Origin: Salinisphaera hydrothermalis C41B8
GTDB lineage: Bacteria; Pseudomonadota; Gammaproteobacteria; Nevskiales; Salinisphaeraceae
Assembly (NCBI RefSeq): GCF_000732535.1
Contig: NZ_APNK01000003.1
Span: 1-64,000, forward strand
DNA: 64,000 bases
Direction: 5' to 3'
Shown: positions 1 to 64,000 of the stretch, piece by piece
Layout: each line of letters starts with the position of its first letter
Position numbering within the stretch: the stretch's first letter is position 1
Made by a program: the position numbers and the translations under genes
Notes under the pieces: model-generated
What the model saw: the letters and a program-made list of their open reading frames with translations, nothing else
Told to the model about the DNA's origin: nothing
Databases searched by the model: none

Positions 1-58
1 AAGATCGCTTTGAACTCTGGCGTTAACGTTGAACCATCATACAGCGGGACCAAACAGC

Positions 59-235
59 TAGGGCCTGTTGCCGTTTCGTGCGAGTCCGCGCCAAGCGCTC
101 CCTGAAAATTAACTAGGGGCGCCCGGCGGCGTTGCGAGTCTGGGTCGTGGCACGCCACGACGCGGCAGCTCGCGCCTTGCCGGACACGATTTGCGGACGC
201 CAACGCGGGCCCGCACGAAACGGCAACAAGCCCTA
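59..235. repeat. MITE-like element, family 1 copy A (about 177 bp)
   Basis: The ends are long inverted repeats. The left end reads TAGGGCCTGTTGCCGTTTCG and continues to about base 90. The reverse complement of the right end (about 204-235) reads TAGGGCTTGTTGCCGTTTCG. About 29 of 32 positions agree. No open frame of note lies inside, so this is a non-autonomous element. Its first ~43 bp nearly match the left end of the repeat at 62430, which makes it a dispersed family. It sits just past the stop of the thiolase gene. The first 58 bases show nothing recognisable. Confidence 0.7.
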
Positions 236-243
236 ATCCCGGG

Positions 244-1416
244 TCAGCGCTCAATGGCAATCGCAATACCCTGGCCGCCGCCAATGCACAACGTGGCGAT
301 GCCGCGCCGCGCATCCTGTGCCGCCATGGCGTGGACCAGTGTCACCAGCACGCGCGCACCGGACGCCCCGATCGGGTGGCCGAGGGCGATCGCACCGCCG
401 TTGACGTTCACTCGACCCGTATCCCAGCCCAGCTCGCCGCCGACCGCGAGCGCCTGGGCAGCGAAGGCTTCGTTGGCCTCGATCAGATCGACATCGGCGA
501 GCGACCAACCGGCCCGATCCAGACAACGACGCACCGCATGCACGGGGCCGATGCCCATATAGGCCGGATCGACGCCGACACTGGCCAGCTCTGCCACGCG
601 CGCGAGAATCGGATAGCCCTCGATTCGGGCGACCTCGGCATCCATGAGCACGAGGGCCGCGGCGCCGTCGTTGAGCGCGGAGGCATTGCCGGCGGTCACC
701 GTGCCATCGCGATCGAAAGCCGGCTTGAGGCGGGCCAGCGACTCGGTCGTGGTGTCGGCCCGCGGTTGCTCGTCGCGTTCGACGACGACCGAGTCGCCCC
801 GGCGCTGGGGCACGTCGATCGCGGCGAGTTCGGCATCGAATGCGCCGGCCCCGACAGCGGCCGCCGCCCGACGATGCGACTCGGCAGCGAAGGCATCCTG
901 GGCTGTGCGATCGATGGCATAGCGACGGGCCAGATTTTCGGCCGTCACACCCATGTGATAATCGTTGAATGCGTCCCACAGGCCGTCCGAGACCATGCTG
1001 TCAACCAGCTCGGTGTGCCCCAAGCGCAGACCGGCGCGGGCCTTGGGCAGCACATAAGCGGCCTGACTCATGCTCTCCATGCCGCCCGCAACGATCGTCG
1101 TCGCATCGCCGGACCGAATCGCCTGCACAGCGGCGTGCACGCTCGCCAGCCCCGAACCACAGACCTTGTCGATCGCCGTGGCCGGTACGCTCTCGGGCAA
1201 ACCAGCCGCCATCGCAGCCTGACGCGCGGTGTTCTGGCCGCAGCCGGCGCGCAGCACGTGGCCCATGAACACGTCGTCGATGCGCGCCGGATCGAGATCG
1301 GCACAGGCTGCACGAATCGCCGCCGCCCCGAGATCGACCGCCGACAGTGGCGCCAATGCGCCCTGGAAACGGCCGATCGGCGTGCGTCTGGCGGCCACGA
1401 TCGCGACATCAGGCAT
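244..1416 (-). CDS. Acetyl-CoA acetyltransferase (thiolase)
   Basis: This is a 390-residue thiolase. The nucleophilic Cys lies in KVCGSG (residue 86), with the [15 protein letters not shown] histidine motif and the C-terminal CIGGGQG cysteine. The frame stays open upstream, but the ATG at 1416 gives the canonical N-terminus [15 protein letters not shown] and overlaps the upstream CoA-transferase gene by 8 bases, so that start was chosen. It is the last gene of a long minus-strand sugar-type operon, directly after the CoA-transferase pair. The expected job is to split acetoacetyl-CoA into two acetyl-CoA, returning the acetyl-CoA spent by the BKACE enzyme. A 3-oxoadipyl-CoA thiolase activity cannot be excluded by sequence, but the separate pcaF at 51779 fits that role better. 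Confidence 0.92.
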
Positions 1417-2056
1417 GGGCGGCCTCACAATGGTCGAGCAATGGACAGCCGGTCGCGGCCTGGATTTCGCCGAAAGTGACGCCCGGTGCCATTTCGACCA
1501 CGGCGATGCCGTCATCGGTGATATCCATAACGCCGAGGTCGGTGATGATGCGATCGACCACGCCCACGCCCGTCAGTGGCAGCGTGCACTCGGGCAGAAT
1601 CTTGGGCTCGCCCTTCGCGGTATGCGCCATGAGCACCACAACGCGTTTGACGCCGGCGACCAGATCCATGGCCCCGCCCATGCCCTTGACCATCTTGCCC
1701 GGGATCATCCAGTTGGCCAGATCGCCGGTCGCCGAGACCTGCATGGCGCCGAGAATGGCCAGATCGATATGCCCGCCGCGGATCATGGCAAAGGAGTCGG
1801 CGTTATCGAAGAAACTGCTGCCGGGCAGTGCTGTCACGGTCTGCTTGCCGGCATTGATCAGATCGGGATCGATCGTGTCCTCGGTCGGGAACGGGCCGAT
1901 GCCGAGTAGACCGTTTTCCGATTGCAGCCAGACGTCGAGCCCCTCGGGGATATAGTTAGCGACCAGCGTGGGCTGGCCGATGCCGAGGTTGACGTAGAAG
2001 CCGTCCTCGAGTTCCTCGGCCGCACGCGCGGCCATGTCTTCGCGGGTCCAGGGCAT
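1409..2056 (-). CDS. 3-oxoacid CoA-transferase, beta subunit
   Basis: A 215-residue subunit B of a class I CoA-transferase (ScoB/AtoA/PcaJ type). The SENG motif carries the catalytic glutamate (about residue 47), which forms the glutamyl-CoA intermediate. GMGGAMDLV and a C-terminal [15 protein letters not shown] tail are also family features. The start codon abuts the stop of the alpha subunit (both at 2056), so the two are translationally coupled, and its own end overlaps the thiolase start. In this operon the likely acceptor is acetoacetate released by BKACE. The donor could be succinyl-CoA or the acyl-CoA made in the same cleavage. The substrate is inferred from context. Confidence 0.92.
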
Positions 2057-2757
2057 CAGGCGGCCTCCCTCACGGTGCGTTTCTCGATGCGTTTCTCGGG
2101 CGCGGCATTGACCACGATGCGGTCGACGTAGATGCCCGGCAGGTGGATATCGTCAGGCGCGATCTCGCCGGTGGGCACGATGCGTTCGACCTCGGCCACG
2201 CAGACTCGTCCAGCCGTGGCGGCCAGCGGATTGAAGTTGCGGGCGGTCTTGGCAAAACGCAGATTGCCGGCCGTGTCGGCGACTTCGGCCTTCACGAGTG
2301 CGACGTCGACGGGCAGACCGCGTTCCATCACATAGTGGTGGCCGTCGAACTCGCGGGTTTCCTTGCCTTCGGCGATCTTCGTGCCATAGGCGGTGCGGGT
2401 ATAGAACGCCGCGATGCCGGCGCCGCCAGCCCGCAACCGCTCGGCCAGCGTGCCCTGCGGCGCGAACTCCAGCTCCAGTTCGCCGGACAGATACTGGCGC
2501 TCGAATTCCTTGTTCTCGCCGACGTAGGACGAGATCATTTTCTTGATCTGGCGCGATTCGAGCAGCAGCCCGAGACCGAAGCCATCCACACCGGCGTTGT
2601 TGCTGGCGACCGTCAGATCGCGCTTGCCGGTATCGCGCAGGGCGGCGATCAGGGCTTCGGGAATGCCGCATAGCCCGAATCCGCCGACCGCCAACGTCAT
2701 GCCGTCGGCGATCAGCCCGTCGAGCGCGGCCGCCGCTGAGGCGTATTCCTTGTTCAT
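2056..2757 (-). CDS. 3-oxoacid CoA-transferase, alpha subunit
   Basis: A 233-residue subunit A of the same CoA-transferase. It has the N-terminal glycine-rich [12 protein letters not shown] motif (about residues 25-36) and a nucleotide-binding-like fold typical of ScoA/AtoD. A clear GGAG ribosome site precedes the ATG at 2757. It lies 33 bases after the BKACE gene and is fused end to start with the beta subunit. The pair acts in the cytosol on acetoacetate or a similar 3-oxoacid. It is clearly distinct from the pcaIJ pair at 49.9-51.5 kb and from the pair at 25.2-26.8 kb. Confidence 0.92.
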
Positions 2758-2790
2758 GGCTCCTCCGATGTCTTTTTGTCTGGTTCGGAT

Positions 2791-3723
2791 CTAGAAATTG
2801 ACCTGGTCGCCGCCCTTCAGGCCCAGCATGTCGCGGGCCTCGTCGGGCGTGGCCACACGCAGGCCGAGTGCTTCGACGATGCTGCGAATGCGCTGGACCT
2901 GATCGGCGTTGGACGCCGCCAACTTGCCCGGACCGTCCCAGAGCGAATCTTCCAGCCCGACGCGTACGTTCGAGCCCATCGCGACCGACATTGCGCCTAG
3001 ATTCATCTGGTTGCGCCCGGCACCCAGTACCGACCAGTGATAGTCGCCGCCGAACAGGCGATCGGCGGTGCGCTTCATGTGCATGAAATCCTCGGGATGC
3101 CCGGCGATACCACCGCGCAGCCCGAACACCGACTGGATGAACAACGGCGCCTTGAGCAGACCGCGCTCGAGGAAATGAGCGGCCGTATACAGATGATTGA
3201 TGTCGTAGCACTCGAGCTCGAAGCGGGTGTCATTCGAGCCGCAGGCGTCCAGGATGTGAGCGATGTCGCGGAAGGTGTTCTTGAATATCCGGTCGTCGCT
3301 CTCGGCCAGATACGGATACTCCCAGTCGTGCTCGAACTCTTTGAAACGACCCAGCATTTCGTAGAGCCCGAAGTTCATCGACCCCATGTTCAGCGAGGCC
3401 AGCTCGGGCGCGAAGTGATGCGCCGGGCCCATGCGTTCCTCGACCGGCATGGTCGGCGCGCCGCCGGTGGTGAGGTTGATCACCACGTCGCTTTTGGCCT
3501 TGATATCCGGCAGGAACTGATCGAACAGCGCCGTCTCCTGGCTAGGCTTGCCGGTCTCCGGGTCGCGGGCGTGCAGATGCACGATCGCCGCCCCCGCCTC
3601 GGCCGCGCCGAGTGCGGCATCGCGGATTTCGTCCGGCGTGACCGGCAGATACGGCGACATCGACGGCGTATGGATGGCGCCGGTGACGGCACAGGTAATA
3701 ATGACGGGTTTCGTCTTGGCCAT
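2791..3723 (-). CDS. Beta-keto acid cleavage enzyme (BKACE, DUF849)
   Basis: A 310-residue TIM-barrel protein of the BKACE/Kce family. These Zn enzymes condense a beta-keto acid with acetyl-CoA and give acetoacetate plus a new acyl-CoA. The HLH metal ligands are at residues 49 and 51 (IVHLHARDPETG), and the C-terminal RVGLED motif carries the expected Glu ligand. A good ribosome site (GGGAG) precedes the ATG. It lies between a 3-hydroxyacid dehydrogenase, which could make its 3-keto substrate, and a CoA-transferase plus thiolase, which could consume acetoacetate. Known members act on 3-keto-5-aminohexanoate, dehydrocarnitine and, as I recall, 2-deoxy-3-keto-ribonate. The sugar importer and lactonase point to the last type. 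The substrate is inferred. Confidence 0.9.
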   Translation of the reverse strand: MAKTKPVIITCAVTGAIHTPSMSPYLPVTPDEIRDAALGAAEAGAAIVHLHARDPETGKPSQETALFDQFLPDIKAKSDVVINLTTGGAPTMPVEERMGPAHHFAPELASLNMGSMNFGLYEMLGRFKEFEHDWEYPYLAESDDRIFKNTFRDIAHILDACGSNDTRFELECYDINHLYTAAHFLERGLLKAPLFIQSVFGLRGGIAGHPEDFMHMKRTADRLFGGDYHWSVLGAGRNQMNLGAMSVAMGSNVRVGLEDSLWDGPGKLAASNADQVQRIRSIVEALGLRVATPDEARDMLGLKGGDQVNF

Positions 3724-3735
3724 TGTCTTACTCCC

Positions 3736-4680
3736 TCAATTCTCGGGATCGGTGTTGTCCATATCGCGCTTGTGTGCGGCGAGCGCCATCAGCCGCCGAT
3801 CGCGCCATGCCTGGCGCTCGGCGAGCTTGGCTTCGGGCAGCAGTACGCGACGGGCGCGTTCGAGTTCGGCGATGGCGGGCGCGCTCCAGTCCGGTGCTGC
3901 GGACTGGCTTTCGGCCATGCCGGCATACAGCGGGCCGTAGCGCGCGGCATAGTCGGCAATGCCGCCGGGCGCGTTCAGATCGATGGTCTCCAGCGGGCCC
4001 ATGAACGACCAGCGCAGACCGAGCCCGTGCCTGACGGTGTTGTCGAGATCTTCGGCGCTCACATAGCCGCCGCCGACCAGCCGCATCGCCTCGTTGAGCA
4101 GGGCGCCCTGCAGGCGGTTGAGCACGAAACCCGAAATCTCCCGATGCACGGTGATCGGAACCTGCCCGGCCGCTTCGAGCAGGGCCCGAGCACGCTCGAC
4201 CACGGCCGGATCGGTCGCCGGCGACGGCACCAGTTCGACCAGCGGAATCAGGTAGGGCGGGTTGACTGGATGAGCGACGAGACAACGCTCGGGCTGTGCC
4301 AGCCCACCGGCGAAATCCGAAGCAAGAATGCCGGACGTCGAGCTGGCCAGAATCGTGTCCGGGGTACTCGCGGCTTCGAGTTCGGCGAACAACGTCTGTT
4401 TGGCGTCCAGCTTTTCCGGGCCGCATTCCTGGGCGTACTCGGCACCGGCCAGCGCGCTGACCAGATCGGATTCGTAGCGGATATGCGTCGTGAAATCGGC
4501 GTCCTGAACCATCCCGGCGGCCGCCAGATCCCGCGCCGAGGCCGCGATCGCTTCGCTCGCGGCGGCCAGTGCGTCGGCCGAGACGTCGGTCAGCGCCACG
4601 TCGAATCCGGCGCGCGCGAACACGATCGCCCAGGCGCGCCCGATGAGTCCGGCGCCGACAACAGCAACGTGATGAGTCAT
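3736..4680 (-). CDS. 3-hydroxyacid dehydrogenase (L-gulonate 3-dehydrogenase / lambda-crystallin / carnitine dehydrogenase type)
   Basis: A 314-residue NAD-dependent enzyme of the 3-hydroxyacyl-CoA dehydrogenase superfamily. It has a Rossmann GAGLIG (residues 9-14), the catalytic HPxNPP histidine (H137) with a following Glu (about 149), and the C-terminal helical domain with a GPLETIDLNAPGG segment seen in CRYL1-like enzymes. Members oxidise the 3-hydroxyl of free hydroxy acids such as L-gulonate or carnitine to 3-keto acids. The frame is open far upstream, but ATG 4680 gives the canonical MTHHVAVVGAG start, 8 bases after the SDR stop. It sits between the SDR and BKACE, so its 3-keto product is the obvious BKACE substrate. 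Carnitine is an alternative substrate, but there is no betaine or carnitine gene nearby. Confidence 0.88.
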   Translation of the reverse strand: MTHHVAVVGAGLIGRAWAIVFARAGFDVALTDVSADALAAASEAIAASARDLAAAGMVQDADFTTHIRYESDLVSALAGAEYAQECGPEKLDAKQTLFAELEAASTPDTILASSTSGILASDFAGGLAQPERCLVAHPVNPPYLIPLVELVPSPATDPAVVERARALLEAAGQVPITVHREISGFVLNRLQGALLNEAMRLVGGGYVSAEDLDNTVRHGLGLRWSFMGPLETIDLNAPGGIADYAARYGPLYAGMAESQSAAPDWSAPAIAELERARRVLLPEAKLAERQAWRDRRLMALAAHKRDMDNTDPEN

Positions 4681-4688
4681 CGCGGCGC

Positions 4689-5474
4689 CTACAGGGTTTC
4701 GACGTTGCCGCAGACGCTGAGCGCCTGGCCGGAGATATTGCGGCCGGCCTCGCTGCACAGAAACACCACCATGTAGGCGATATCTTCCGGGCCGACCATG
4801 CGCCGCAACGATATTTTCTCCAGATACTGGGCTTCCATGGCTTCGTACGACAGGCCGAGCGCCCTGGCGCGGTCGGCGATCACGCCTTCCATCCGCGGCC
4901 CGCGCACAATGCCGGGCAGAATGGCGTTGACCCGCACGCCGCTCGGGCCGAGTTCCTTGGCCAGGCTCTCGGTCAGGCCGACGATCGCCCACTTGGTGGC
5001 CGAATAGGGCGTGCGCTGGGCATAGCCGAGCCGGCCGGCCACCGACGACATGTTGATCAGCACGCCTTCCGACTCGCGCAACAGGGGAGCGGCGTGATGG
5101 GCACAGTAAAACTGGCCGTTGAGATTCACGTCGATGGTATTGCGCCAGCTGTCCGGCGAGATCTCGTCGATCGGCCCGGTATCGCCAGCGATGCCGGCGT
5201 TGTTGAGCACCACGTCGACCCCGCCCCATTCGCGATGTACGGCATCGACGAACGCCGCCATCTCTTTTTCATAGCGCACGTCGGTCAGCGTGGCCCGCGC
5301 TTGGGGATAGGTTTCGACGAACTCGGCGATGGCGTCCTCGGACACGTCGCAGATCCATACCCGGGCATCGCGCGCGATCAGCGCATCGGCGATCGCCCGG
5401 CCGATGCCGGTCGCGCCGGCGGTGATCAGGACCCGCAGGCCGGGCCGCGGCTGAAATACGTCTGGATTCATCAT
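4689..5474 (-). CDS. SDR-family oxidoreductase (sugar or sugar-acid dehydrogenase)
   Basis: A 261-residue classical short-chain dehydrogenase. It has a TAGATGIG cofactor loop (about residues 18-25), a D after beta-3 (LTDVRYE), NNAG, a catalytic Ser (MSSVAG) and a YSATK Tyr-Lys pair. It ends in GNVETL, a tail shared by a subgroup of sugar-acid dehydrogenases. ATGs occur at 5474 and 5471, with GGAG upstream. It is the first enzyme gene after the permease. It could oxidise the free sugar at C1 to the lactone (with the SMP-30 protein as lactonase) or act as a 2-deoxyaldonate 3-dehydrogenase in parallel with the next gene. The sequence does not decide between these. Confidence 0.88.
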   Translation of the reverse strand: MMNPDVFQPRPGLRVLITAGATGIGRAIADALIARDARVWICDVSEDAIAEFVETYPQARATLTDVRYEKEMAAFVDAVHREWGGVDVVLNNAGIAGDTGPIDEISPDSWRNTIDVNLNGQFYCAHHAAPLLRESEGVLINMSSVAGRLGYAQRTPYSATKWAIVGLTESLAKELGPSGVRVNAILPGIVRGPRMEGVIADRARALGLSYEAMEAQYLEKISLRRMVGPEDIAYMVVFLCSEAGRNISGQALSVCGNVETL

Positions 5475-5513
5475 GGGCTCCTCAGGAATTCGTTGGGCGT
5501 TCTTTGAAATCGA

Positions 5514-7556
5514 TCAGGCGCGCTCGCGCAGGGCCAGCACCGCCGCCAGTACCACGCAGCCATAGACGATGCTTTTCACCGAGTCGGAGAGCATGGTTCC
5601 GGCCAGCAGCGTGTCGAGCGCGGTCAATGCCAGGGCGCCGCCGAGAATGCCGAGATAATGGCCGCGGCCGCCGGTGATCAGCGTGCCGCCGACCACCACC
5701 ACGGCGATCGAGGACAACAGATAGGGATCGCCCATGCCGTTGAAGGCCTGGCCGTTGAAGCCGGTCAGCAGCACGCCGGCCAGGGCCGCGCACAGGCCGC
5801 TAACGGTATAGGCCGCGATCAGCGTCCGGCCGACCGAAACGCCCGACAGCCGGGCCACGCTTTCGCTGTTGCCCACGGCGTAGATCTGACGGCCGAAGGT
5901 AGTCCGGGTCAGCAACAGCGTGCCGGCGGCCACGAACGCGATCAGAAACCAGATGACCGGGGTCACGCCGAGGAATTCCCCGGTCATGAAGGTCTGCAGG
6001 AACGGCGCGGTCCAGCCCTGCGGCGCACCGCCGGTGAGCACCAGGGCAAAACCCTGCAGCAGACCGTTCATGGCGAGCGTGACCACGATGGGCGAAATGC
6101 CGAGAATCGCCACCCCGATGCCATTGAGCAGCCCGGCGAAGCTGCCGAACAGGAGCACCAACGGGATGACCCACAACGCCGCTTCGTTCGAACCGTGCAC
6201 GAACTGGGTCAGCAGAATGCCGCTGGCGGCGATGTTCCAGGGCAGCGACAAATCGAGCCCGCCGGTGAGAATTACCAGCCCCTGGCCAAGGCCGAGGATG
6301 GCCAGGAACGACGTCAGCACCAGCAGCGAATCGACATAGCCGAACACCCCGGCGCGATGGGCGAACATCACGAACGTGATCGCGAGCAGGCCACCGAACA
6401 GGACATAGGCCGGCATCACGAACCGGAGCTGGTCGCCATGGCGGGTCCACAGATCGGCCAGCGAGAAGGACCGTCGCTCGGCCGCAACGTGGCCGCCAAA
6501 ATCCTTCGGCAGCGCGGCATCGGCGCGCGAGCGACGCAACGGGCGCGTGCCACGCCAGCGCCGCCCGATCTTGAGCGTGCTATAGCGTAGGTAGCCCATG
6601 GCCTGGGAGTCGCTGGACAGGGTCGTGGCCAGCACCGCCAGTAACAGGATCACCGACTCGGCCACCGTCGTGTAGTACGGCGAAATATTGAGCACCAGCA
6701 GCACGTTGGCCGTCATCTGGATGACGTAGGCACCGAGCACGCTGCCCAGCGCCCCGCCCCGGCCGCCACCCAGCAGCGTGCCGCCAAGCACCACGGCGGT
6801 GAACAATTGCAGCAACATCGGATCGCCGATATGCGGATCGCCCGATCCCGTCTGGGCGCTGACGAACACCCCGGCCGCGGCATACAGCACGCCGGCCAGC
6901 ACGAAGGTCCAGAACCGAGCCCAGCGTTCGTTGATGCCGGTGGACTGCGCGGCCGAGGCATCGCTGCCGATCGCGTAGATCGACAAGCCCAGGCGCGAAT
7001 GCTTGATCAGCCACCACACGCCGAGCATGGCCAGCACCACCACAATCGGGGTCGGCAGCACGCCGGTGATCGTGTCGCCGCTCAACAGGCTCACGAAGCC
7101 GCCCGGAATCGCCCCGCCCGGCTGGCTCATCACCAGCAGCGTCACGCCCTGCACGATGAACATGGTGGCCAGCGTCACCACGATCGCCGGCAGGCGGAGA
7201 AAGCCGACGAACAGGCCGTTGACCGCGCCGACCAGGCCACCGATACCCAGGGCGAGTATCGGGAACAGAATCTGGCCGGCCGCCGTGTCCGGCATGTAGG
7301 CGGCGAGAAACACGTTGGTCAGCGAGACCACCGCCGCAGCCGACAGATCGAAGCCGCCGGAGAGAATCACCAGCGTCTCGCCGATCGCGGCGATCGCCAG
7401 CGGCGCACCGCCAGCCGAGAGAAAACTCAGGTCGAAATAAGTCAGGCCGCCGCGCGACAGCGTCTGCAATAGAACGCTGACGGTGACGAAGGCGCCGATC
7501 GCGATCAACAGGCCGCGATGGCGGGCGATATTCATGTGGGGCAGGGTTGCGGACAT
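5514..7556 (-). CDS. Fused tandem ABC sugar permease (two RbsC-type domains in one chain)
   Basis: A 680-residue inner-membrane protein, twice the usual ~320-340 residues. Residues ~1-320 and ~375-680 are each a complete RbsC/BPD_transp_2 permease. Both carry the family signatures: GETLVILSGGFDLS and GQGLVILTGGLDLS near the start of each half, a G-rich loop LGGGRGGALGSVLGA and ITGGRGHYLGILGGA near each end. The linker of about 50 residues is rich in Arg and Lys, so it should be cytoplasmic. In the usual system two copies of one permease form the channel, so this chain can supply a whole heterologous pair. GAGGG precedes the ATG at 7556. The ATPase lies 15 bases upstream. Confidence 0.9.
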   Translation of the reverse strand: MSATLPHMNIARHRGLLIAIGAFVTVSVLLQTLSRGGLTYFDLSFLSAGGAPLAIAAIGETLVILSGGFDLSAAAVVSLTNVFLAAYMPDTAAGQILFPILALGIGGLVGAVNGLFVGFLRLPAIVVTLATMFIVQGVTLLVMSQPGGAIPGGFVSLLSGDTITGVLPTPIVVVLAMLGVWWLIKHSRLGLSIYAIGSDASAAQSTGINERWARFWTFVLAGVLYAAAGVFVSAQTGSGDPHIGDPMLLQLFTAVVLGGTLLGGGRGGALGSVLGAYVIQMTANVLLVLNISPYYTTVAESVILLLAVLATTLSSDSQAMGYLRYSTLKIGRRWRGTRPLRRSRADAALPKDFGGHVAAERRSFSLADLWTRHGDQLRFVMPAYVLFGGLLAITFVMFAHRAGVFGYVDSLLVLTSFLAILGLGQGLVILTGGLDLSLPWNIAASGILLTQFVHGSNEAALWVIPLVLLFGSFAGLLNGIGVAILGISPIVVTLAMNGLLQGFALVLTGGAPQGWTAPFLQTFMTGEFLGVTPVIWFLIAFVAAGTLLLTRTTFGRQIYAVGNSESVARLSGVSVGRTLIAAYTVSGLCAALAGVLLTGFNGQAFNGMGDPYLLSSIAVVVVGGTLITGGRGHYLGILGGALALTALDTLLAGTMLSDSVKSIVYGCVVLAAVLALRERA

Positions 7557-7571
7557 TGGCAGAAGCCCTCG

Positions 7572-9161
7572 TTAAACGAACGCCGCAGCGCGCTGTGCGA
7601 GCGCGTGGCCGGCATCGCGACCGCCCGCGGCAGACGCCGGCGCGGCCTCGGTATCGATCTGGCCGAGCTCGGCTTCGAGCAGGGCCTGTTCGGTGATCGC
7701 GTCGCCAACCAATTCGCGCACGATGCGGCCGCGATAGAGCACGATCACGCGATGGGCGACGTTGACCAGTTCGGCGGTGTCGGTGGAATGAAACAGGACC
7801 CCGCCGCCGTTCTCGGCAAAGCGATGCATGAGTTCGAAGATCTCGAGCTTGGTGCCGACATCGATACCGCGCGTCGGGTCGAACATCAGCATCAGCTGCG
7901 ACTGGGTCAGCAGCCACTTGGCGAGCACGATCTTCTGCTGGTTGCCGCCGCTGAACGCACTGCAGCGGGTATACAGCGCGCGCGGGTCGACCTGGACCTG
8001 ATCGAGCACGGCCCGCACCGCCCGCGTCTCACGGCGCTTGTCGAGCCAGCCGAAGCGCGCGAAACGATCGAGCAGCGGCAGCGAGGCGTTCTCGACGCCG
8101 TTCATGGGCAACAGCAGGCCTTCGGTCTTGCGGTCCTCGGGCAGATAACTGATGCCGATGCCGGAGCGGATGGCATCGCGCGGCGAGGCGAACTCGACTT
8201 CGCGGCCCTCGATCGCCATCGTGCCGCGCGTGGCCCGGTCCAGCCCGAACAGGCTGCCGTAGAGCGCGCTCTGGCCCATGCCCTGGAGCGCGGCTACGCC
8301 CACCACTTCGCCACGACGGATATCCAGATCGACATCCGCAAGCTTGTCACCCACGGTCAGCCCGCGGGTGGACAGCAGCGCCGGCGAATCGGCCGGCGGG
8401 GCTGCGGTCTTCGGCGGATAGGACTGGACCATCGCCCGGCCGAGCATCAGCTCGACGATATCGCCGTCGCTGTAGTCCTCGACCGCGCCGCTGCCGACAC
8501 AACGTCCATCGCGATAGACCGACAGCGCCTGGCAGAAGCTGCGAACCTCCTGCATGCGATGGGTGATGAAGATCATGGTCACGCCGTCGGCGCGCAGCTT
8601 GGCGACGAGACTTTCCAACCAGTCGACGTTGCGGCCGGACAGGGCCGACGTCGGCTCGTCCAGCAGCAGAATACGTGGCTCGCGGATCACCGCCTTCGCG
8701 ATCTCGAGCTTTTGCCGCGTTGGCAAATCCAGATCGCGGACCTCGGCACGCGGGTCGATACCACCAAGGTCGAGCCGCTCGAGTTCGGCCACCGCCTTGC
8801 GCCGGGCCTGGCGCGAGCGCAGCAATCCGAGGGCGTTGGCCGGGGTATAGGGCAGCAGCAGATTCTGGGTGACCGTCAGATCCGGTACCAGCGTCAGCTC
8901 CTGGAAGGCGGTCTGTATGCCGTGACGATGCGCATCGCGTGGCGAACGCAGGCGGACTGCATCGCCGAATACTCGAATATCGCCGCTGTCGGGCGTGACC
9001 AGACCGCTGAGCACCTTCACCGTGGTCGACTTGCCGGCGCCATTTTCGCCCAGCAGGGCATGAACCTGACCGGCCGGTACCGCGAGCGAGGCTTCATTGA
9101 GCGCCACGGTCGGGCCATAGCGCTTGACGATAGCGCTGAGTTCGATCGCCATGTCGGTCAT
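7572..9161 (-). CDS. Sugar ABC transporter ATP-binding protein (RbsA/MglA class, two NBDs)
   Basis: A 529-residue double nucleotide-binding protein of the CUT2 class. Domain 1 has Walker A GENGAGKST, Walker B ILLLDEPTSAL and the H-loop ITHRM. Its signature region reads LDLPTRQ instead of a normal LSxGQ-like motif. Domain 2 has the degenerate Walker A typical of the class (LQGMGQSALYG), an intact SGGNQQK signature, and FDPTRGIDVG. GGAGG lies upstream of the ATG at 9161. It sits between the binding-protein gene and the fused permease in one operon and powers import of the sugar. Confidence 0.93.
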   Translation of the reverse strand: MTDMAIELSAIVKRYGPTVALNEASLAVPAGQVHALLGENGAGKSTTVKVLSGLVTPDSGDIRVFGDAVRLRSPRDAHRHGIQTAFQELTLVPDLTVTQNLLLPYTPANALGLLRSRQARRKAVAELERLDLGGIDPRAEVRDLDLPTRQKLEIAKAVIREPRILLLDEPTSALSGRNVDWLESLVAKLRADGVTMIFITHRMQEVRSFCQALSVYRDGRCVGSGAVEDYSDGDIVELMLGRAMVQSYPPKTAAPPADSPALLSTRGLTVGDKLADVDLDIRRGEVVGVAALQGMGQSALYGSLFGLDRATRGTMAIEGREVEFASPRDAIRSGIGISYLPEDRKTEGLLLPMNGVENASLPLLDRFARFGWLDKRRETRAVRAVLDQVQVDPRALYTRCSAFSGGNQQKIVLAKWLLTQSQLMLMFDPTRGIDVGTKLEIFELMHRFAENGGGVLFHSTDTAELVNVAHRVIVLYRGRIVRELVGDAITEQALLEAELGQIDTEAAPASAAGGRDAGHALAQRAAAFV

Positions 9162-9236
9162 GACAACCTCCGCAAAAAAAACTGGAGACTTCGGGGAAGC
9201 CCGGCGGCCGATTGCGGCCGCCGGAGCGAGAGCGCC

Positions 9237-10376
9237 TTACGGGCGCGGTTCCGGCTTGGCGTTGAGTGCGGCCTGGAAACCGACCTCGGGCGTATCCTTG
9301 CTGTAGATATCCGAGAACCAGCCCGGTGGCACACGACTCGGATCGAACACGTTGCAGCCATCGGCCAGCTCCTTGTAGGAACCGGTCTGGCACAGCTTGA
9401 CCTCGTCCGAGGTCGCCAGCGGCAGCGGCAGCTTGATGTGGTGCGGCAGGCTCTGTTTCTTGCCTTCCAGCTTGGCCAACGCAAGCTTGAAGGCCAGCGC
9501 GCCAGAGTAGATCGGCGAGCCGTACGAAATACTCTTCAGCCCGACCGGCTTGTAGGTATCACTCGCACCCTTGACCGCGTCAGACGCCAGCATCTGCACC
9601 CGATGACCATTGGAGGCCTCACCCGCACAGGGACGCAGCTTGTCGTTGGGGATCCCGGCTTCGAGCTGCATCGAAGTCGCGGTGTAGCAGCCGACCTGCA
9701 TCCACAAGCCGTCGATATTGTCCCAGCCATGGGTGGCCACCACCTGCGACAGCACCTTGCGCGCGACCGCCTGCGACCACATGCCGTTCGGCTTGGCGAT
9801 GACATGCAGATTCGGGTACTTCTTGAATACCTTCATGGCAGCCTCGGTGCGGGCCTTGTCGACCGAGGTGCCCGGCACGCCGGTGACCATCACGATATTG
9901 CCTTTGTGATCGAGCGTATCGGCCAGCCACTGCGCGGTCTTGGTGCCAGCCTCGTGCTGATCGATGGTCACGTTATGGGCACAGGGCTCGGTGATTTCCG
10001 AGTCGTAGGCCATGACCACCACGCCGCGTCGACAGGCGTTGCGGACCACCGCGTTAAGCGCGTTCGGCGAGATCGGATAGACGATGATCGCATCCGCCCC
10101 GGCCTGCACCATGCCGTTGATCTGCTGGATCTGCTTCTGAGCGTTGGTTCCGGCCACCTGGACATGGAAATTCACCTTGTCCGAGTAGTACTTGGACATG
10201 GCGGTGACCATATTCTTGGCTTCGCTCTGCCAGTCGTTACCGATGTAGCTCATGCTGAGATACACGTTGTACTTCTTGCCGGCCGCCTGGGCATTGCCCG
10301 CCACCGCGACCGTGCCCACCGCGAGCGCCAGTAGCGCGAACGCGATCGATAAACTCCTCGTCTTGAACGTTCTCAT
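9237..10376 (-). CDS. Sugar ABC transporter periplasmic substrate-binding protein
   Basis: A 379-residue exported protein with a Sec signal peptide: basic MRTFKTR, a hydrophobic LSIAFALLALAVGTVAVA core, and cleavage after AQA near residue 31. The mature part has the type I periplasmic fold of the ribose/LacI family (Peripla_BP_4). Examples are the N-terminal YLSMSYIGNDWQ strand, GADAIIVYPISPNALN, VTIDQHEAGTKTAQWL and MVTGVPGTS. It is longer than RbsB (~270 mature residues), and the extra cysteines in the C-terminal part may pair. It is the first gene of the transporter operon, with GGAGG before the ATG and the palindromic operator 36-51 bases upstream. The ligand cannot be read from sequence. 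Confidence 0.92.
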   Translation of the reverse strand: MRTFKTRSLSIAFALLALAVGTVAVAGNAQAAGKKYNVYLSMSYIGNDWQSEAKNMVTAMSKYYSDKVNFHVQVAGTNAQKQIQQINGMVQAGADAIIVYPISPNALNAVVRNACRRGVVVMAYDSEITEPCAHNVTIDQHEAGTKTAQWLADTLDHKGNIVMVTGVPGTSVDKARTEAAMKVFKKYPNLHVIAKPNGMWSQAVARKVLSQVVATHGWDNIDGLWMQVGCYTATSMQLEAGIPNDKLRPCAGEASNGHRVQMLASDAVKGASDTYKPVGLKSISYGSPIYSGALAFKLALAKLEGKKQSLPHHIKLPLPLATSDEVKLCQTGSYKELADGCNVFDPSRVPPGWFSDIYSKDTPEVGFQAALNAKPEPRP

Positions 10377-10411
10377 GTCATCTCCTCCGTTGGTTTCTCG
10401 TCTTCTTGTTG

Positions 10412-10427
10412 GGGTAATCGCTTACCC
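10412..10427. promoter_or_regulatory. LacI-family operator in front of the transporter operon
   Basis: GGGTAATCGCTTACCC is a near-perfect palindrome centred on CG, the form expected for a LacI/GalR operator. It lies in the 81-base gap between the end of the repressor gene and the binding-protein start. The same core GGTAA-N-CGCTTACC occurs upstream of the lactonase gene at 12440. Confidence 0.8.
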
Positions 10428-10457
10428 TTACAGCTAAATTTTTTATTCCGGTTTCGT

Positions 10458-11504
10458 CTACGCCGACGACCGAATCGTCAACGTATGCGGCAATACGGTT
10501 CGAACCGGGACCGCCGTATCGCCGTCGAGCAACCGGCTCATCACATGGCTGACCTGTCGCCCCAGCTCCTCCAGCGGTACATGCACCGTACTCAGCCACG
10601 GCGCCAGCCATTCGTTGAGCGGGTTGTCGTCGAAACCGAAGATGGCGATATCGTCGGGCACGGCGAAATCGAGCTCCTGGCAGCGCCGGTGCAAGCCATA
10701 GGCAATCGGGTCGTTACCACAGAACACCGCCCGCGGTGCCCCGCCCCGCTCGAACAGGCGCCGGGATTCTCGGTAACCGGACTCGATGGTGAGATCGCAC
10801 TCGACTACACGCTCGATCGGCAAGGCCGCGCCGGCGGCGGCCATCGCATCGCGGAAGCCCTCGAAACGCTCGCGACTGGCCGACGAACTGGACGGGCCGT
10901 GCAACGCCGCGCAGTCGCGATACCCTTTATCCAGGAAATACCGCGCAACATCGGCACCCGCAGCATAGTTATCGATGCCGATAAACGGGCTCGGGCTGTC
11001 GACCGGGCATTTACGGTTGACGAACACCACCGGTGGGCCATCGGCGATCAGCCGCTCGAGCCCGGGCGTGCGAACCGCACCGAGCAAGACAATGCCCGAG
11101 ACCAGATGCGAACGCATTTCCTCGATATACGCATCCTGCGAGACCGGATCCTCGCGCGTGTTGCATAGCGTCATCGCGTTGCCGGTGGCGCTGATGCCTC
11201 GTTGCACGGCATCCGCGATGCTGGCATAGAAGGCGTTGCGGTTGTCCGGCGTAAGCAGCGCAATCACCGCCGAGCGCATCCGGCTCAGCGAGCGTCCGGC
11301 CTGGACCGGTCGATAGCCCAGCGCGTCGACCGCGGCCTGCACGCGTCGCGCGGTCTCTTCGGAAGCCTTGTTCGGCACCCCGTTGAGAATGCGCGACACG
11401 GTCGCCGTCGACACGCCGGCACTGCGCGCAACGTCACCGATGGTCGGCGATCCGCTGGTGCGTGCGGCGTTGTTACGGCGACGCTTGCTGGAGGTATCGG
11501 TCAT
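10458..11504 (-). CDS. LacI-family transcriptional regulator of the sugar regulon
   Basis: A 348-residue repressor. The N-terminal helix-turn-helix is at about residues 21-42 (TIGDVARSAGVSTATVSRILNG), followed by the hinge (GYRPVQAGRSL) and a periplasmic-binding-protein-like effector domain (IALLTPDNRNAFYASIADAVQRG; FGFDDNPLNEWLAPWLSTVHVP). It begins 26 bases after the lactonase gene and is probably co-transcribed with it. That would place it under the operator at 12440 and make it autoregulated. The natural inducer is expected to be the imported sugar or a pathway acid. Confidence 0.92.
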   Translation of the reverse strand: MTDTSSKRRRNNAARTSGSPTIGDVARSAGVSTATVSRILNGVPNKASEETARRVQAAVDALGYRPVQAGRSLSRMRSAVIALLTPDNRNAFYASIADAVQRGISATGNAMTLCNTREDPVSQDAYIEEMRSHLVSGIVLLGAVRTPGLERLIADGPPVVFVNRKCPVDSPSPFIGIDNYAAGADVARYFLDKGYRDCAALHGPSSSSASRERFEGFRDAMAAAGAALPIERVVECDLTIESGYRESRRLFERGGAPRAVFCGNDPIAYGLHRRCQELDFAVPDDIAIFGFDDNPLNEWLAPWLSTVHVPLEELGRQVSHVMSRLLDGDTAVPVRTVLPHTLTIRSSA

Positions 11505-11530
11505 GCGCGTGGTTCTCGAAGTCGCGTTGT

Positions 11531-12403
11531 TCAGCCGGCGAAGCGATGCTCGGGCAGGCCCTTCACGCCCAACCCGTGCACGGCGAAAACGCCGCCATTG
11601 CGAGGATCGGTAGATTTCTTACCCCGCACCGGCTGGTGGCCCATGCTGGTCACGAACAACGTATCGAGATTTTCGCCGCCGAACATCACGCTGGTGATGT
11701 TCTGGATCGGAAAATCGATGGAGCGATCCAGCGTGCCGTCGGGCGCATAGCGATTGAGCTTGGCGCCATAGACCTGGGCGCTCCACACGAACCCCTCGGC
11801 ATCCACCGTCGCACCGTCCGGCACGCCGAGCGATTCATCCTCGACCGGCACGAACACGCGCTTGTTGGCGACCGTGCCGGCGTCGATATCGTAGTCGTAG
11901 GCGTAGATCGCCTTCCAGGTATCGGCGAAATAGAACGTCTTGTCGTCCGGGCTCCAGCAGGGCCCGTTCGAGACCACGATGCCGTCGTCGAGCTTGTGGC
12001 AGGACAAATCGGGATCGAGCCGATACAGACCGGAGCTGCCGCTTTCCTCGTCATAATCCATGCAGCCGGCGATCATGCGACCGCGCCGGTCCACCTTGCC
12101 GTCGTTGAAGCGCGTGCCGGGATTATCGGCTTCCGGATCGATGATGAACTCGCACTCGCCGGTATCGAAGTCGAGGAAATGAAATCCGTTCTGCAGCGCG
12201 ACCACGCCGCCACCTTTTTCACGCAGCGCCAGCGAGCCGATATTGGCCGGCACGTCCCAGCTTTCGATCTCGCTGCCATCAGCACGACAACGATTGACCG
12301 TGTTGCCGAGGCTGTCGATCCAGTACAGGCGTTGTTCCTGCGTGTCCCAGAGCGGGCCTTCACCCAGCGTGTTTCCGGCATCCACCAGAAATTCGAATTC
12401 CAT
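11531..12403 (-). CDS. SMP-30/gluconolactonase-family sugar lactonase
   Basis: A 290-residue six-bladed propeller of the SMP-30/regucalcin family. The start LGEGPLWD carries the Glu metal ligand. Further features are RFNDGKVDRRGRMIAGCMDYDEESGSSGLYRLDP, the SNGPCWSPDDKTFYFADT segment with Asn and Asp ligands, and DGATVDAEGFVW. Family members hydrolyse aldonolactones with a divalent metal. GGAGGAG precedes the ATG at 12403. Transcribed with the LacI gene and controlled by the same palindrome as the transporter, it would turn the lactone made by a sugar 1-dehydrogenase into the free acid. This is strong support for an oxidative sugar pathway. Confidence 0.9.
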   Translation of the reverse strand: MEFEFLVDAGNTLGEGPLWDTQEQRLYWIDSLGNTVNRCRADGSEIESWDVPANIGSLALREKGGGVVALQNGFHFLDFDTGECEFIIDPEADNPGTRFNDGKVDRRGRMIAGCMDYDEESGSSGLYRLDPDLSCHKLDDGIVVSNGPCWSPDDKTFYFADTWKAIYAYDYDIDAGTVANKRVFVPVEDESLGVPDGATVDAEGFVWSAQVYGAKLNRYAPDGTLDRSIDFPIQNITSVMFGGENLDTLFVTSMGHQPVRGKKSTDPRNGGVFAVHGLGVKGLPEHRFAG

Positions 12404-12439
12404 GTCTCCTCCTATTTTCGAGGCGGGTTTGTTGTTTAG

Positions 12440-12453
12440 GGTAACCGCTTACC
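12440..12453. promoter_or_regulatory. LacI-family operator in front of the lactonase gene
   Basis: GGTAACCGCTTACC, 37-50 bases upstream of the lactonase ATG. It differs by one base from the core at 10413-10426. Two matching palindromes in front of the two transcription units of one pathway support a common repressor, presumably the LacI protein encoded between them. Confidence 0.8.
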
Positions 12454-12578
12454 TCGCACCATCCGCGATTCCGCCTCGGCTGTCGATCCTCCATAGGTCG
12501 AAGCTCGCCCATGGCCTCCTCGGCTCCGATTGCCTATGCTCTGGCGCTGTCGTATTGATCAACGGGGAACCGGACGTC

Positions 12579-14033
12579 GTGAACGCGCACCTCGAGCAAC
12601 TCGAACCCAAGCTGCTCTGGCAGCATTTCCGTACCTTTTGTGATACGCCGCGCCCGTCCTGGCACGAGGACGCGATTCTGTCGAAAATCGAAGCCTGGGC
12701 CGACGAGCGCGGCTTCGCCCACGAGCGCGACGAAGCCAACAACCTGCGCATCGTCAAGCCCGCCACAGCCGGTCATGAAAACGCGCCCGGCGTGGTCATG
12801 CAGGGGCATGTGGACATGGTCGCCGAGTCGGACGCGGGCGTGGACCACGACTTTGAGACCGATCCGATCGTCACCTTCGTCGAGGACGGCTGGCTCAAGG
12901 CGCGCGGCACCACGCTTGGCGCGGATAACGGCATCGGCGCCGCCGCCGGCCTGGCGATCCTCGACGAAACCGATCTGGAACACGGCCCGCTGGAAGTGCT
13001 GCTTACCGTGGCCGAGGAAGTCTCGCTGGTGGGCGCGGCCCATCTCGCGCCCAACTGGGTCAACGGCCGCCTGCTGCTCAATCTCGATACCGAGGAAGAA
13101 GGCGAGGTCTGCATCGGCTGTGCCGGCGGGGCCAACGTCACCACGGAAACCGAGCTGGCCGAGCATCCGCTGGAAGGCAACCTCACTGTATTCAAGATCG
13201 GGGTAAACGGCTTGACCGGCGGCCATTCCGGCATGGATATCGACACCGGCCGGGCCAGCGCCAATCGACTGCTCGCCCGCGCGCTGCACCAGCTGCTGCC
13301 GCTGGGTCTGCGGCTGGTCGACTACGACGGCGGGCGCATGGACAACGCCATCACGCGGGCGGCCTGGGCCACCGTGGCCCTGCCGGACGCGGCCTTCGAC
13401 GAAGCCACGGCCGAGCTGGTCGAGCTGGAAGCGGTGTTCCAGAAAGAACTGGCCGGCGTGGATGGGCAGGTCGCGGTGGACCAGGAGCGCGCCGAAGCCG
13501 ACAAGGCGCTCTCGGTCGGCGATACCAAACGGCTGGTCCGCCTGCTCTATGCCCTGCCCTACGGCGTGGAACGCATGAGCCTGGCCGCGCCCGGCGTGGT
13601 CGAGACCTCCAACAACATCGGCGTGGTCCAGGTCGCCGACGGCGTGTTCAGCGCCCAGCTCATGGTGCGCTCGCTGGTGGATTCGGCCCGTGACTCGCTG
13701 GTCGAGCGTATTGCCACCATGTTCGAACTGGCCGGTTTTCCGGTCACGCGCGAACGCGGCTACCCCGGCTGGGCGCCCAACCCGAAATCGGCGCTGCTGG
13801 CCCGCTTCGTCGACGTGCACGAACGCGTGACCGGGCAGCCTCCGGAGGTGAAGGTCATCCATGCCGGACTGGAATGCGGCCTGATCGGCGCGCGCTATCC
13901 CAAGATGGACATGATCTCGTTCGGGCCGACGATTCGCGGCGCGCATTCGCCGACCGAGCGCGTGGACATCGCCGCGGTCGACAACTTCTACAAGATCCTG
14001 CGCGCCATGATCACCGAACTCGCCGGCGCGTGA
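12579..14033 (+). CDS. pepD: Aminoacyl-histidine dipeptidase (PepD-type, M20 family)
   Basis: A 484-residue di-zinc peptidase, the length of E. coli PepD. Zinc and catalytic motifs are all present: QGHVDMV (His, Asp), LGADNGIGAA (bridging Asp), AEEVSLVGA (Glu-Glu), LNLDTEEEGEVCIGCAGG, and RGAHSPTERV near the end. The frame is open from 12243, but the protein homologous to PepD begins at the GTG at 12579 (VNAHLEQLEPKLLWQHF), with GGGGAA upstream. It is divergent from the lactonase gene and convergent with the hemerythrin-like gene. It hydrolyses Xaa-His and other dipeptides in the cytosol and has no evident link to its neighbours. Confidence 0.92.
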   Translation: MNAHLEQLEPKLLWQHFRTFCDTPRPSWHEDAILSKIEAWADERGFAHERDEANNLRIVKPATAGHENAPGVVMQGHVDMVAESDAGVDHDFETDPIVTFVEDGWLKARGTTLGADNGIGAAAGLAILDETDLEHGPLEVLLTVAEEVSLVGAAHLAPNWVNGRLLLNLDTEEEGEVCIGCAGGANVTTETELAEHPLEGNLTVFKIGVNGLTGGHSGMDIDTGRASANRLLARALHQLLPLGLRLVDYDGGRMDNAITRAAWATVALPDAAFDEATAELVELEAVFQKELAGVDGQVAVDQERAEADKALSVGDTKRLVRLLYALPYGVERMSLAAPGVVETSNNIGVVQVADGVFSAQLMVRSLVDSARDSLVERIATMFELAGFPVTRERGYPGWAPNPKSALLARFVDVHERVTGQPPEVKVIHAGLECGLIGARYPKMDMISFGPTIRGAHSPTERVDIAAVDNFYKILRAMITELAGA

Positions 14034-14058
14034 TCACCGGCCGGGCGCGCGCCAGCCT

Positions 14059-14517
14059 TTAGGCCGGCATGCGTCCGGCCATGGCCCGCAGGGCCAGGGC
14101 ATGCCGCTCCACCGCAGACAATCGGCACCGCGCCTGCGCGAGCAAATCATTTTCTTCCGATTGCATCAGCTCCGCGCCGTCGCGCAGCGCGGCGGTCAGC
14201 CGGTGGCGTAGCTCGAGACGCGCGGCAGCGCTCATGGCCGAGGCCAGCCGATCCCGAATCGTGATCCAGTCGTGGGCCGACTCGCCCTCTCCGGCGCGGG
14301 GGGCGCCCCCGTCTTGCGCCGCGAGATAAGCACGCAGACAGGCTTCGCGCGGCTCGTGCACACGCGTTTCGTAATCGACGTAGCCGGCGACCAGCATGCG
14401 TAGACTCGCCGCGGCGTGCGGGCGGGCGCGCACGTAGCGCGGCAACTCATCCAGAATCCGGCGGCCGAGACTCCTCAAATAACCATGATCGGCACGCAAG
14501 GTGTCGACGATATCCAT
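14059..14517 (-). CDS. Hemerythrin-like (HHE domain) protein
   Basis: A 152-residue all-helical protein resembling HHE cation-binding domains: ADHGYLRSLGRRI (H11), VHEPRE (H54, E58), an ESAHDW segment (H82), and a last helix reading ELMQSEENDLL where family members usually have a His before the Glu pair. One iron ligand therefore seems lost, and a mono-iron or regulatory role is possible. An upstream in-frame ATG exists at 14532, but GGAGAG lies 7 bases before the ATG at 14517, so that start is preferred. It is divergent from poxB, with a perfect FNR/ANR box in the shared promoter region. Confidence 0.72.
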   Translation of the reverse strand: MDIVDTLRADHGYLRSLGRRILDELPRYVRARPHAAASLRMLVAGYVDYETRVHEPREACLRAYLAAQDGGAPRAGEGESAHDWITIRDRLASAMSAAARLELRHRLTAALRDGAELMQSEENDLLAQARCRLSAVERHALALRAMAGRMPA

Positions 14518-14586
14518 TGCTTTGCTCTCCATCGTGTCCCCATGGGCACTCCAAACTCAGCCTGTCCGATCGCCGACCTGCGCTAT

Positions 14587-14600
14587 TTGATGCAGATCAA
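14587..14600. promoter_or_regulatory. FNR/ANR-type box between the hemerythrin-like gene and poxB
   Basis: TTGATGCAGATCAA is an exact match to the FNR/ANR consensus TTGAT-N4-ATCAA. Its centre lies 76 bases from the hemerythrin-like start and 111 bases from the poxB start, in a 187-base divergent intergenic region. It suggests oxygen-responsive control of one or both genes. Confidence 0.75.
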
Positions 14601-14663
14601 CGCTATTGGATCCGCGTGCGCCCCGCCACGCGACAAGCCGGCATCTGGCTCGACGCAAACTTG

Positions 14664-14669
14664 TATGAT
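14664..14669 (+). promoter_or_regulatory. Possible -10 element for poxB
   Basis: TATGAT lies 36 bases upstream of the poxB ATG. No good -35 hexamer is seen at the normal spacing, which would fit an activator-dependent promoter. The FNR/ANR box centre would then be about 80 bases before the start of transcription. Confidence 0.35.
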
Positions 14670-14704
14670 CGAAGGATCGAGACATTCCTTGCCCGGGCCA
14701 CTCA

Positions 14705-16417
14705 ATGAGTCAGAACGTCGCAGAAATCATGGTTGCCACCCTGCTCGACGCAGGTGCCAAGCGCTGTTACGGCGTCGTTGGCGACACCATCAATCACCTC
14801 ACGGACGCCATTCGGCGCTCGGATATGGACTGGGTCCATGTCCGCCACGAGGAAGTCGGCGGGTTCGCGGCCGGCGGCGAGGCCTACATGACGGGCGAGC
14901 TGGCCTGCTGTGCCGGCACCTGCGGGCCCGGCAGCACGCATTTCATCAACGGTCTGATGGAGTCGCATCGCAACGGCGCGCCGGTGGTGTTCATCGCTTC
15001 GCAGGTCGCGACCGCTGAAATGGGCGTCGGTTTTCCACAGGACGTCGACCAGCGCCCGCTGTACGCCCAGTACAGCGTGTTCTGTGAATACGTCTCCAGC
15101 CCCGAGAACGCCAAACGCCTGACCGCAATCGCCGCGCAGAAAGCGCTCAACGAAGGCGGACTGGCGGTGCTGATCGTGCCCGGTGATATCTTCACCGCCA
15201 AGCCGGAGAACAACCTGCCCTGGCGCACGATGCGCTTCGATCCGGTCGTGCGTCCGTCGGAGACCGAGCTGGAGGCCGTGGTCGAAGCCCTCGACGCCGG
15301 TAAGAAAGTATCGATCTATGCCGGTCACGGCTGTGCCGATGCGCACGATGAAGTCATCGCCCTGGCCGACAAGCTCGGCGCGCCGATCGCCTGGACCTCT
15401 CGCGCCAAGGATTTCATCGAATACGGTAACGAGTTGGAAGTGGGCATGACCGGCGTATTCGGCCTGGCCGGCGGTTATCGCGCGGTGTCGGAATGCGACA
15501 CGCTGCTGCTACTGGGCTGCAGCTTCGCCTGGGCCCAGTTCTATCCCGAGGACGCGACCATCATCCAGGTGGATATCGCGGCCGGGCAGATCGGCCTGCG
15601 CCATCCGGTGGATATCGGCGTAATCGGCTCGGTGCGCGATACCTGCGCGGCGCTGATCGACCGCGTGGCGCGCCACGACGACCGCGACTGGGTCAACGCG
15701 TGCCGCAAGACCTATCGGGAATCGCTCGACGACGCCGCGGCCGAATCCGAAGACGACAGCCTGATTCATCCGCAGGAACTCACCCTGGCGCTGGATGCGC
15801 ACGCCGCCGACGACGCCGTGTTCACCGCCGACGGCGGCAGCCCGATGGTGTGGTGCCTGCGTCACATCAAGGCTAACGGCCAGCGTCGTACGCTACCGAG
15901 TCTGGTCCACGGCACCATGGCCAACGCCTATCCACAAGCGATCGGCATCAGCCAGGCGTTTCCAGGCCGGCAAGTGATCGCCATGTGCGGCGACGGTGGT
16001 TTGTCGATGCTCATGGGCGACCTGTTGACGCTCGCCCAGTTCGAGATCCCGCTCAAGATCGTGATCTTCAACAACAGCTCGCTCGGCTTCGTCGAACTCG
16101 AGCAGAAAGTCGACGGCCTACTCGATGCCTACACCGAGCTGAAGAACCCGGACTTCGGCGCGCTCGCCCATGCGGTGGGCCTGTGGGGCCGCAAGGTCGA
16201 GGCCAAGCATGAGCTCGACGGCGCCGTCGCCGAACTGCTGGCCCACGACGGCCCGGGTATTCTGGATGTGAAGGTCAACCGTATGGAACTGGTCATGCCG
16301 CCCCACGTGGAATTCAGTCAGGTCGCCTCGACCGCGCTGTATTCGACCAAAGCTGTGTTGTCCGGCCGCATGGGCGAAGTCGTCGACCTGGTGCGCAACA
16401 ACTTCTGGACACGTTGA
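14705..16417 (+). CDS. poxB: Pyruvate dehydrogenase (quinone) / pyruvate oxidase
   Basis: A 570-residue ThDP- and FAD-dependent enzyme, matching E. coli PoxB in length (572). The N-terminal Pyr domain has the catalytic Glu in VRHEE (about residue 49), CAGTCGPGSTHFINGL, and GVGFPQDVDQRPLYA. The central FAD-type domain includes GMTGVFGLAGGYRAV, and the C-terminal PP domain has the GDGGLS...NNSSLG ThDP motif. The last ~25 residues form the region used for lipid activation in PoxB. It oxidises pyruvate to acetate and CO2, passing electrons to ubiquinone at the membrane. It is divergent from the hemerythrin-like gene, and its stop overlaps the start of the GNAT gene. Confidence 0.93.
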   Translation: MSQNVAEIMVATLLDAGAKRCYGVVGDTINHLTDAIRRSDMDWVHVRHEEVGGFAAGGEAYMTGELACCAGTCGPGSTHFINGLMESHRNGAPVVFIASQVATAEMGVGFPQDVDQRPLYAQYSVFCEYVSSPENAKRLTAIAAQKALNEGGLAVLIVPGDIFTAKPENNLPWRTMRFDPVVRPSETELEAVVEALDAGKKVSIYAGHGCADAHDEVIALADKLGAPIAWTSRAKDFIEYGNELEVGMTGVFGLAGGYRAVSECDTLLLLGCSFAWAQFYPEDATIIQVDIAAGQIGLRHPVDIGVIGSVRDTCAALIDRVARHDDRDWVNACRKTYRESLDDAAAESEDDSLIHPQELTLALDAHAADDAVFTADGGSPMVWCLRHIKANGQRRTLPSLVHGTMANAYPQAIGISQAFPGRQVIAMCGDGGLSMLMGDLLTLAQFEIPLKIVIFNNSSLGFVELEQKVDGLLDAYTELKNPDFGALAHAVGLWGRKVEAKHELDGAVAELLAHDGPGILDVKVNRMELVMPPHVEFSQVASTALYSTKAVLSGRMGEVVDLVRNNFWTR

Positions 16418-16890
16418 GCGAAACGCCGAATCGTTTCCGCCTGAGACCGCCCCGGCCGGCGGATTACGCTCGGCTCTGCGAATGGATACCGGACGGCCCG
16501 GCGGCACGCCGCTGGGCCGGGCCGGAGATGCCCTGGCCACTGGACGGGCCCGAGCTGGCGCTCGCGCTGTATCGCGAATACGCCCACCCACGCGCGCTGG
16601 TCGACGAGACCGGCGCGTTGGTTGCGTTCGGCGAGTACTATTTCAAGCCGCCAGCCACAGTGCGCTTCGCCCGGCTGATCGTGGCCCCGAACCGCCGCGG
16701 CCAACGCATCATCGACACGCTCATCGACCGGCTGGCCGCCGACGCGGCCCGACACCGGACCTCGGACACCCTCGAACTGGCCGTATTCGCCGATAATAGC
16801 CCAGCAAAGCGTGCCAATCTAAGGCTAGGGTTCATACCTCGGCAAGACGTCCTATCTGACGCTATCCTGACCATGCAGCGGCATCCATAA
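16414..16890 (+). CDS. GNAT-family N-acetyltransferase
   Basis: A 158-residue acetyltransferase with an RFRLRPPRPADYARL N-terminal strand, the acetyl-CoA-binding loop APNRRGQRIIDTL (R/Q-x-x-G-x-G/A variant, about residues 90-102) and a C-terminal NSPAKRANLRLGFIPR. It starts at a TTG whose last two bases form part of the poxB TGA stop, so translation is coupled. The acceptor is not predictable; protein N-termini or small amines are possible. Confidence 0.8.
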   Translation: MSETPNRFRLRPPRPADYARLCEWIPDGPAARRWAGPEMPWPLDGPELALALYREYAHPRALVDETGALVAFGEYYFKPPATVRFARLIVAPNRRGQRIIDTLIDRLAADAARHRTSDTLELAVFADNSPAKRANLRLGFIPRQDVLSDAILTMQRHP

Positions 16891-16992
16891 TCATGAGTAT
16901 CCGAGAGTTTTTCCAGAGCGCTGCAGTACGCTGGCCTATCCTATATCCGTCCCGTTCAGCGCATCTATTTCCGGCATAGCCGTCTCCCCCTG

Positions 16993-17568
16993 TTGCGAGA
17001 GCCCGCGATAAAAACAGCCGTTTCTACAATCATTGGGCTCACGCTAATCGCCGTGCTCACTCTGGCCGCAGTCGACATCTTTCGTATCGGCAATATTCCG
17101 GCCTCTTGTGCTCAACATGCCGAGCCCCAGTCCGTAGCGCTCGTGCTCAGCGGCGCACCTCACTACCGCAGAACGCGCCACGCCGTCGCGCTGTATCGGG
17201 CGGGTCGCGTCGCACAAATCGTCTTTTCAGGTGCGGGCTCCGGCGGAGATTCGGCACAACTTCTGGCTCGTCAGGCACGCGAGATGAATATCCCACCGGG
17301 GCATATCCACGTTGAAGGCCGCGCGCGCTCCACGTACCAAAATTTCGAGTACTCCTGTGTATTGACGCCAATTCGGACAGCGCCACGTGTTGCGATCGTC
17401 ACGGACCGCTTCCACGCTTATCGTGCCTGGGCGACCGCACGTCAACAGTGTCCAACGCTGCATTTCTGCTCGGCCCCAGTTGATAATCCGGTCACGCTCT
17501 CGCGGCGATTCAACGAGGCGAGCAAGCTGCTTGGCTATCAGCTCCTTGGTCGCGCGACGCTCTGGTGA
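16993..17568 (+). CDS. DUF218 / YdcF-SanA family membrane-anchored protein
   Basis: A 191-residue protein with an N-terminal hydrophobic helix (about residues 8-29) and then a DUF218 domain: SVALVLSGAPHYRRTRHAVALYRAG, VFSGAGSGGDSAQ, VEGRARSTYQNFEYS and VTDRFHAYRAWATAR, which match the conserved Glu/Arg/Ser and FHxxRA motifs. Family members (SanA, ElyC, YdcF) affect envelope integrity. The best start is a TTG at 16993 and no strong ribosome site is visible, so the exact start is uncertain. Confidence 0.75.
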   Translation: MREPAIKTAVSTIIGLTLIAVLTLAAVDIFRIGNIPASCAQHAEPQSVALVLSGAPHYRRTRHAVALYRAGRVAQIVFSGAGSGGDSAQLLARQAREMNIPPGHIHVEGRARSTYQNFEYSCVLTPIRTAPRVAIVTDRFHAYRAWATARQQCPTLHFCSAPVDNPVTLSRRFNEASKLLGYQLLGRATLW

Positions 17569-17643
17569 GTTAATAACGCCCAGATGTCATTGCGCATTGC
17601 TAACCTGACAACGCCCACCAATCAGACAATTAAGGAAGCCGCC

Positions 17644-19116
17644 ATGCCCGGCACCGCACATGGCAACGCCCGCGATCTGCAATCCTTCGACAACGCCGAG
17701 GATGCCCTCGCCCGGATCGAGTCGCTGTACGCGGCCGCACGCGAGCAGATGGAAGAGCGCCATCGCCGATTCGTGGCCGGTGAACATGAGCCGGAAGTAC
17801 TGCCCGCGGCCTACTATCCGTATGTCGGTATCGAGACCACGCCGGACCGGCTGGTCAGCTCGGCGCGACCGACCTATGGCTCGCTGCGCAAGGGCGGGGT
17901 CCACGGCACCACGGTAACCCGGCCGGATCTGTTCCACGATTATCTGTTGGAACAGCTGTCGCTGCTGATCGAGAACCACGGCGCGCCGATCCAGGTCGGC
18001 CTGTCGGATCAGCCGATCCCGCTGCCGTTCATGATCGAGGCCGCCACCGCCGATCTCACGCCGGCGGCGGTGCGCGCGATGGAGCGGGCCTTCGATCTGC
18101 CGGATCTGGCCAACATGAACGATGCGATTCCCAACAGCACGCATCGCACGCCACCGGGGCACCCGTTTCCGCTGGCGCTGTTCGACGCCCAGCGCACCGA
18201 TCTCGCGCTGCAACGCCTGGCCCATTACACCGGCACCGACCCGGCTTATTTCCAGGGATTCGTGCTGCTGACCAATTATCAGCGCTACGTCGACGACTTC
18301 ACGGCTCACGCGCGCGACCAAATCGCGAACCACGACGAGTACACCGGCTTTGTCTCGCCGGGCGACGTGGTCGAGCCCAACGCCCGGTACGATCATCTGA
18401 CCGCCGGCGGCGAAACGCCGAAGCATCTGCCGCCGATGCCGGCCTATCATCTGACGCGCGAGGATGGCCTCGGCGTCACCCTGATCAACATCGGCATGGG
18501 TCCGGCCAACGCCAAGACCATCACCGATCATCTGGCCGTCCTGCGCCCGCACTGCTGGCTGATGATCGGCCACTGCGGCGGCCTGCGCCGCTCCCAGCAG
18601 CTCGGCGACTATGTCCTTGCCCATGCGTACGTGCGCGAGGACCACGTGCTCGATCAGGATCTGCCGCCCTGGGTGCCGATCCCGCCGATCGCGGAAATGC
18701 AGATCGCGCTCGAACAAGCCGTCTCGGGCGTCACCGGCCTATCCAAGCGCGACCTCAAGAACCGGCTGCGTACCGGCACCGTCGCCAGCACCGACAACCG
18801 CAACTGGGAATTCCGCTACGACGAGCTTTACGAGCGTTTCTCCCAGTCGCGGGCCATTGCCATCGACATGGAAAGCGCGACCATCGCCGCGAACGGCTTC
18901 CGTCTGCGCGTGCCCTACGGCACGCTGCTGTGTGTTTCCGACAAGCCGATGCACGGCGAGCTCAAGCTGCGCAGCATGGCCAACGCTTTCTATCAGAGCC
19001 AGGTGCAGCAACACCTCACCATCGGGCTGGAAACGCTGCGCCTGATTCGTGAATCCGGCGTCGAAGCGCTGCACTCGCGCAAGCTGCGTTCGTTCGACGA
19101 GCCGGCCTTTCGCTGA
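17644..19116 (+). CDS. amn: AMP nucleosidase
   Basis: A 490-residue protein with the two-part layout of Amn. The N-terminal regulatory domain is at about residues 20-180 (PYVGIETTPDRLVSSARPTYG; VGLSDQPIPLPF), followed by a nucleoside-phosphorylase-like catalytic domain (INIGMGPANAKTITDHLAVLRP, IGHCGGLR, IDMESATIAANGFRLRVPYG). It cleaves AMP to adenine and ribose 5-phosphate. AAGGAAG lies 5 bases before the ATG at 17644; the frame is open slightly upstream, but that extension lacks a ribosome site. A perfect hairpin follows the stop. Confidence 0.93.
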   Translation: MPGTAHGNARDLQSFDNAEDALARIESLYAAAREQMEERHRRFVAGEHEPEVLPAAYYPYVGIETTPDRLVSSARPTYGSLRKGGVHGTTVTRPDLFHDYLLEQLSLLIENHGAPIQVGLSDQPIPLPFMIEAATADLTPAAVRAMERAFDLPDLANMNDAIPNSTHRTPPGHPFPLALFDAQRTDLALQRLAHYTGTDPAYFQGFVLLTNYQRYVDDFTAHARDQIANHDEYTGFVSPGDVVEPNARYDHLTAGGETPKHLPPMPAYHLTREDGLGVTLINIGMGPANAKTITDHLAVLRPHCWLMIGHCGGLRRSQQLGDYVLAHAYVREDHVLDQDLPPWVPIPPIAEMQIALEQAVSGVTGLSKRDLKNRLRTGTVASTDNRNWEFRYDELYERFSQSRAIAIDMESATIAANGFRLRVPYGTLLCVSDKPMHGELKLRSMANAFYQSQVQQHLTIGLETLRLIRESGVEALHSRKLRSFDEPAFR

Positions 19117-19124
19117 TAGCGCCA

Positions 19125-19151
19125 GCGCACGGAGGAGTCGGCTCCGTGCGC
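19125..19151 (+). terminator. Hairpin after amn
   Basis: A perfect 10-bp stem (GCGCACGGAG / CTCCGTGCGC) with a 7-base loop, starting 8 bases after the amn stop. No T tract follows, so it may stabilise mRNA ends or act with Rho. Confidence 0.55.
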
Positions 19152-19685
19152 GCCTGTAAACGTTGGCCGATGCAGAGCGCCCACGTTCGCGCTGTCGCAG
19201 CGTTACGTTCGGCGCTGGGATTATTCCCCCATCTACAAAACAAACTCGCTGGATAAACCCGTGCACGGTTCGGAATATCGGGCCGAGACGTCGCCAAGCC
19301 GGCCTCCGCTCGAACGCGGAAGGCCAACCTATGTGGGTCGATACCTGCCTTTGTTCGCTATCGAGATTCCGCTTCGGGGACTCGGAAAAGGCATATAAAA
19401 GTAGCGCTGTTCGCCCAATGACTCGCGGGTTTAATCCATAACATTGGCGCTGACGGGGATTGTCATACCCAAATTCTGCCGAATTAAAAATAAAGCGAAC
19501 CATTAGATGCGAGGATGGCGCGTAAAACCATTTTTTAATAATAGATACGATGCATCAAATTGCGTCATTCATCGATTGAAAACATGGAACAGGCATTGAA
19601 AACCAGTGCTTCTTCATTTTTCAAACATAAACGAAAGCCGCACTCGAATATTTCATCTTCTTTGTATTACGCGGGGTTATACCTG
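19152..19685. other. Gene-free stretch before the large exported protein
   Basis: No convincing gene. The second half (about 19440-19680) is clearly AT-richer than the rest of the window, with runs such as CATTTTTTAATAATAGATACG near 19529. It probably holds the promoter of the following gene. A small palindrome AATTC-TGCC-GAATT lies at 19472-19485. No transposase remnant was recognised. Confidence 0.5.
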
Positions 19686-21971
19686 ATGGGGATTTCATCA
19701 ACCTGCCGGCGGGCACTGATCGGCATCACGGGCGTCCTGGCCGTCGCGACCAGCACCTGCGCGATGGCGTGGACTTATAACGACCTGAGCTCGCAGCAGA
19801 AAACGCTGTACGACCAGGAACAGAACTTCATTAACTACGTGTACACCAAGGCGGGGCTCACGCCGCCGAAGTTGCCCTATTCCATTTTTCTGGGCCCCGA
19901 CACTCGCGGCGACAACCCCGACATCACCGACGTAACCGTTCGCAACCGGTCCGATAACGATGCGTCTTATCAGGTCGTCACCTACGGGCAAGTCTTCAAG
20001 AAAGACGACTATCGGCCCAACAAGTCGCTGTTCTATTCGACGCCGAGCAACCCGAGCAGTCAGGGCGTGCAAGCCGACATCAAAAGCTACTATGACGATG
20101 GCTCGGTGAAACACGCGATCCTGTCGTTCCAGCTCGATAAAGTGCCGGCCCACGGCGACGTGCGAATCAAGCTGTTCACGAACGGGGATCGGGCCGGGGG
20201 CTCGCCGCCGGGCGCGATCACGATCAGCCGCCTGCTGTCCTCCGGCTTCGATGCCCACATCACGATTCAGAACGGCGCTGACACCCTCACCCAGAACGCT
20301 CGCACGCTGCTCCAGGCGATCATCGATCAGGGCGGCTGCAATGCCGTGCCCGACAAGATCTGCAAGACGTGGCTATCGGGGCCCCGGACCAGCGAGTGGC
20401 TTATCGGTGGCCGCATGCAGGGCGCCAAGACAGATCGCGATAACCAGCTCGCGGCCTATTTCCATATCCGGGCCCATGCCAGCTACAGCGGGCAGATCAC
20501 GAACGCCCGCGTCGACACGGTCGTGGAAAACGACTTCACCTATGGCAAGACAGCGAGCAATCTGACCTACGACGCCACGATCAAAGTGGGCGAACATAGT
20601 TTTCAGATCAAGAACCTGCCGCATTACGACCATGCCCGGTGGCACAAGGTCCTGTGGTGGGGTACCGATCCCGATCTCTATGTCCAGCCGGACATGCAGT
20701 ATCTCCAGGCGACCCGGGCCATTCCGAAATATGCGGACATCAAACCGGACGAATCGACGCTGGCCAGCCTGCCGGCCAGCTATCCGCCGATGACCAACGG
20801 TGCCCAGACCCAGCACATGGGCGATGTCGGGGCGCAAACCGCCATCGGCCCGCTGCCACGATGGAGTGCCCTCTATGCCCTGAGCGGCGACCCGCGGGCC
20901 TTCGACTACATGCAGGCCAACGACAGCGCGGTCGGCGCCTACGGCTTTCATTTTCGCGACGCGACCACCGGCCGGCCGGTCACAATTACCGATCACCCCT
21001 ATATCACCGTGGCGGCACGTCGCGATACCAGTTGGTCGCCCGATATTCGCCGTGATCTGTATACCGCCTGTAGCGGCGACTGCGATTCACCCTATCAGTA
21101 CAACCTGGCCCACCATCCCTCGATCGGTTTCCTGACGTATCTGGTCACCGGCGACTACTACTATCTTGAAGAGCTGGAGTTCGCGGGCTCCTATGCCGAG
21201 CTCTGGACCAACCCCGGTTATCGACAGGACGCCAAGGGCATCCTGCGCGGTGCGGCGGATCAGATACGACAACAGGCCTGGACCCTGCGGACACTCGCGC
21301 AAGCGGCATACGCCACCCCCGATGCCGATCCGATGCACGGCTACTTTACGGGGCTGCTCCATAACATTGCCGACGACTACGACAGCTACTACTTGCAGCA
21401 CAAGGATCAGCATCCGCTGCATATTCTCGACAACTACACCAACTATTCCGTCAACGGCAACGAGTCGGTCGGCATCCCCCCATGGCAGGAAGACTTCTTC
21501 GCCTGGTCGACCTCCTACGCCACGGATCTCGGCTTCAAGGAGTTCGAACCGTTCGCGCAATGGCTGCTCCAGTTCCAGGTCGGCCGCATGACCGACTGGA
21601 TCGATCGCCCGGATACCGGCTTCTGCTGGACGGAGGCTTCCGTCTACGCCCTGCAGATCAAGCCGGCCCGCGGCGCGGATTTCTTCAGCAGTCTCGATGA
21701 GGCCTACCAAGCGACGCTGCCGAACCTCGCCGGCCTGAAGTGCGACTCGCAGACGTACCACAACTACATGAACCCCCCGACTCAAATCGGGGAGATGGAG
21801 GGCTACTCGAACTCTCCGGCCGGTTTTCCGTCGAACCTGCAGCCCGCGCTCGCAGCCAGCGTTGATCGGGGCGTGGACAAGAGCGACAAGGCGTGGGAAA
21901 TCTTCGCGCATCGCTCGGTTCAGCCGCGCTACAACGACTACCCGAACTGGGCCATCGTGCCTCGCCAGTAG
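19686..21971 (+). CDS. Large exported protein, possible polysaccharide-active enzyme (RIFT-barrel / six-hairpin type)
   Basis: 761 residues from ATG 19686, chosen because it gives a proper signal peptide (MGISSTCRRALIGITGVLAVATSTCAMA, cleavage before W). The frame extends to 19560, but the extra 42 residues are AT-rich and precede the signal. The mature protein starts with a beta-rich part containing YYDDGSVKHAILSF, which recalls the N-terminal barrel of YetA/PcRGLX-type proteins. The C-terminal ~400 residues are helical and aromatic-rich (GFLTYLVTGDYYYLEELEF; DFFAWSTSYATDLGFKEF), as in alpha/alpha toroid glycosidases and lyases. I do not recognise a characterised homologue, so the enzymatic role is a guess. 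A strong terminator follows. Confidence 0.6.
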   Translation: MGISSTCRRALIGITGVLAVATSTCAMAWTYNDLSSQQKTLYDQEQNFINYVYTKAGLTPPKLPYSIFLGPDTRGDNPDITDVTVRNRSDNDASYQVVTYGQVFKKDDYRPNKSLFYSTPSNPSSQGVQADIKSYYDDGSVKHAILSFQLDKVPAHGDVRIKLFTNGDRAGGSPPGAITISRLLSSGFDAHITIQNGADTLTQNARTLLQAIIDQGGCNAVPDKICKTWLSGPRTSEWLIGGRMQGAKTDRDNQLAAYFHIRAHASYSGQITNARVDTVVENDFTYGKTASNLTYDATIKVGEHSFQIKNLPHYDHARWHKVLWWGTDPDLYVQPDMQYLQATRAIPKYADIKPDESTLASLPASYPPMTNGAQTQHMGDVGAQTAIGPLPRWSALYALSGDPRAFDYMQANDSAVGAYGFHFRDATTGRPVTITDHPYITVAARRDTSWSPDIRRDLYTACSGDCDSPYQYNLAHHPSIGFLTYLVTGDYYYLEELEFAGSYAELWTNPGYRQDAKGILRGAADQIRQQAWTLRTLAQAAYATPDADPMHGYFTGLLHNIADDYDSYYLQHKDQHPLHILDNYTNYSVNGNESVGIPPWQEDFFAWSTSYATDLGFKEFEPFAQWLLQFQVGRMTDWIDRPDTGFCWTEASVYALQIKPARGADFFSSLDEAYQATLPNLAGLKCDSQTYHNYMNPPTQIGEMEGYSNSPAGFPSNLQPALAASVDRGVDKSDKAWEIFAHRSVQPRYNDYPNWAIVPRQ

Positions 21972-22002
21972 CGTAGCGGTATCGAAACCGGCCTTGAACG
22001 AT

Positions 22003-22029
22003 GCGCCGCTCCGACAGGAGCGGCGCTTT
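22003..22029 (+). terminator. Terminator after the large exported protein
   Basis: A perfect 10-bp GC-rich stem (GCGCCGCTCC / GGAGCGGCGC) with a GACA loop and a short TTTA tail, 31 bases after the stop codon at 21971. Confidence 0.75.
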
Positions 22030-22416
22030 ACTGCTACCCAACTGCACCACCAACCCCAGTGCCGTAGCCGCCGCGGCGACCGACACTAACCCGACGTGCT
22101 GTTTCCCATTGCAGCCAATGCCCAGCTAATCATCACCCGAGCAATCGACCGGGCCGACCTCCGGACAGCCCGGTAGCGAATGCCAGCTCGGAGCCGGCCT
22201 CAGGGCAAGCGAGCATCGCTCCGTTCGCCTGACTGGCGGCAGCCGAAACGCGCAGACACGGTGGCTTAACCCGATCCGGCCGAAGACTGCGGCACGGCTA
22301 CGAGCCCCACTTGTTGGCATGCAGAACGATCGACGCGGGCCCCATTATTCAGAACGCAGTCTTCCATTCTGGAAACAGTGGCTTGGACCGATCACTGCAG
22401 GTGTTCGCGCGCCGTC
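22030..22416. other. Gene-free stretch upstream of the IclR gene
   Basis: No supported gene in these ~390 bases. Near its end is a small palindrome TTCCA-TTC-TGGAA (22362-22374), part of a TTC/GAA-rich promoter region leading into the two operator-like palindromes of the IclR gene. Confidence 0.45.
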
Positions 22417-22437
22417 GTGTTCCAAACTATAGAACAC
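22417..22437. promoter_or_regulatory. Operator-like palindrome 1 upstream of the IclR gene
   Basis: GTGTTC-N9-GAACAC, a 21-base inverted repeat about 95 bases upstream of the IclR start. It shares the GTTC-N9-GAAC form with the site at 22514. Confidence 0.55.
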
Positions 22438-22513
22438 TGACACATAAGACTTTTTTCTAATATCAGGTAGCGCTCGAACGGCGCCAGATGCCTATACCGA
22501 ATTCTGGAAACGC

Positions 22514-22530
22514 GTTCTGGTATTTAGAAC
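22514..22530. promoter_or_regulatory. Operator-like palindrome 2 abutting the IclR start codon
   Basis: GTTC-N9-GAAC with the same spacing as the site at 22417, ending on the base before the ATG at 22531. Binding here would block transcription or translation of the IclR gene, as in autorepression. Confidence 0.55.
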
Positions 22531-23304
22531 ATGGACAAGACACTGCTCAAGGGCCTGCGTGTTCTCGAGACCCTGGCCGCCAGCCCGCAACCGATGGGCG
22601 TCACCACGCTCTCACGGGCGCTGGATCTGACCAAGAGCAACGCGCATCGCACGCTGCAAACCCTGGTCGCCGCCGGCTATGCCCGCAGCAATCCCGAGAC
22701 GGCCACCTACGAATGCACCCTCAAACTGTTTGAAGTCGCCAGCGCGGTCGTCAGCCGGCTGGACGTACGCCAGATCGCCGACCCGTATCTGCAGCAGCTC
22801 GCCCATGCGACCCACGAGAGCATCCATCTGTCGGTGCTGGACGGGCTGGATGTGATCTATCTCAACAAGATCGAAAGCCCGCAGCCGGTCCGCGCCTATT
22901 CCGCGATCGGCGGTCGTGCACCGGCGCACTGCGTGGCCTCCGGCAAAGCGCTGCTGGCCTGGCAGAGCGACGACATGCTAGCCACCCTGCCGGACGATTT
23001 GGCTCAGTGGACGCCACACACGCTCGACACTCTGGAAGCGCTGCTGGCCGACCTGGCCGAAACACGCCGTCGCGGTTTTTCGATCAACTGCGGCGAGTGG
23101 CGCGACTCGGTCGGCGGCGCGGCGGCGCCGGTGTTCGATGCCCACGGCCTGCCGGTCGCCGCACTCGGTATCTCAGGCCCGCTGGAACGGCTGTCGCTCG
23201 GCACCCTGCACCAGCACGGCCCGGTCGTGATCCGCACCGCGCGCGAACTGTCGCGGGCACTCGGCTATCGCGGCGATGCCTACCCCGACAGCGCGGCCGC
23301 CTGA
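22531..23304 (+). CDS. IclR-family transcriptional regulator
   Basis: 257 residues. The N-terminal winged helix is at about residues 5-65 (GLRVLETLAASPQPMGVTTLSRALDLTKSNAHRTLQTL), followed by the IclR effector domain (ESIHLSVLDGLDVIYLNKIES, GRAPAHCVASGKALLAW, GFSINCGEWRDSVGGAAAPVFD). It heads the CoA-thioester cluster and lies 32 bases before the CaiB gene, so it probably regulates that operon and itself through the GTTC-N9-GAAC palindromes. The effector is likely the acid degraded by the cluster and is unknown. No separate ribosome site is seen before the ATG because the palindrome occupies that place. Confidence 0.9.
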   Translation: MDKTLLKGLRVLETLAASPQPMGVTTLSRALDLTKSNAHRTLQTLVAAGYARSNPETATYECTLKLFEVASAVVSRLDVRQIADPYLQQLAHATHESIHLSVLDGLDVIYLNKIESPQPVRAYSAIGGRAPAHCVASGKALLAWQSDDMLATLPDDLAQWTPHTLDTLEALLADLAETRRRGFSINCGEWRDSVGGAAAPVFDAHGLPVAALGISGPLERLSLGTLHQHGPVVIRTARELSRALGYRGDAYPDSAAA

Positions 23305-23336
23305 GCCGCCTTCGCTTTATCTTTCGAGGAGACAAC

Positions 23337-24500
23337 GTGCAACCGTTACAAGGCATACGCGTCATCGAGTTCTGCAGCGTCGCCGCCGGGCCGTTCTGCG
23401 GCATGCTGCTGGCCGACATGGGCGCCGACGTGATCAAGGTCGAGAACCCGGCCGGCGGCGACAGCATGCGCGCCTGGCCGCCGATCAGCGACGGCTACAG
23501 CGAGAATTTCGCTTCGGTCAATCGCAACAAGCGCTCGGTGACCCTCGATCTCAAGAATCCGGCCGACCAGGCCCGCGCCCGTGTACTGGTCGATTCGGCC
23601 GATGTGGTGCTCGAAAACAACCGCCCCGGCGTAATGGAACGACTCGGACTGGCCTATGCCGCAGTCTCGAAGCAGCACCCGGAGCTGGTTTATTGCTCGA
23701 TCTCGGCCTTCGGCCAGGACGGACCGCGTGCCAGCGAGGCCGGTTTTGACCTGACGCTCCAGGCCATGAGCGGCGTGATGAGCGTGACCGGCGAACCCGG
23801 TGGCGAGCCGGTCAAATGCGGCGTGCCGCTGGCCGACTTTGCCACCGGCCTGTACGGCGCCTTCGCCATTTCGGCAGCGCTGCGCGAGGTGGCCGCCACC
23901 GGGCATGGCACGCATATCGATGCCTCGATGCTCGGTGCATCGCTGGCCATCAGTGCGCTCCAGACCAGCCAGTATTTCGGCACCGGCGAGAACCCGGTCA
24001 AGCTCGGCTCGGCCCATCCGCGCAACGCGCCATACGAAGCGTTTCGCGTGGCCGATGGGCACGTCGCCATGGCGGCCGGCAACAACGCGCTGTTCGCCCG
24101 CGCCTGCAAGGCGATCCATCGCGAGGACCTGATCGATGAAGCCCGGTTCGGCTCGACCACACGGCGCGCCGAGAACCAGGCCGAACTCAAGGCGATCTTC
24201 GAGGGTGTGTTCGCCGACAAGAGCGTCGACACCGTGCTTGCCCTATTCCGCGAGGCGGGCGTGGCCTGTGCGCCGATCAACGGCTATGCCGAAGCGCTGG
24301 CCGATCCGCAGGTCGATCACATGGGCTGGGTCCAGCCGCTGACCCTGCCCGGCGGGCACGAGACCCAAACCTTCATCTCGCCCCTGCGCTTCGGCGGCGA
24401 AAACGTCCGCCCCTATCGCCGCCCGCCCGAACTGGGCGAACACAACGACGAAGTGTTCGCCGAATTCGAAACCCGCCGGGAGGCCGCCGATGCCCGCTAA
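23337..24500 (+). CDS. CaiB/BaiF-type (class III) CoA-transferase
   Basis: A 387-residue class III CoA-transferase. The N-terminal motif LQGIRVIEFCSVAAGPFCGMLLADMGADVIKVE and the catalytic Asp in PLADFATGLYGA (about residue 167) are present. The frame is open 330 bases upstream, but the conserved sequence begins at the GTG at 23337, with GAGGAG before it. Members exchange CoA between succinyl-CoA or another acyl-CoA and a carboxylic acid. It overlaps the crotonase gene by 11 bases. In this operon it offers a second way, besides the acyl-CoA ligase, of loading CoA on the substrate. Confidence 0.9.
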   Translation: MQPLQGIRVIEFCSVAAGPFCGMLLADMGADVIKVENPAGGDSMRAWPPISDGYSENFASVNRNKRSVTLDLKNPADQARARVLVDSADVVLENNRPGVMERLGLAYAAVSKQHPELVYCSISAFGQDGPRASEAGFDLTLQAMSGVMSVTGEPGGEPVKCGVPLADFATGLYGAFAISAALREVAATGHGTHIDASMLGASLAISALQTSQYFGTGENPVKLGSAHPRNAPYEAFRVADGHVAMAAGNNALFARACKAIHREDLIDEARFGSTTRRAENQAELKAIFEGVFADKSVDTVLALFREAGVACAPINGYAEALADPQVDHMGWVQPLTLPGGHETQTFISPLRFGGENVRPYRRPPELGEHNDEVFAEFETRREAADAR

Positions 24501-25248
24501 AACCGTGCTCCCGATCCGCGTGACCCGCGTCGGCACGACCACGCAGGTCGTGCTGGCCCGGCCGGACAAGCGCAACGCCCTGTCGGCCGGGCTGGTCGAA
24601 GCGCTGATCGAAACCGTCGCCACCGCCGAGCGCGACGGCACCCGTTTGCTGACCCTGCGCGGCGAAGGCAAAAACTTCTCGGCCGGCTTCGATTTCTCCG
24701 GCTTCGAAAACGAAAGCGAAGGTGATCTGCTGCGGCGTTTCGTGCGCATCGAGCAACTGCTGCAGGCACTGGCCCATGCGAGTTTCGACACCGTCGCCTA
24801 TGCCCACGGGCGCAACTTCGGCGCCGGTGTGGATCTGCTCGCGGTCTGCAACCGGCGCTGGGCGAGCCCGGAGGCGAGCTTTCGCATGCCCGGGCTCGGC
24901 TTCGGGCTGGTGCTGGGCTCGCGGCGGTTCGCGGACATCGTCGGCGCCGACTGGGCCCGTGAAGTGCTACACGACGGTGTGACCTTCGATGCCGCCACCG
25001 CACGCGAACGCGGTTTCGTCACCGATCTCGTCGCCGCCGAAAATGTCGCGACGCGACTCAATGCCGTCGCGGCCCCCGATCTAAGCGCCGACGCGGCGGA
25101 CCGCCTGTTCCGGGTAGTCCGGCGCGACACGCGCGATGCCGACATGGCCGAGCTGGTGGCCTCGGCCGCCGAACCCGGTCTCAAGGACCGCATGCGCGCT
25201 TATCGCGAAGCTGCTGCGGCCCAGGCCCAACAGAAGAAGGCGTCGTAA
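24490..25248 (+). CDS. Enoyl-CoA hydratase/isomerase (crotonase)-family protein with altered active site
   Basis: A 252-residue crotonase-fold protein. The two oxyanion-hole regions are visible (NFSAGFD at about 62-68 and NFGAGVDL at about 109-116). The two hydratase glutamates are not: the first position is Asp (D115) and the second is Gly (G135, MPGLG instead of the usual PE). A plain enoyl-CoA hydration is therefore unlikely. Isomerase, decarboxylase or C-C hydrolase chemistry, as in diketone-hydrolysing crotonases, is more plausible. It ends on the base where the next gene begins, so the operon is tightly coupled. Confidence 0.82.
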   Translation: MPAKTVLPIRVTRVGTTTQVVLARPDKRNALSAGLVEALIETVATAERDGTRLLTLRGEGKNFSAGFDFSGFENESEGDLLRRFVRIEQLLQALAHASFDTVAYAHGRNFGAGVDLLAVCNRRWASPEASFRMPGLGFGLVLGSRRFADIVGADWAREVLHDGVTFDAATARERGFVTDLVAAENVATRLNAVAAPDLSADAADRLFRVVRRDTRDADMAELVASAAEPGLKDRMRAYREAAAAQAQQKKAS

Positions 25249-26081
25249 TGGGTATCGCACGTACCGCCAAGATCGAAAGCGTGGCCAAGCTGGCCGCCCG
25301 CATTCCCGACGGCGCCTCGCTCGCGCTGGGCGGCAGCTTTCTGCATCGCGGCCCGTTCGCGCTGGTGCGCGAACTGATCCGCCAGCAGCGCCGTGATCTG
25401 GAGATCATCAAGCAATCGCCGGGCTACGACATCGATATCCTCTGCCGGGCCGGTGCGGTCCGTCGGGCGCGAACCGGCATCGTCGCCATGGAAGGCAATT
25501 TCGGGCTTGCCCCCTGGTACCGCCGCGCGATCGAAAACGGCGACGTCGAACTCGAGGAACATGCCTGCGCCACGCTCACCGCCGGCCTCAGGGCCTCGGC
25601 GTTCGGTGTGCCGTTCATGCCCTGCGGCGGTATCCACGGCTCGGCGCTGGCCGAGCTGAACGGCTGGCAGAAACTGCCCGATCCCTACGGCAACGCAGGC
25701 GAGACCTATGTCATCCCGAAGATCCGCCCGGATTTCGCCATCGTGCTCGCCAACGAAGTCACCGAACAGGGCGACGCCCGCGTCTTCGGTACCTCGCACT
25801 GGGACCGCATCATGACCCGGGCCGCGGATCGCGTGCTGGTGGTGGCCGAACGGCAGGTCGCCACCGACACGTTTCGTGAGCGCCCGGAGCTCACGCTCGT
25901 GCCGCATTTCATGGTCGAGGCCGCCGCCGTGCTGCCGAACGCCGGCTGGCCGGGCTCCTGCTGGCCGGATTACGAAGTCGATTACCCGGCTGTCGAGGCC
26001 TATCTGGGCCGCGACGAGGCCGCCCTCGCCGATCACCTAGCCGCCGCCCCGGAAGCCCGCGAGGAGATCGCTCATGTCTGA
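25248..26081 (+). CDS. CoA-transferase-fold alpha subunit (GctA/IpdA-like)
   Basis: 277 residues of the class I CoA-transferase alpha fold: KLAARIPDGASLALGGSFLHRGPFALVREL near the start, IKQSPGYDIDIL, and VELEEHACATLTAGLRASAFGVPFMPCGG in the middle. It resembles the alpha subunits of the glutaconate/3-oxoadipate transferases and the IpdA subunit of the steroid ring-cleaving hydrolase. The start shares a base with the crotonase stop, and the end overlaps the beta subunit by 8 bases. Because its partner lacks the catalytic Glu, the pair may not transfer CoA at all. Confidence 0.82.
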   Translation: MGIARTAKIESVAKLAARIPDGASLALGGSFLHRGPFALVRELIRQQRRDLEIIKQSPGYDIDILCRAGAVRRARTGIVAMEGNFGLAPWYRRAIENGDVELEEHACATLTAGLRASAFGVPFMPCGGIHGSALAELNGWQKLPDPYGNAGETYVIPKIRPDFAIVLANEVTEQGDARVFGTSHWDRIMTRAADRVLVVAERQVATDTFRERPELTLVPHFMVEAAAVLPNAGWPGSCWPDYEVDYPAVEAYLGRDEAALADHLAAAPEAREEIAHV

Positions 26082-26820
26082 ATCCTGGTCGCCGTTTGCC
26101 TATATCGTCACCAATCTGGCGCGCTTCATACGGCCGCATGAAGTCACCTTCAGCGGCGTGAACTCCAGCCTGCCGATGCTGGCCTGCCTGCTGGCGCGCC
26201 GCGCCTACGATTTCGACTTCACCTATATCAATGTGGCGGGCGGGGTCGATCCCATACCGTCATCGGTGCCGATTTCCAGCTCCGACCCGGTGCTCGCCGA
26301 AGGCTCGACCGCGATCTTCGGCAACGAGGATTTCTACGATCTGTGCACCCGGGGCGGCATGGATCTGTGTTTTCTCGGCGCCGCCCAAGTCGACGGGCGT
26401 GGCCGGACCAATGTTTCGGCGATCGGCGACTGGCACCACCCGAAGGTGCGACTACCGGGCGGCGGCGGCGGCGCCGTTATGCTGCCCACGGCCAAAAGAT
26501 CGGTCACCTGGCGCACCGAACATTCACGCCGGACGATGGTGGAGACCCTGGATTTCGTCACGGCGGCCGGCGGCATGCACGGCGTGGTCACGCCGATCGC
26601 CGTATTCGTGAAGCAGAACGATCGGCTGGCACTGGCCTCCTGGCATCCCGAATCGTCGCTGGAAGAAGTCCGCGAGCGTACCGCCTTCGATTTCGAGGCC
26701 GGTCAGGCCCGGCCCACCGAATCGCCCACCCAACGCGAAATCGAGGCGCTGGCCGCACTCGACCCGGAACGCCGCTTCGAAACCGACGCCGCTATCGTGC
26801 TGCGCAAGGAGGCCGTATGA
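26074..26820 (+). CDS. CoA-transferase-fold beta subunit lacking the catalytic glutamate (IpdB-like)
   Basis: 248 residues of the class I CoA-transferase beta fold, with FLGAAQVDGRGRTNVSAIGDW and the KVRLPGGGGGA loop. In the pcaJ product of this window the catalytic Glu lies in IYESG (E52). Here the same place reads TYINVAGG, so the Glu is absent. Loss of this residue is a feature of IpdAB, which hydrolyses a cyclic diketone CoA ester, rather than of true transferases. It overlaps the alpha subunit and shares an ATGA with the ligase gene. The hydrolase role is inferred from one position plus context. Confidence 0.8.
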   Translation: MSESWSPFAYIVTNLARFIRPHEVTFSGVNSSLPMLACLLARRAYDFDFTYINVAGGVDPIPSSVPISSSDPVLAEGSTAIFGNEDFYDLCTRGGMDLCFLGAAQVDGRGRTNVSAIGDWHHPKVRLPGGGGGAVMLPTAKRSVTWRTEHSRRTMVETLDFVTAAGGMHGVVTPIAVFVKQNDRLALASWHPESSLEEVRERTAFDFEAGQARPTESPTQREIEALAALDPERRFETDAAIVLRKEAV

Positions 26821-28340
26821 GCCCGTCGCTGCAACCCTTGTCCGGCGTCCTGCGCGAGGCGATCGCAACCCATGCCGCGGCCGGGCGCACTGCGCTGCGT
26901 GGCCCGGCCGGCATGCTCGACTACGGCGCGCTCGGCGCGGCGATCGATGCCTATGCCGCCGGCTTTGCCGCGCTCGGCCTGGCACGCGGCGCCTTCGTCG
27001 GCATTGCTGCCGCCAAGACACACGACTGCGTGGCCGCCCTGTTCGGCGCCATGCAGGCCGGGCTTGCGCCGACCATCATGGAGCCCCGAATTACGGTCTC
27101 AGAGCTGGCCGATCGCGCCGAATCGGTCCGCATGGCCGTGATGGCTTTCGCGGACGAGGACTTTCGTGACGAAGCCGAACCCGGACTGATCACGGTCGGC
27201 ACGCGTGCCCTGCACCTGCCCTCGCTGAGGCACGAAACCGCGACGCCGACCGCCATCGAACATCAGACGACGGACCGCGCGCTGTTGTTGTTCACCTCGG
27301 GCAGCACCGGCCGGCCCAAGGGCGTGGTGCTGACCCAGGCCAATCTGCGGGTCAACGCCGATGGCGTCGTGGCGCACACCGGCCTCACGCCGCACGATCG
27401 GCTGCTGCACGTGATGCCGCTCCATCACACCAACGGCATCAACAATCAGCTGATCGCCCCGTTTCTGGCCGGCGCCGAAGTGGTGTTGATTCCGCGCTTT
27501 CGTGCCGACGACATTCTCGATCAGCTGCGCGAATACCGGCCGAGCATCGTGACCGGCGTGCCCACCATGTATTCCCGGGCCCTGCCCCATATCCCGGCGG
27601 GCGAGACTTTCGAGTACCTGCGATTTCTGCGCTGTGGCTCGGCGCCGATCACCCCGGCCCTGCACGAGCAGATCGAGCAGGTCTTCGGCGTGCCGCTGGT
27701 GGTCTCCTACGGGCTGTCGGAATCGACCTGTACGACCACGCTCAACCCGCCGTCCGCCCGTCGGATCGGCTCGATCGGCACCGTCATCCCCGGCCAGACG
27801 TTGAAGCTGTTCCTGCCGGAGACGAACACCGAGGCCGCGCCCGGCACCGAAGGCGAGATCCGTATCACAGGCGCGGCCCTCATGGCCGGTTATATCGGCG
27901 CCGACGTGGACTCGCCGATCGTCGGCGGCTGGCTACGCACCGGTGACCTCGGCCGGATCGACGACGACGGCTATGTGTCCATCACCGGCCGGCTCAAGGA
28001 CGTGATCATCCGCGGCGGGGAAAATCTCTCGCCGGCGCTGATCGAGAACCGGATCGCGGCCCATCCGGCCGTTGCCGAATGCTGCGTGATCGGCGCGCCC
28101 GACGCCGATCTCGGCGAGGTCCCCGTGGCGTTCGTGGTCACTCGCGATGATCAGGCCATCGATACCGAAGCACTCGCCGACCGGGTCGAGGCCGATCTAT
28201 CGCCCGTGTACCGCCCGCGAGCGGTTTATCGAGTCAACGCCCTGCCGCTGAACAAGGTCGGCAAGGTCGATCGCAAAACGCTGCGCCAGCGGCTGGCGCA
28301 CGAGCAAACAGCCCAGGCTGCCGGCTGGGCCGAATCATGA
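26817..28340 (+). CDS. AMP-forming acyl-CoA ligase
   Basis: A 507-residue ANL-superfamily enzyme. The P-loop TSGSTGRPKG is at about residues 160-169, A5 is YGLSESTCTT, the hinge follows TGDLGRIDDDGYVSITGRLKDVIIRGGENLSP, and the C-terminal catalytic Lys lies in LNKVGKVDRKTL. ATG 26817 overlaps the preceding stop (ATGA), although the frame is open earlier. The N-terminal domain is short, as in small-acid (oxalate, malonate, aryl) ligases. It would activate the imported acid of this cluster. The exact substrate is not readable. Confidence 0.88.
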   Translation: MSPSLQPLSGVLREAIATHAAAGRTALRGPAGMLDYGALGAAIDAYAAGFAALGLARGAFVGIAAAKTHDCVAALFGAMQAGLAPTIMEPRITVSELADRAESVRMAVMAFADEDFRDEAEPGLITVGTRALHLPSLRHETATPTAIEHQTTDRALLLFTSGSTGRPKGVVLTQANLRVNADGVVAHTGLTPHDRLLHVMPLHHTNGINNQLIAPFLAGAEVVLIPRFRADDILDQLREYRPSIVTGVPTMYSRALPHIPAGETFEYLRFLRCGSAPITPALHEQIEQVFGVPLVVSYGLSESTCTTTLNPPSARRIGSIGTVIPGQTLKLFLPETNTEAAPGTEGEIRITGAALMAGYIGADVDSPIVGGWLRTGDLGRIDDDGYVSITGRLKDVIIRGGENLSPALIENRIAAHPAVAECCVIGAPDADLGEVPVAFVVTRDDQAIDTEALADRVEADLSPVYRPRAVYRVNALPLNKVGKVDRKTLRQRLAHEQTAQAAGWAES

Positions 28341-28396
28341 TCGCCGTCTCTTTGCCAACCAGGAGCGCCCTGCCCGAACACTGATTTGCGGCCGAC

Positions 28397-28414
28397 CAGC
28401 GCCTATCGGCGCTG
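28397..28414 (+). terminator. Weak hairpin after the acyl-CoA ligase
   Basis: A 7-bp perfect stem CAGCGCC-TATC-GGCGCTG, 57 bases after the ligase stop, with no T tract. It may partly separate the CoA operon from the MFS gene. Confidence 0.35.
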
Positions 28415-28535
28415 CAGCGGTCGCTTTACGAGAGCCTGCCGCCCTTCGATTCGTATTGGCTGGTCCTGCACCGGTCCGGGGTCGGTATGCCCATAACAAG
28501 CGAAAAAACCGTACGAGATACGGAGGAGTACACCC

Positions 28536-29897
28536 ATGTCGAGCACAACCAAGGTATCGACCTCATCGAGGGCCAAGAACGCCGCCCGCGTTCTCACCGG
28601 CAATTTTCTCGAGATGTTCGATTTCATGATCTACGGCTTCTATGCCGGGATCATCGCGGATGTCCTGTTCCCTGCCACCGATCCGGCGTTCGCGCTGCTG
28701 ATGTCCTGGATCACCTTCGGTATCGGCTTTCTGATGCGCCCCCTCGGCGCCCTGGTGCTGGGTGCCTATGCCGACAAGCACGGCCGGCGCGCCGGGCTGC
28801 TGCTGAGCCTTTCGATCATGTCGGTGGGCGTGCTGTCGATCGCCTTCGTGCCGTCGTTCGCCAGCATTGGCTACGCGGCCCCTGTCATCGTGATCATCGG
28901 CCGTCTGCTACAGGGCTTTTCGGCCGGCGCCGAATCGGGCACGGCCTCGGTGTATCTGGCCGAGATCGCGCCGAACAATCACAAGGGCTTTTTCGCCGCG
29001 CTGCAGCCGACCAGCCAGGAAGTTTCGGTGCTGTTGGCCTCGCTGATCGGCGTCGGCCTGTCGCTGACCCTGTCGGACGCCCAGATGCACAGCTGGGGCT
29101 GGCGCGTGCCGTTTCTGATCGGTTCGCTGCTGGTGCCGGTGCTGCTGATCATGCGGCGCTCGATGACCGAGAGCGAGGAGTTCAAACAGCGCCGTCATCA
29201 CCCGAGCCTACGCGAAGTCAGCGCCACGCTGGCCAAGAACTGGCAGCTGATCGGCAACGCCATCATGATGATTCTGCTGACCTCGGTGACCTTTTATCTG
29301 ATCACGTCCTACATCGTCACCTACGGCCACAAGATCCTCGGCCTGACGTCGATGGAAAGCTTCATCGTCACCATCTGCATGGCCACGGCCAATCTTTTCG
29401 TCATGCCCGGCGTGGCCGCGATCTCGGACCGGGTCGGTCGGCTACCGGTGCTGTTGTCGGCCTCGGCGGCGCTCGGCGTCTGTGCCTATCCGACCATGGC
29501 TTGGCTGGTGGCCGATCCGTCGTTCTTCCGGCTGTGGGTCGCGGTGGTCTTCCTCGGCTGCCTGTACGGCTGCTGGCAGGGCACGCTGATGATCTCGCTG
29601 GTGGAAATCATGCCGGCCAAGGTCCGCGCCAGCGGCTGGTCGCTGGCCTACAGCCTGACCTATGCCATCTTCGGCGGCTTCACCCCCGCCTTCGTCACCT
29701 GGCTGATCCAGGTTACCGGCAATCGCGCGATGCCGGGTGTCGCCCTAGCGCTGGCGGCGATCGTCGGCTTCATCGGCACGCTGCTGGCCCGCAAGCGTCT
29801 GGCGGCAGGCCGTCAGCAATGGCTATCGATCGAAACCACCGACAGCCAGCCGGAAGACACCGCCGCCACCGCACCGTCCCAGCGAGGATTCGCCTAG
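28536..29897 (+). CDS. MFS transporter, metabolite:H+ symporter type
   Basis: A 453-residue, 12-helix carrier of the MHS/sugar-transporter branch (citrate, tricarballylate, ketoglutarate importers). The GNFLEMFDFMIYGFYAGII opening, the loop GAYADKHGRRAGLLLS, GRLLQGFSAGAESGTASVYLAEIAP after helix 4, and the second-half RVGRLPVLL are present. GGAGG lies 10 bases before the ATG. It is followed with no gap by the ThDP enzyme (stop at 29895-29897, next ATG at 29898). As the only importer of this cluster it probably takes up the organic acid handled by the upstream CoA genes. Confidence 0.88.
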   Translation: MSSTTKVSTSSRAKNAARVLTGNFLEMFDFMIYGFYAGIIADVLFPATDPAFALLMSWITFGIGFLMRPLGALVLGAYADKHGRRAGLLLSLSIMSVGVLSIAFVPSFASIGYAAPVIVIIGRLLQGFSAGAESGTASVYLAEIAPNNHKGFFAALQPTSQEVSVLLASLIGVGLSLTLSDAQMHSWGWRVPFLIGSLLVPVLLIMRRSMTESEEFKQRRHHPSLREVSATLAKNWQLIGNAIMMILLTSVTFYLITSYIVTYGHKILGLTSMESFIVTICMATANLFVMPGVAAISDRVGRLPVLLSASAALGVCAYPTMAWLVADPSFFRLWVAVVFLGCLYGCWQGTLMISLVEIMPAKVRASGWSLAYSLTYAIFGGFTPAFVTWLIQVTGNRAMPGVALALAAIVGFIGTLLARKRLAAGRQQWLSIETTDSQPEDTAATAPSQRGFA

Positions 29898-31583
29898 ATG
29901 CACGCACCCAACCCGGCAGCCCCGACCGTTCCTGCCCCCGGCAGGGCGGTCGAGGGCACCACCGCCGACATTCTGGTCGAGACGCTGCATCGGCGCGGCG
30001 TCGATACGATCTTCGCCCTGCCCGGCATCCAGAACGATCCATTGTTCGATGCGCTGTATCACGCCGCCGATCGGGTGCGTACGATCAACCCGCGCCACGA
30101 ACAGGCCACGGCCTATATGGCGACCGGTTATGGCATGGCCACCGGCCGGCCGGGCGTCTGCGCGGTCGTCCCCGGGCCGGGCCTGCTGAATACCACCGGC
30201 GCACTGGCCACCGCCTGGGCGTGCTCGGCCCCGGTCATCGCGCTGGCGGGCCAGATTCCGCAACGCATGATCGGGCGCGGCGTGGGCATGCTGCATGAAA
30301 TCCACGATCAGCTCGGCGTACTGCGTCATGTTACGAAATCCGCCGAGCGCATCGCCCACCCGGGCCAGGCCGGCACGCTCACGGCGCGCGCATTCGATAT
30401 CGCAAACACCGCGCCCTGCCGGCCGGTGGGGCTGGAATGCGCGCTCGATGTCTGGGGCCGTACCGGCCGGGCTACCATCCCGGACAGCGAACCGGGCCGC
30501 GCAGCGGCCGATCTGGCCGATCTGGCCGGACTGGAACAGGCGGCCAAACTGCTGGCCCGTGCCGAACGCCCGTTGATCGTGGTTGGCGGCGGCGCCCAGG
30601 GCGCGGCGGAACCGTTCCGGCGACTGGCCGCCGCACTGGGGGCGCCGGTCACGGCCAACCGCATGGGCCGCGGCGTGCTCGCCAGCGACGATCCGCTGTG
30701 CGTCGATCCGGTGGCCGGGCATAGGCTCTGGGGCGAAGCCGACGTGGTGCTCGCAATCGGCACCCGGCTGCAGCTCCAGCTGATGGACTGGGGTCTCGAC
30801 GAACGCCTCAAGATCATTCGCATCGAGGCCGATCCCGAAGCGCTCGATCGCTTGAGCCCGCCGACTGTCAGGCTGGTGGGCAATGCGGCCGAGGTCGTGG
30901 CCGATCTGCTCGATCAACTGCCGCCTGGCATGGCGCCGAGGGCGCTCGGCGACTGGATCGAACCGGCCCGACGTGCCGCGGCCCAGGCGCTGTCGGCGCT
31001 CGAACCGCAGATCGGCTGGCTTGATGCCATTCGCGACGTGCTGCCGCGGAACGGCATCTTTGTCGACGAACTCACCCAGCTTGGCTATGCCAGCCGGGCC
31101 GTATTCCCGGTCTATGAACCGCGCAGTTTTCTATCGCCGGGCTATCAGGGCACGCTCGGTTGGGGCTTTCCCAGTGCACTCGGCGCCCAGGTCGCCTGCC
31201 CGGACCGCAAGGTGCTCTCGATCAACGGCGACGGCGGGTTTCTCTACAACATCGCCGAACTGGCCACCGCGGCCCAGCACCGGATTCCGCTAGTAGCGAT
31301 CGTGGTCAACGACCGCGCCTATGGCAACGTGGCCCGTATCCAGGACCAGAAATTCGGCGGCCGCCGCATCGCCAGCGCCCTGAATTCGCCGGACTTCGTC
31401 GGCGTGGCCGAAAACTTCGGCGTCCGCGGTATGCACGCGAATACGCCGGATGCATTGCGAGCCTGCCTCGAAGAAGCCTTTGCGCTCGACGCCCCGGTGC
31501 TCATCGAAGTCGAGGCCGGGCCCATGCCGGACCCCTGGGCGCTGCTGCGCTTTTCGCCCTCGCGCGGGCGCAAGGTGAGCTGA
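29898..31583 (+). CDS. Thiamine-diphosphate-dependent enzyme (acetolactate synthase / 2-hydroxyacyl-CoA lyase superfamily)
   Basis: 561 residues with the three ThDP-enzyme domains: Pyr domain with the activating Glu in PRHEQATAYMATGYG, a central domain (RAERPLIVVGGGAQGAAEPF), and the PP domain with GDGGFLYN...NDRAYGN as the ThDP/Mg motif. It lacks recognisable features that would fix it as acetolactate synthase, oxalyl-CoA decarboxylase or 2-hydroxyacyl-CoA lyase. With a CaiB transferase and a short acyl-CoA ligase upstream, an acyl-CoA decarboxylase or lyase is possible, but a 2-keto acid decarboxylase is equally so. It directly abuts the MFS gene and closes the cluster. Confidence 0.8.
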   Translation: MHAPNPAAPTVPAPGRAVEGTTADILVETLHRRGVDTIFALPGIQNDPLFDALYHAADRVRTINPRHEQATAYMATGYGMATGRPGVCAVVPGPGLLNTTGALATAWACSAPVIALAGQIPQRMIGRGVGMLHEIHDQLGVLRHVTKSAERIAHPGQAGTLTARAFDIANTAPCRPVGLECALDVWGRTGRATIPDSEPGRAAADLADLAGLEQAAKLLARAERPLIVVGGGAQGAAEPFRRLAAALGAPVTANRMGRGVLASDDPLCVDPVAGHRLWGEADVVLAIGTRLQLQLMDWGLDERLKIIRIEADPEALDRLSPPTVRLVGNAAEVVADLLDQLPPGMAPRALGDWIEPARRAAAQALSALEPQIGWLDAIRDVLPRNGIFVDELTQLGYASRAVFPVYEPRSFLSPGYQGTLGWGFPSALGAQVACPDRKVLSINGDGGFLYNIAELATAAQHRIPLVAIVVNDRAYGNVARIQDQKFGGRRIASALNSPDFVGVAENFGVRGMHANTPDALRACLEEAFALDAPVLIEVEAGPMPDPWALLRFSPSRGRKVS

Positions 31584-31591
31584 GGGTGGGG

Positions 31592-32005
31592 TCAGCCGCC
31601 GGGCACACCGCCCGGCGGCTCGTCGTAGGGATAGCACGGCGTCGCCGCGTCGAGCTGATAATAATCGCCGGCCTCCGCACAGTAGATATGACCGATGGTG
31701 GCCTGCCCGGTGAGCGCGTCGAAAGCGCCCGGCGCGATCTCGATATGATCGGCGCCGGCTTCGTCGAAACAGAGACTCGCCCCACAAACCCGGCAGAAAC
31801 GCCGCATGACACCCGGCGACGACGACCAGCCGGCGAGCGTGGCCAAGGCCGTCCATTCGAATCGTTCGCGCGGGATTTCCATTGCAGCCCAGTAATAACC
31901 GGACCAGCGGCGACAGCTCTCACAGTGGCAGGCGATCACCGGCGCCAGCGCGCCGTGAACGACAAACCGCACACCGCCGCAGGCACAACCGCCGGTATGC
32001 GTCAC
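31592..32005 (-). CDS. GFA/CENP-V family zinc protein (copy 1)
   Basis: 137 residues with the full cysteine set of the glutathione-dependent formaldehyde-activating family: GGCACGGVRF, CHCESCRR and FCRVCGASL. The fold binds structural and probably catalytic zinc. The family function is not established beyond binding of small thiol adducts. It overlaps its paralogue by 4 bases (ATGA). Confidence 0.88.
   Translation of the reverse strand: MTHTGGCACGGVRFVVHGALAPVIACHCESCRRWSGYYWAAMEIPRERFEWTALATLAGWSSSPGVMRRFCRVCGASLCFDEAGADHIEIAPGAFDALTGQATIGHIYCAEAGDYYQLDAATPCYPYDEPPGGVPGG
31594..31620. terminator. Convergent terminator hairpin inside the 3' end of the GFA gene
   Basis: A perfect 11-bp stem (AGCCGCCGGGC / GCCCGGCGGCT) with loop ACACC, 10 bases after the ThDP gene stop. 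It lies within the last codons of the opposing GFA gene, where it encodes the PPGGVPGG tail, so the coding end doubles as a bidirectional terminator. Confidence 0.6.
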
Positions 32006-32409
32006 GAGTCCATCTCCGGACCGAGCTTCTGTGGGAGCGATGGATCGAGATCATAGTAGTCGCCGGCCTCAGCGACGCAGATATGCGCCGCGGTCGCCAG
32101 CCCCGTCGGCGATTCAAGCGCACCGGGCGCGATCGAGATGCGATCCACGTCGTGGCGACGATAGAACAGACTCGAGCCGCACTGAGAACAAAAGCCACGC
32201 TCGGCGAGATCCGAAGACGCCCACCATGTCAGCGTTTCGCCCGCCTCGATCGAAAGCGCTTCCCGCGAGACGTGAGTCGCGCCCCAGAAATAACCGGACC
32301 AGCGCCGGCAGGTCTGGCAGTGGCAGGCAACGACATCGGTCAGATCGGCATGGACCCGGAAGCGCACCGCGCCACAAGCACAGCGTCCGCGATGTTCATG
32401 CGCACGCAT
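32002..32409 (-). CDS. GFA/CENP-V family zinc protein (copy 2)
   Basis: 135 residues, a clear paralogue of the next gene with the same cysteine pattern (GRCACGAVRF, CHCQTCRR, FCSQCGSSL) and a shared body (RWSGYxW, IAPGALESPTG, EAGDYYDLD). The two form a tandem duplication in one operon with the LysE gene, which ends 4 bases downstream of this start. One may have been kept for a different substrate. Confidence 0.88.
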   Translation of the reverse strand: MRAHEHRGRCACGAVRFRVHADLTDVVACHCQTCRRWSGYFWGATHVSREALSIEAGETLTWWASSDLAERGFCSQCGSSLFYRRHDVDRISIAPGALESPTGLATAAHICVAEAGDYYDLDPSLPQKLGPEMDS

Positions 32410-32412
32410 CGA

Positions 32413-33057
32413 TCAGCGTTGCGCGAGCGCGAGCCGCGCGCCTAGGCCGATGAAGATCGCACCGACGCCACGCTCGGCCCAGGCCGCCAGCCGGCGACGG
32501 CCACGCAACAAACGCATGAGCCGATCGCCGACCAGAATCAGGGCCGGTTCGATCAGGCCGGCGACCACGAACAGCAACAGCCCGTGCAGGGCGAGCTGGG
32601 CCGTGACCGGACCAGCGCCCGGCACGACGAATTGCGGGATAAAGGCCAGAAAGAACAGCGCGACCTTGGGATTGAGCAGGTCGACGAGAATCCCCTGCCG
32701 GTAGGCCGCCCAGCGGCTCGGCGCGACCGGCACGCTCGGGGCTTCCGACGTGTCATTGCCCCGCTGGGCCGAGATGAGCGCCTGAATACCGAGCCAGACC
32801 AGATACGCCGCGCCCATCCATTTGATGACCGAAAACGCCATCGCCGAGCGCGCGAGAATCGCGGCCAGCCCGAGCACGGTGGCCGCCACGTGTACGAGCG
32901 CGCCGGTCCACACCCCGAACATGGCGGCAAAACCATGCCCGCGACCATGCCGGGCCGTCTTCGTGGCGATGAACAACAGATCGGGCCCGGGCACGATTTC
33001 GAGCGCGAACGCCGCGCCGAAGAAGGTGAGCCAATGGGCCCAGGAATAATCGAACAT
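32413..33057 (-). CDS. LysE/RhtB-family amino-acid exporter
   Basis: 214 residues, six membrane segments, with the family opening FALEIVPGPDLLFIATKTARHGRGHGFAAMFGVWTGAL and LLNPKVALFFLAFIPQFV in the middle. Such proteins export amino acids or their derivatives. It is close to the HhH protein gene upstream (4-base gap) and the GFA genes downstream, so a minus-strand operon 33697 to 31592 is likely. Confidence 0.88.
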   Translation of the reverse strand: MFDYSWAHWLTFFGAAFALEIVPGPDLLFIATKTARHGRGHGFAAMFGVWTGALVHVAATVLGLAAILARSAMAFSVIKWMGAAYLVWLGIQALISAQRGNDTSEAPSVPVAPSRWAAYRQGILVDLLNPKVALFFLAFIPQFVVPGAGPVTAQLALHGLLLFVVAGLIEPALILVGDRLMRLLRGRRRLAAWAERGVGAIFIGLGARLALAQR

Positions 33058-33061
33058 GAGA

Positions 33062-33697
33062 TCAGTCCCGGAAGCGATCGATATCGTGGGCGAGTTTAAC
33101 CCGGACCAGCGCCGCGACCAGCCGCGGGAAGTCGGCCCGCCCGCTCAGTCGGGCGAGCTTCGCCGCATCGGTCGGCAGACCGAGCTTCTCGGCCGTGGAC
33201 AGACTCGCCTTGTCGGCAAACGGATAGAACTCGCCCCAGACCGCCTGCACCTCGCGCAGGAATATTGCCGCGCCGGTATCGCCGATGCCCTTGAAGCGCT
33301 TGAGCGCACGAATCGCGGCGTCGGGATCGCCGTTCGCCTCGGCACGCAGCTGGCGCAGGTCGCCGTCGTAAGCGTCCAGCAGATGATGGTTGAAATCCAT
33401 GATCTGGGTGGCGGTCTTTTCATCCACCCGGGCATAGCCGGCGCCGTTCAAGACCTTCACGCGCTCCGGCCAGGTACTCGCCGCCAGCTTCTTCGGCGTG
33501 GTCCAGCCGGCATCGGCCATCGCCCGCGCCGCACGCATGGCGATCTCGGCTTGGACCGGCGCACTGGTCAGCAGCGCCAGACACAGCAGCCGGAACAACG
33601 GCGACGGCGTGTTGCGCGACAGATCCACGCCCAGTTCGGCGGCAAAAGTCCGGCCGTACTCGGCCAGCAGCGCGTCGATGCGTTCGGTCTGTTTCAT
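33062..33697 (-). CDS. HhH-GPD-like (endonuclease III fold) protein, function unknown
   Basis: 211 residues. It has a helix-hairpin-helix segment RFKGIGDTGAAIFLREVQ (about residues 140-158) and an all-helical N-terminal part (SPLFRLLCLALLTSAPVQAEIAMRAARAM) as in endonuclease III-like glycosylases. The Lys of bifunctional glycosylases and the Fe-S cysteines are not evident, so it may be a non-catalytic or divergent member. GGAGG lies 7 bases before the ATG at 33697, which is preferred over the GTG at 33700. Confidence 0.68.
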   Translation of the reverse strand: MKQTERIDALLAEYGRTFAAELGVDLSRNTPSPLFRLLCLALLTSAPVQAEIAMRAARAMADAGWTTPKKLAASTWPERVKVLNGAGYARVDEKTATQIMDFNHHLLDAYDGDLRQLRAEANGDPDAAIRALKRFKGIGDTGAAIFLREVQAVWGEFYPFADKASLSTAEKLGLPTDAAKLARLSGRADFPRLVAALVRVKLAHDIDRFRD

Positions 33698-33722
33698 CAC
33701 TCGACCTCCGGCGATGCGGGTC

Positions 33723-34916
33723 TTACGACGCGGGCACCAGCGCGCTCACGCGGCGTGTCGCCACGTAGAGGGCCGCGGTCACCGCGAACGAGGGCAAGGT
33801 GGCGCCGATGGGCGTGTCCAGCGCTAGAAACCCGTAGTAGCTCGCCACCCCGATCGCCCAGACGCCGAGCGCCGGCCAAGCGAATACGCCCGGCTCGTCA
33901 CGCCGCTCACCCAGCAGGAAATAACGCGCCAGCACCACGGCATACAGCGGCGAGAACAGCGCGCCGATGGTGTAGAGAAAACTCTCGTAGGCGGCGATCG
34001 GCACCGCGAGCGCGACGATCGTGCCGATCGCCGTCATCAACAGCGCGAGCCACCGGGGCGCGCCGCCGCCCGCGACATGATGCGCACTCACGCCGGCCGA
34101 GTAGGTATCCATGAACGTGGTGGTCACGGTCGACAACAGGATCACCGCGAGCGCGGCCAGTACCGCCGGCACGCCTCCGACCAGCGCGGCCAGGTCCAAG
34201 CCGCCAAAGTGCAGCGCCATCAGCAGTCCGATCGCGTACATCCAGGCGCTGCCGATGCCGTAGCCGAGCCAGGTGAACACCGCGGCCGCGCCACCACGGC
34301 GGGCATGGCGGTTGTAGTCCGCCACCAGCGGCAACCAGGACAACGGCATGACCACCACCAGCTCCAGCGCGGCGCCAAAGCGCATCGCCCCGGAGCCGGC
34401 GGGCGCCGCCAGCGGCGCGTCGACGAAGAACAGCCGCACGAAGACGACCAGCAACAACGCCAGCAACAACGTCACTGCGATCGTGTTGAGCCGGCCAATG
34501 CCGGCGCGCGCAAACAATGACCACGCCGCCACCAGCACGCCGAACACGCCGATCCACAGCCAGACCGGCCCAACGTCCGCCAGATGGGTGGCCAGGCCGG
34601 CAAACTGACGGGCGCCGGTGGCGAGCATGATGGCGGTCCAGCCGATCAGCTGCACGACGTTGAGCGCGGCGAACAAGCGACGTCCGGCCGAGCCGAACGC
34701 GGCGCCGGCCGTGCCCATGGCGCTTTGTTTCTCGCGGCTGCCGATCAACCCGGCGAATACAAGCAGCGTGGTGCCGATGACATGCCCGAGCACGATGGCG
34801 ATCAGGCCATGCACCCAACCGAGCGGCGCGAGCAGCGTGCCGGCCAGCATCTCCGACAACGATACGGCCGCGCCGAACCACAGCAGAAAGAACGGAGCAT
34901 CGGACGACAAGCGCAT
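33723..34916 (-). CDS. CytX-like NCS1 permease (putative hydroxymethylpyrimidine transporter)
   Basis: 397 residues with about 12 membrane helices. The opening FLLWFGAAVSLSEMLAGTLLAPLGW and the motifs IVLGHVIGTTLLVFAGLIG, LNVVQLIGWTAIMLATGA and PLSWLPLVADYNRHAR match the CytX branch of the NCS1 nucleobase/thiamine-precursor transporters. ATG 34916 gives the usual short N-terminus, although the frame is open to 34973. No thiamine riboswitch is visible in the 53-base gap upstream. It sits behind an HTH-cupin regulator, so another ligand, such as a purine or polyamine-like compound, is possible. Confidence 0.78.
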   Translation of the reverse strand: MRLSSDAPFFLLWFGAAVSLSEMLAGTLLAPLGWVHGLIAIVLGHVIGTTLLVFAGLIGSREKQSAMGTAGAAFGSAGRRLFAALNVVQLIGWTAIMLATGARQFAGLATHLADVGPVWLWIGVFGVLVAAWSLFARAGIGRLNTIAVTLLLALLLVVFVRLFFVDAPLAAPAGSGAMRFGAALELVVVMPLSWLPLVADYNRHARRGGAAAVFTWLGYGIGSAWMYAIGLLMALHFGGLDLAALVGGVPAVLAALAVILLSTVTTTFMDTYSAGVSAHHVAGGGAPRWLALLMTAIGTIVALAVPIAAYESFLYTIGALFSPLYAVVLARYFLLGERRDEPGVFAWPALGVWAIGVASYYGFLALDTPIGATLPSFAVTAALYVATRRVSALVPAS

Positions 34917-34969
34917 GGGCAATCCTGGCGATGGTGCAGCGCGCGCGACGACGGGCACGCGCCGGTGAA

Positions 34970-35542
34970 TCAATAGACGACGTTGCGCACGAAGCGCAGC
35001 AGCACGTCGCCCTCGTTGGCATAGCGATGCGGTCGGTCGCTTGGAAAGACCGAGAAATCGCCGGCGGCGATGGTAAAGCGTTCCTCTCCGAGCGTGACCG
35101 TGAGTTCACCTGCCAGCACGACGATCATGTTCGCCCAACCGACCGGATCGGCATCCGACTCATAGACCTCCCCTGGCGCGATCGACCAGGACCACAGCTC
35201 GACCTGCTCGCGCGCGGCCTTGCTCGCCAGCAGCCGAGCCTGGCTGTCGGCGCTCGAGCCGGCCCAGGCCACTTCGTCGATGCGCGCGGCGTCCTCGGTT
35301 TCCGGCGGCGCGACCAACGCATAGAACGCCACCCCAAGCGCTGCGGCCAGCCGGTCGAGCGTATTCAGGCTGACGTTCACGTCGCCTTTTTCGATGTTCA
35401 CCAGCATACGCCGGCTCACGTCGGCGGCCTCGGCGAGTGCGGCCTGGCTGAGGCCGGCACCCGCGCGCAGGCGCCGTACGTTGGCGGCCACATGCACCAG
35501 CACATCGGGGCGCGCATCGGATCTGTGCAATATATTGCTCAT
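34970..35542 (-). CDS. XRE-family regulator with C-terminal cupin domain
   Basis: 190 residues. The N-terminal HTH is at about residues 18-70 (VRRLRAGAGLSQAALAEAADVSRRMLVNIEKGDVNVSLNTLDRLA), followed by a cupin barrel (GWANMIVVLAGELTVTLGEERFTIAAGDFSVFPSDRPHRYAN). ATG 35542 starts at MSNILH; upstream ATGs in frame are possible. It is divergent from rhtA and 53 bases upstream of the CytX-like gene, so it may control either or both. HTH-cupin proteins usually sense a small metabolite with the cupin. Confidence 0.85.
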   Translation of the reverse strand: MSNILHRSDARPDVLVHVAANVRRLRAGAGLSQAALAEAADVSRRMLVNIEKGDVNVSLNTLDRLAAALGVAFYALVAPPETEDAARIDEVAWAGSSADSQARLLASKAAREQVELWSWSIAPGEVYESDADPVGWANMIVVLAGELTVTLGEERFTIAAGDFSVFPSDRPHRYANEGDVLLRFVRNVVY

Positions 35543-35633
35543 TTCGACATTATCGGCGATCATGCGCCGCCAGCCCGGTCGGATCGCCCTATCCGCGCGG
35601 TGGCCGGCCACACCACGTCAGAGCGCTACGGTC

Positions 35634-36536
35634 ATGAAACTCGATCATCGTGCCATTATCGCCCGAAGCTGGCCCGTTGCTCTGCTGCTGGTCGCGATGA
35701 GCGCGATCCAGAGCGGTGCCTCCCTGGCGCATACGCTGTTTCCGGTCGCCGGCGCCGCGGGCACGACCTCGGTGCGCCTGATCATCGCCGCCGCGATTCT
35801 ATTGGTCGTGCTGCGCCCGTGGCGCAAGACGATTTCGGCGGACGCCTGGAAGGCGATCGCGATTTACGGCGTCGCGCTCGGCGCGATGAATTTCCTGTTC
35901 TATCAAGCCCTCGCGCGGATTCCGCTCGGCATTGCCGTGGCCTTCGAATTCACCGGACCGCTGGCCGTGGCCGTATTGTCGTCGCGTCGCGTGCTGGATC
36001 TGATCTGGGTGGCACTGGCGATGGCCGGCCTGGCCGTCCTGCTATGGCCCGGCTCGGATACCACCGGCGCGGTGACCTGGCCGGGGGCAGCCTGTGCGCT
36101 CGGCGCCGGCGCTTGCTGGGCGCTGTATATCCTGTTCGGTCAGAAGGCCGGCGCCGTACACGGCATGCACAGCGCGGTGCTCGGCGTGACGATCGCCGCT
36201 GTCGTGATCGCACCGATCGGTATCTGGGAGGCGGGCGCCACCCTGCTCGAGCCCCGCGTGCTGCTGTTCGGCGCCGGCGTGGCGGTGCTGTCGACGGCGC
36301 TGCCCTATACGCTGGAGATGATCGCCCTGCCGCGCCTGCCGACCGCGACCTTCGGCACGCTGATGAGCCTGGAGCCGGCCTTCGGCGCGCTCTCGGGACT
36401 GGTGTTTCTCGGCCAGGAACTCGGCACCTGGCAATGGCTGGCCATCGGCGCCGTCATGGCCGCCTCGATCGGCACCACACTCACGCCGGGCGCCGCCCCG
36501 GAGCCACACGCCGAGGAGCCACCGCGACCCGATTGA
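35634..36536 (+). CDS. rhtA: RhtA-type EamA exporter (threonine/homoserine)
   Basis: 300 residues, ten membrane helices, with strong similarity along its length to E. coli RhtA (295 residues). Shared stretches include SIQSGASLA near the start, GAMNFLFYQALARIPLGIAVAFEFTGPLAVAVLSSRR, CALGAGACWALYILFGQKAGA and LSTALPYTLEMIALPRLPT. The start at 35634 removes a spurious upstream extension. It exports threonine, homoserine and related amino acids or analogues. It is divergent from the HTH-cupin gene. Confidence 0.88.
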   Translation: MKLDHRAIIARSWPVALLLVAMSAIQSGASLAHTLFPVAGAAGTTSVRLIIAAAILLVVLRPWRKTISADAWKAIAIYGVALGAMNFLFYQALARIPLGIAVAFEFTGPLAVAVLSSRRVLDLIWVALAMAGLAVLLWPGSDTTGAVTWPGAACALGAGACWALYILFGQKAGAVHGMHSAVLGVTIAAVVIAPIGIWEAGATLLEPRVLLFGAGVAVLSTALPYTLEMIALPRLPTATFGTLMSLEPAFGALSGLVFLGQELGTWQWLAIGAVMAASIGTTLTPGAAPEPHAEEPPRPD

Positions 36537-36659
36537 TCGCGTCGTGGCCGTACCGCACGACCGCGACGAACGGTCAGCGTCGAGCCAATCGCTCTTGCTA
36601 CACTCGGCCGCTCGCTTCCGCGTCCGGGTGTGGCCCGTGGCGCCCGGGCCCGGCGGATC

Positions 36660-38009
36660 ATGAAACTGAGCTATCTCGCGAACGCGTTGTATGTCCTGGC
36701 GGTGCTGTTCCTGGCGTTTGCGGCCGGCATCGCCGTCAGCCTGACCCAGGTCTGGCCGTACCCCATCTTCCACGATGCCTACCAGGCCGCGACCGCGGAG
36801 CTGGCGCAGTCCCGGACATCGGTAAACCCGCTCGCCACCGACTTATGGCGCCGGGCTCGCACCAACGCGCGCGGCGTGACCGTGCACGACGCCGCGCAGA
36901 TGCAGCCCGGCTACACGCTGTTCACGTCGGGTGATGCCAACGTCGCCCGTCTGATCGATGCCGACGGGCATGTGATCCACGAATGGAAGATGCCGTTTTC
37001 CAAGGTATGGACCCAGAACGCGGCGGTTCAGGACCCGCAGAAAGATGATCTCATCTATATGCGGCGCGCCAAGCTGCTGCCTAACGGGCATCTGGTGGCG
37101 ATCTATATTTCGGGCAACGACACGCCCTGGGGTTACGGCATGGTCGAGCTGGACGCCGATTCGCATATCGTCTGGCGTTATCTCGCGCATGTGCACCACG
37201 ATTTCGATTTCACCAACGACGGCCGCATCGTCACGCTGACCCACGACTTCACGAAGCAGCCGCTGGCCGGCTACGGCTTCGTGCCAACGCCCTATCTCGA
37301 GGATTTCCTGGTCACGCTGTCCCCGGACGGCAAGCAGCTGTCCAAGCTCTCGCTCACGCGCATGCTGGCGCGCTCGCCCTACGGCGTATCGCTACGCCGC
37401 GGCGAACCGTGGTTCGCTCAGTTCGACCCGCTGCACGTGAATACGGTCGACTGGCTCGGGCCCAAGGACATCAAGGCGCTGGGCTTCGGCAAGCCGGGTG
37501 ACGTATTGGTCATGTTCCGCCAGATCAACCTGCTGGCACTGGTGGACCCGAAGGCCCAGCGCATCGTCTGGGCCATGCACGGCAACTGGCTCGCGCCACA
37601 CGATCCGCACGTGCTGCCCAACGGCCATATCCTGATGTTCGATAACCTCGGCAACATGAAGCCGCACAACCCGTCGCGCGTGATCGAGTTCAATCCGCAC
37701 AATGACAAGATCGTGTGGTCCTACGACGGCAGCCCCGGCCAACCCTTGTCCAGCCCGATCCGATCCACCGACCAGCGCCTGGCCAACGGCGATACGCTGA
37801 TCACCGAGTCGGACGGCGGCCGGATGATCGAGGTGAACCACGCCGGCAAGATCGTCTGGGAATACGTGAGTCCGATCCGGGCCGGCGACAACAACGAGTT
37901 CATCCCGGTGTTGTCGGGCGGCTATCGCATCGATCCGGCGTCGCTGGACCCAGCGTTTCGGAACCAGCTCGCCCAGAAGGAACAAAGCCTGCAAGGTCAT
38001 GGCAACTGA
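36660..38009 (+). CDS. Arylsulfotransferase (ASST)-family membrane-anchored protein
   Basis: 449 residues. The N-terminal helix (about residues 5-30, SYLANALYVLAVLFLAFAAGIAVSL) anchors a beta-propeller with repeats such as LIDADGHVIHEW, AKLLPNGHLVAIY, VELDADSHIVWRY, HVLPNGHILMFDN and IEVNHAGKIVWEY. This is the pattern of the Arylsulfotran_2 family. His residues in the HHDFDF and HDPHVLPNG segments are candidates for the active site. Sulfotransferase activity is not certain for this branch. The end overlaps the isochorismatase-like gene by 11 bases. Confidence 0.78.
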   Translation: MKLSYLANALYVLAVLFLAFAAGIAVSLTQVWPYPIFHDAYQAATAELAQSRTSVNPLATDLWRRARTNARGVTVHDAAQMQPGYTLFTSGDANVARLIDADGHVIHEWKMPFSKVWTQNAAVQDPQKDDLIYMRRAKLLPNGHLVAIYISGNDTPWGYGMVELDADSHIVWRYLAHVHHDFDFTNDGRIVTLTHDFTKQPLAGYGFVPTPYLEDFLVTLSPDGKQLSKLSLTRMLARSPYGVSLRRGEPWFAQFDPLHVNTVDWLGPKDIKALGFGKPGDVLVMFRQINLLALVDPKAQRIVWAMHGNWLAPHDPHVLPNGHILMFDNLGNMKPHNPSRVIEFNPHNDKIVWSYDGSPGQPLSSPIRSTDQRLANGDTLITESDGGRMIEVNHAGKIVWEYVSPIRAGDNNEFIPVLSGGYRIDPASLDPAFRNQLAQKEQSLQGHGN

Positions 38010-38559
38010 GCACCGCGCGCTGTTGCTGATCGATTTCCAGGCAGCCTTTGACGACCCCGCCGCCGGATCACGCAACAATCCGGACGCGGAACGCAATGCG
38101 TTGCTCCTGCTGGCGCGCTGGCGCGAGACCAACCGCCCGATCGTGCATATTCAGCACAGCTCGACCGAGCCGGGCTCTGCACTACGGCCCGATTCGCCGG
38201 GTCATGCGTTCAAGCCAGGGTTCGAGCCCGCCGCGGGCGAGATGTGGCTGAGCAAGCGCGTCAACAGCGCATTCATCGGCACGCCCCTGGAAACCGCGCT
38301 TGACCGCGCCGGCATCCGCTCGCTCGTCATCGCGGGCCTGACGACCGACCATTGTGTGTCGACCTCTACCCGCATGGCCGGCAATCTCGGGTTCGACGTC
38401 ATTCTGGCCGGTGACGCGACCGCCGCCTTCGAACGACAGGCGGTCGACGGCACGCGGATCGATGCCGAGACGGTGCACGGGGTCAATCTGGCCAGTCTCG
38501 ACCACGAGTTCTGTCGCGTATACGACACCGAGACGATCGTCGCCTCGATCTGCGGCTAA
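37999..38559 (+). CDS. Cysteine hydrolase, isochorismatase family
   Basis: 186 residues with the family triad: Asp in LLLIDFQ (about residue 12), Lys in LSKRVNSAF (about 85), and the nucleophile Cys in GLTTDHCVSTSTRMA (about 118), with the cis-peptide region upstream of it. Members hydrolyse amides, ureas or isochorismate. It is translationally coupled to the ASST-like gene. Its substrate is unknown. Confidence 0.85.
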   Translation: MATEHRALLLIDFQAAFDDPAAGSRNNPDAERNALLLLARWRETNRPIVHIQHSSTEPGSALRPDSPGHAFKPGFEPAAGEMWLSKRVNSAFIGTPLETALDRAGIRSLVIAGLTTDHCVSTSTRMAGNLGFDVILAGDATAAFERQAVDGTRIDAETVHGVNLASLDHEFCRVYDTETIVASICG

Positions 38560-38604
38560 CCGAGCCGGCGTCAAATAGCCGGATTCACCGGCCGCGCGGG
38601 GCGT

Positions 38605-39096
38605 CTATCGATTCGGCGTTGCGGCAAACGCGGCCAACGCCTCACCCTCGAGCCGATAGCCGATCCACTCGCTCTGCGGCGTCGCGCCGAGCGATTCGTA
38701 GAAGCCGATGGCCGGTGCATTCCAGTCCAGCACGTTCCATTCGAAACGGCCGTAGCCCTGCTCGACCGCCATCTGTGCCAGATAGCGCAACAGCGTGGTG
38801 GCATGGCCCTGTCCGCGCGCGGACGGCGTGATGTACAGATCCTCGAGAAAGATGCCGTGGCGGCCCAGCCAGGTGGAGAAGTTCAGGAAATACACGGCGA
38901 AGCCGACCGGTTCGCCGGCCACTTCGGCCATCAGCGCATAAACACTGGCGTCCGCGCCGAACAGGCGTTCGCGAATATCCTCCACCGTCGCGACAACCTC
39001 GTGCTCGGCTTTTTCGTAGATCGCGAGTTCAGTGATAAACCCCAGGATCTGTTCGGCGTCGGCAGGCTCGGCGGCCCGGATAGTCAGTTCGGACAT
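38605..39096 (-). CDS. GNAT-family acetyltransferase (diamine/RimI-like)
   Basis: 163 residues resembling the spermidine/diamine N-acetyltransferase group: LTIRAAEPADAEQILGFITELAIYEKAEHEV, the FLEDLYITPSARGQGHATTLLRYLA acetyl-CoA loop, RFEWNVLDWNAPAIGFYESLGA, and GYRLEGEAL at the end. It is convergent with the isochorismatase-like gene. Confidence 0.87.
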   Translation of the reverse strand: MSELTIRAAEPADAEQILGFITELAIYEKAEHEVVATVEDIRERLFGADASVYALMAEVAGEPVGFAVYFLNFSTWLGRHGIFLEDLYITPSARGQGHATTLLRYLAQMAVEQGYGRFEWNVLDWNAPAIGFYESLGATPQSEWIGYRLEGEALAAFAATPNR

Positions 39097-39150
39097 TTCG
39101 GCTCTCGATGAGACATGGCAGAGTCGGAGCCGCTTATTATCCAGACGCAG

Positions 39151-39184
39151 CGAACGGCCGCCAGCCTAAGCCGGCAGCCGTTCG
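39151..39184. terminator. Possible hairpin downstream of the amidase gene
   Basis: An 8-bp inverted repeat CGAACGGC / GCCGTTCG spaced by 18 bases that can pair further. It lies beyond the amidase stop on the minus strand, without a T tract. Confidence 0.3.
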
Positions 39185-39202
39185 ATTACATCGACGGCGA
39201 TG

Positions 39203-39233
39203 TTAGGGCCTGTCGTCACGAGAGACGCCCTAA
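39203..39233. repeat. Short palindromic copy of repeat family 1 (copy C)
   Basis: TTAGGGC at one end and GCCCTAA at the other bound a 31-base palindrome. Its inside (CTGTCGTCACGAGAGAC) matches the reverse complement of the right end of the 62.4-kb copy at 25 of 27 positions. It looks like a solo end or minimal derivative of the MITE-like family. Confidence 0.65.
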
Positions 39234-39267
39234 GCCCCCACCAGCATTCGGCGGGTTGCAATCAGCC

Positions 39268-40683
39268 TTACTGGGCCGGATCCGGCACCGTCGGCAGGCG
39301 CGCCGGATGGGCGTCCATATACGCATTGGCCGCGCGCAGCACGCGGACATCGTCGAACTTGCCGCCGGCAAGCTGGAAGCCGACCGGCAGGCCGGAATCA
39401 GTGAAACCGCAGGGAATCGATGCGGCCGGCTGCTGGCTGAGATTGAACGGATACGAGAATGGCGCCCATTCCTCCCAGTCGGTCATGTCGCTGCCGGGCG
39501 GGACTTCCTGATTGATCTCGAACGGCTCGATCGGCACCGAGGGCGTCATCAACAGATGATAGTCCTGATTGAAGTGTTCGAGCTTCTGAGTGAGCTTGGC
39601 GCGCGCATCGAGAGCCTGGAACAGATCCAGCGCGCTCCAGCGCTCCGCCGTCTTGGCATTGCGTACCAAGCCCGGATCGAGCAGGTTGCGGCCTTCCTCG
39701 TCGCACTGGTTCCAAACTTCTTCCGAGGCGGTGAACCACAGCCGCTGGAAGATCTCGATCGGCGACTCGAAACCGGGGTGAATCTCCACCACCTCGGCGC
39801 CGAGATCCTCGAGTTTATGCGCTGCTTCGCGCACCCGCGCGGCGATGTCGGGATCGACCTTGGCATAGCCGAGATCGGGCGAGTAGGCGATACGCAAGCC
39901 GCGCAGATCGCAATCGAGATCCACGCCCCAATCCTCAGGCTGGCCGCGCTGGGCATAGGGATCGCGGAAATCATAGCGGCCGATCACGTTGAGCATGCGG
40001 GCCGCATCGCGCGGATGACGCGTCAACGGGCCGATATGCGACAGCGTCGGCATTTTGGCCGGCGGCCATTGCGGGGTCCAACCGAACGTCGGTTTGAGCC
40101 CGAATACGCCGGTAAATGCCGCCGGGATACGGATCGAGCCGCCGGAATCGCCGCCTTGATGCAACACACCCATATTGAGCGCGGCCGCCGCGGCGGCGCC
40201 GCCGGACGACCCGCCGGGCGTGAGACGCGTATCCCACGGGTTGCAGGTCGCGCCGAACACGCGGTTATCGGTCACGGCCTTCCAGCCGAATTCCGGCGTA
40301 TTGGTCTTGCCAAGCAGCACCGCGCCGGCTTCGCGAAGCTTGGCGGCCGGCGGCGCGTCCGTCTCGCACAGATCGGTCCCGGTGGTCGCCGAGCCTTCGC
40401 GCGCCGGCATGCCGGCCACTTCGGTCAGATCTTTCATCGAAACGGGCACACCATCGATGGGCGAAAGCGGCTTACCCTGGCCCCAACGACGCGCCGACTT
40501 CTTGGCGGCTTCTTCCGCACCTTCGCGATCGACGTAGACATAGGCGTTGACCGCCTCGTTGAATCGGTCGATGCGGTCGAGTGCGGCCCGCGTGGCTTCC
40601 AGCGGCGAAGCCTCGCCGGATTCGAACAGCTCGGCCAGCTGCCCGGCATCCATCAATCCCAGATCGGTATCGTTGTGGCTCAT
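39268..40683 (-). CDS. Amidase (amidase-signature family)
   Basis: 471 residues with the Ser-cisSer-Lys triad: Lys in PVSMKDLTEVAG, cis-Ser and the glycine-rich GGSSGGAAAAAALNMG, and nucleophile Ser in GGDSGGSIRIPAAFTG, followed by GLKPTFG. The family hydrolyses carboxamides, amino-acid amides or aryl acylamides, and GatA is a relative. The absence of gatB/gatC and the C-terminal sequence speak for a free-standing amidase. It is preceded by a weak promoter region only. Confidence 0.9.
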   Translation of the reverse strand: MSHNDTDLGLMDAGQLAELFESGEASPLEATRAALDRIDRFNEAVNAYVYVDREGAEEAAKKSARRWGQGKPLSPIDGVPVSMKDLTEVAGMPAREGSATTGTDLCETDAPPAAKLREAGAVLLGKTNTPEFGWKAVTDNRVFGATCNPWDTRLTPGGSSGGAAAAAALNMGVLHQGGDSGGSIRIPAAFTGVFGLKPTFGWTPQWPPAKMPTLSHIGPLTRHPRDAARMLNVIGRYDFRDPYAQRGQPEDWGVDLDCDLRGLRIAYSPDLGYAKVDPDIAARVREAAHKLEDLGAEVVEIHPGFESPIEIFQRLWFTASEEVWNQCDEEGRNLLDPGLVRNAKTAERWSALDLFQALDARAKLTQKLEHFNQDYHLLMTPSVPIEPFEINQEVPPGSDMTDWEEWAPFSYPFNLSQQPAASIPCGFTDSGLPVGFQLAGGKFDDVRVLRAANAYMDAHPARLPTVPDPAQ

Positions 40684-40814
40684 GCCCGGCTCCGTGCGAT
40701 GTAAATGAGGCTAGAAACCGTAAACGCCCCTGATTGCATCCAACATCCGTATTGGTACTCAAGATGTTGGATACACCCGATAGACGCTTTATCCGGCTTG
40801 CCGAAACAACCGAA

Positions 40815-41825
40815 ATGACCGAGCTGAAAAATCAAGAATCCCGTCAGCCGGGGCGACGCCGGACCTTGCTGCTCGCGCTACTGCTGGCCAGTCTGATTGG
40901 CCTGCTCTATGCGCGCCCGAGCTGGCGTCATGACGCCGGCGCAACAGCGGCGCGGGCAACTCATGCCGTGTTGCTCATTGCCGGCATGTCGCCACGCGAT
41001 GTCTATGTCTGGCGGCTGCGCCTGGCGGGCCTCTACGACACGCCCATTGGCCTCGCATGGCGCGAAGCCGTGGCAGCAGCCCGGCCCACCGCGCTGGACA
41101 ACCGACAACAAGCCCGACTCGTTTTCCGCCCTGAAACGGTCCGGGCGCGCGTATTCGAGACCCCACTGGCGCGTGGCATGGCGTTGCGCTGGCGCTTGTC
41201 CCGCGCCGCCCCCGATAGCGGACGCCTGTTCGCCAGTCTACAGCACAGCGACGACGGGCGTGCTTCAGCCGACTGGCACACGGTCGCGACGTTGCATGCC
41301 GACGGCCGCCCCCATCAATACACGGCACGCGACAACGGGCATTACCGTCTGGTGTTCCAACCAGAGCTGGGCGTTTCGATTCAGGCCCGACTGGCGATCG
41401 TGCGCGGCGGCTCGTTGCCGTTTCCCGTCGTCGGCGGGCACGAATACGACATCGGGGGCGGCTTCGGTGCCCCGCGCGATGGCGGCAAGCGCCGGCACAA
41501 GGGCGTGGATATCTTTGCCGATCGCGATACAGCGGTACGGGCGGTCGTGGATGGCCGCGTATCCACCGGAAACGGCGGGCTCGGCGGCCACTATATTTTT
41601 CTGTCGTCGGGCTTCATCGGGCCGCGGTTCTATTACGCCCATCTCGATCATTTCGCGGTGAAGAGCGGGACGCGCGTCGACGCCGGCCAGATCATCGGTT
41701 ATGTCGGCAACTCGGGCAACGCCGCCGGCGGGCCGACGCATCTACACTTCGGTGTCTACGTCGCTGGCGGTGCGATCGACCCGGCGCCATTCATCCGGCC
41801 CATGCCGAACCTGCCCGGCGATTGA
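40815..41825 (+). CDS. M23-family metallopeptidase, membrane anchored
   Basis: 336 residues from ATG 40815; ATG 40764 is also possible and no strong ribosome site decides. A single hydrophobic helix (LLLALLLASLIGLLYA) lies near the N-terminus, then a ~170-residue non-conserved periplasmic region, then the LytM/M23 domain with its zinc ligands in RHKGVDIFADRDT (His, Asp) and THLHFG (HxH). The HYIFLSSGF and GYVGNSGNAAGGPTHLHF stretches are typical. It probably trims peptidoglycan cross-bridges. Confidence 0.85.
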   Translation: MTELKNQESRQPGRRRTLLLALLLASLIGLLYARPSWRHDAGATAARATHAVLLIAGMSPRDVYVWRLRLAGLYDTPIGLAWREAVAAARPTALDNRQQARLVFRPETVRARVFETPLARGMALRWRLSRAAPDSGRLFASLQHSDDGRASADWHTVATLHADGRPHQYTARDNGHYRLVFQPELGVSIQARLAIVRGGSLPFPVVGGHEYDIGGGFGAPRDGGKRRHKGVDIFADRDTAVRAVVDGRVSTGNGGLGGHYIFLSSGFIGPRFYYAHLDHFAVKSGTRVDAGQIIGYVGNSGNAAGGPTHLHFGVYVAGGAIDPAPFIRPMPNLPGD

Positions 41826-41839
41826 ACGCCGCCGCATCC

Positions 41840-42775
41840 TCAATCGAAGACGAGAGCCTCACGACCGGCGCCGCAGCGACGGGCCGAGCGCATGGCAACA
41901 CCTTCGCTCATCGACGCCCGGATCATCGGAGCGACCCGGCCCAGCGCGGCCGCGGCTGCCCGATCGACGAGTCTTTCCCGCCGCGAGCGCCCGATATGAG
42001 CCCGCGCCCATTCCGGCAACAGCGCGGCGCCGGCGCCGAGGAACGTACGCCGCGAGACGCCGGCAACCGGCACGGGCAGCTCCATCGCTTCCAGCACGGC
42101 GAGCGTGGCACGCGATCGTTCGTCGAAACGCAGCTGTGGCTGTACCGCCGCAAAATACTCCGTCATCTCGGCGCGCGACGCCGGCACATTACGGGCCCCG
42201 AGTTTCTCGGCAATACAGCGCGTTTCGTCGAAATAGGCATCCTCCGCCCCGGCCGGCAGATCGGCCCGGCGATAGCGCTTGTAGCCTTCCAGGAACATCG
42301 CCATCTCGGTGCAGTGCACCCAGGTCAGCAGCTCCGGATCGCGGGCGTCATAAGGTTCGCCTTCCGGCGTTTCGCCGACCACGCGGGCATGCATGCGATC
42401 GACGATACCGATCAGCCGCTCCGCATCGGCCGTCGGCGCATAACTGGTCGCGGCTACGAACGTGGTGGTATTGCGCAGCCGCCCCAGCGGGTCCTCGCGA
42501 AAACGCGAATGATCCCACACGCCGGCCAGCGCTCTTGGGTGCAGCGTCTGCAGCATGAGCGCCGCGATGCCGCCGGCCATCATGCCCGGGAAGTCGGCAT
42601 GGATCTTCCAGGTCACCGAATCCGGGCCGAACAGCCCCCGATCCCCGACCGGCGCATCGTAGTCGATGCCGAACTTGTCGTGCGTCGCGACCGTATCGAT
42701 GATCCAGCCGCGTACGCGGTCGTGTACGGGTTTAAGCAGTTGCGTGAATGGCGTGGTGCCGCCGGATGTCGCCAC
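41840..42775 (-). CDS. DUF2236 oxygenase (MpaB/latex-clearing-like)
   Basis: 311 residues of the DUF2236 family, whose members include MpaB' and the haem-containing latex-clearing protein Lcp. Conserved pieces are WKIHADFPGMMAGGIAALMLQTLHPRALAGVWDHS, DPLGRLRNTTTFVAATSYAP, and LTWVHCTEMAMFLEGYKRYR with conserved His and Arg. It starts with GTG at 42775 behind a GAGG site. The substrate is unknown. Confidence 0.82.
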   Translation of the reverse strand: MATSGGTTPFTQLLKPVHDRVRGWIIDTVATHDKFGIDYDAPVGDRGLFGPDSVTWKIHADFPGMMAGGIAALMLQTLHPRALAGVWDHSRFREDPLGRLRNTTTFVAATSYAPTADAERLIGIVDRMHARVVGETPEGEPYDARDPELLTWVHCTEMAMFLEGYKRYRRADLPAGAEDAYFDETRCIAEKLGARNVPASRAEMTEYFAAVQPQLRFDERSRATLAVLEAMELPVPVAGVSRRTFLGAGAALLPEWARAHIGRSRRERLVDRAAAAALGRVAPMIRASMSEGVAMRSARRCGAGREALVFD

Positions 42776-42844
42776 AAATCGCCTCGATGGCGGAAAGCGC
42801 TGATTTCATTATACCGGCGGCGTCGATCAATCGGATGCATGTTC

Positions 42845-42882
42845 GGGCCGGGATGGGCTTTCCGGCCATGCCCTCCCGGCCC
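42845..42882 (-). terminator. Strong hairpin downstream of the outer-membrane protein gene
   Basis: GGGCCGGGA-T-GGGC pairs with GCCC-TCCCGGCCC (13 bp with one bulge). It lies 23 bases past the stop of the minus-strand gene at 42906. No T tract is present. Confidence 0.5.
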
Positions 42883-42905
42883 GCTGACTGCATCCGCCGA
42901 CCCCG

Positions 42906-43940
42906 CTATTCGGTTCCGACGTGACGGAAGCTCCCCAGCAGAGGAACAGCAAACTGGAACCAGACCGTGTCCGACGCGGCCCGATTTCTGACGGCCAGAT
43001 CATGCTGGTATTTCAAGGCGAACCCACCGAATTTGGTGTAGTAGATCACTTGCGGACCGATGCCGAATGCCTGTGCGCGATGGCCATCGGGGCCCACGGT
43101 TTGCCCGTCGATCTCGTCGTCGGTGTACTGCTTCAGAAAGTACCCGCCGATGCCGAAACCCAGGTGCTGTGCGAACGAATCCTCGGATTCATGCACGAAC
43201 GGGCGATAGTTCGCGGCGAAATCCGTATCCACCGAATTACCGGACTGGTAATGGGTTGCGCTGTTCTTGGTATTGAATTCGGCGTAAACGACGCTGTTGA
43301 GCGCCAACTTGTCGTTCACGTGATAAGTCACATTGATGCTCGGATCGAACGACCAGTAATTCTTACCGGGATTAACCAGATGGTTCTTGTTGTACCGTCC
43401 GGTCGGCATGTACGTATCCAGGCCGAAGTACATGAATAATTTATGGCCCGGCGAGACGTAAGATAGATAGTTCTGGAAATCGAGATCGCCGAGATTGGTC
43501 GCCGAATCGGACTCTCGGCCAACATCCAGATGATTGTAAGAGAACTGCAGGACGCCGCCCATGGTGTAATGAAACGGCCCGATCGGCTTGGCGAACGTAT
43601 ACATCACGCGCAATGCGTCAACCGCCCCCGAGTTGGAAAAGCCGGGAATGGTTTCGTTGCCCGAGTTGTTGGCGAGGGTGTTGCTCCAATGGCCAACGGA
43701 ATAGTTATAAAGCTCCAAGGTTCCCGGCATCGGCGTGTAGCCGTCCGCAACGGTATTCACGCCTACAGGATAATGCGTTGTACCGTCTTCAGTCGCCGAT
43801 GCCGTAGACGCGAACGCCGACAGGGCGATCACAGCCAGCGCTACGGGCGCTCCCTTTAGAAAAAGGTTTGCGGTGTTTGCGCGATCGCCCGCTGGATGGT
43901 GCCCGCCGGCCATACCCGGGGCCGTTTTCTGCTTTGTCAT
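42906..43940 (-). CDS. Outer-membrane MetA-pathway-like protein (Phenol_MetA_deg family)
   Basis: 344 residues. ATG 43940 has GGGAGGAGC directly upstream and is preferred over the ATG at 43958. An N-terminal export signal (about residues 28-48, GAPVALAVIALSAFASTASA) is followed by an all-beta mature part with aromatic-rich alternating strands (TLELYNYSVGHW, LFMYFGLDTYMPTG, SINVTYHVNDKLALNS, GPQVIYYTKFGGFALKYQH) ending in a strand with aromatic residues. This is the pattern of SphA-type outer-membrane proteins linked to uptake of aromatics. No aromatic enzyme gene is adjacent. Confidence 0.78.
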   Translation of the reverse strand: MTKQKTAPGMAGGHHPAGDRANTANLFLKGAPVALAVIALSAFASTASATEDGTTHYPVGVNTVADGYTPMPGTLELYNYSVGHWSNTLANNSGNETIPGFSNSGAVDALRVMYTFAKPIGPFHYTMGGVLQFSYNHLDVGRESDSATNLGDLDFQNYLSYVSPGHKLFMYFGLDTYMPTGRYNKNHLVNPGKNYWSFDPSINVTYHVNDKLALNSVVYAEFNTKNSATHYQSGNSVDTDFAANYRPFVHESEDSFAQHLGFGIGGYFLKQYTDDEIDGQTVGPDGHRAQAFGIGPQVIYYTKFGGFALKYQHDLAVRNRAASDTVWFQFAVPLLGSFRHVGTE

Positions 43941-44285
43941 TGCTCCTCCCTTGTTCATCGTTCGATAAAATCCGCGATCAACGAAACGCTTCCGCTCGTG
44001 CCGGCGTTCTGGCGAAGGCGGCATGTCCGCCGGAGACCTGGGAACCTAGATGCCGCACCCCGGATTTGTTCGCTATGCGTTCTATTAGTCGTTATTCGAA
44101 CTCGAGATTACGTATAACTATATGAGCCGGACAATGCCCTGTTGGTATTAAACCTTTAGTCATATAGGCGGGAACGGATCGCCGGCTGATGTCCGGCTTC
44201 TGCTCGAAATGGTGCAGGGGCATTCGTTCATGGGCGGACCAGGTTTGCGACATCTGCGGGTTTGGAGACGCCGTCTGGCCTGTCA

Positions 44286-44611
44286 TTCTTTCCTTAAGGC
44301 ATTAATCCGCAGATGTCGCAGATCACGCAGATGGCGGTTAGTCGTTAGCGGCATGAGTTCGGTCGCGGCGTATGCCCTTCGTTCACGAACAAATCAATTG
44401 AGTTGCAAGCTCTGTTCGACTCCGCCGCCCGTTAGCGCCCCGGGCCTGCTACGCCGCGAAAGCCGAACCGCATCTGCGTGAATCTGCGTTGATCTGCACA
44501 CAGTCTTCCTCCAGGGAACGAAGCCCGACAAGCAAACGGCGCCCGGCCTCCTCCAGGTCGAAATACCAATCCGCCATTGGCGTCGTTCGCGTTCATTAGC
44601 GGACTGGAATC
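44286..44611. repeat. Direct-repeat unit 1 with CGCAGAT inverted ends (family 2)
   Basis: First copy of a ~320-base unit. It opens with ATCCGCAGATGTCGCAGATC followed by ACGCAGAT. About 165 bases later the inverted form CATCTGCGTGAATCTGCG follows, then a shared 100-base tail (for example CGAAGCCCGACAAGCAAACG). Its similarity to unit 2 runs along the whole length with scattered substitutions. Confidence 0.8.
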
Positions 44612-44650
44612 ACGACCTCCTGGTGTCGGGGCGCTGCGTGATCTGTCTCT

Positions 44651-44974
44651 TCGTTCATTGAGGCATTTATCCGCAGATTTCGCAGATCACGCAGATGGGG
44701 GTTCATCGTTAGGGGCATGAGTTCGGTCGGGGCGCGAATTGCGGTATGCGCTTCGTTCCCCAGCGAATCATTCGGAGGCAAGCCTTGTGTGACTCGGTCG
44801 CCGCTTGGCGCCTCGGACCCGCTACGCCGCGACAGCCGAACCGCATCTGCGTGAATCTGCGGGCAGTCTTTTTCGAAGGAACAAAGCCCGACAAGCAAAC
44901 GGCGCCCCGCATTATCCGGGTCGAAATACCGGTCCGCGATTAGCGCACTTCGCGTTCATCGGCGGACTGGATTG
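44651..44974. repeat. Direct-repeat unit 2 with CGCAGAT inverted ends (family 2)
   Basis: Second copy, 365 bases downstream of the first and in the same orientation. Shared blocks include GGGCATGAGTTCGGTCG-like sequence, CTACGCCGCGA, GCCGAACCGCATCTGCGTGA, AAGCCCGACAAGCAAACGGC and GCGGACTGGA. Divergence is moderate, so the duplication is not recent. Confidence 0.8.
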
Positions 44975-45031
44975 CGCGACCGCCGCGGTTTCCGGCCGCT
45001 GCACCACCGGCTTCGTAGCGCGGCGCCAGCT

Positions 45032-46486
45032 TCAGATCGGATAGTGCCGATCGCCGCCTTGCATCGTCACCCAGCGCAGCTCGGTGAATTCAGCGATGCC
45101 GGCTTGGCCACCAAAGCGCCCATAGCCGCTGGCTTTCACGCCACCAAAGGGCATCTGTGGCTCATCGTGCACGGTCGGGCCGTTGACATGACAAATCCCC
45201 GAACGAATGCGCTGAGCGATCGCCATGCCGCGCGCGCCGTTGCCAGAGAACACGGCGGCCGACAGGCCGTATTCCGTATCGTTAGCCACGCGAACCAACT
45301 CGTCATCGCCGCCGGCCACGCGCACCAACGCGACCACCGGGCCGAACGATTCCTCACCGTAGATCCGCATCTCCGGGGTGACCTGATCCAGCACGGTCGG
45401 CTGCATAATGACCGAATCAGCCTCGCCCCCGACCAGCACCTTGGCCCCCTTGGCCTTCGCATCGGCGATCAGCTCGTTGAGATGGCGCCGCGACGGCTCG
45501 CCGATCAACGTGCCCAGCGGCGTATTCTCATGGCGTGGATCGCCGGCCTTGAGCGTGGCGACCTTGGCCGCAAGGCGCTCGGCGAAGTCATCCGCCACCG
45601 CGTCGGCCACGACCAATCGTTCGGTCGACATGCAGATCTGGCCCTGATGGAAGAAAGCGCCGAAGGCCGCCGCCGCAACCGCCGCATCCAGATCGGCGTC
45701 ATCGGCCACGAGAAACGGCGCCTTGCCGCCGAGTTCCAGCAGCGCCGGCTTGAACACGCCGGCCGCGGTCTGGCCGATGATCCGGCCGACCGGGCTCGAG
45801 CCGGTGAAGTTCACCCGGGCGATCGCCGGATGTTCGATCAGCGCGCGCACTACGTCCGGCGCATCCTCGGGCGCGTTGGTCACCACGTTGACGACGCCGT
45901 CCCCCAGCCCCGCCTCGATCAGCGCCTCGCCGATCAGGTGATGCACGGCCGGGCACTGTTCGGAAGCCTTGAGCACGACCGTATTGCCACAAGCCAGCGC
46001 CGTCGCGATCGCCCGCGTGCCCAGAATCACCGGCGCATTCCAGGGCGCGATCCCGAGGATCGGGCCGCAGGGCACGCGCATGGACATGGCCAGATTGCCG
46101 GGCACGTCGCTGGGGATCGTGGCGCCCTGAATCTGGGTCGTCAGCCCGGCCGCTTCACGCAGCATGCCGGCCGCCACGTGTACGTTGAAACCGGCCCATA
46201 CAGCCGTTGCCCCGGTTTCCTCCACCATGGCCTCGGTGAAAGCCTCAGTCCGTGCCTCCAGCGCATCCGCGGCAGCCAGCAGTTTCATGCGTCGTTCACC
46301 CGGGCCGGTCGCCGACCAGTGCGCGAACGCGGCTGCCGCCGCCTCAGCCGCGGCTTCGGCGTCAGCGACTGTAGCCGCCGCTGCTCGCGTGACCACGTCG
46401 CCGCCAGCCGGGTTACACCGTTCGAAGATCGCGCCCTGGGCAGCCGCCTGCGATTGTCCGCCAATCAGCAATGCCAGTTCCTTCAT
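45032..46486 (-). CDS. Aromatic aldehyde dehydrogenase (vanillin/salicylaldehyde dehydrogenase type)
   Basis: 484 residues of the ALDH superfamily: IAPWNAPVILGTRAIATALACGNTVVLKASE (NAD site), FTGSSPVG, the catalytic Glu in LELGGKAPFLV, the catalytic Cys in FHQGQICMSTERLVV, and EESFGPVVALVRV near the end. The overall sequence resembles the vanillin, salicylaldehyde and 4-hydroxybenzaldehyde group. ATG 46486 is preceded by GGAG at 9 bases; an upstream extension is open but not conserved. It lies next to aroQ and the pca/pob genes, so it likely feeds vanillate or 4-hydroxybenzoate into that pathway. Confidence 0.88.
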   Translation of the reverse strand: MKELALLIGGQSQAAAQGAIFERCNPAGGDVVTRAAAATVADAEAAAEAAAAAFAHWSATGPGERRMKLLAAADALEARTEAFTEAMVEETGATAVWAGFNVHVAAGMLREAAGLTTQIQGATIPSDVPGNLAMSMRVPCGPILGIAPWNAPVILGTRAIATALACGNTVVLKASEQCPAVHHLIGEALIEAGLGDGVVNVVTNAPEDAPDVVRALIEHPAIARVNFTGSSPVGRIIGQTAAGVFKPALLELGGKAPFLVADDADLDAAVAAAAFGAFFHQGQICMSTERLVVADAVADDFAERLAAKVATLKAGDPRHENTPLGTLIGEPSRRHLNELIADAKAKGAKVLVGGEADSVIMQPTVLDQVTPEMRIYGEESFGPVVALVRVAGGDDELVRVANDTEYGLSAAVFSGNGARGMAIAQRIRSGICHVNGPTVHDEPQMPFGGVKASGYGRFGGQAGIAEFTELRWVTMQGGDRHYPI

Positions 46487-46695
46487 GTGCTTCGACTCCT
46501 CAATCGTTGTTCGAATACCGGTCATCGCGGCGCCCCGATCCGAGACTGGATCCAAGAGCGTCACTGGCATGAAGTTCGCACTACGGCCAAAAGAACGCAA
46601 GGCGAACAATCACGTCATCGCTCCGCTTGATTCGGTCTTTGGGTGCGGCCGTTGGCGATTTGCAGACGCGCCGAGGCCGCAGCAATCGGCAGATA

Positions 46696-47142
46696 TCAGG
46701 GAAACGCCGCCCCACTCAGACGCTGGACGACGAAATCCAGCGCCGCGGCATAGCCGTAGGCACCCAGCCCGGCGATTACCCCGTCGGCCCGTTTCGAGAC
46801 ATAAGAGTGATGCCGGAACGATTCGCGCTGATGCACGTTCGACAAATGCACTTCGACCACCGGCCCTTCGAAGGCCTTGAGCGCATCGAGCAAGGCGATG
46901 GACGTATGCGTCCAGGCCGCCGGATTGATGATGATGGCATCAGCCTCGCCGCGAGCCGCATGAATACGCTCGATCGCCTCACCTTCGTGATTGGTCTGGA
47001 AGGCAGCGAGTTCGGCCCCCTGTTCAGCGGCCCGGTGTGCCAGCGTCCGCTCGATGTCGGTTAGCGTGGTCGCGCCGTAGATATCGGGTTCGCGATCGCC
47101 CAGCAGGTTCAGATTGGGACCGTTCAACAATAGGATGTTCAC
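46696..47142 (-). CDS. aroQ: 3-dehydroquinate dehydratase, type II
   Basis: 148 residues, typical AroQ length. [17 protein letters not shown] carries the conserved Asn and the catalytic Tyr-containing loop, followed by [13 protein letters not shown] and [17 protein letters not shown] (His and Arg). It interconverts 3-dehydroquinate and 3-dehydroshikimate. Next to pca genes it may have a catabolic (quinate to protocatechuate) rather than biosynthetic role, but no quinate dehydrogenase or dehydroshikimate dehydratase is present in the window. Confidence 0.92.
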
Positions 47143-47339
47143 AGCGCGTCCGGTTTCGGCATGAAGACGTCATGATAGCGGGGCGAACAGGGTCAGCGCA
47201 GTCTTGCCGAACGCGCCGGGCGACGCCAGCACGAGGTTCGGGAAAAACGACGAAGCCCCATCGGCCATGATGGTCACCGCGAGCGGTATCGACGGTAGTC
47301 GTGCCGCATTGAACCGCGGCGATCCAAAATCGTCACCGT

Positions 47340-47354
47340 GTTCGCATTGCGTAC
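47340..47354. promoter_or_regulatory. PcaR-like half-site upstream of the IclR gene
   Basis: GTTCGCATTGCGTAC, about 58 bases before the IclR start. It shares GTTCGCAT with the inverted repeat in front of pcaI and resembles the PcaR site as I recall it (GTTCGATAATCGCAC). It may serve autoregulation. Confidence 0.4.
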
Positions 47355-47411
47355 AAACGCGCTCGACTGATAGATTCGCTCGATCATCAAATCCCGTGAG
47401 GATCCAGCCGA

Positions 47412-48209
47412 GTGACGCAGGACGCCCAGGACATCGACAGCCCACCGCTGGCCCCCGATCATCGCGACTTTGTCAGCGCCCTGGCGACCGGCCTGGAGAT
47501 CATCCGGGCCTTCGACCGGGATCATCCACGCATGACCCTGAGCGAAGTCGCCACCCGCAACGGCATCAACCGCGCCAAGGCCCGGCGTTTCCTGCTCACG
47601 CTCCACGGCCTCGGCTATGTCCGCAAGCAGGATCGTTATTTCGAGCTGACGCCGCGCGCCCTCGATCTCGGCTATGCCTTTCTCTCGGCCAACGGCTATC
47701 AGCGGGTCGTGCGCCAACATCTCGAGCACATCACCGAGATCACCGGCGAATCCTCGTCGATGGGCGTACTCGACGGCACCGACGTCATCTATGTCGCCCG
47801 TTCCGCCGCGCCGCACCGGCTGATGACCGTGGCGCTGAACATCGGCTCACGCCTACCGGCAGCAGCAACCTCGATGGGGCGCGTCCTGTTGGCCTATACC
47901 CCCGATCGACTCGAGCAGATTCTGGCCCGGGGTGAACTCGTCGCTTATACCGCGAATACCATCACCGACCCGGACATCCTGCGCGCGCGTATCGACGAGG
48001 TCCGCGAGCAGGGCTACTGCATTCTCGATCAGGAACTGGAATCCGGCCTACGGTCGCTGGCCGTGCCGGTGCGCAATCAGCACGGTCATCTGCTCGGCGC
48101 ACTGAACGTAAGCACCAACGCCGCCCGCGTGCCGAAGGCGCAACTCGAACAGGAATTCCTGCCCCTTCTTCTGGAGACCAGCCAGCAGATCGAACGCACC
48201 ATCGGCTGA
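47412..48209 (+). CDS. pcaR: IclR-family regulator, PcaR/PobR-like
   Basis: 265 residues starting at GTG 47412. The winged helix is at about residues 18-80 (FVSALATGLEIIRAFDRDHPRMTLSEVATRNGINRAKARRFLLTLHGLGYV), then the IclR effector domain (SSSMGVLDGTDVIYVARSA, RLPAAATSMGRVLLAYTP, GYCILDQELESGLRSLAVPVRN). The composition and neighbourhood match PcaR/PcaU/PobR, the beta-ketoadipate regulators. It lies upstream of pcaB and likely acts on the inverted repeat before pcaI. PobR is the main alternative identity. Confidence 0.8.
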   Translation: MTQDAQDIDSPPLAPDHRDFVSALATGLEIIRAFDRDHPRMTLSEVATRNGINRAKARRFLLTLHGLGYVRKQDRYFELTPRALDLGYAFLSANGYQRVVRQHLEHITEITGESSSMGVLDGTDVIYVARSAAPHRLMTVALNIGSRLPAAATSMGRVLLAYTPDRLEQILARGELVAYTANTITDPDILRARIDEVREQGYCILDQELESGLRSLAVPVRNQHGHLLGALNVSTNAARVPKAQLEQEFLPLLLETSQQIERTIG

Positions 48210-48222
48210 CGCGCATCGCATG

Positions 48223-48250
48223 GCAAACCTGATCGACGTCAGGTTTGCCG
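48223..48250 (+). terminator. Perfect hairpin after the IclR gene
   Basis: GGCAAACCTGA and TCAGGTTTGCC form an 11-bp perfect stem around a 6-base loop, 14 bases after the IclR stop. No T run follows. It could be a Rho-type end or an operator for pcaB. Confidence 0.5.
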
Positions 48251-48447
48251 AGAGAGGATGAGCGCGACTATCGTGCTGCACGATACGGGCGCGGTTTGGG
48301 CCGGCTTATTGACAGCGGCCATACCGAGCCTGCGGTAAACACGATCATCACGCGAAGCGGATCGACAGGGGTGGCCCAAGCGGCATCGTGGCCCTCGACA
48401 CGCCATTCGCGTGGTGACGGGCAGTGCCCGGCAGCCTTGGACGCCTC

Positions 48448-49782
48448 ATGTACGATCGATTCCTGCGCCATCCCTTCATGAGCCCGACCGGCGTTGCGGC
48501 TTGCGACGCGGCCGCCTTCATCGAAGCCATGTGCACTTTCGAACTGGCGCTGGCTCACGTCGAAGAAACCTTCGGGCACCTGCCAGCCGGCACATCGGAC
48601 GAGCTCGCCCGGCATATCCGGCCGACGCATTTTGACACCGAGGCGCTGGCTGCAAACGCCGCCGACGGCGGCAATGTCGCCATCCCGTTCGTCAAGCAGG
48701 CCAAGGCCCTGCTGCCCGAGTCGCTGCAAGCCTCCTTCCACAAGGGCGCCACCAGTCAGGACGTCATCGACTCGGCGCTGATGCTGCTCATCAAGCCCCG
48801 GCTGGCGCGCTGCCTCACTCTTGTCGACACGGCGATCGAGGGCGGGACGGCCCTGATGCGACAGCACCGCGAGACCCCGATGATCGGACGCACGCTGACC
48901 CAGCAGGCGTTGCCGATCACCTTCGGCGCTAAAGTCGGTCAGTGGCTCACCGGCCTGGCCGCGGCCGAGCGGCGGCTGCGTGATGCGCATGACCAGGGCC
49001 TGTTCGTCCAGTTCGGCGGGCCGGTCGGGACCCACCACGGGCTCGACGACGGGCTCGAACTGATGGATGCGCTCGCCGAACGGCTCGGTCTGAACCGACC
49101 GCTGCTGCCCTGGCATACCGACCGCCAGCCGATACTGGCCCTCATTGATGCAATCGGCGCGGTCGCCGTAGCCGCCGAGAAGATCGCCACCGATATCGCC
49201 TTCATGGCCCAGACGGAAGTCGGTGAAGCCCGCGAACCGGCCGCCACCGGCGCCGGCGGTTCGTCATCGATGCCGCACAAAGCCAACCCCGTCGGCAGCG
49301 CCCGGATTCGTGCCGCCGCCCGCCAGATCCATGCCGCGGTGGGCACGCTCCATGGCGCGGGCGCCCAGGCCCACGAACGTGCCTTCGGCGAGTGGCACGC
49401 CGAGTGGGCACCGCTGGTCGATGCCGTGCTGTTGCTCGAGGGTGCCCTCGAAACCCTGGCTCCGCTGCTCGGCGAACTGCAGATCGATCGGGAAGCGATG
49501 CGTGCCAATCTCGCCCTGGCCCACGGCGCCAACCTGGCCGCGCCGACGATCGCGCTGCTGCAAGAAGCCATGTCGACCGACCGGGCGAAAGCATTAGCCG
49601 CGCAGGCGGCCGAAACGGCCCGGCGCGAGCGCTGCAGCTATGCGGATGCGCTGCTCACCCTGCCCGTCGTTGCTGAGGCATTCGACCCCGAACGTGTACG
49701 CTCGACCGTCGACCCGGCCGCCTATGTCGGCACGAGCGCTGCCCAGGTCGACCGCGTGGCAAACCGGCTGTGCCAGCGTTGA
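48448..49782 (+). CDS. pcaB: 3-carboxy-cis,cis-muconate cycloisomerase
   Basis: 444 residues of the fumarase/argininosuccinate lyase superfamily with the signature GSSSMPHKANPVGS (about residues 271-284), KGATSQDVIDSAL and AEVGEAREP-like helices typical of PcaB. ATG 48448 gives MYDRFLRHPFMSP, the usual PcaB opening. It converts 3-carboxymuconate to 4-carboxymuconolactone after ring cleavage by PcaHG. It is separated from its partner pcaHG by about 9 kb. Confidence 0.93.
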   Translation: MYDRFLRHPFMSPTGVAACDAAAFIEAMCTFELALAHVEETFGHLPAGTSDELARHIRPTHFDTEALAANAADGGNVAIPFVKQAKALLPESLQASFHKGATSQDVIDSALMLLIKPRLARCLTLVDTAIEGGTALMRQHRETPMIGRTLTQQALPITFGAKVGQWLTGLAAAERRLRDAHDQGLFVQFGGPVGTHHGLDDGLELMDALAERLGLNRPLLPWHTDRQPILALIDAIGAVAVAAEKIATDIAFMAQTEVGEAREPAATGAGGSSSMPHKANPVGSARIRAAARQIHAAVGTLHGAGAQAHERAFGEWHAEWAPLVDAVLLLEGALETLAPLLGELQIDREAMRANLALAHGANLAAPTIALLQEAMSTDRAKALAAQAAETARRERCSYADALLTLPVVAEAFDPERVRSTVDPAAYVGTSAAQVDRVANRLCQR

Positions 49783-49852
49783 CATGCGCCGCTCGTCCAA
49801 CCCCTTGGCCGACCTAAAGGTTATTGACGGATACAACAAGCCGGCATAGTTT

Positions 49853-49886
49853 ATTCGTATAGCAAACCTTAGTTCGCATAACGAAT
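49853..49886. promoter_or_regulatory. PcaR-like inverted repeat in front of pcaI
   Basis: ATTCGTATAGCAAAC and GTTCGCATAACGAAT are inverted (12 of 15 positions) around CTTA, 18 bases upstream of the pcaI start. The right half resembles the 15-bp PcaR repeat recalled from Pseudomonas. Confidence 0.6.
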
Positions 49887-49903
49887 ATCGCAGGAGTACC
49901 CGC

Positions 49904-50734
49904 ATGGCCGAATTCCTGTCCCTGGCGGAGGCCGTGGACCGATATGTGGCCGACGGCGCCACCGTGGCGCTGGAAGGCTTTACCCATCTGATTCCTTTTG
50001 CCGCCGGCCACGAAATCATCCGTCAGAAAAAACGTGATCTCACGCTGATCCGCATGACCCCGGACCTGATCTACGATCAGATGATCGGCGCCGGTTGCGC
50101 GAAAAAGCTGATCTTTTCCTGGGGCGGCAATCCCGGTGTGGGTTCGTTGCATCGACTGCGCGATGCCGTGGAAAAAGGCTGGCCGCATCAGATCGAGATT
50201 CTCGAACACAGCCATGCCGCCATGGCCAACGCCTTCGAGGCGGGCGCGGCCGGGCTACCGCTGGCGATCCTGCGCGGCTACATCGGCTCGGATCTGCCCA
50301 AGGTCAACGACCAGATCAAGTTCATCGACTGCCCGTTCACTGGCGAAAAACTGGCCGCAGTGCCGTCGATCCGGCCGGATGTCTCGATCGTGCACGCGCA
50401 GAAAGCCGACAAGCACGGCAACGTGCTGGTCGAAGGCATTATCGGCGTCCAGAAGGAAGCCGTGCTGGCGGCAAAACATTCGATCGTGACGGTCGAGGAG
50501 ATCGTCGACGAGCTGGATTGCGGCCCCAACGCCTGCGTGATCCCGGCCTGGGTGATCACCGCCGTCGCCAAGGCCCCGGGCGGCGCCAAGCCGTCCTATA
50601 CCCACGGCTACTACCCACGGTCCAACAAGTTCTACAAGGACTGGGACCCGATCTCTCGCGATCGCGACGCCTTCAATGCGTGGCTCGACGAACACGTGTT
50701 CAACACCACCGCCGACAACGGAGCCTCGGCATGA
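49904..50734 (+). CDS. pcaI: 3-oxoadipate CoA-transferase, alpha subunit
   Basis: 276 residues: AEFLSLAEAVDRYVADGATVALEGFTHLIPFAAGHEIIRQKKRDLTLIRMTPDLIYDQMIGAG is the conserved PcaI opening, and HGYYPRSNKFYKDWD near the end is also typical. It partners with PcaJ to transfer CoA from succinyl-CoA to 3-oxoadipate. AGGAG precedes the ATG, and the inverted repeat above lies just upstream. It shares an ATGA with pcaJ. Confidence 0.94.
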   Translation: MAEFLSLAEAVDRYVADGATVALEGFTHLIPFAAGHEIIRQKKRDLTLIRMTPDLIYDQMIGAGCAKKLIFSWGGNPGVGSLHRLRDAVEKGWPHQIEILEHSHAAMANAFEAGAAGLPLAILRGYIGSDLPKVNDQIKFIDCPFTGEKLAAVPSIRPDVSIVHAQKADKHGNVLVEGIIGVQKEAVLAAKHSIVTVEEIVDELDCGPNACVIPAWVITAVAKAPGGAKPSYTHGYYPRSNKFYKDWDPISRDRDAFNAWLDEHVFNTTADNGASA

Positions 50735-51504
50735 GCGAACGCTACAGTGCTTCCGAAATGATGACGGTCACCGCCTCGCGGGCGCTCACCAACGGTCAGA
50801 GCTGTTTCGTGGGCATCGGGTTACCGAGCGAGGCCGCCAACCTGGCGCGCCTGACCCATGCCCCCGACGTGGTGCTGATCTATGAATCCGGCACGCTGGA
50901 GACCAAGCCGGACGTGCTGCCACTGTCGATCGGCGACGGCGAGCTGTGCGAGACCGCGCTGACCACGGTGTCGGTGCCCGAGATGTTCCGCTACTGGGTT
51001 CAGGGCGGCAAGATCGACGTCGGTTTTCTGGGCGCGGCGCAGATCGATAAATACGCCAACCTCAACACCACGCTGATCGGCGATTACACCGATCCGAAGG
51101 TTCGCCTGCCGGGCGGCGGCGGGGCCCCGGAAATGGCCACGGCTACCGGCGAGATCTTCATCACTCTCAAGCAGTCCAAGCGAACTTTCGTGGAAGCGGT
51201 GGATTTCGTCACCACGGTCGGCTTTGGCCGCGACGGCACCGCCCGCGACGGCGTACCCAACATCGGCAAAGGTCCGACCCGGGTGATCACCGACCTGTGC
51301 GTGATGCAGCCTGACCCGACCACCAAGGAACTGACGGTCACCTCGCTGCACCCGGGCGTGACCCGCGCCGACGTGATCGAAGCCACCGGTTGGGACATCG
51401 CCTTCGCCGACGACGTCAGCGAAACCGCCGAGCCGGACGACCAAGAACTGACGGTTCTACGCGAACTGAAAACACGCACCGAGAAACATCACGCCGAATC
51501 GTAG
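50731..51504 (+). CDS. pcaJ: 3-oxoadipate CoA-transferase, beta subunit
   Basis: 257 residues starting at ATG 50731 within the pcaI stop; the same frame is open further up. The catalytic Glu is in LIYESGTLETKP (E52), with the FLGAAQIDKYANLNTTLIGDY and KVRLPGGGGAPE motifs. It completes the CoA-transferase. A true terminator follows 30 bases after the stop and separates it from pcaF. Confidence 0.94.
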   Translation: MSERYSASEMMTVTASRALTNGQSCFVGIGLPSEAANLARLTHAPDVVLIYESGTLETKPDVLPLSIGDGELCETALTTVSVPEMFRYWVQGGKIDVGFLGAAQIDKYANLNTTLIGDYTDPKVRLPGGGGAPEMATATGEIFITLKQSKRTFVEAVDFVTTVGFGRDGTARDGVPNIGKGPTRVITDLCVMQPDPTTKELTVTSLHPGVTRADVIEATGWDIAFADDVSETAEPDDQELTVLRELKTRTEKHHAES

Positions 51505-51514
51505 CCGCAAGACG

Positions 51515-51736
51515 ATCCGCAGATGACGCCGATGAGCTCGCCTACCGGCGAGCTGGATTTTTTTGACAGCTCAAGGCATTGAACGCGACGCCCAATATCC
51601 AGTGATGTTCATGACGGTGGCATACGTGTTGATGAGTGTCGCGAGCTCGCCGCCCAGATCATCGATGACTCACAGACTGACCGAACATCGAAATCCCGCG
51701 CGCTGGTAAGCGTGCCCATCTGCGCAATCTGCGGAT
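51515..51736. repeat. MITE-like element of family 2 between pcaJ and pcaF
   Basis: The left end ATCCGCAGATGACGCCGATG and the reverse complement of the right end ATCCGCAGATTGCGCAGATG agree at 17 of 20 positions, giving a 222-base element with inverted ends and no gene. It belongs to the CGCAGAT family seen at 44.3-45.0 kb. It carries the terminator at 51535 and ends 42 bases before pcaF. Confidence 0.65.
51535..51564 (+). terminator. Rho-independent terminator after pcaIJ
   Basis: AGCTCGCC-TACC-GGCGAGCT (8-bp perfect stem) followed by GGA and seven T residues. It is the clearest intrinsic terminator in the window and ends the pcaIJ transcript inside the repeat element. Confidence 0.88.
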
Positions 51737-51778
51737 AAAACAACGAATAGCTCTGAAACCAGACCCGGGAGCACCCCA

Positions 51779-52987
<1,209 letters not shown>

Positions 52988-53015
52988 CCTGGGCCAGAAC
53001 ACATCCCGTGCGCAA

Positions 53016-53036
53016 CCGGAGCCGGAGCCGGAGCCG
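53016..53036. repeat. Short tandem hexamer (CCGGAG)3
   Basis: Three exact copies of CCGGAG plus a partial one, 28 bases after the pcaF stop. Too short to interpret further. Confidence 0.6.
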
Positions 53037-53070
53037 ACCGGTCTTGAGCTCAACCTGGCTTTCCCCTGGC

Positions 53071-53104
53071 TGCGTGAATCTGCGTTGATCTGCGGATAAA
53101 TAAA
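53071..53104. repeat. Solo end of repeat family 2 upstream of pcaL
   Basis: Reads TGCGTGAATCTGCGTTGATC followed by TGCGGATAAATAAA. It matches the right-end motif of the CGCAGAT family and lies 30 bases before the pcaL start. No left end was found nearby. Confidence 0.65.
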
Positions 53105-53133
53105 GGGTTCGCCAAAAACTATCCGGAGGCATC

Positions 53134-54303
53134 ATGCCGTTCGTCGATATCGAAAACCGTGCCGTTGCCTATCGCGACATCGGCCCGAAATCCGCCCCCG
53201 CCGTACTGCTGGCCCACCCCCTGGGCATGACCCAGGCGGTCTGGGACGAGGTGATCGGGACACTGGTCGGTGATTTTCGTCTGATCACCTGGGATCTGCC
53301 CGGCCACGGCGCCAGTGCTGCGGCCGCGGGGCCGCTGTCGGCCGACGATCTGGCGACCGAGGCCGTTGCCCTGCTCGATGCGCGGGGCGTCGCCCGGGCG
53401 CATTTCGTCGGCACGTCGATCGGCGGGGTCGTAGGTCAGGCACTGCTCGTGGCCTCACCGGACCGTATCGAGCGTGTCGCGCTGACCAACACCGGCGCGG
53501 TCATCGGTCAACCCGATCTCTGGCATCAGCGCGCTGCCCGGGTACGCAACGAAGGACTGATCGCCATGGCCCCGGAACTGGTCGATCGCTGGTTCGGCCC
53601 GGCATTCAAGACGGGCAACCCGGCCGCAGTGTCCGGTTGGCAGACTCAGCTCGGCCGCTGCGACGACGAATCCTATGCCCGGCTGTGCGAGCTTCTCGCC
53701 GAGGCCGACTTCACGGGCCGGCTGACCGGCGTCGACCGCCGCGTGCATCTGTTGACCGGCGCCGAGGACGGGGCGACGCCGCCGGCCGTCCTCGAGGCCC
53801 TGGCCGGCGAGCTGCCCAACGGCGAACAGAGCATACTCGATGGCATCGGCCATGTGCCCGCGGTCGAGACGCCGGGCCCGTTCGCGGACTGGCTGTGCGA
53901 TCGACTGGGCGAACGGGGCACGACCCCGCCGGTGGACTACGCGCAGGGCCTGGCGATCCGCAAGTCGGTGCTCGGCGCCGAGCACGTCGAGCGCGCCTCG
54001 AACAATGCGACCACGCTGGATGCGCCCTTCCAGGACATGATTACCCGCCTGGCCTGGGGCGAACTCTGGGGCAATACCGACCTCACCCAAGCAGAGCGCA
54101 GCATGATTACGCTCGCCGTGCTCGCCGCCCTGGGCCGAGACGGCGAACTGGAGCTGCATCTGAAGACCGCCAAGCTTATCGGCCTGTCCGAGGCCCAGCT
54201 GCGTCAGGCGCTGATGCACGTGGCGATCTATGCCGGTGTCCCGGCGGCCAATCATGCCTTCAAACTGGCCAAGCAACACGGCTGGGGGCAGCCGCTCGAC
54301 TGA
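53134..54303 (+). CDS. pcaL: Fused 3-oxoadipate enol-lactonase / 4-carboxymuconolactone decarboxylase
   Basis: 389 residues in two domains. Residues ~1-255 are an alpha/beta hydrolase like PcaD, with nucleophile GTSIGG (S95), an Asp-containing segment LLTGAEDGATPP and catalytic His in GIGHVPAVETP. Residues ~265-389 are an AhpD-like carboxymuconolactone decarboxylase (PcaC) with LDAPFQDMITRLAWGELWG, ERSMITLAVLAALGRDGELELHL and HVAIYAGVPAANHAF. It thus runs two successive steps, carboxymuconolactone to enol-lactone to 3-oxoadipate. GGAGG is 5 bases before the ATG. Fusions of this kind are known as PcaL. Confidence 0.94.
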   Translation: MPFVDIENRAVAYRDIGPKSAPAVLLAHPLGMTQAVWDEVIGTLVGDFRLITWDLPGHGASAAAAGPLSADDLATEAVALLDARGVARAHFVGTSIGGVVGQALLVASPDRIERVALTNTGAVIGQPDLWHQRAARVRNEGLIAMAPELVDRWFGPAFKTGNPAAVSGWQTQLGRCDDESYARLCELLAEADFTGRLTGVDRRVHLLTGAEDGATPPAVLEALAGELPNGEQSILDGIGHVPAVETPGPFADWLCDRLGERGTTPPVDYAQGLAIRKSVLGAEHVERASNNATTLDAPFQDMITRLAWGELWGNTDLTQAERSMITLAVLAALGRDGELELHLKTAKLIGLSEAQLRQALMHVAIYAGVPAANHAFKLAKQHGWGQPLD

Positions 54304-54641
54304 CGACATGCCGCGTGACAAAAACGGTCGAGCTATCTCGCGCAAGCCGGAGGCTATCGCCCACCGGCCCCGATTTAGAGCCTATTCCGATAGGACGGCG
54401 GGGTCTGCGCTGGTCTGAGCGTGCGCCCGGCTAGGCGCGGCCGACGCCGCGTGGTCATTCCACGTCAGGAGGCCGTAACACCGCCGGGTACGCGCTCAGG
54501 CCAGCCCCGTGACGGATCTCCCGAGACCGGGTTAATCGTTCGACTAATGTTCCGATGATCGAGGCACGAATATAGTTATAGATCATCACAAGTTGCGACA
54601 CGTCCTGTCGACCGCCCACCCCCACCGAGCCCGAGGCCACT
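54304..54641. other. Gene-free stretch before the benzaldehyde dehydrogenase-type gene
   Basis: 338 bases without a supported gene. It contains the CCTATT-CCG-ATAGG palindrome (54381), an imperfect CGTGG-TCATT-CCACG hairpin (54451-54465), and a possible regulator site near 54538-54562 that reads GTTCGACTAATGTTCCGATG, with repeated GTTC-type elements resembling PcaR half-sites. Confidence 0.45.
54381..54394. repeat. Palindrome CCTATT-n3-ATAGG, copy 1
   Basis: CCTATTCCGATAGG preceded by CGATTTAGAG. The same block, CGATTAAGCG followed by CCTATTGGCATAGG, recurs at 62301-62324. Conserved flanks plus the palindrome suggest a dispersed intergenic repeat. Confidence 0.55.
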
Positions 54642-56108
54642 ATGACCGATGCCGACTTATTCGCCGAGATCGACTGGAACGGCTGTTTTTTCGACGGCAG
54701 CTGGCAAACCAGCTCGGATACGCTCGACACGCTATCGCCCGCGACCGGGCAGTGCCTGGGCCAGATCGGCCGGGCTAGCGCGAGGCAAGTGGCCACATCG
54801 GCCCGGACCGCGCGCCAGCGCCAACGCGAGTGGGCCGCCCAACCCTACGAACAGCGCGCCGCGGTTTTTCGCCGGGCCGCCGAATTAGCCGAGGCCCACA
54901 GAAGCAGCATCGTCGACTGGCTCGTTCGCGAAAGCGGTTCGACCCGCGGCAAGGCCGAGTTCGAGACCCAGAACAGCATCAAGATCCTCCACGAGGCCAC
55001 GAGCCTGCCGTCGCAGAGCCACGGCGAAGTCCTGCCGTCGGTGCCCGGCCGACTCAGCCTGGCCCGGCGCCGTCCGATGGGGGTGGTCGGCGTCATTGCA
55101 CCGTTCAATTTTCCATTGATTCTGGCCCTGCGTGCCGTGGCGCCGGCGTTGGCACTCGGCAATGGCGTCGTGCTCAAGCCCGACCCGCGCACGAGTGTAT
55201 GCGGTGGTTTTGTCATCGCCCGGCTGCTGGAACAGGCCGGCCTGCCCGCCGGTCTGTTGCACGTCCTCCCGGGCGAAGCCGAGACCGGCCAGGCCCTGGT
55301 CAGCGACGAACACATCGCCATGATCCAGTTCACCGGCTCGACGGCGGCCGGGCGCAAGATCGGCGCGGCCGCCAGTCAACATCTCAAGAAAGTTTCACTG
55401 GAACTCGGCGGCAAGAATTCCCTGATCGTACTCGACGACGCCGACCTGGATATCGCGGTCAGCAACGCGACTTGGGGCGCCTATCTGCATCAGGGCCAAA
55501 TCTGTATGTCGACGGGCCGGATTCTGGTCCACCGGGCAATCCACGACGCATTCGTCGAGCGCCTGGTGGCCAAGGCACAAAGTCTGACGGTCGGCGATCC
55601 GGCCGAGGATGACGCGGCCGCACTCGGTCCGCTGATCGACTCGCGCCAACTCCAGCACGCGCTGGATCTGCTCGAGTCGGCGACCCGTGCCGGTGGACAG
55701 CTGGTGGCCGGCGGCGATCACCGCGACCTGTTCTTCCAGCCCGCCGTCATGACCCACGTCGACGCCGATAACCCGATCTTTCGCGAAGAGACCTTCGCCC
55801 CCGTGGCCGTGGTCGTCCCCTTCGACGACGACGATCAGGCCGTCGGACTGGCCAACGACACGGAGTACGGCTTGTCCGCGGCCATTATTTCCAAGGACGT
55901 CGGGCGCGCCCTGGCGCTGGGCGAGCGGATCGATACCGGCTTGCTCCATATCAACGACCAGACGGTTAACGATGAAGTGATCAACCCGTTCGGCGGCGTC
56001 GGTGCGTCCGGCAATGGCTCGAGTATCGGCGGCCCCGCGAACTGGGAGGAATTCACTCAGTGGCAGTGGCTGACGATCAAGGGCGACGCGCCCGGCTATC
56101 CGCTTTGA
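54642..56108 (+). CDS. Benzaldehyde dehydrogenase-type ALDH
   Basis: 488 residues: IAPFNFPLILALRAVAPALALGNGVVLKPDPRTS, FTGSTAAGRKIG, catalytic Glu in LELGGKNSLIV, catalytic Cys in LHQGQICMSTGRILV, and EETFAPVAVVVPF. The NGCFFDGSW opening and the tail resemble XylC/AreC benzaldehyde dehydrogenases. It lies 32 bases before the aryl-alcohol dehydrogenase gene, so the pair oxidises an aryl alcohol to the aryl acid, possibly 4-hydroxybenzyl alcohol to 4-hydroxybenzoate for PobA. Confidence 0.87.
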   Translation: MTDADLFAEIDWNGCFFDGSWQTSSDTLDTLSPATGQCLGQIGRASARQVATSARTARQRQREWAAQPYEQRAAVFRRAAELAEAHRSSIVDWLVRESGSTRGKAEFETQNSIKILHEATSLPSQSHGEVLPSVPGRLSLARRRPMGVVGVIAPFNFPLILALRAVAPALALGNGVVLKPDPRTSVCGGFVIARLLEQAGLPAGLLHVLPGEAETGQALVSDEHIAMIQFTGSTAAGRKIGAAASQHLKKVSLELGGKNSLIVLDDADLDIAVSNATWGAYLHQGQICMSTGRILVHRAIHDAFVERLVAKAQSLTVGDPAEDDAAALGPLIDSRQLQHALDLLESATRAGGQLVAGGDHRDLFFQPAVMTHVDADNPIFREETFAPVAVVVPFDDDDQAVGLANDTEYGLSAAIISKDVGRALALGERIDTGLLHINDQTVNDEVINPFGGVGASGNGSSIGGPANWEEFTQWQWLTIKGDAPGYPL

Positions 56109-56140
56109 TTGCGGCCAACGACACCCCAGAGGAGCAGACC

Positions 56141-57271
56141 ATGTCCGAAACCACCCAACCCCGGGAAGTACGGGCCGCGGTGACGCCGAGCCAGGGCGCG
56201 CCGTTCGAGATCCGAACCCTGCATCTGCGCGCTCCCGAGGCCGATGAGGTCCGCGTGCGCGTTGTCGCCACCGGCTTGTGCCATACCGACCTGATCGTAC
56301 GCGACCAGCTCTATCCGGTACCGCTGCCGGCGGTCCTCGGCCATGAGGGCGCGGGGGTCGTCGAGGCCGTCGGCCCGAACGTACGTCACCTCCGACCCGG
56401 CGACCATGTCGTGCTGTCCTATGGCCATTGCGGCGCCTGCGCCAACTGCGACGATGGCGCGCCGAGCTACTGTGTGGATTTCTTCGGCCGCAATTTCGGC
56501 GGTTCCGGCCCGGACGGTGGCCATGCGCTGACCGACGACGGCGGCAAACCGGTCAACGATCATTTCTTCAGCCAGTCGTCGTTTGCAACCTACGCCCTGT
56601 GCCGGGAAAACAATGCGGTCCGCGTCACCGAACAAGCGCCGCTGGCCCTGCTCGGCCCTCTGGGCTGTGGCATCCAGACCGGTGCCGGCGCCGTGATGAA
56701 CACCCTCGCCGTCACGCCGGGCAGCCGAGTCGCCATATTCGGGGCGGGCGCGGTCGGCCAATCGGCCATCATGGCGGCACGCATTGTGGGCGCGGCGACG
56801 ATCATCGCGGTGGATATCATCGATTCTCGGCTCGATCTGGCACGTGAACTCGGCGCCACGCACGTCATCAACGCCAGCCGTGAGGACCCGGTCGAGGCGA
56901 TTCGTGAGATCAGCGACGGCGGTGTCGACTATGGGGTCGAATCCACCGGCAATACCAACGTATTCCGTCAGGGGATCGACAGCCTCGGCAAACGCGGCGT
57001 CATCGGCGCGGTCGGCGCTCCGCCGCTCGGCGACGAAACCTCTTTCGACGTCAACGATCTGTTGATCGGTGGCAAGCAGATCCGTGGCATCGTCGAAGGC
57101 GACAGCGTGGCGCACACCTTCATCCCGCAACTGATCGATCTGCATCTCCAGGGCCGCTTCCCGTTCGACAAACTCGTGCGTTACTACGATTTCGAGGACA
57201 TCAATCAAGCCGCCGCAGACAGCGAAAAAGGAGAAACTCTCAAGCCGATCCTGATGCTCGGAGCGCCCTGA
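56141..57271 (+). CDS. Aryl-alcohol dehydrogenase (zinc-dependent, XylB/AreB type)
   Basis: 376 residues of the zinc MDR family: catalytic Zn Cys in GLCHTDL, GHEGAGVVEAVG with the catalytic His, structural-zinc cysteines in CGACANCDDGAPSYC, and NAD motif FGAGAVGQSAIMAARI. The long FFGRNFGGSGPDGGHALTDDG insert matches benzyl-alcohol dehydrogenases. GAGGAG precedes ATG 56141; an in-frame upstream region overlaps the ALDH gene and is not real. It acts before the ALDH encoded upstream. Confidence 0.88.
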   Translation: MSETTQPREVRAAVTPSQGAPFEIRTLHLRAPEADEVRVRVVATGLCHTDLIVRDQLYPVPLPAVLGHEGAGVVEAVGPNVRHLRPGDHVVLSYGHCGACANCDDGAPSYCVDFFGRNFGGSGPDGGHALTDDGGKPVNDHFFSQSSFATYALCRENNAVRVTEQAPLALLGPLGCGIQTGAGAVMNTLAVTPGSRVAIFGAGAVGQSAIMAARIVGAATIIAVDIIDSRLDLARELGATHVINASREDPVEAIREISDGGVDYGVESTGNTNVFRQGIDSLGKRGVIGAVGAPPLGDETSFDVNDLLIGGKQIRGIVEGDSVAHTFIPQLIDLHLQGRFPFDKLVRYYDFEDINQAAADSEKGETLKPILMLGAP

Positions 57272-57407
57272 ACGTGCGGCCATTAGTCGCCTCCGACCGA
57301 GGCGCTCATGCGGCGGCCGCTCGTGCACTCGACCGGCCGCATCGCTGGCAGGGGTCGACGGCACGCCGTGCGACGGACAGTCACTCGACCGAGCTCAACC
57401 GGACATC

Positions 57408-58349
57408 ATGATCCATTCGCCGATCAAACTGCGCCATCTGGCGGCTTTCGCCGAAGTCGCCCGACATGGTCAGTTCGCCTCGGCCGCCGAGGCGCTGTCC
57501 ATCACCCAGCCCGGCATGTCGAAGACGATTCGCGAACTGGAAACGAATCTGGGCGTGGTGCTGTTCGAACGCGGCCCGCGCGGCGTGACGCTGACGCCGG
57601 CCGGGCGCACGCTGCTGCGCTATACCGCCCCGGCCTTGCGCTCGATCGATGAAGGCATCGAGGCGGTGCGCAGCGAGGCCCCGGAAACGGTGATCCGTAT
57701 CGGCGCCTTGTCCAATGTCGAAGGCGGCCTGTTACCGGAAACCCTGCTTGCGCTGCACCGCGCGCAGCCCGACCTTCGCGTCGAGGTGGATACGGGCACC
57801 AGTGCGGCCCTGCTTACACGGCTGCGGCTCGGCGAACTCGATCTGGTGATCGGGCGTATGAGCGAGGCCCAGGAGATCCGCGACCTGAGTTTCGAGCATC
57901 TGTACTACGAGCCCATGATCGTGGTGGTGCGAGAGGGACACCCGGCGCTCGACGCCGGCAGCGCGCCAACCCTCGACGCCTTTACCCATTACCCATGGGT
58001 GATCCCGCCTCGTGGCACGACGCTGCGCGAGCAGGTCGAGCGCTACTGGGTGGAACGATCGATCGACCCGCCGCACGCGATCGAGACCCTCTCACTGCCT
58101 CTCTCCCAGGCCTATGTTCTGCGCAGTGACGCCGCCTGGGTGACCCCGGCCGACACTGCCAGAGCCGCCGTCAGCTCTCATCAAATGGTCGTAATTGCTT
58201 CGCCGGTGGAGATTCGCGGCGGGTCGGTCGGATTCGCCGTGAACAGCAGTCAGCCGATGTCGCGCGCGGCCCGTCAGTTCTGCGATTGCCTGCGATCGAC
58301 GGCCGCCGAGTATCCCGGCGTCGACTGGGCCAACCACCTGTCGGCATAA
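57408..58349 (+). CDS. pcaQ: LysR-family regulator, PcaQ-like
   Basis: 313 residues. The N-terminal HTH is at about residues 8-66 ([49 protein letters not shown]), followed by the LysR substrate-binding domain ([33 protein letters not shown]). It lies directly upstream of pcaHG in the same direction, as expected for PcaQ, although PcaQ is usually divergent from its target. No clear ATAACC-type PcaQ site was found in the 115-base gap to pcaH. Confidence 0.82.
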
Positions 58350-61118
<2,769 letters not shown>

Positions 61119-61140
61119 ACCTTTTACGACAGGAGCCACC

Positions 61141-62256
61141 ATGCGCCATAGCAACCCGCCCTTTCGCGCCGAACACGTCGGCAGCCTGCTGCGCCCGCAG
61201 GCCGTACTCGAGGCGCGACAGCGCCACGCCAGCGGCGACATCGACGCCGACGCGCTGCGCAAAGTCGAGGACCGCGCCATTGCCGATGCCGTGCGCAAGC
61301 AGGAGTCGGTCGGTCTGAACGACGTCACCGACGGCGAATTCCGACGCGCCTATTTTCATCTCGATTTCCTGAAGCAGCTCGACGGCGTGACTGTGACCGG
61401 CGGCATCGCGGCCAACAAGAGCGCCAAGGCCTCCGATGACGGTTTCACCCCGCCGCAGTTGTCGGTGACCGGCAAGCTGTCCCACGCCCGCCCGATCCAG
61501 GTCGCCGACTACCAATTCCTGGCCTCGCAGGCTCACGCCACGCCCAAGGTCTCGATCCCGTCGCCGACCATGGTGCACTTCCGGGGCGGCCGAGCTGCGA
61601 TCGATATCGAAGCGTATCCGGAAATGGATGCCTTCTTCGACGACCTGGCCGCCTGCTACCGCGACGAGATCGATGCGCTGTATCGAGCCGGCTGTCGCTA
61701 TATCCAGCTCGACGACACCAACCTGGCCTATCTCTGCGATCCGGACATGCGGGCGGCCGCCAAAGAGCGCGGCGAGGATCCCAATACCCTGCCGAAGCAG
61801 TACGCCGAGCTGATCAACGCCGCCCTGGCCGGGCGCCCGGACGATCTGACGGTCGGCATCCATCTGTGCCGTGGCAACTACCGCAGCACCTGGTTCGCCC
61901 AGGGGGGCTACGAGCCGGTCGCGGAAGTGCTGTTCAACGAACTGGCCGTGGATACTTATTTCCTCGAATACGACGACGAGCGCTCCGGGGACTTCGCGCC
62001 GTTGCGGCATGTCCCGAACAACAAGAACGTCGTGCTCGGGCTGGTCTCGTCCAAGACGCCAGAACTGGAACCGATGGACGCCCTGGCCAAACGCATCGAC
62101 GAAGCCGCGGCCTATGTCGATCTCGAGCAGCTCTGCCTGAGTCCGCAGTGCGGTTTCTCCAGCACCGTCGAAGGCAATGCGCTCACCGAGGACGACCAGT
62201 GGGCCAAGCTCGAACGCGTGGTCGAGACCTCGCGCCAGGTCTGGGGCGACTCCTGA
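61141..62256 (+). CDS. MetE-like (cobalamin-independent methionine synthase C-terminal domain) protein
   Basis: 371 residues of the UROD/MetE_C fold, resembling B. subtilis YxjG/YxjH: FRAEHVGSLLRP opening, DGEFRRAYFHLDFLKQLDGV, IPSPTMVHFRGG, IQLDDTNLAYLCD, HLCRGNYRSTWFAQGGYEP with the His-x-Cys zinc pair, and LSPQCGFSS with a further Cys ligand. This domain lacks the N-terminal half of full MetE. It starts 22 bases after pobA, with GGAG upstream. A methyl transfer to homocysteine or another thiol is plausible. Its link to aromatic catabolism is unclear. Confidence 0.83.
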   Translation: MRHSNPPFRAEHVGSLLRPQAVLEARQRHASGDIDADALRKVEDRAIADAVRKQESVGLNDVTDGEFRRAYFHLDFLKQLDGVTVTGGIAANKSAKASDDGFTPPQLSVTGKLSHARPIQVADYQFLASQAHATPKVSIPSPTMVHFRGGRAAIDIEAYPEMDAFFDDLAACYRDEIDALYRAGCRYIQLDDTNLAYLCDPDMRAAAKERGEDPNTLPKQYAELINAALAGRPDDLTVGIHLCRGNYRSTWFAQGGYEPVAEVLFNELAVDTYFLEYDDERSGDFAPLRHVPNNKNVVLGLVSSKTPELEPMDALAKRIDEAAAYVDLEQLCLSPQCGFSSTVEGNALTEDDQWAKLERVVETSRQVWGDS

Positions 62257-62429
62257 TTCGCGGCACTCACCAGACCCTGCATCCGGATCACGCCGAACAC
62301 CGATTAAGCGCCTATTGGCATAGGCCCCAAAACCGGAGCTCGACTACAGTCGACCTGGCCAAGGAAGGTGAGGCCCCGAATAGCAATCCGATGCAGGGCT
62401 GTTTGCGCGAAAGCTTGCCGAGGCCGCGC
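62257..62429. other. Gene-free stretch after the MetE-like gene
   Basis: Together with the repeat that follows, this makes a 375-base gap before the exonuclease gene. It contains copy 2 of the CCTATT-n3-ATAGG palindrome (62311-62324) and no supported gene. No clear terminator hairpin was seen. Confidence 0.5.
62311..62324. repeat. Palindrome CCTATT-n3-ATAGG, copy 2
   Basis: CCTATTGGCATAGG with CGATTAAGCG before it, matching copy 1 at 54381 in both palindrome and flank. The two copies bracket the aryl-alcohol/pcaQ/pcaHG/pobA block. Confidence 0.55.
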
Positions 62430-62635
62430 TAGGGTCTGTTGAGGTTTCGTGCGAGTCCGCGCCAAGCGCTGTTTTGCGGCAAGACGAGACGTAGCGAACG
62501 TGGCGTAGTGGATCTACGCGAGAGAGCGACAACGCTGTATTGCCGCCTCACGGGCACGGGCCCTGCGGGTGAGGCCCGCCCACGGCGCCAAGCGGCGTTG
62601 CATGCGGTGGCGTCTCTCGTGACGACACGCCCTAG
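62430..62635. repeat. MITE-like element, family 1 copy B (about 205 bp)
   Basis: The left end TAGGGTCTGTTGAGGTTTCG continues almost identically to copy A through CGAGTCCGCGCCAAGCGCT. The reverse complement of the right end reads TAGGGCGTGTCGTCACGAGA and matches the short copy at 39203. The outer 13 bases of the two ends are similar (TAGGG..TGT.G). No gene lies inside. Confidence 0.7.
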
Positions 62636-63261
62636 ATCAACTGCCGCGCGGCCTCGTATTCGGCAATGACCGCCTGCGCCGGGCGGTGAGCCTCAGTCAG
62701 CCAGTCGGTCACGCTCAGGCCGGTGGCGCGCACCGCGGCGGCGACCACTTGCCCGGCGGCCCGGGCGTCCTCGCCGGCGTCGTGATGGGCGAAGTCGAGT
62801 TTGAGATGGCGTTTCAGGCTGGCCAGACCATGGCCGCCCCGGGTCTTGAGTTCCGGAAACGCCCGTCGTGCGACACGCACCGAGTCGAGCCACTGGGCAT
62901 CGATGACGGGGCAACCGTGGGCAAGACAGGCCCGCGTGATCGCCGTGACATCGAACGCCGTGTGGGAAACGACGATCTGGCCGGCCATGACGTCGGCCAC
63001 GCGATCGTGGATCGCCGCCCAGTCCGGCGCGTGCGTGACGTCACCGGGGCGGATGCCGTGGATGGCAATATTGCCGGCCGAAAAATACGTCTGCGGATGT
63101 ACCAGCCAGGACCAGTTCTCGACCAGTTGCCCCTCGGCGAACCGGGCGAAACCGATCTGGCAGATACTTCCGGCATCGCCATTCGCGGTCTCCACATCGA
63201 CGGCCACGAAAGCATTCGGGTCGAGACGCAGCCCGTCCGGCGCGGCGATCGGGCGCGCCAT
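62632..63261 (-). CDS. DEDDh-type 3'-5' exonuclease (DnaQ fold)
   Basis: 209 residues with the acidic exonuclease motifs: Exo I VAVDVETAN (Asp, Glu), Exo II SHTAFDVTAI (Asp), and Exo III HHDAGEDARAA (His, Asp). Its length suggests a stand-alone polymerase-III-epsilon-like nuclease rather than RNase T. The stop lies at the very end of the repeat element, so the insertion may define its 3' end. It starts 3 bases after the stop of the LOG gene, in one operon. Confidence 0.88.
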   Translation of the reverse strand: MARPIAAPDGLRLDPNAFVAVDVETANGDAGSICQIGFARFAEGQLVENWSWLVHPQTYFSAGNIAIHGIRPGDVTHAPDWAAIHDRVADVMAGQIVVSHTAFDVTAITRACLAHGCPVIDAQWLDSVRVARRAFPELKTRGGHGLASLKRHLKLDFAHHDAGEDARAAGQVVAAAVRATGLSVTDWLTEAHRPAQAVIAEYEAARQLI

Positions 63262-63264
63262 GGT

Positions 63265-63843
63265 TCAGGCCGTACCGGCCAGTTTCGCCGCCATCTGCTC
63301 GACCAGGGCGTTGGCGGTTTCCGCCACGGCAATGCGCGCGACGTGCTCATCGCCCACGAACCCCTGATCGCGCATATGCTGCATACAATGGAGCAGCGGC
63401 TGGTAGAAGCCAGCGACATCGAGCAGCCCGGCGGGTTTATCGTGCCAGCCGATCTGGTGCCAGGTGAGCACTTCGAACAGCTCTTCCAGCGTGCCAAAAC
63501 CGCCGGGCATGGCGATGAAGCCATCGGCCGCCTCGATCATGGCAAGTTTGCGCTGATGCATGGTCTCGACTACGCGTAATTCGGTGAGCCCGTCGTGAGC
63601 GACTTCGCGCTTGGCCAGGCCCCGGGGGATCACGCCGAGAACGCGGCCGCCAGCGGCCAGCGCTGCGTCGGCAATCGCGCCCATCAGCCCGACGCGCGCG
63701 CCGCCGTAGACGAGGCCGATGCCGGTCGTCGCCAGGACAGTGCCGAGGGCTTCGGCGGCTTGGCGGTAACGCGGGTCGGTGCCCTCCCGCGAGCCGCAGT
63801 ACACACAGATCCAGCGATCAGTTTCGGGTCGGTCAGCGTTCAT
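63265..63843 (-). CDS. LOG-family protein (TIGR00730; cytokinin riboside 5'-monophosphate phosphoribohydrolase type)
   Basis: 192 residues: ICVYCGSREGTDPRY opening, GLVYGGARVGLMGAIADAAL, the diagnostic PGGFGTLEELFEVLTWHQIG motif, and the substrate-facing ETMHQRKLAMIEAADGFIA. The ATG at 63843 matches the usual start; the open frame upstream to 63954 is not conserved. Members cleave nucleotide 5'-monophosphates to the base and ribose 5-phosphate. It is co-transcribed with the exonuclease. Confidence 0.9.
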   Translation of the reverse strand: MNADRPETDRWICVYCGSREGTDPRYRQAAEALGTVLATTGIGLVYGGARVGLMGAIADAALAAGGRVLGVIPRGLAKREVAHDGLTELRVVETMHQRKLAMIEAADGFIAMPGGFGTLEELFEVLTWHQIGWHDKPAGLLDVAGFYQPLLHCMQHMRDQGFVGDEHVARIAVAETANALVEQMAAKLAGTA

Positions 63844-64000
63844 GGCCCAGAGCATAAACCGCCAACGGCACGGCGAGAATCCCCGGGCGGCGAGATCGCC
63901 CGACATTAAGAAACCGTGACTGCAAACGCCAGGGCGCTCACGTAAGCTCGACACGCGCGCGGTTGGCGCGCTGGATTACGCTTTACAGAGATCCGGTTAT

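Follow-up and report, generated by a model that had tools for sequence, protein, structure and literature searches.

Two activities other than CoA transfer have been described for the class I CoA-transferase fold. AibA/AibB, the 3-methylglutaconyl-CoA decarboxylase of Myxococcus xanthus, functions in isovaleryl-CoA biosynthesis; its transferase Glu is replaced, and the AibB C56V variant is reportedly still active (Bock 2017, as cited in PMC7756340). IpdA/IpdB, the COCHEA-CoA hydrolase of steroid catabolism, has likewise lost the Glu and is encoded in steroid operons with EchA20 and IpdC; Gly57 occupies the catalytic position in IpdB of RHA1 (PMC5380842). Glutaconate CoA-transferase and PcaIJ, in contrast, have the same fold and retain the catalytic Glu.

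The DNA analyzed here (the window) comprises positions 1 to 64,000 of contig NZ_APNK01000003.1 of Salinisphaera hydrothermalis C41B8 (GCF_000732535.1); all features described are on the plus strand. The initial annotation reported a gene cluster at 23337 to 28340, and these limits proved correct, as a contiguous run of genes extends from the GTG start of a CaiB gene (23337) to the end of an AMP ligase gene (28340). The operon probably reaches further, with an iclR gene before this run and genes for a TcuC-like MFS protein and a ThDP enzyme after it. The IclR-type regulator (22531 to 23304; Pfam PF01614 and PF09339) is related to proteins encoded at most of the 83 loci described below. Directly before it lies a putative IclR operator (22471 to 22530), GAAACG..GTTC....TATTTAGAAC. 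By eye, an operator-like sequence also preceded iclR in L009, L020, L015, L083, L088, L043, and L038 and was not seen in three Burkholderiales stretches inspected (L048, L024, and L018). Two T[AG]GAAC copies per 60 bp were present in 6 of 52 loci, whereas shuffled sequences would give 0.04; a single copy is present in the window. The MFS carboxylate importer (28536 to 29897) scored 548.7 bits with NF011656 (curated cut-off, 445), which places it in the TcuC (tricarballylate/proton symporter) subfamily. The gene for the ThDP-dependent enzyme (29898 to 31583; NF006122 [PRK08266], 643 bits; cut-off, 571) begins straight after the MFS stop codon and is a possible operon member, with a homologue in only 3 of the 83 loci.

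Of 147 loci found, the 80 nearest to the window were kept; L004, L008, and the window itself bring the set to 83, in which Achromobacter is over-represented. Key residues were counted over all loci with a match or, for CaiB and the ligase, over loci with identities exceeding 55% and 42%, respectively. The residue-conservation alignments omitted rows that were interrupted by a stop codon, had low identity, or covered too little of the protein, so that 63 to 83 rows were kept for the four proteins. The core set (CaiB, crotonase, alpha, beta, and ligase) was found on the same strand within 6.5 kb in 70 of 83 loci, indicating that the gene cluster is not due to chance, and its carriers range from Proteobacteria to Actinomycetes. 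Among the loci examined, the pair occurred in three phyla and the crotonase in two; in Acidobacteria, the pair was accompanied by the ligase alone. An importer homologue, mostly a TcuC-like MFS protein (homologues in 29 of 83 loci) or a TctC receptor, was within reach in 72 of 83 loci, and the 11 stretches with no visible importer included several short ones. TctC receptors are abundant in Burkholderiales, so some of the 72 may be chance neighbours. Apparent gene fusions were traced to stop codons inside alignments, and none was real in the four gene pairs tested. Given these frequencies of the core set and the importer and the invariant residue replacements described next, the CaiB-crotonase-alpha-beta-ligase cluster is a real catabolic module, and the initial annotation is upheld in coupling an alpha/beta pair and a crotonase to an importer, a CaiB transferase, and a ligase.

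The crotonase (24490 to 25248) had been noted to carry Asp and Gly in place of the two hydratase glutamates, and this holds throughout: D115 and G135 were present in all 76 loci that had a match and align with the hydratase glutamates of the 3HP-CoA dehydratase 5zai (GGGLE and LPE). With neither of the two catalytic glutamates of enoyl-CoA hydratases, the crotonase is, judged by its sequence, not a canonical hydratase. The best structure match was 3isa (232 bits), presumably of Bordetella origin, which has the same Asp/Gly pattern, although its designation in the PDB listing (enoyl-CoA hydratase/isomerase) is a putative one.

The alpha subunit (25248 to 26081) matched AibA best (93 bits) and IpdA next (82 bits), and residues E103, E104, H105, A106, C107, W185, and D186 were invariant in 83 of 83 loci. 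The beta subunit (26074 to 26820) scored 107 bits with AibB, 79 with GctB, and 29 with IpdB. Alignments confirmed that it lacks the active-site Glu: TYINVAGG spans residues 50 to 57, and Val54 lies opposite the catalytic Glu of the PcaJ encoded in the window and opposite Cys56 of AibB. Val54 was found in 83 of 83 loci, none of which has the beta catalytic Glu of active class I CoA-transferases. The pair shares the fold and CoA-binding motifs of glutaconate CoA-transferase and PcaIJ, but because it lacks this glutamate (shown for beta), it is most likely not a transferase.

To model the beta subunit alone, 54 rows that included IpdB and not AibB were used (pLDDT, 89.5); an earlier model built on 13 rows was set aside for its low quality (pLDDT, 53). 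AibB entries were the top matches among those listed (Z, 28.4 to 29.1). AibB C56V gave a Z of 29.1 (rmsd, 2.3; 237 aligned residues), a tie with the AibB wild type at 28.5, while IpdB and GctB showed the same fold with a Z of at most 25.2. The rank of AibB as best hit is unspecific, since AibB also came first for a relative from Nocardioides that has a Glu beside the Val54 position. AibA/AibB thus share the fold and are nearest to the pair both in sequence and in the comparison with the beta model, but identity is about 30%, their genes do not form a CaiB-crotonase-ligase operon, and the AibB residues Cys56 and Glu72 correspond to Val54 and Ser70 in 83 of 83 loci. In a joined tree, the pairs formed their own clade (100/100), with IpdAB apart (100/100). 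AU tests did not reject a sister relation to IpdAB (P = 0.079) or to AibAB, and the kinship with IpdAB suggested initially was therefore neither borne out nor rejected. Mycolicibacterium and Nocardioides have similar-looking pairs on ethene-type plasmids, which were considered as kin and set aside; with a Glu at or beside the catalytic position, they carry no weight in the argument.

The CaiB/BaiF family III CoA-transferase (23337 to 24500; PF02515, 429 bits) is probably active, as its residues suggest: the Asp of VPLADF, the catalytic Asp of the family, is kept in no less than 97% of the 71 rows of its conservation alignment. Its nearest structures were 4ed9 and SUGCT 9br7, and its best models were succinate-glutarate and mesaconate CoA-transferase, both with scores under the cut-off. 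The AMP-forming acyl-CoA ligase (26817 to 28340; PF00501) had malonyl-CoA synthetase 4fuq as its best structure match and has three motif residues, to which we assign their presumed roles, in 76 of 76 loci scored.

We give an even chance to a reading in which this IclR-linked module degrades a carboxylic acid after its import (probably a dicarboxylate or tricarboxylate, with or without substituents), with the pair acting as a non-transferase that cleaves a C-C bond and the crotonase providing a companion step. The AMP ligase would prime the pathway with CoA, and CaiB would then move CoA from the product or from succinyl-CoA onto new substrate. The pair would hold the acyl-CoA at the vacant Glu site and cut the C-C bond, with an acyl-CoA enolate leaving; such enolate formation is its most likely activity, perhaps as a decarboxylase. 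The best guess would be an AibA/AibB-like decarboxylation of a gamma-carboxylate, or otherwise a retro-Claisen cleavage. The AibAB-like reading is favoured because Val54 is the residue of the still-active AibB C56V variant, but the AibAB mechanism is not transferable unchanged, because Glu72, the proposed proton source of AibB, is replaced by Ser70. The crotonase, with Asp at the first position and a non-acidic residue at the second, may catalyze a companion isomerization or cleavage, and the core set would work without a redox enzyme. Pantoate, methylthio acids, and aconitate were considered as substrates, and none is well supported. A concrete if weak candidate would be aconityl-CoA, also named 3-carboxyglutaconyl-CoA, which corresponds to the substrate of AibAB in tricarboxylic form and goes unmentioned in the open-licence papers listed. 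This candidate leaves the links to a thiol dioxygenase, LarA, and TauD unaccounted for.

The initial annotation favoured a different route, modelled on IpdAB and EchA20, in which the crotonase and the pair hydrolyze the CoA ester of a beta-diketone, either cyclic or linear. The absent transferase Glu is indeed common to IpdAB (PMC5380842) and the pair, IpdA ranks second among the structure families matched by alpha, and the AU test leaves the sister relation standing. We nevertheless consider this route quite improbable. EchA20, identified by adjacency to ipdAB in L100 to L102, shows the reverse catalytic pattern, Gly at the first position and Glu at the second, and an EchA20-like crotonase was rejected on this pattern; IpdB has Gly instead of Val54 and falls about 4 Z units behind AibB against the beta model, so an IpdAB-type pair is not supported either. 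The order echA20-ipdA-ipdB-ipdC is present in L100 to L102 (IpdC by eye), whereas the window operon has no IpdC-type gene. Profile searches of the eight window operon genes revealed no acyl-CoA or hydroxyacyl-CoA dehydrogenase and no thiolase. This counts against an alicyclic acid, since its conversion to a beta-diketone would need them; a substrate could conceivably enter the cell already as a diketone. Nothing pointing to a ring or a diketone was found, and the analogy to IpdAB/EchA20 is a weak one for the module. It is also unlikely that the pair is still a CoA-transferase, acting via another carboxylate (e.g., alpha Glu104 or beta Glu85) or by a direct ternary mechanism. Such a role would suit the retained fold and the strongly conserved glycine-rich and charged motifs, but the nucleophile position is Val in every locus, the operon already holds a CaiB transferase and a ligase, and alpha Glu104 aligns with a Glu of both IpdA, described as a hydrolase (PMC5380842), and AibA, described as a decarboxylase (PMC7756340).

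Genes near the loci give hints of sulfur, hydroxy, or tricarboxylic acids as substrates. The module might degrade sulfur-containing or hydroxylated carboxylates, with the crotonase or the pair cutting a C-S or C-O linkage in the CoA ester and, where this frees a thiol, a linked dioxygenase oxidizing it, a reading that we regard as doubtful. A 3-mercaptopropionate dioxygenase homologue lies near 33 of 83 loci (nine genus-level groups). Among 151 Alcaligenaceae genomes, the dioxygenase was present in 30 of 34 with beta and in 48 of 117 without it (Fisher P = 6e-7, which takes no account of shared ancestry or genome size); it was within 12 kb of beta in 15 of those 30 genomes and not close to it in the other 15. 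The 34 genomes include two with a divergent beta (G878, 62%; G884, 43%), and that of G884 has Ile at position 54. Three genera have a LarA homologue together with LarB, LarC, and LarE; the LarA paper (PMC11770544) does not decide what the LarA homologue acts on. By eye, the closest relative that the pair has outside its own group sits among genes resembling those of methylthioribose salvage, and CoA-dependent thiodipropionate breakdown has been proposed for Variovorax (PMC6370202). Thiodipropionate itself was rejected as the substrate: as far as the available texts describe them, the Variovorax TBEA6 cluster (PMC6370202) and Advenella DPN7 (PMC5373536) use other enzymes and have no such pair. 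The dioxygenase is not essential, since it had no match in the window genome or in five genomes tested with a dioxygenase-less locus; 18 loci were put into this check, 12 of them chosen for having the dioxygenase, and L038 was left out.

Among the open-licence papers listed, no title or abstract describes a CaiB-crotonase-alpha-beta-ligase module. If the preferred reading, C-C cleavage by a non-transferase pair, is right, a Val54-type acyl-CoA-enolate lyase/decarboxylase would be the third non-transferase activity of this fold after IpdAB and AibAB. Together with a new Asp/Gly crotonase of Proteobacteria and Actinomycetes, it would form a redox-free CoA cycle and an undescribed route for substituted di- and tricarboxylates, sulfur and hydroxy acids included; we rate this broader proposal slightly below an even chance. 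The labels enoyl-CoA hydratase and CoA-transferase, readily given to such genes, are probably wrong, because the catalytic-residue replacements are invariant in the loci examined. A defined module, a solved crotonase homologue (3isa), and a linked importer make the substrate and chemistry directly testable, and the answer would show how frequently the fold has given up CoA transfer in favour of breaking bonds.

Itaconate degradation, which employs a CoA transferase, a hydratase, and a citramalyl-CoA lyase, is alike in its CoA activation, modifying step, and redox-free C-C cleavage (PMC12290011) but uses other protein families. Counting against the aconityl-CoA candidate, none of the 83 loci showed a Ccl-like lyase, and the window's genome had no match to one (in a search run without a positive control). 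In favour of the preferred reading, the divergent locus L108 (beta, 62%) encodes a lyase two genes upstream of alpha-beta-ligase; the model that fits this lyase best is that of the itaconate C-C lyase RipC/Ccl, with a score of 232 bits against a cut-off of 375.

The CoA-transferase-fold alpha/beta pair lies in an eight-gene run on the + strand (22531 to 31583), in the order IclR regulator, CaiB transferase (23337..24500), crotonase (24490..25248), alpha (25248..26081), beta (26074..26820), AMP ligase (26817..28340), MFS importer, and ThDP enzyme. In the window sequence, the genes from CaiB through the AMP ligase overlap or abut one another, a 195-base gap separates the ligase from the MFS gene, and the first base past the MFS stop opens the ThDP gene. 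By eye, an operator-like sequence upstream of iclR was similar in the window and seven other loci, including Streptomyces and Prauserella, and was not found in three Burkholderiales stretches inspected. A second ThDP enzyme (14705-16417) shares 25% identity with that of the run (29898-31583), and tandem small proteins with CHCxxCRRW-like motifs, GFA-like by eye, are encoded at 31592-32005 and 32002-32409 (− strand).

A single scan of genomes, made with a beta alignment of three rows, yielded 147 relatives; the best 80 of these, a Caballeronia plasmid, a genome of the same genus, and the window made up 83 loci. In 70 of them, the genes for CaiB, crotonase, alpha, and ligase were all within 6.5 kb of beta on its strand. 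The coupling of these genes in one module, proposed in the initial annotation, is thus real and conserved, and no assigned function was found for it in the literature searched. Six loci (four Vicinamibacterales, Massilia, and Tamaricihabitans) had alpha, beta, and ligase only; in Massilia, crotonase and CaiB sit on the opposite strand. Within 6.5 kb on the beta strand, the ligase was missing from three of the 83 loci and both ligase and crotonase from two; two more had alpha and beta alone, both on pieces ending shortly past beta. At the Tamaricihabitans locus (L077, 4467-14772), class II aldolase and aldehyde dehydrogenase genes immediately precede alpha-beta-ligase, an FGGY kinase is close by, and neither crotonase nor CaiB adjoins. 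Relatives were present in 3/398 Pseudomonadota genomes (the window's included), 1/384 actinomycete genomes (the seed itself), 2/61 near-window genomes scanned via the crotonase (the window's own included), and 34/151 Alcaligenaceae genomes; this patchy distribution suggests horizontal spread of the module.

The residue replacements first noticed in the beta subunit and crotonase proved correct. In alignments, beta Val54 fell opposite the Glu of the PcaJ encoded in the window and opposite AibB Cys56; it was Val in 83/83 loci, within an invariant N53-V54-A55-G56-G57. The crotonase catalytic positions were Asp115 and Gly135 in all 76 loci with a match. Because other positions were equally invariant (alpha E103, E104, H105, A106, and C107 and beta E85, D86, W146, R147, E149, and H150, each in 83/83 loci), these replacements are fixed traits and not decay. 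The window also encodes a PcaIJ-type pair (49904-51504), which has the YESG Glu and is part of a protocatechuate-like cluster, as well as a ScoAB-type pair (1409-2757, − strand), all named by eye.

The pair had been likened to IpdAB, the steroid-catabolic hydrolase. The module pairs formed one clade (alpha tree, 100/99; beta tree, 100/99; joined tree, 100/100), and IpdAB, with rows from four actinomycete loci (three showing the order echA20-ipdA-ipdB-ipdC), formed a separate one (joined tree, 100/100), but topology tests, with several long branches, rejected a joint clade neither with IpdAB (p 0.079) nor with AibA/B (p 0.142). Nearest outside was an Acetoanaerobium plasmid pair with Ile at position 54 (joined-tree support 94/91, unstarred). 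That pair (A. noterae, L005 7133-8711; beta about 40% identity) neighbors genes for a FucA-like aldolase, acylating aldehyde dehydrogenase, and CoA-disulfide reductase and, by eye, PduL-like, sugar ABC, MTR-kinase, and MtnA-like genes. Related pairs on Mycolicibacterium and Nocardioides plasmids (L089 to L091), with alkene-monooxygenase or phosphosulfolactate-synthase genes, adjoin FAD oxidoreductase, SDR, or CoA-ligase genes and have Glu at the catalytic position or one beside. By sequence score, beta was closest to AibB (107 bits, then GctB at 79) and alpha to AibA (93 bits, then IpdA at 82). The predicted beta structure (pLDDT 89.5), from an alignment with IpdB rows in and AibB rows out, matched AibB C56V (Z 29.1) in a tie with other AibB entries (28.4-29.0), above GctB (25.2), IpdB (24.5-25.2), and CtfB (19.9).

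AibA/B decarboxylates directly via an acyl-CoA enolate, with the proton from Cys56 or, without it, Glu72 (PMC7756340); according to that paper, which cites Bock 2017, AibB remains active when Cys56 is changed to Ala, Ser, Asn, or Val. IpdAB, which shares this fold, carries out a hydrolytic ring opening, with no CoA transfer detected (PMC5380842). From these precedents, a Val54 pair would be expected to perform enolate chemistry instead of forming a Glu-CoA ester. Beta Ser70 sits at the Glu72 place, so the proton source must be elsewhere. The crotonase retains one acid only and is more likely an isomerase, decarboxylase, or C-X lyase than a hydratase. The ring- or diketone-cleaving pathway suggested initially drew on the IpdAB/EchA20 analogy, which fails for the crotonase, since EchA20 has the reverse pattern (Gly, Glu), and is not favored for the pair. 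The pair is most economically read not as a transferase but as an AibAB-like enzyme that cleaves a C-C bond within a CoA pathway acting on a substituted carboxylic acid.

Importer homologues, which suit di- and tricarboxylates, were an MFS protein alone (27 of the 83 loci), a TctC-type receptor alone (41), both (2), or a TRAP importer (2); none was seen in 11. TctC receptors, however, are common in Burkholderiales. Linked genes vary by lineage (genus-level groups include MAGs): a PF13454 FAD-NAD(P) protein occurred at 26 loci in 12 groups, a TauD-family dioxygenase (nearest FrbJ) at 8 loci in 8 groups, an enolase-superfamily sugar-acid dehydratase homologue at 3 loci, and a LarA homologue, below its family cut-offs, with LarB, LarC, and LarE in three genera (L014, L016, and L038). 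In L014 and L016, the Lar genes lie next to the crotonase gene and to that of a different AMP ligase. Two divergent relatives hint at di- and tricarboxylates of the C5 or C6 class: a Ccl-like lyase is two genes upstream of alpha-beta-ligase in L108, and class I fumarase and SdhA-like genes are 6-9 kb off in L107; a search of the 83 loci found no such genes. No single acid accounts for everything observed.

A 3-mercaptopropionate dioxygenase homologue (nearest structures 3uss/4tlf, E 9e-70) was present at 33/83 loci in 9 groups. The window's genome had no match, so sulfur is not obligatory. Copies were searched for in 17 genomes: among the 12 picked because the locus carries the dioxygenase, 8 had a single copy genome-wide, and the other five had none. 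In Alcaligenaceae, the dioxygenase occurred in 30/34 genomes with beta versus 48/117 without (p 6e-7, a value that ignores ancestry and genome size), and coordinates placed it within 12 kb of beta in 15 of those 30. One Alcaligenaceae genome (G986) carries the beta gene in two copies.
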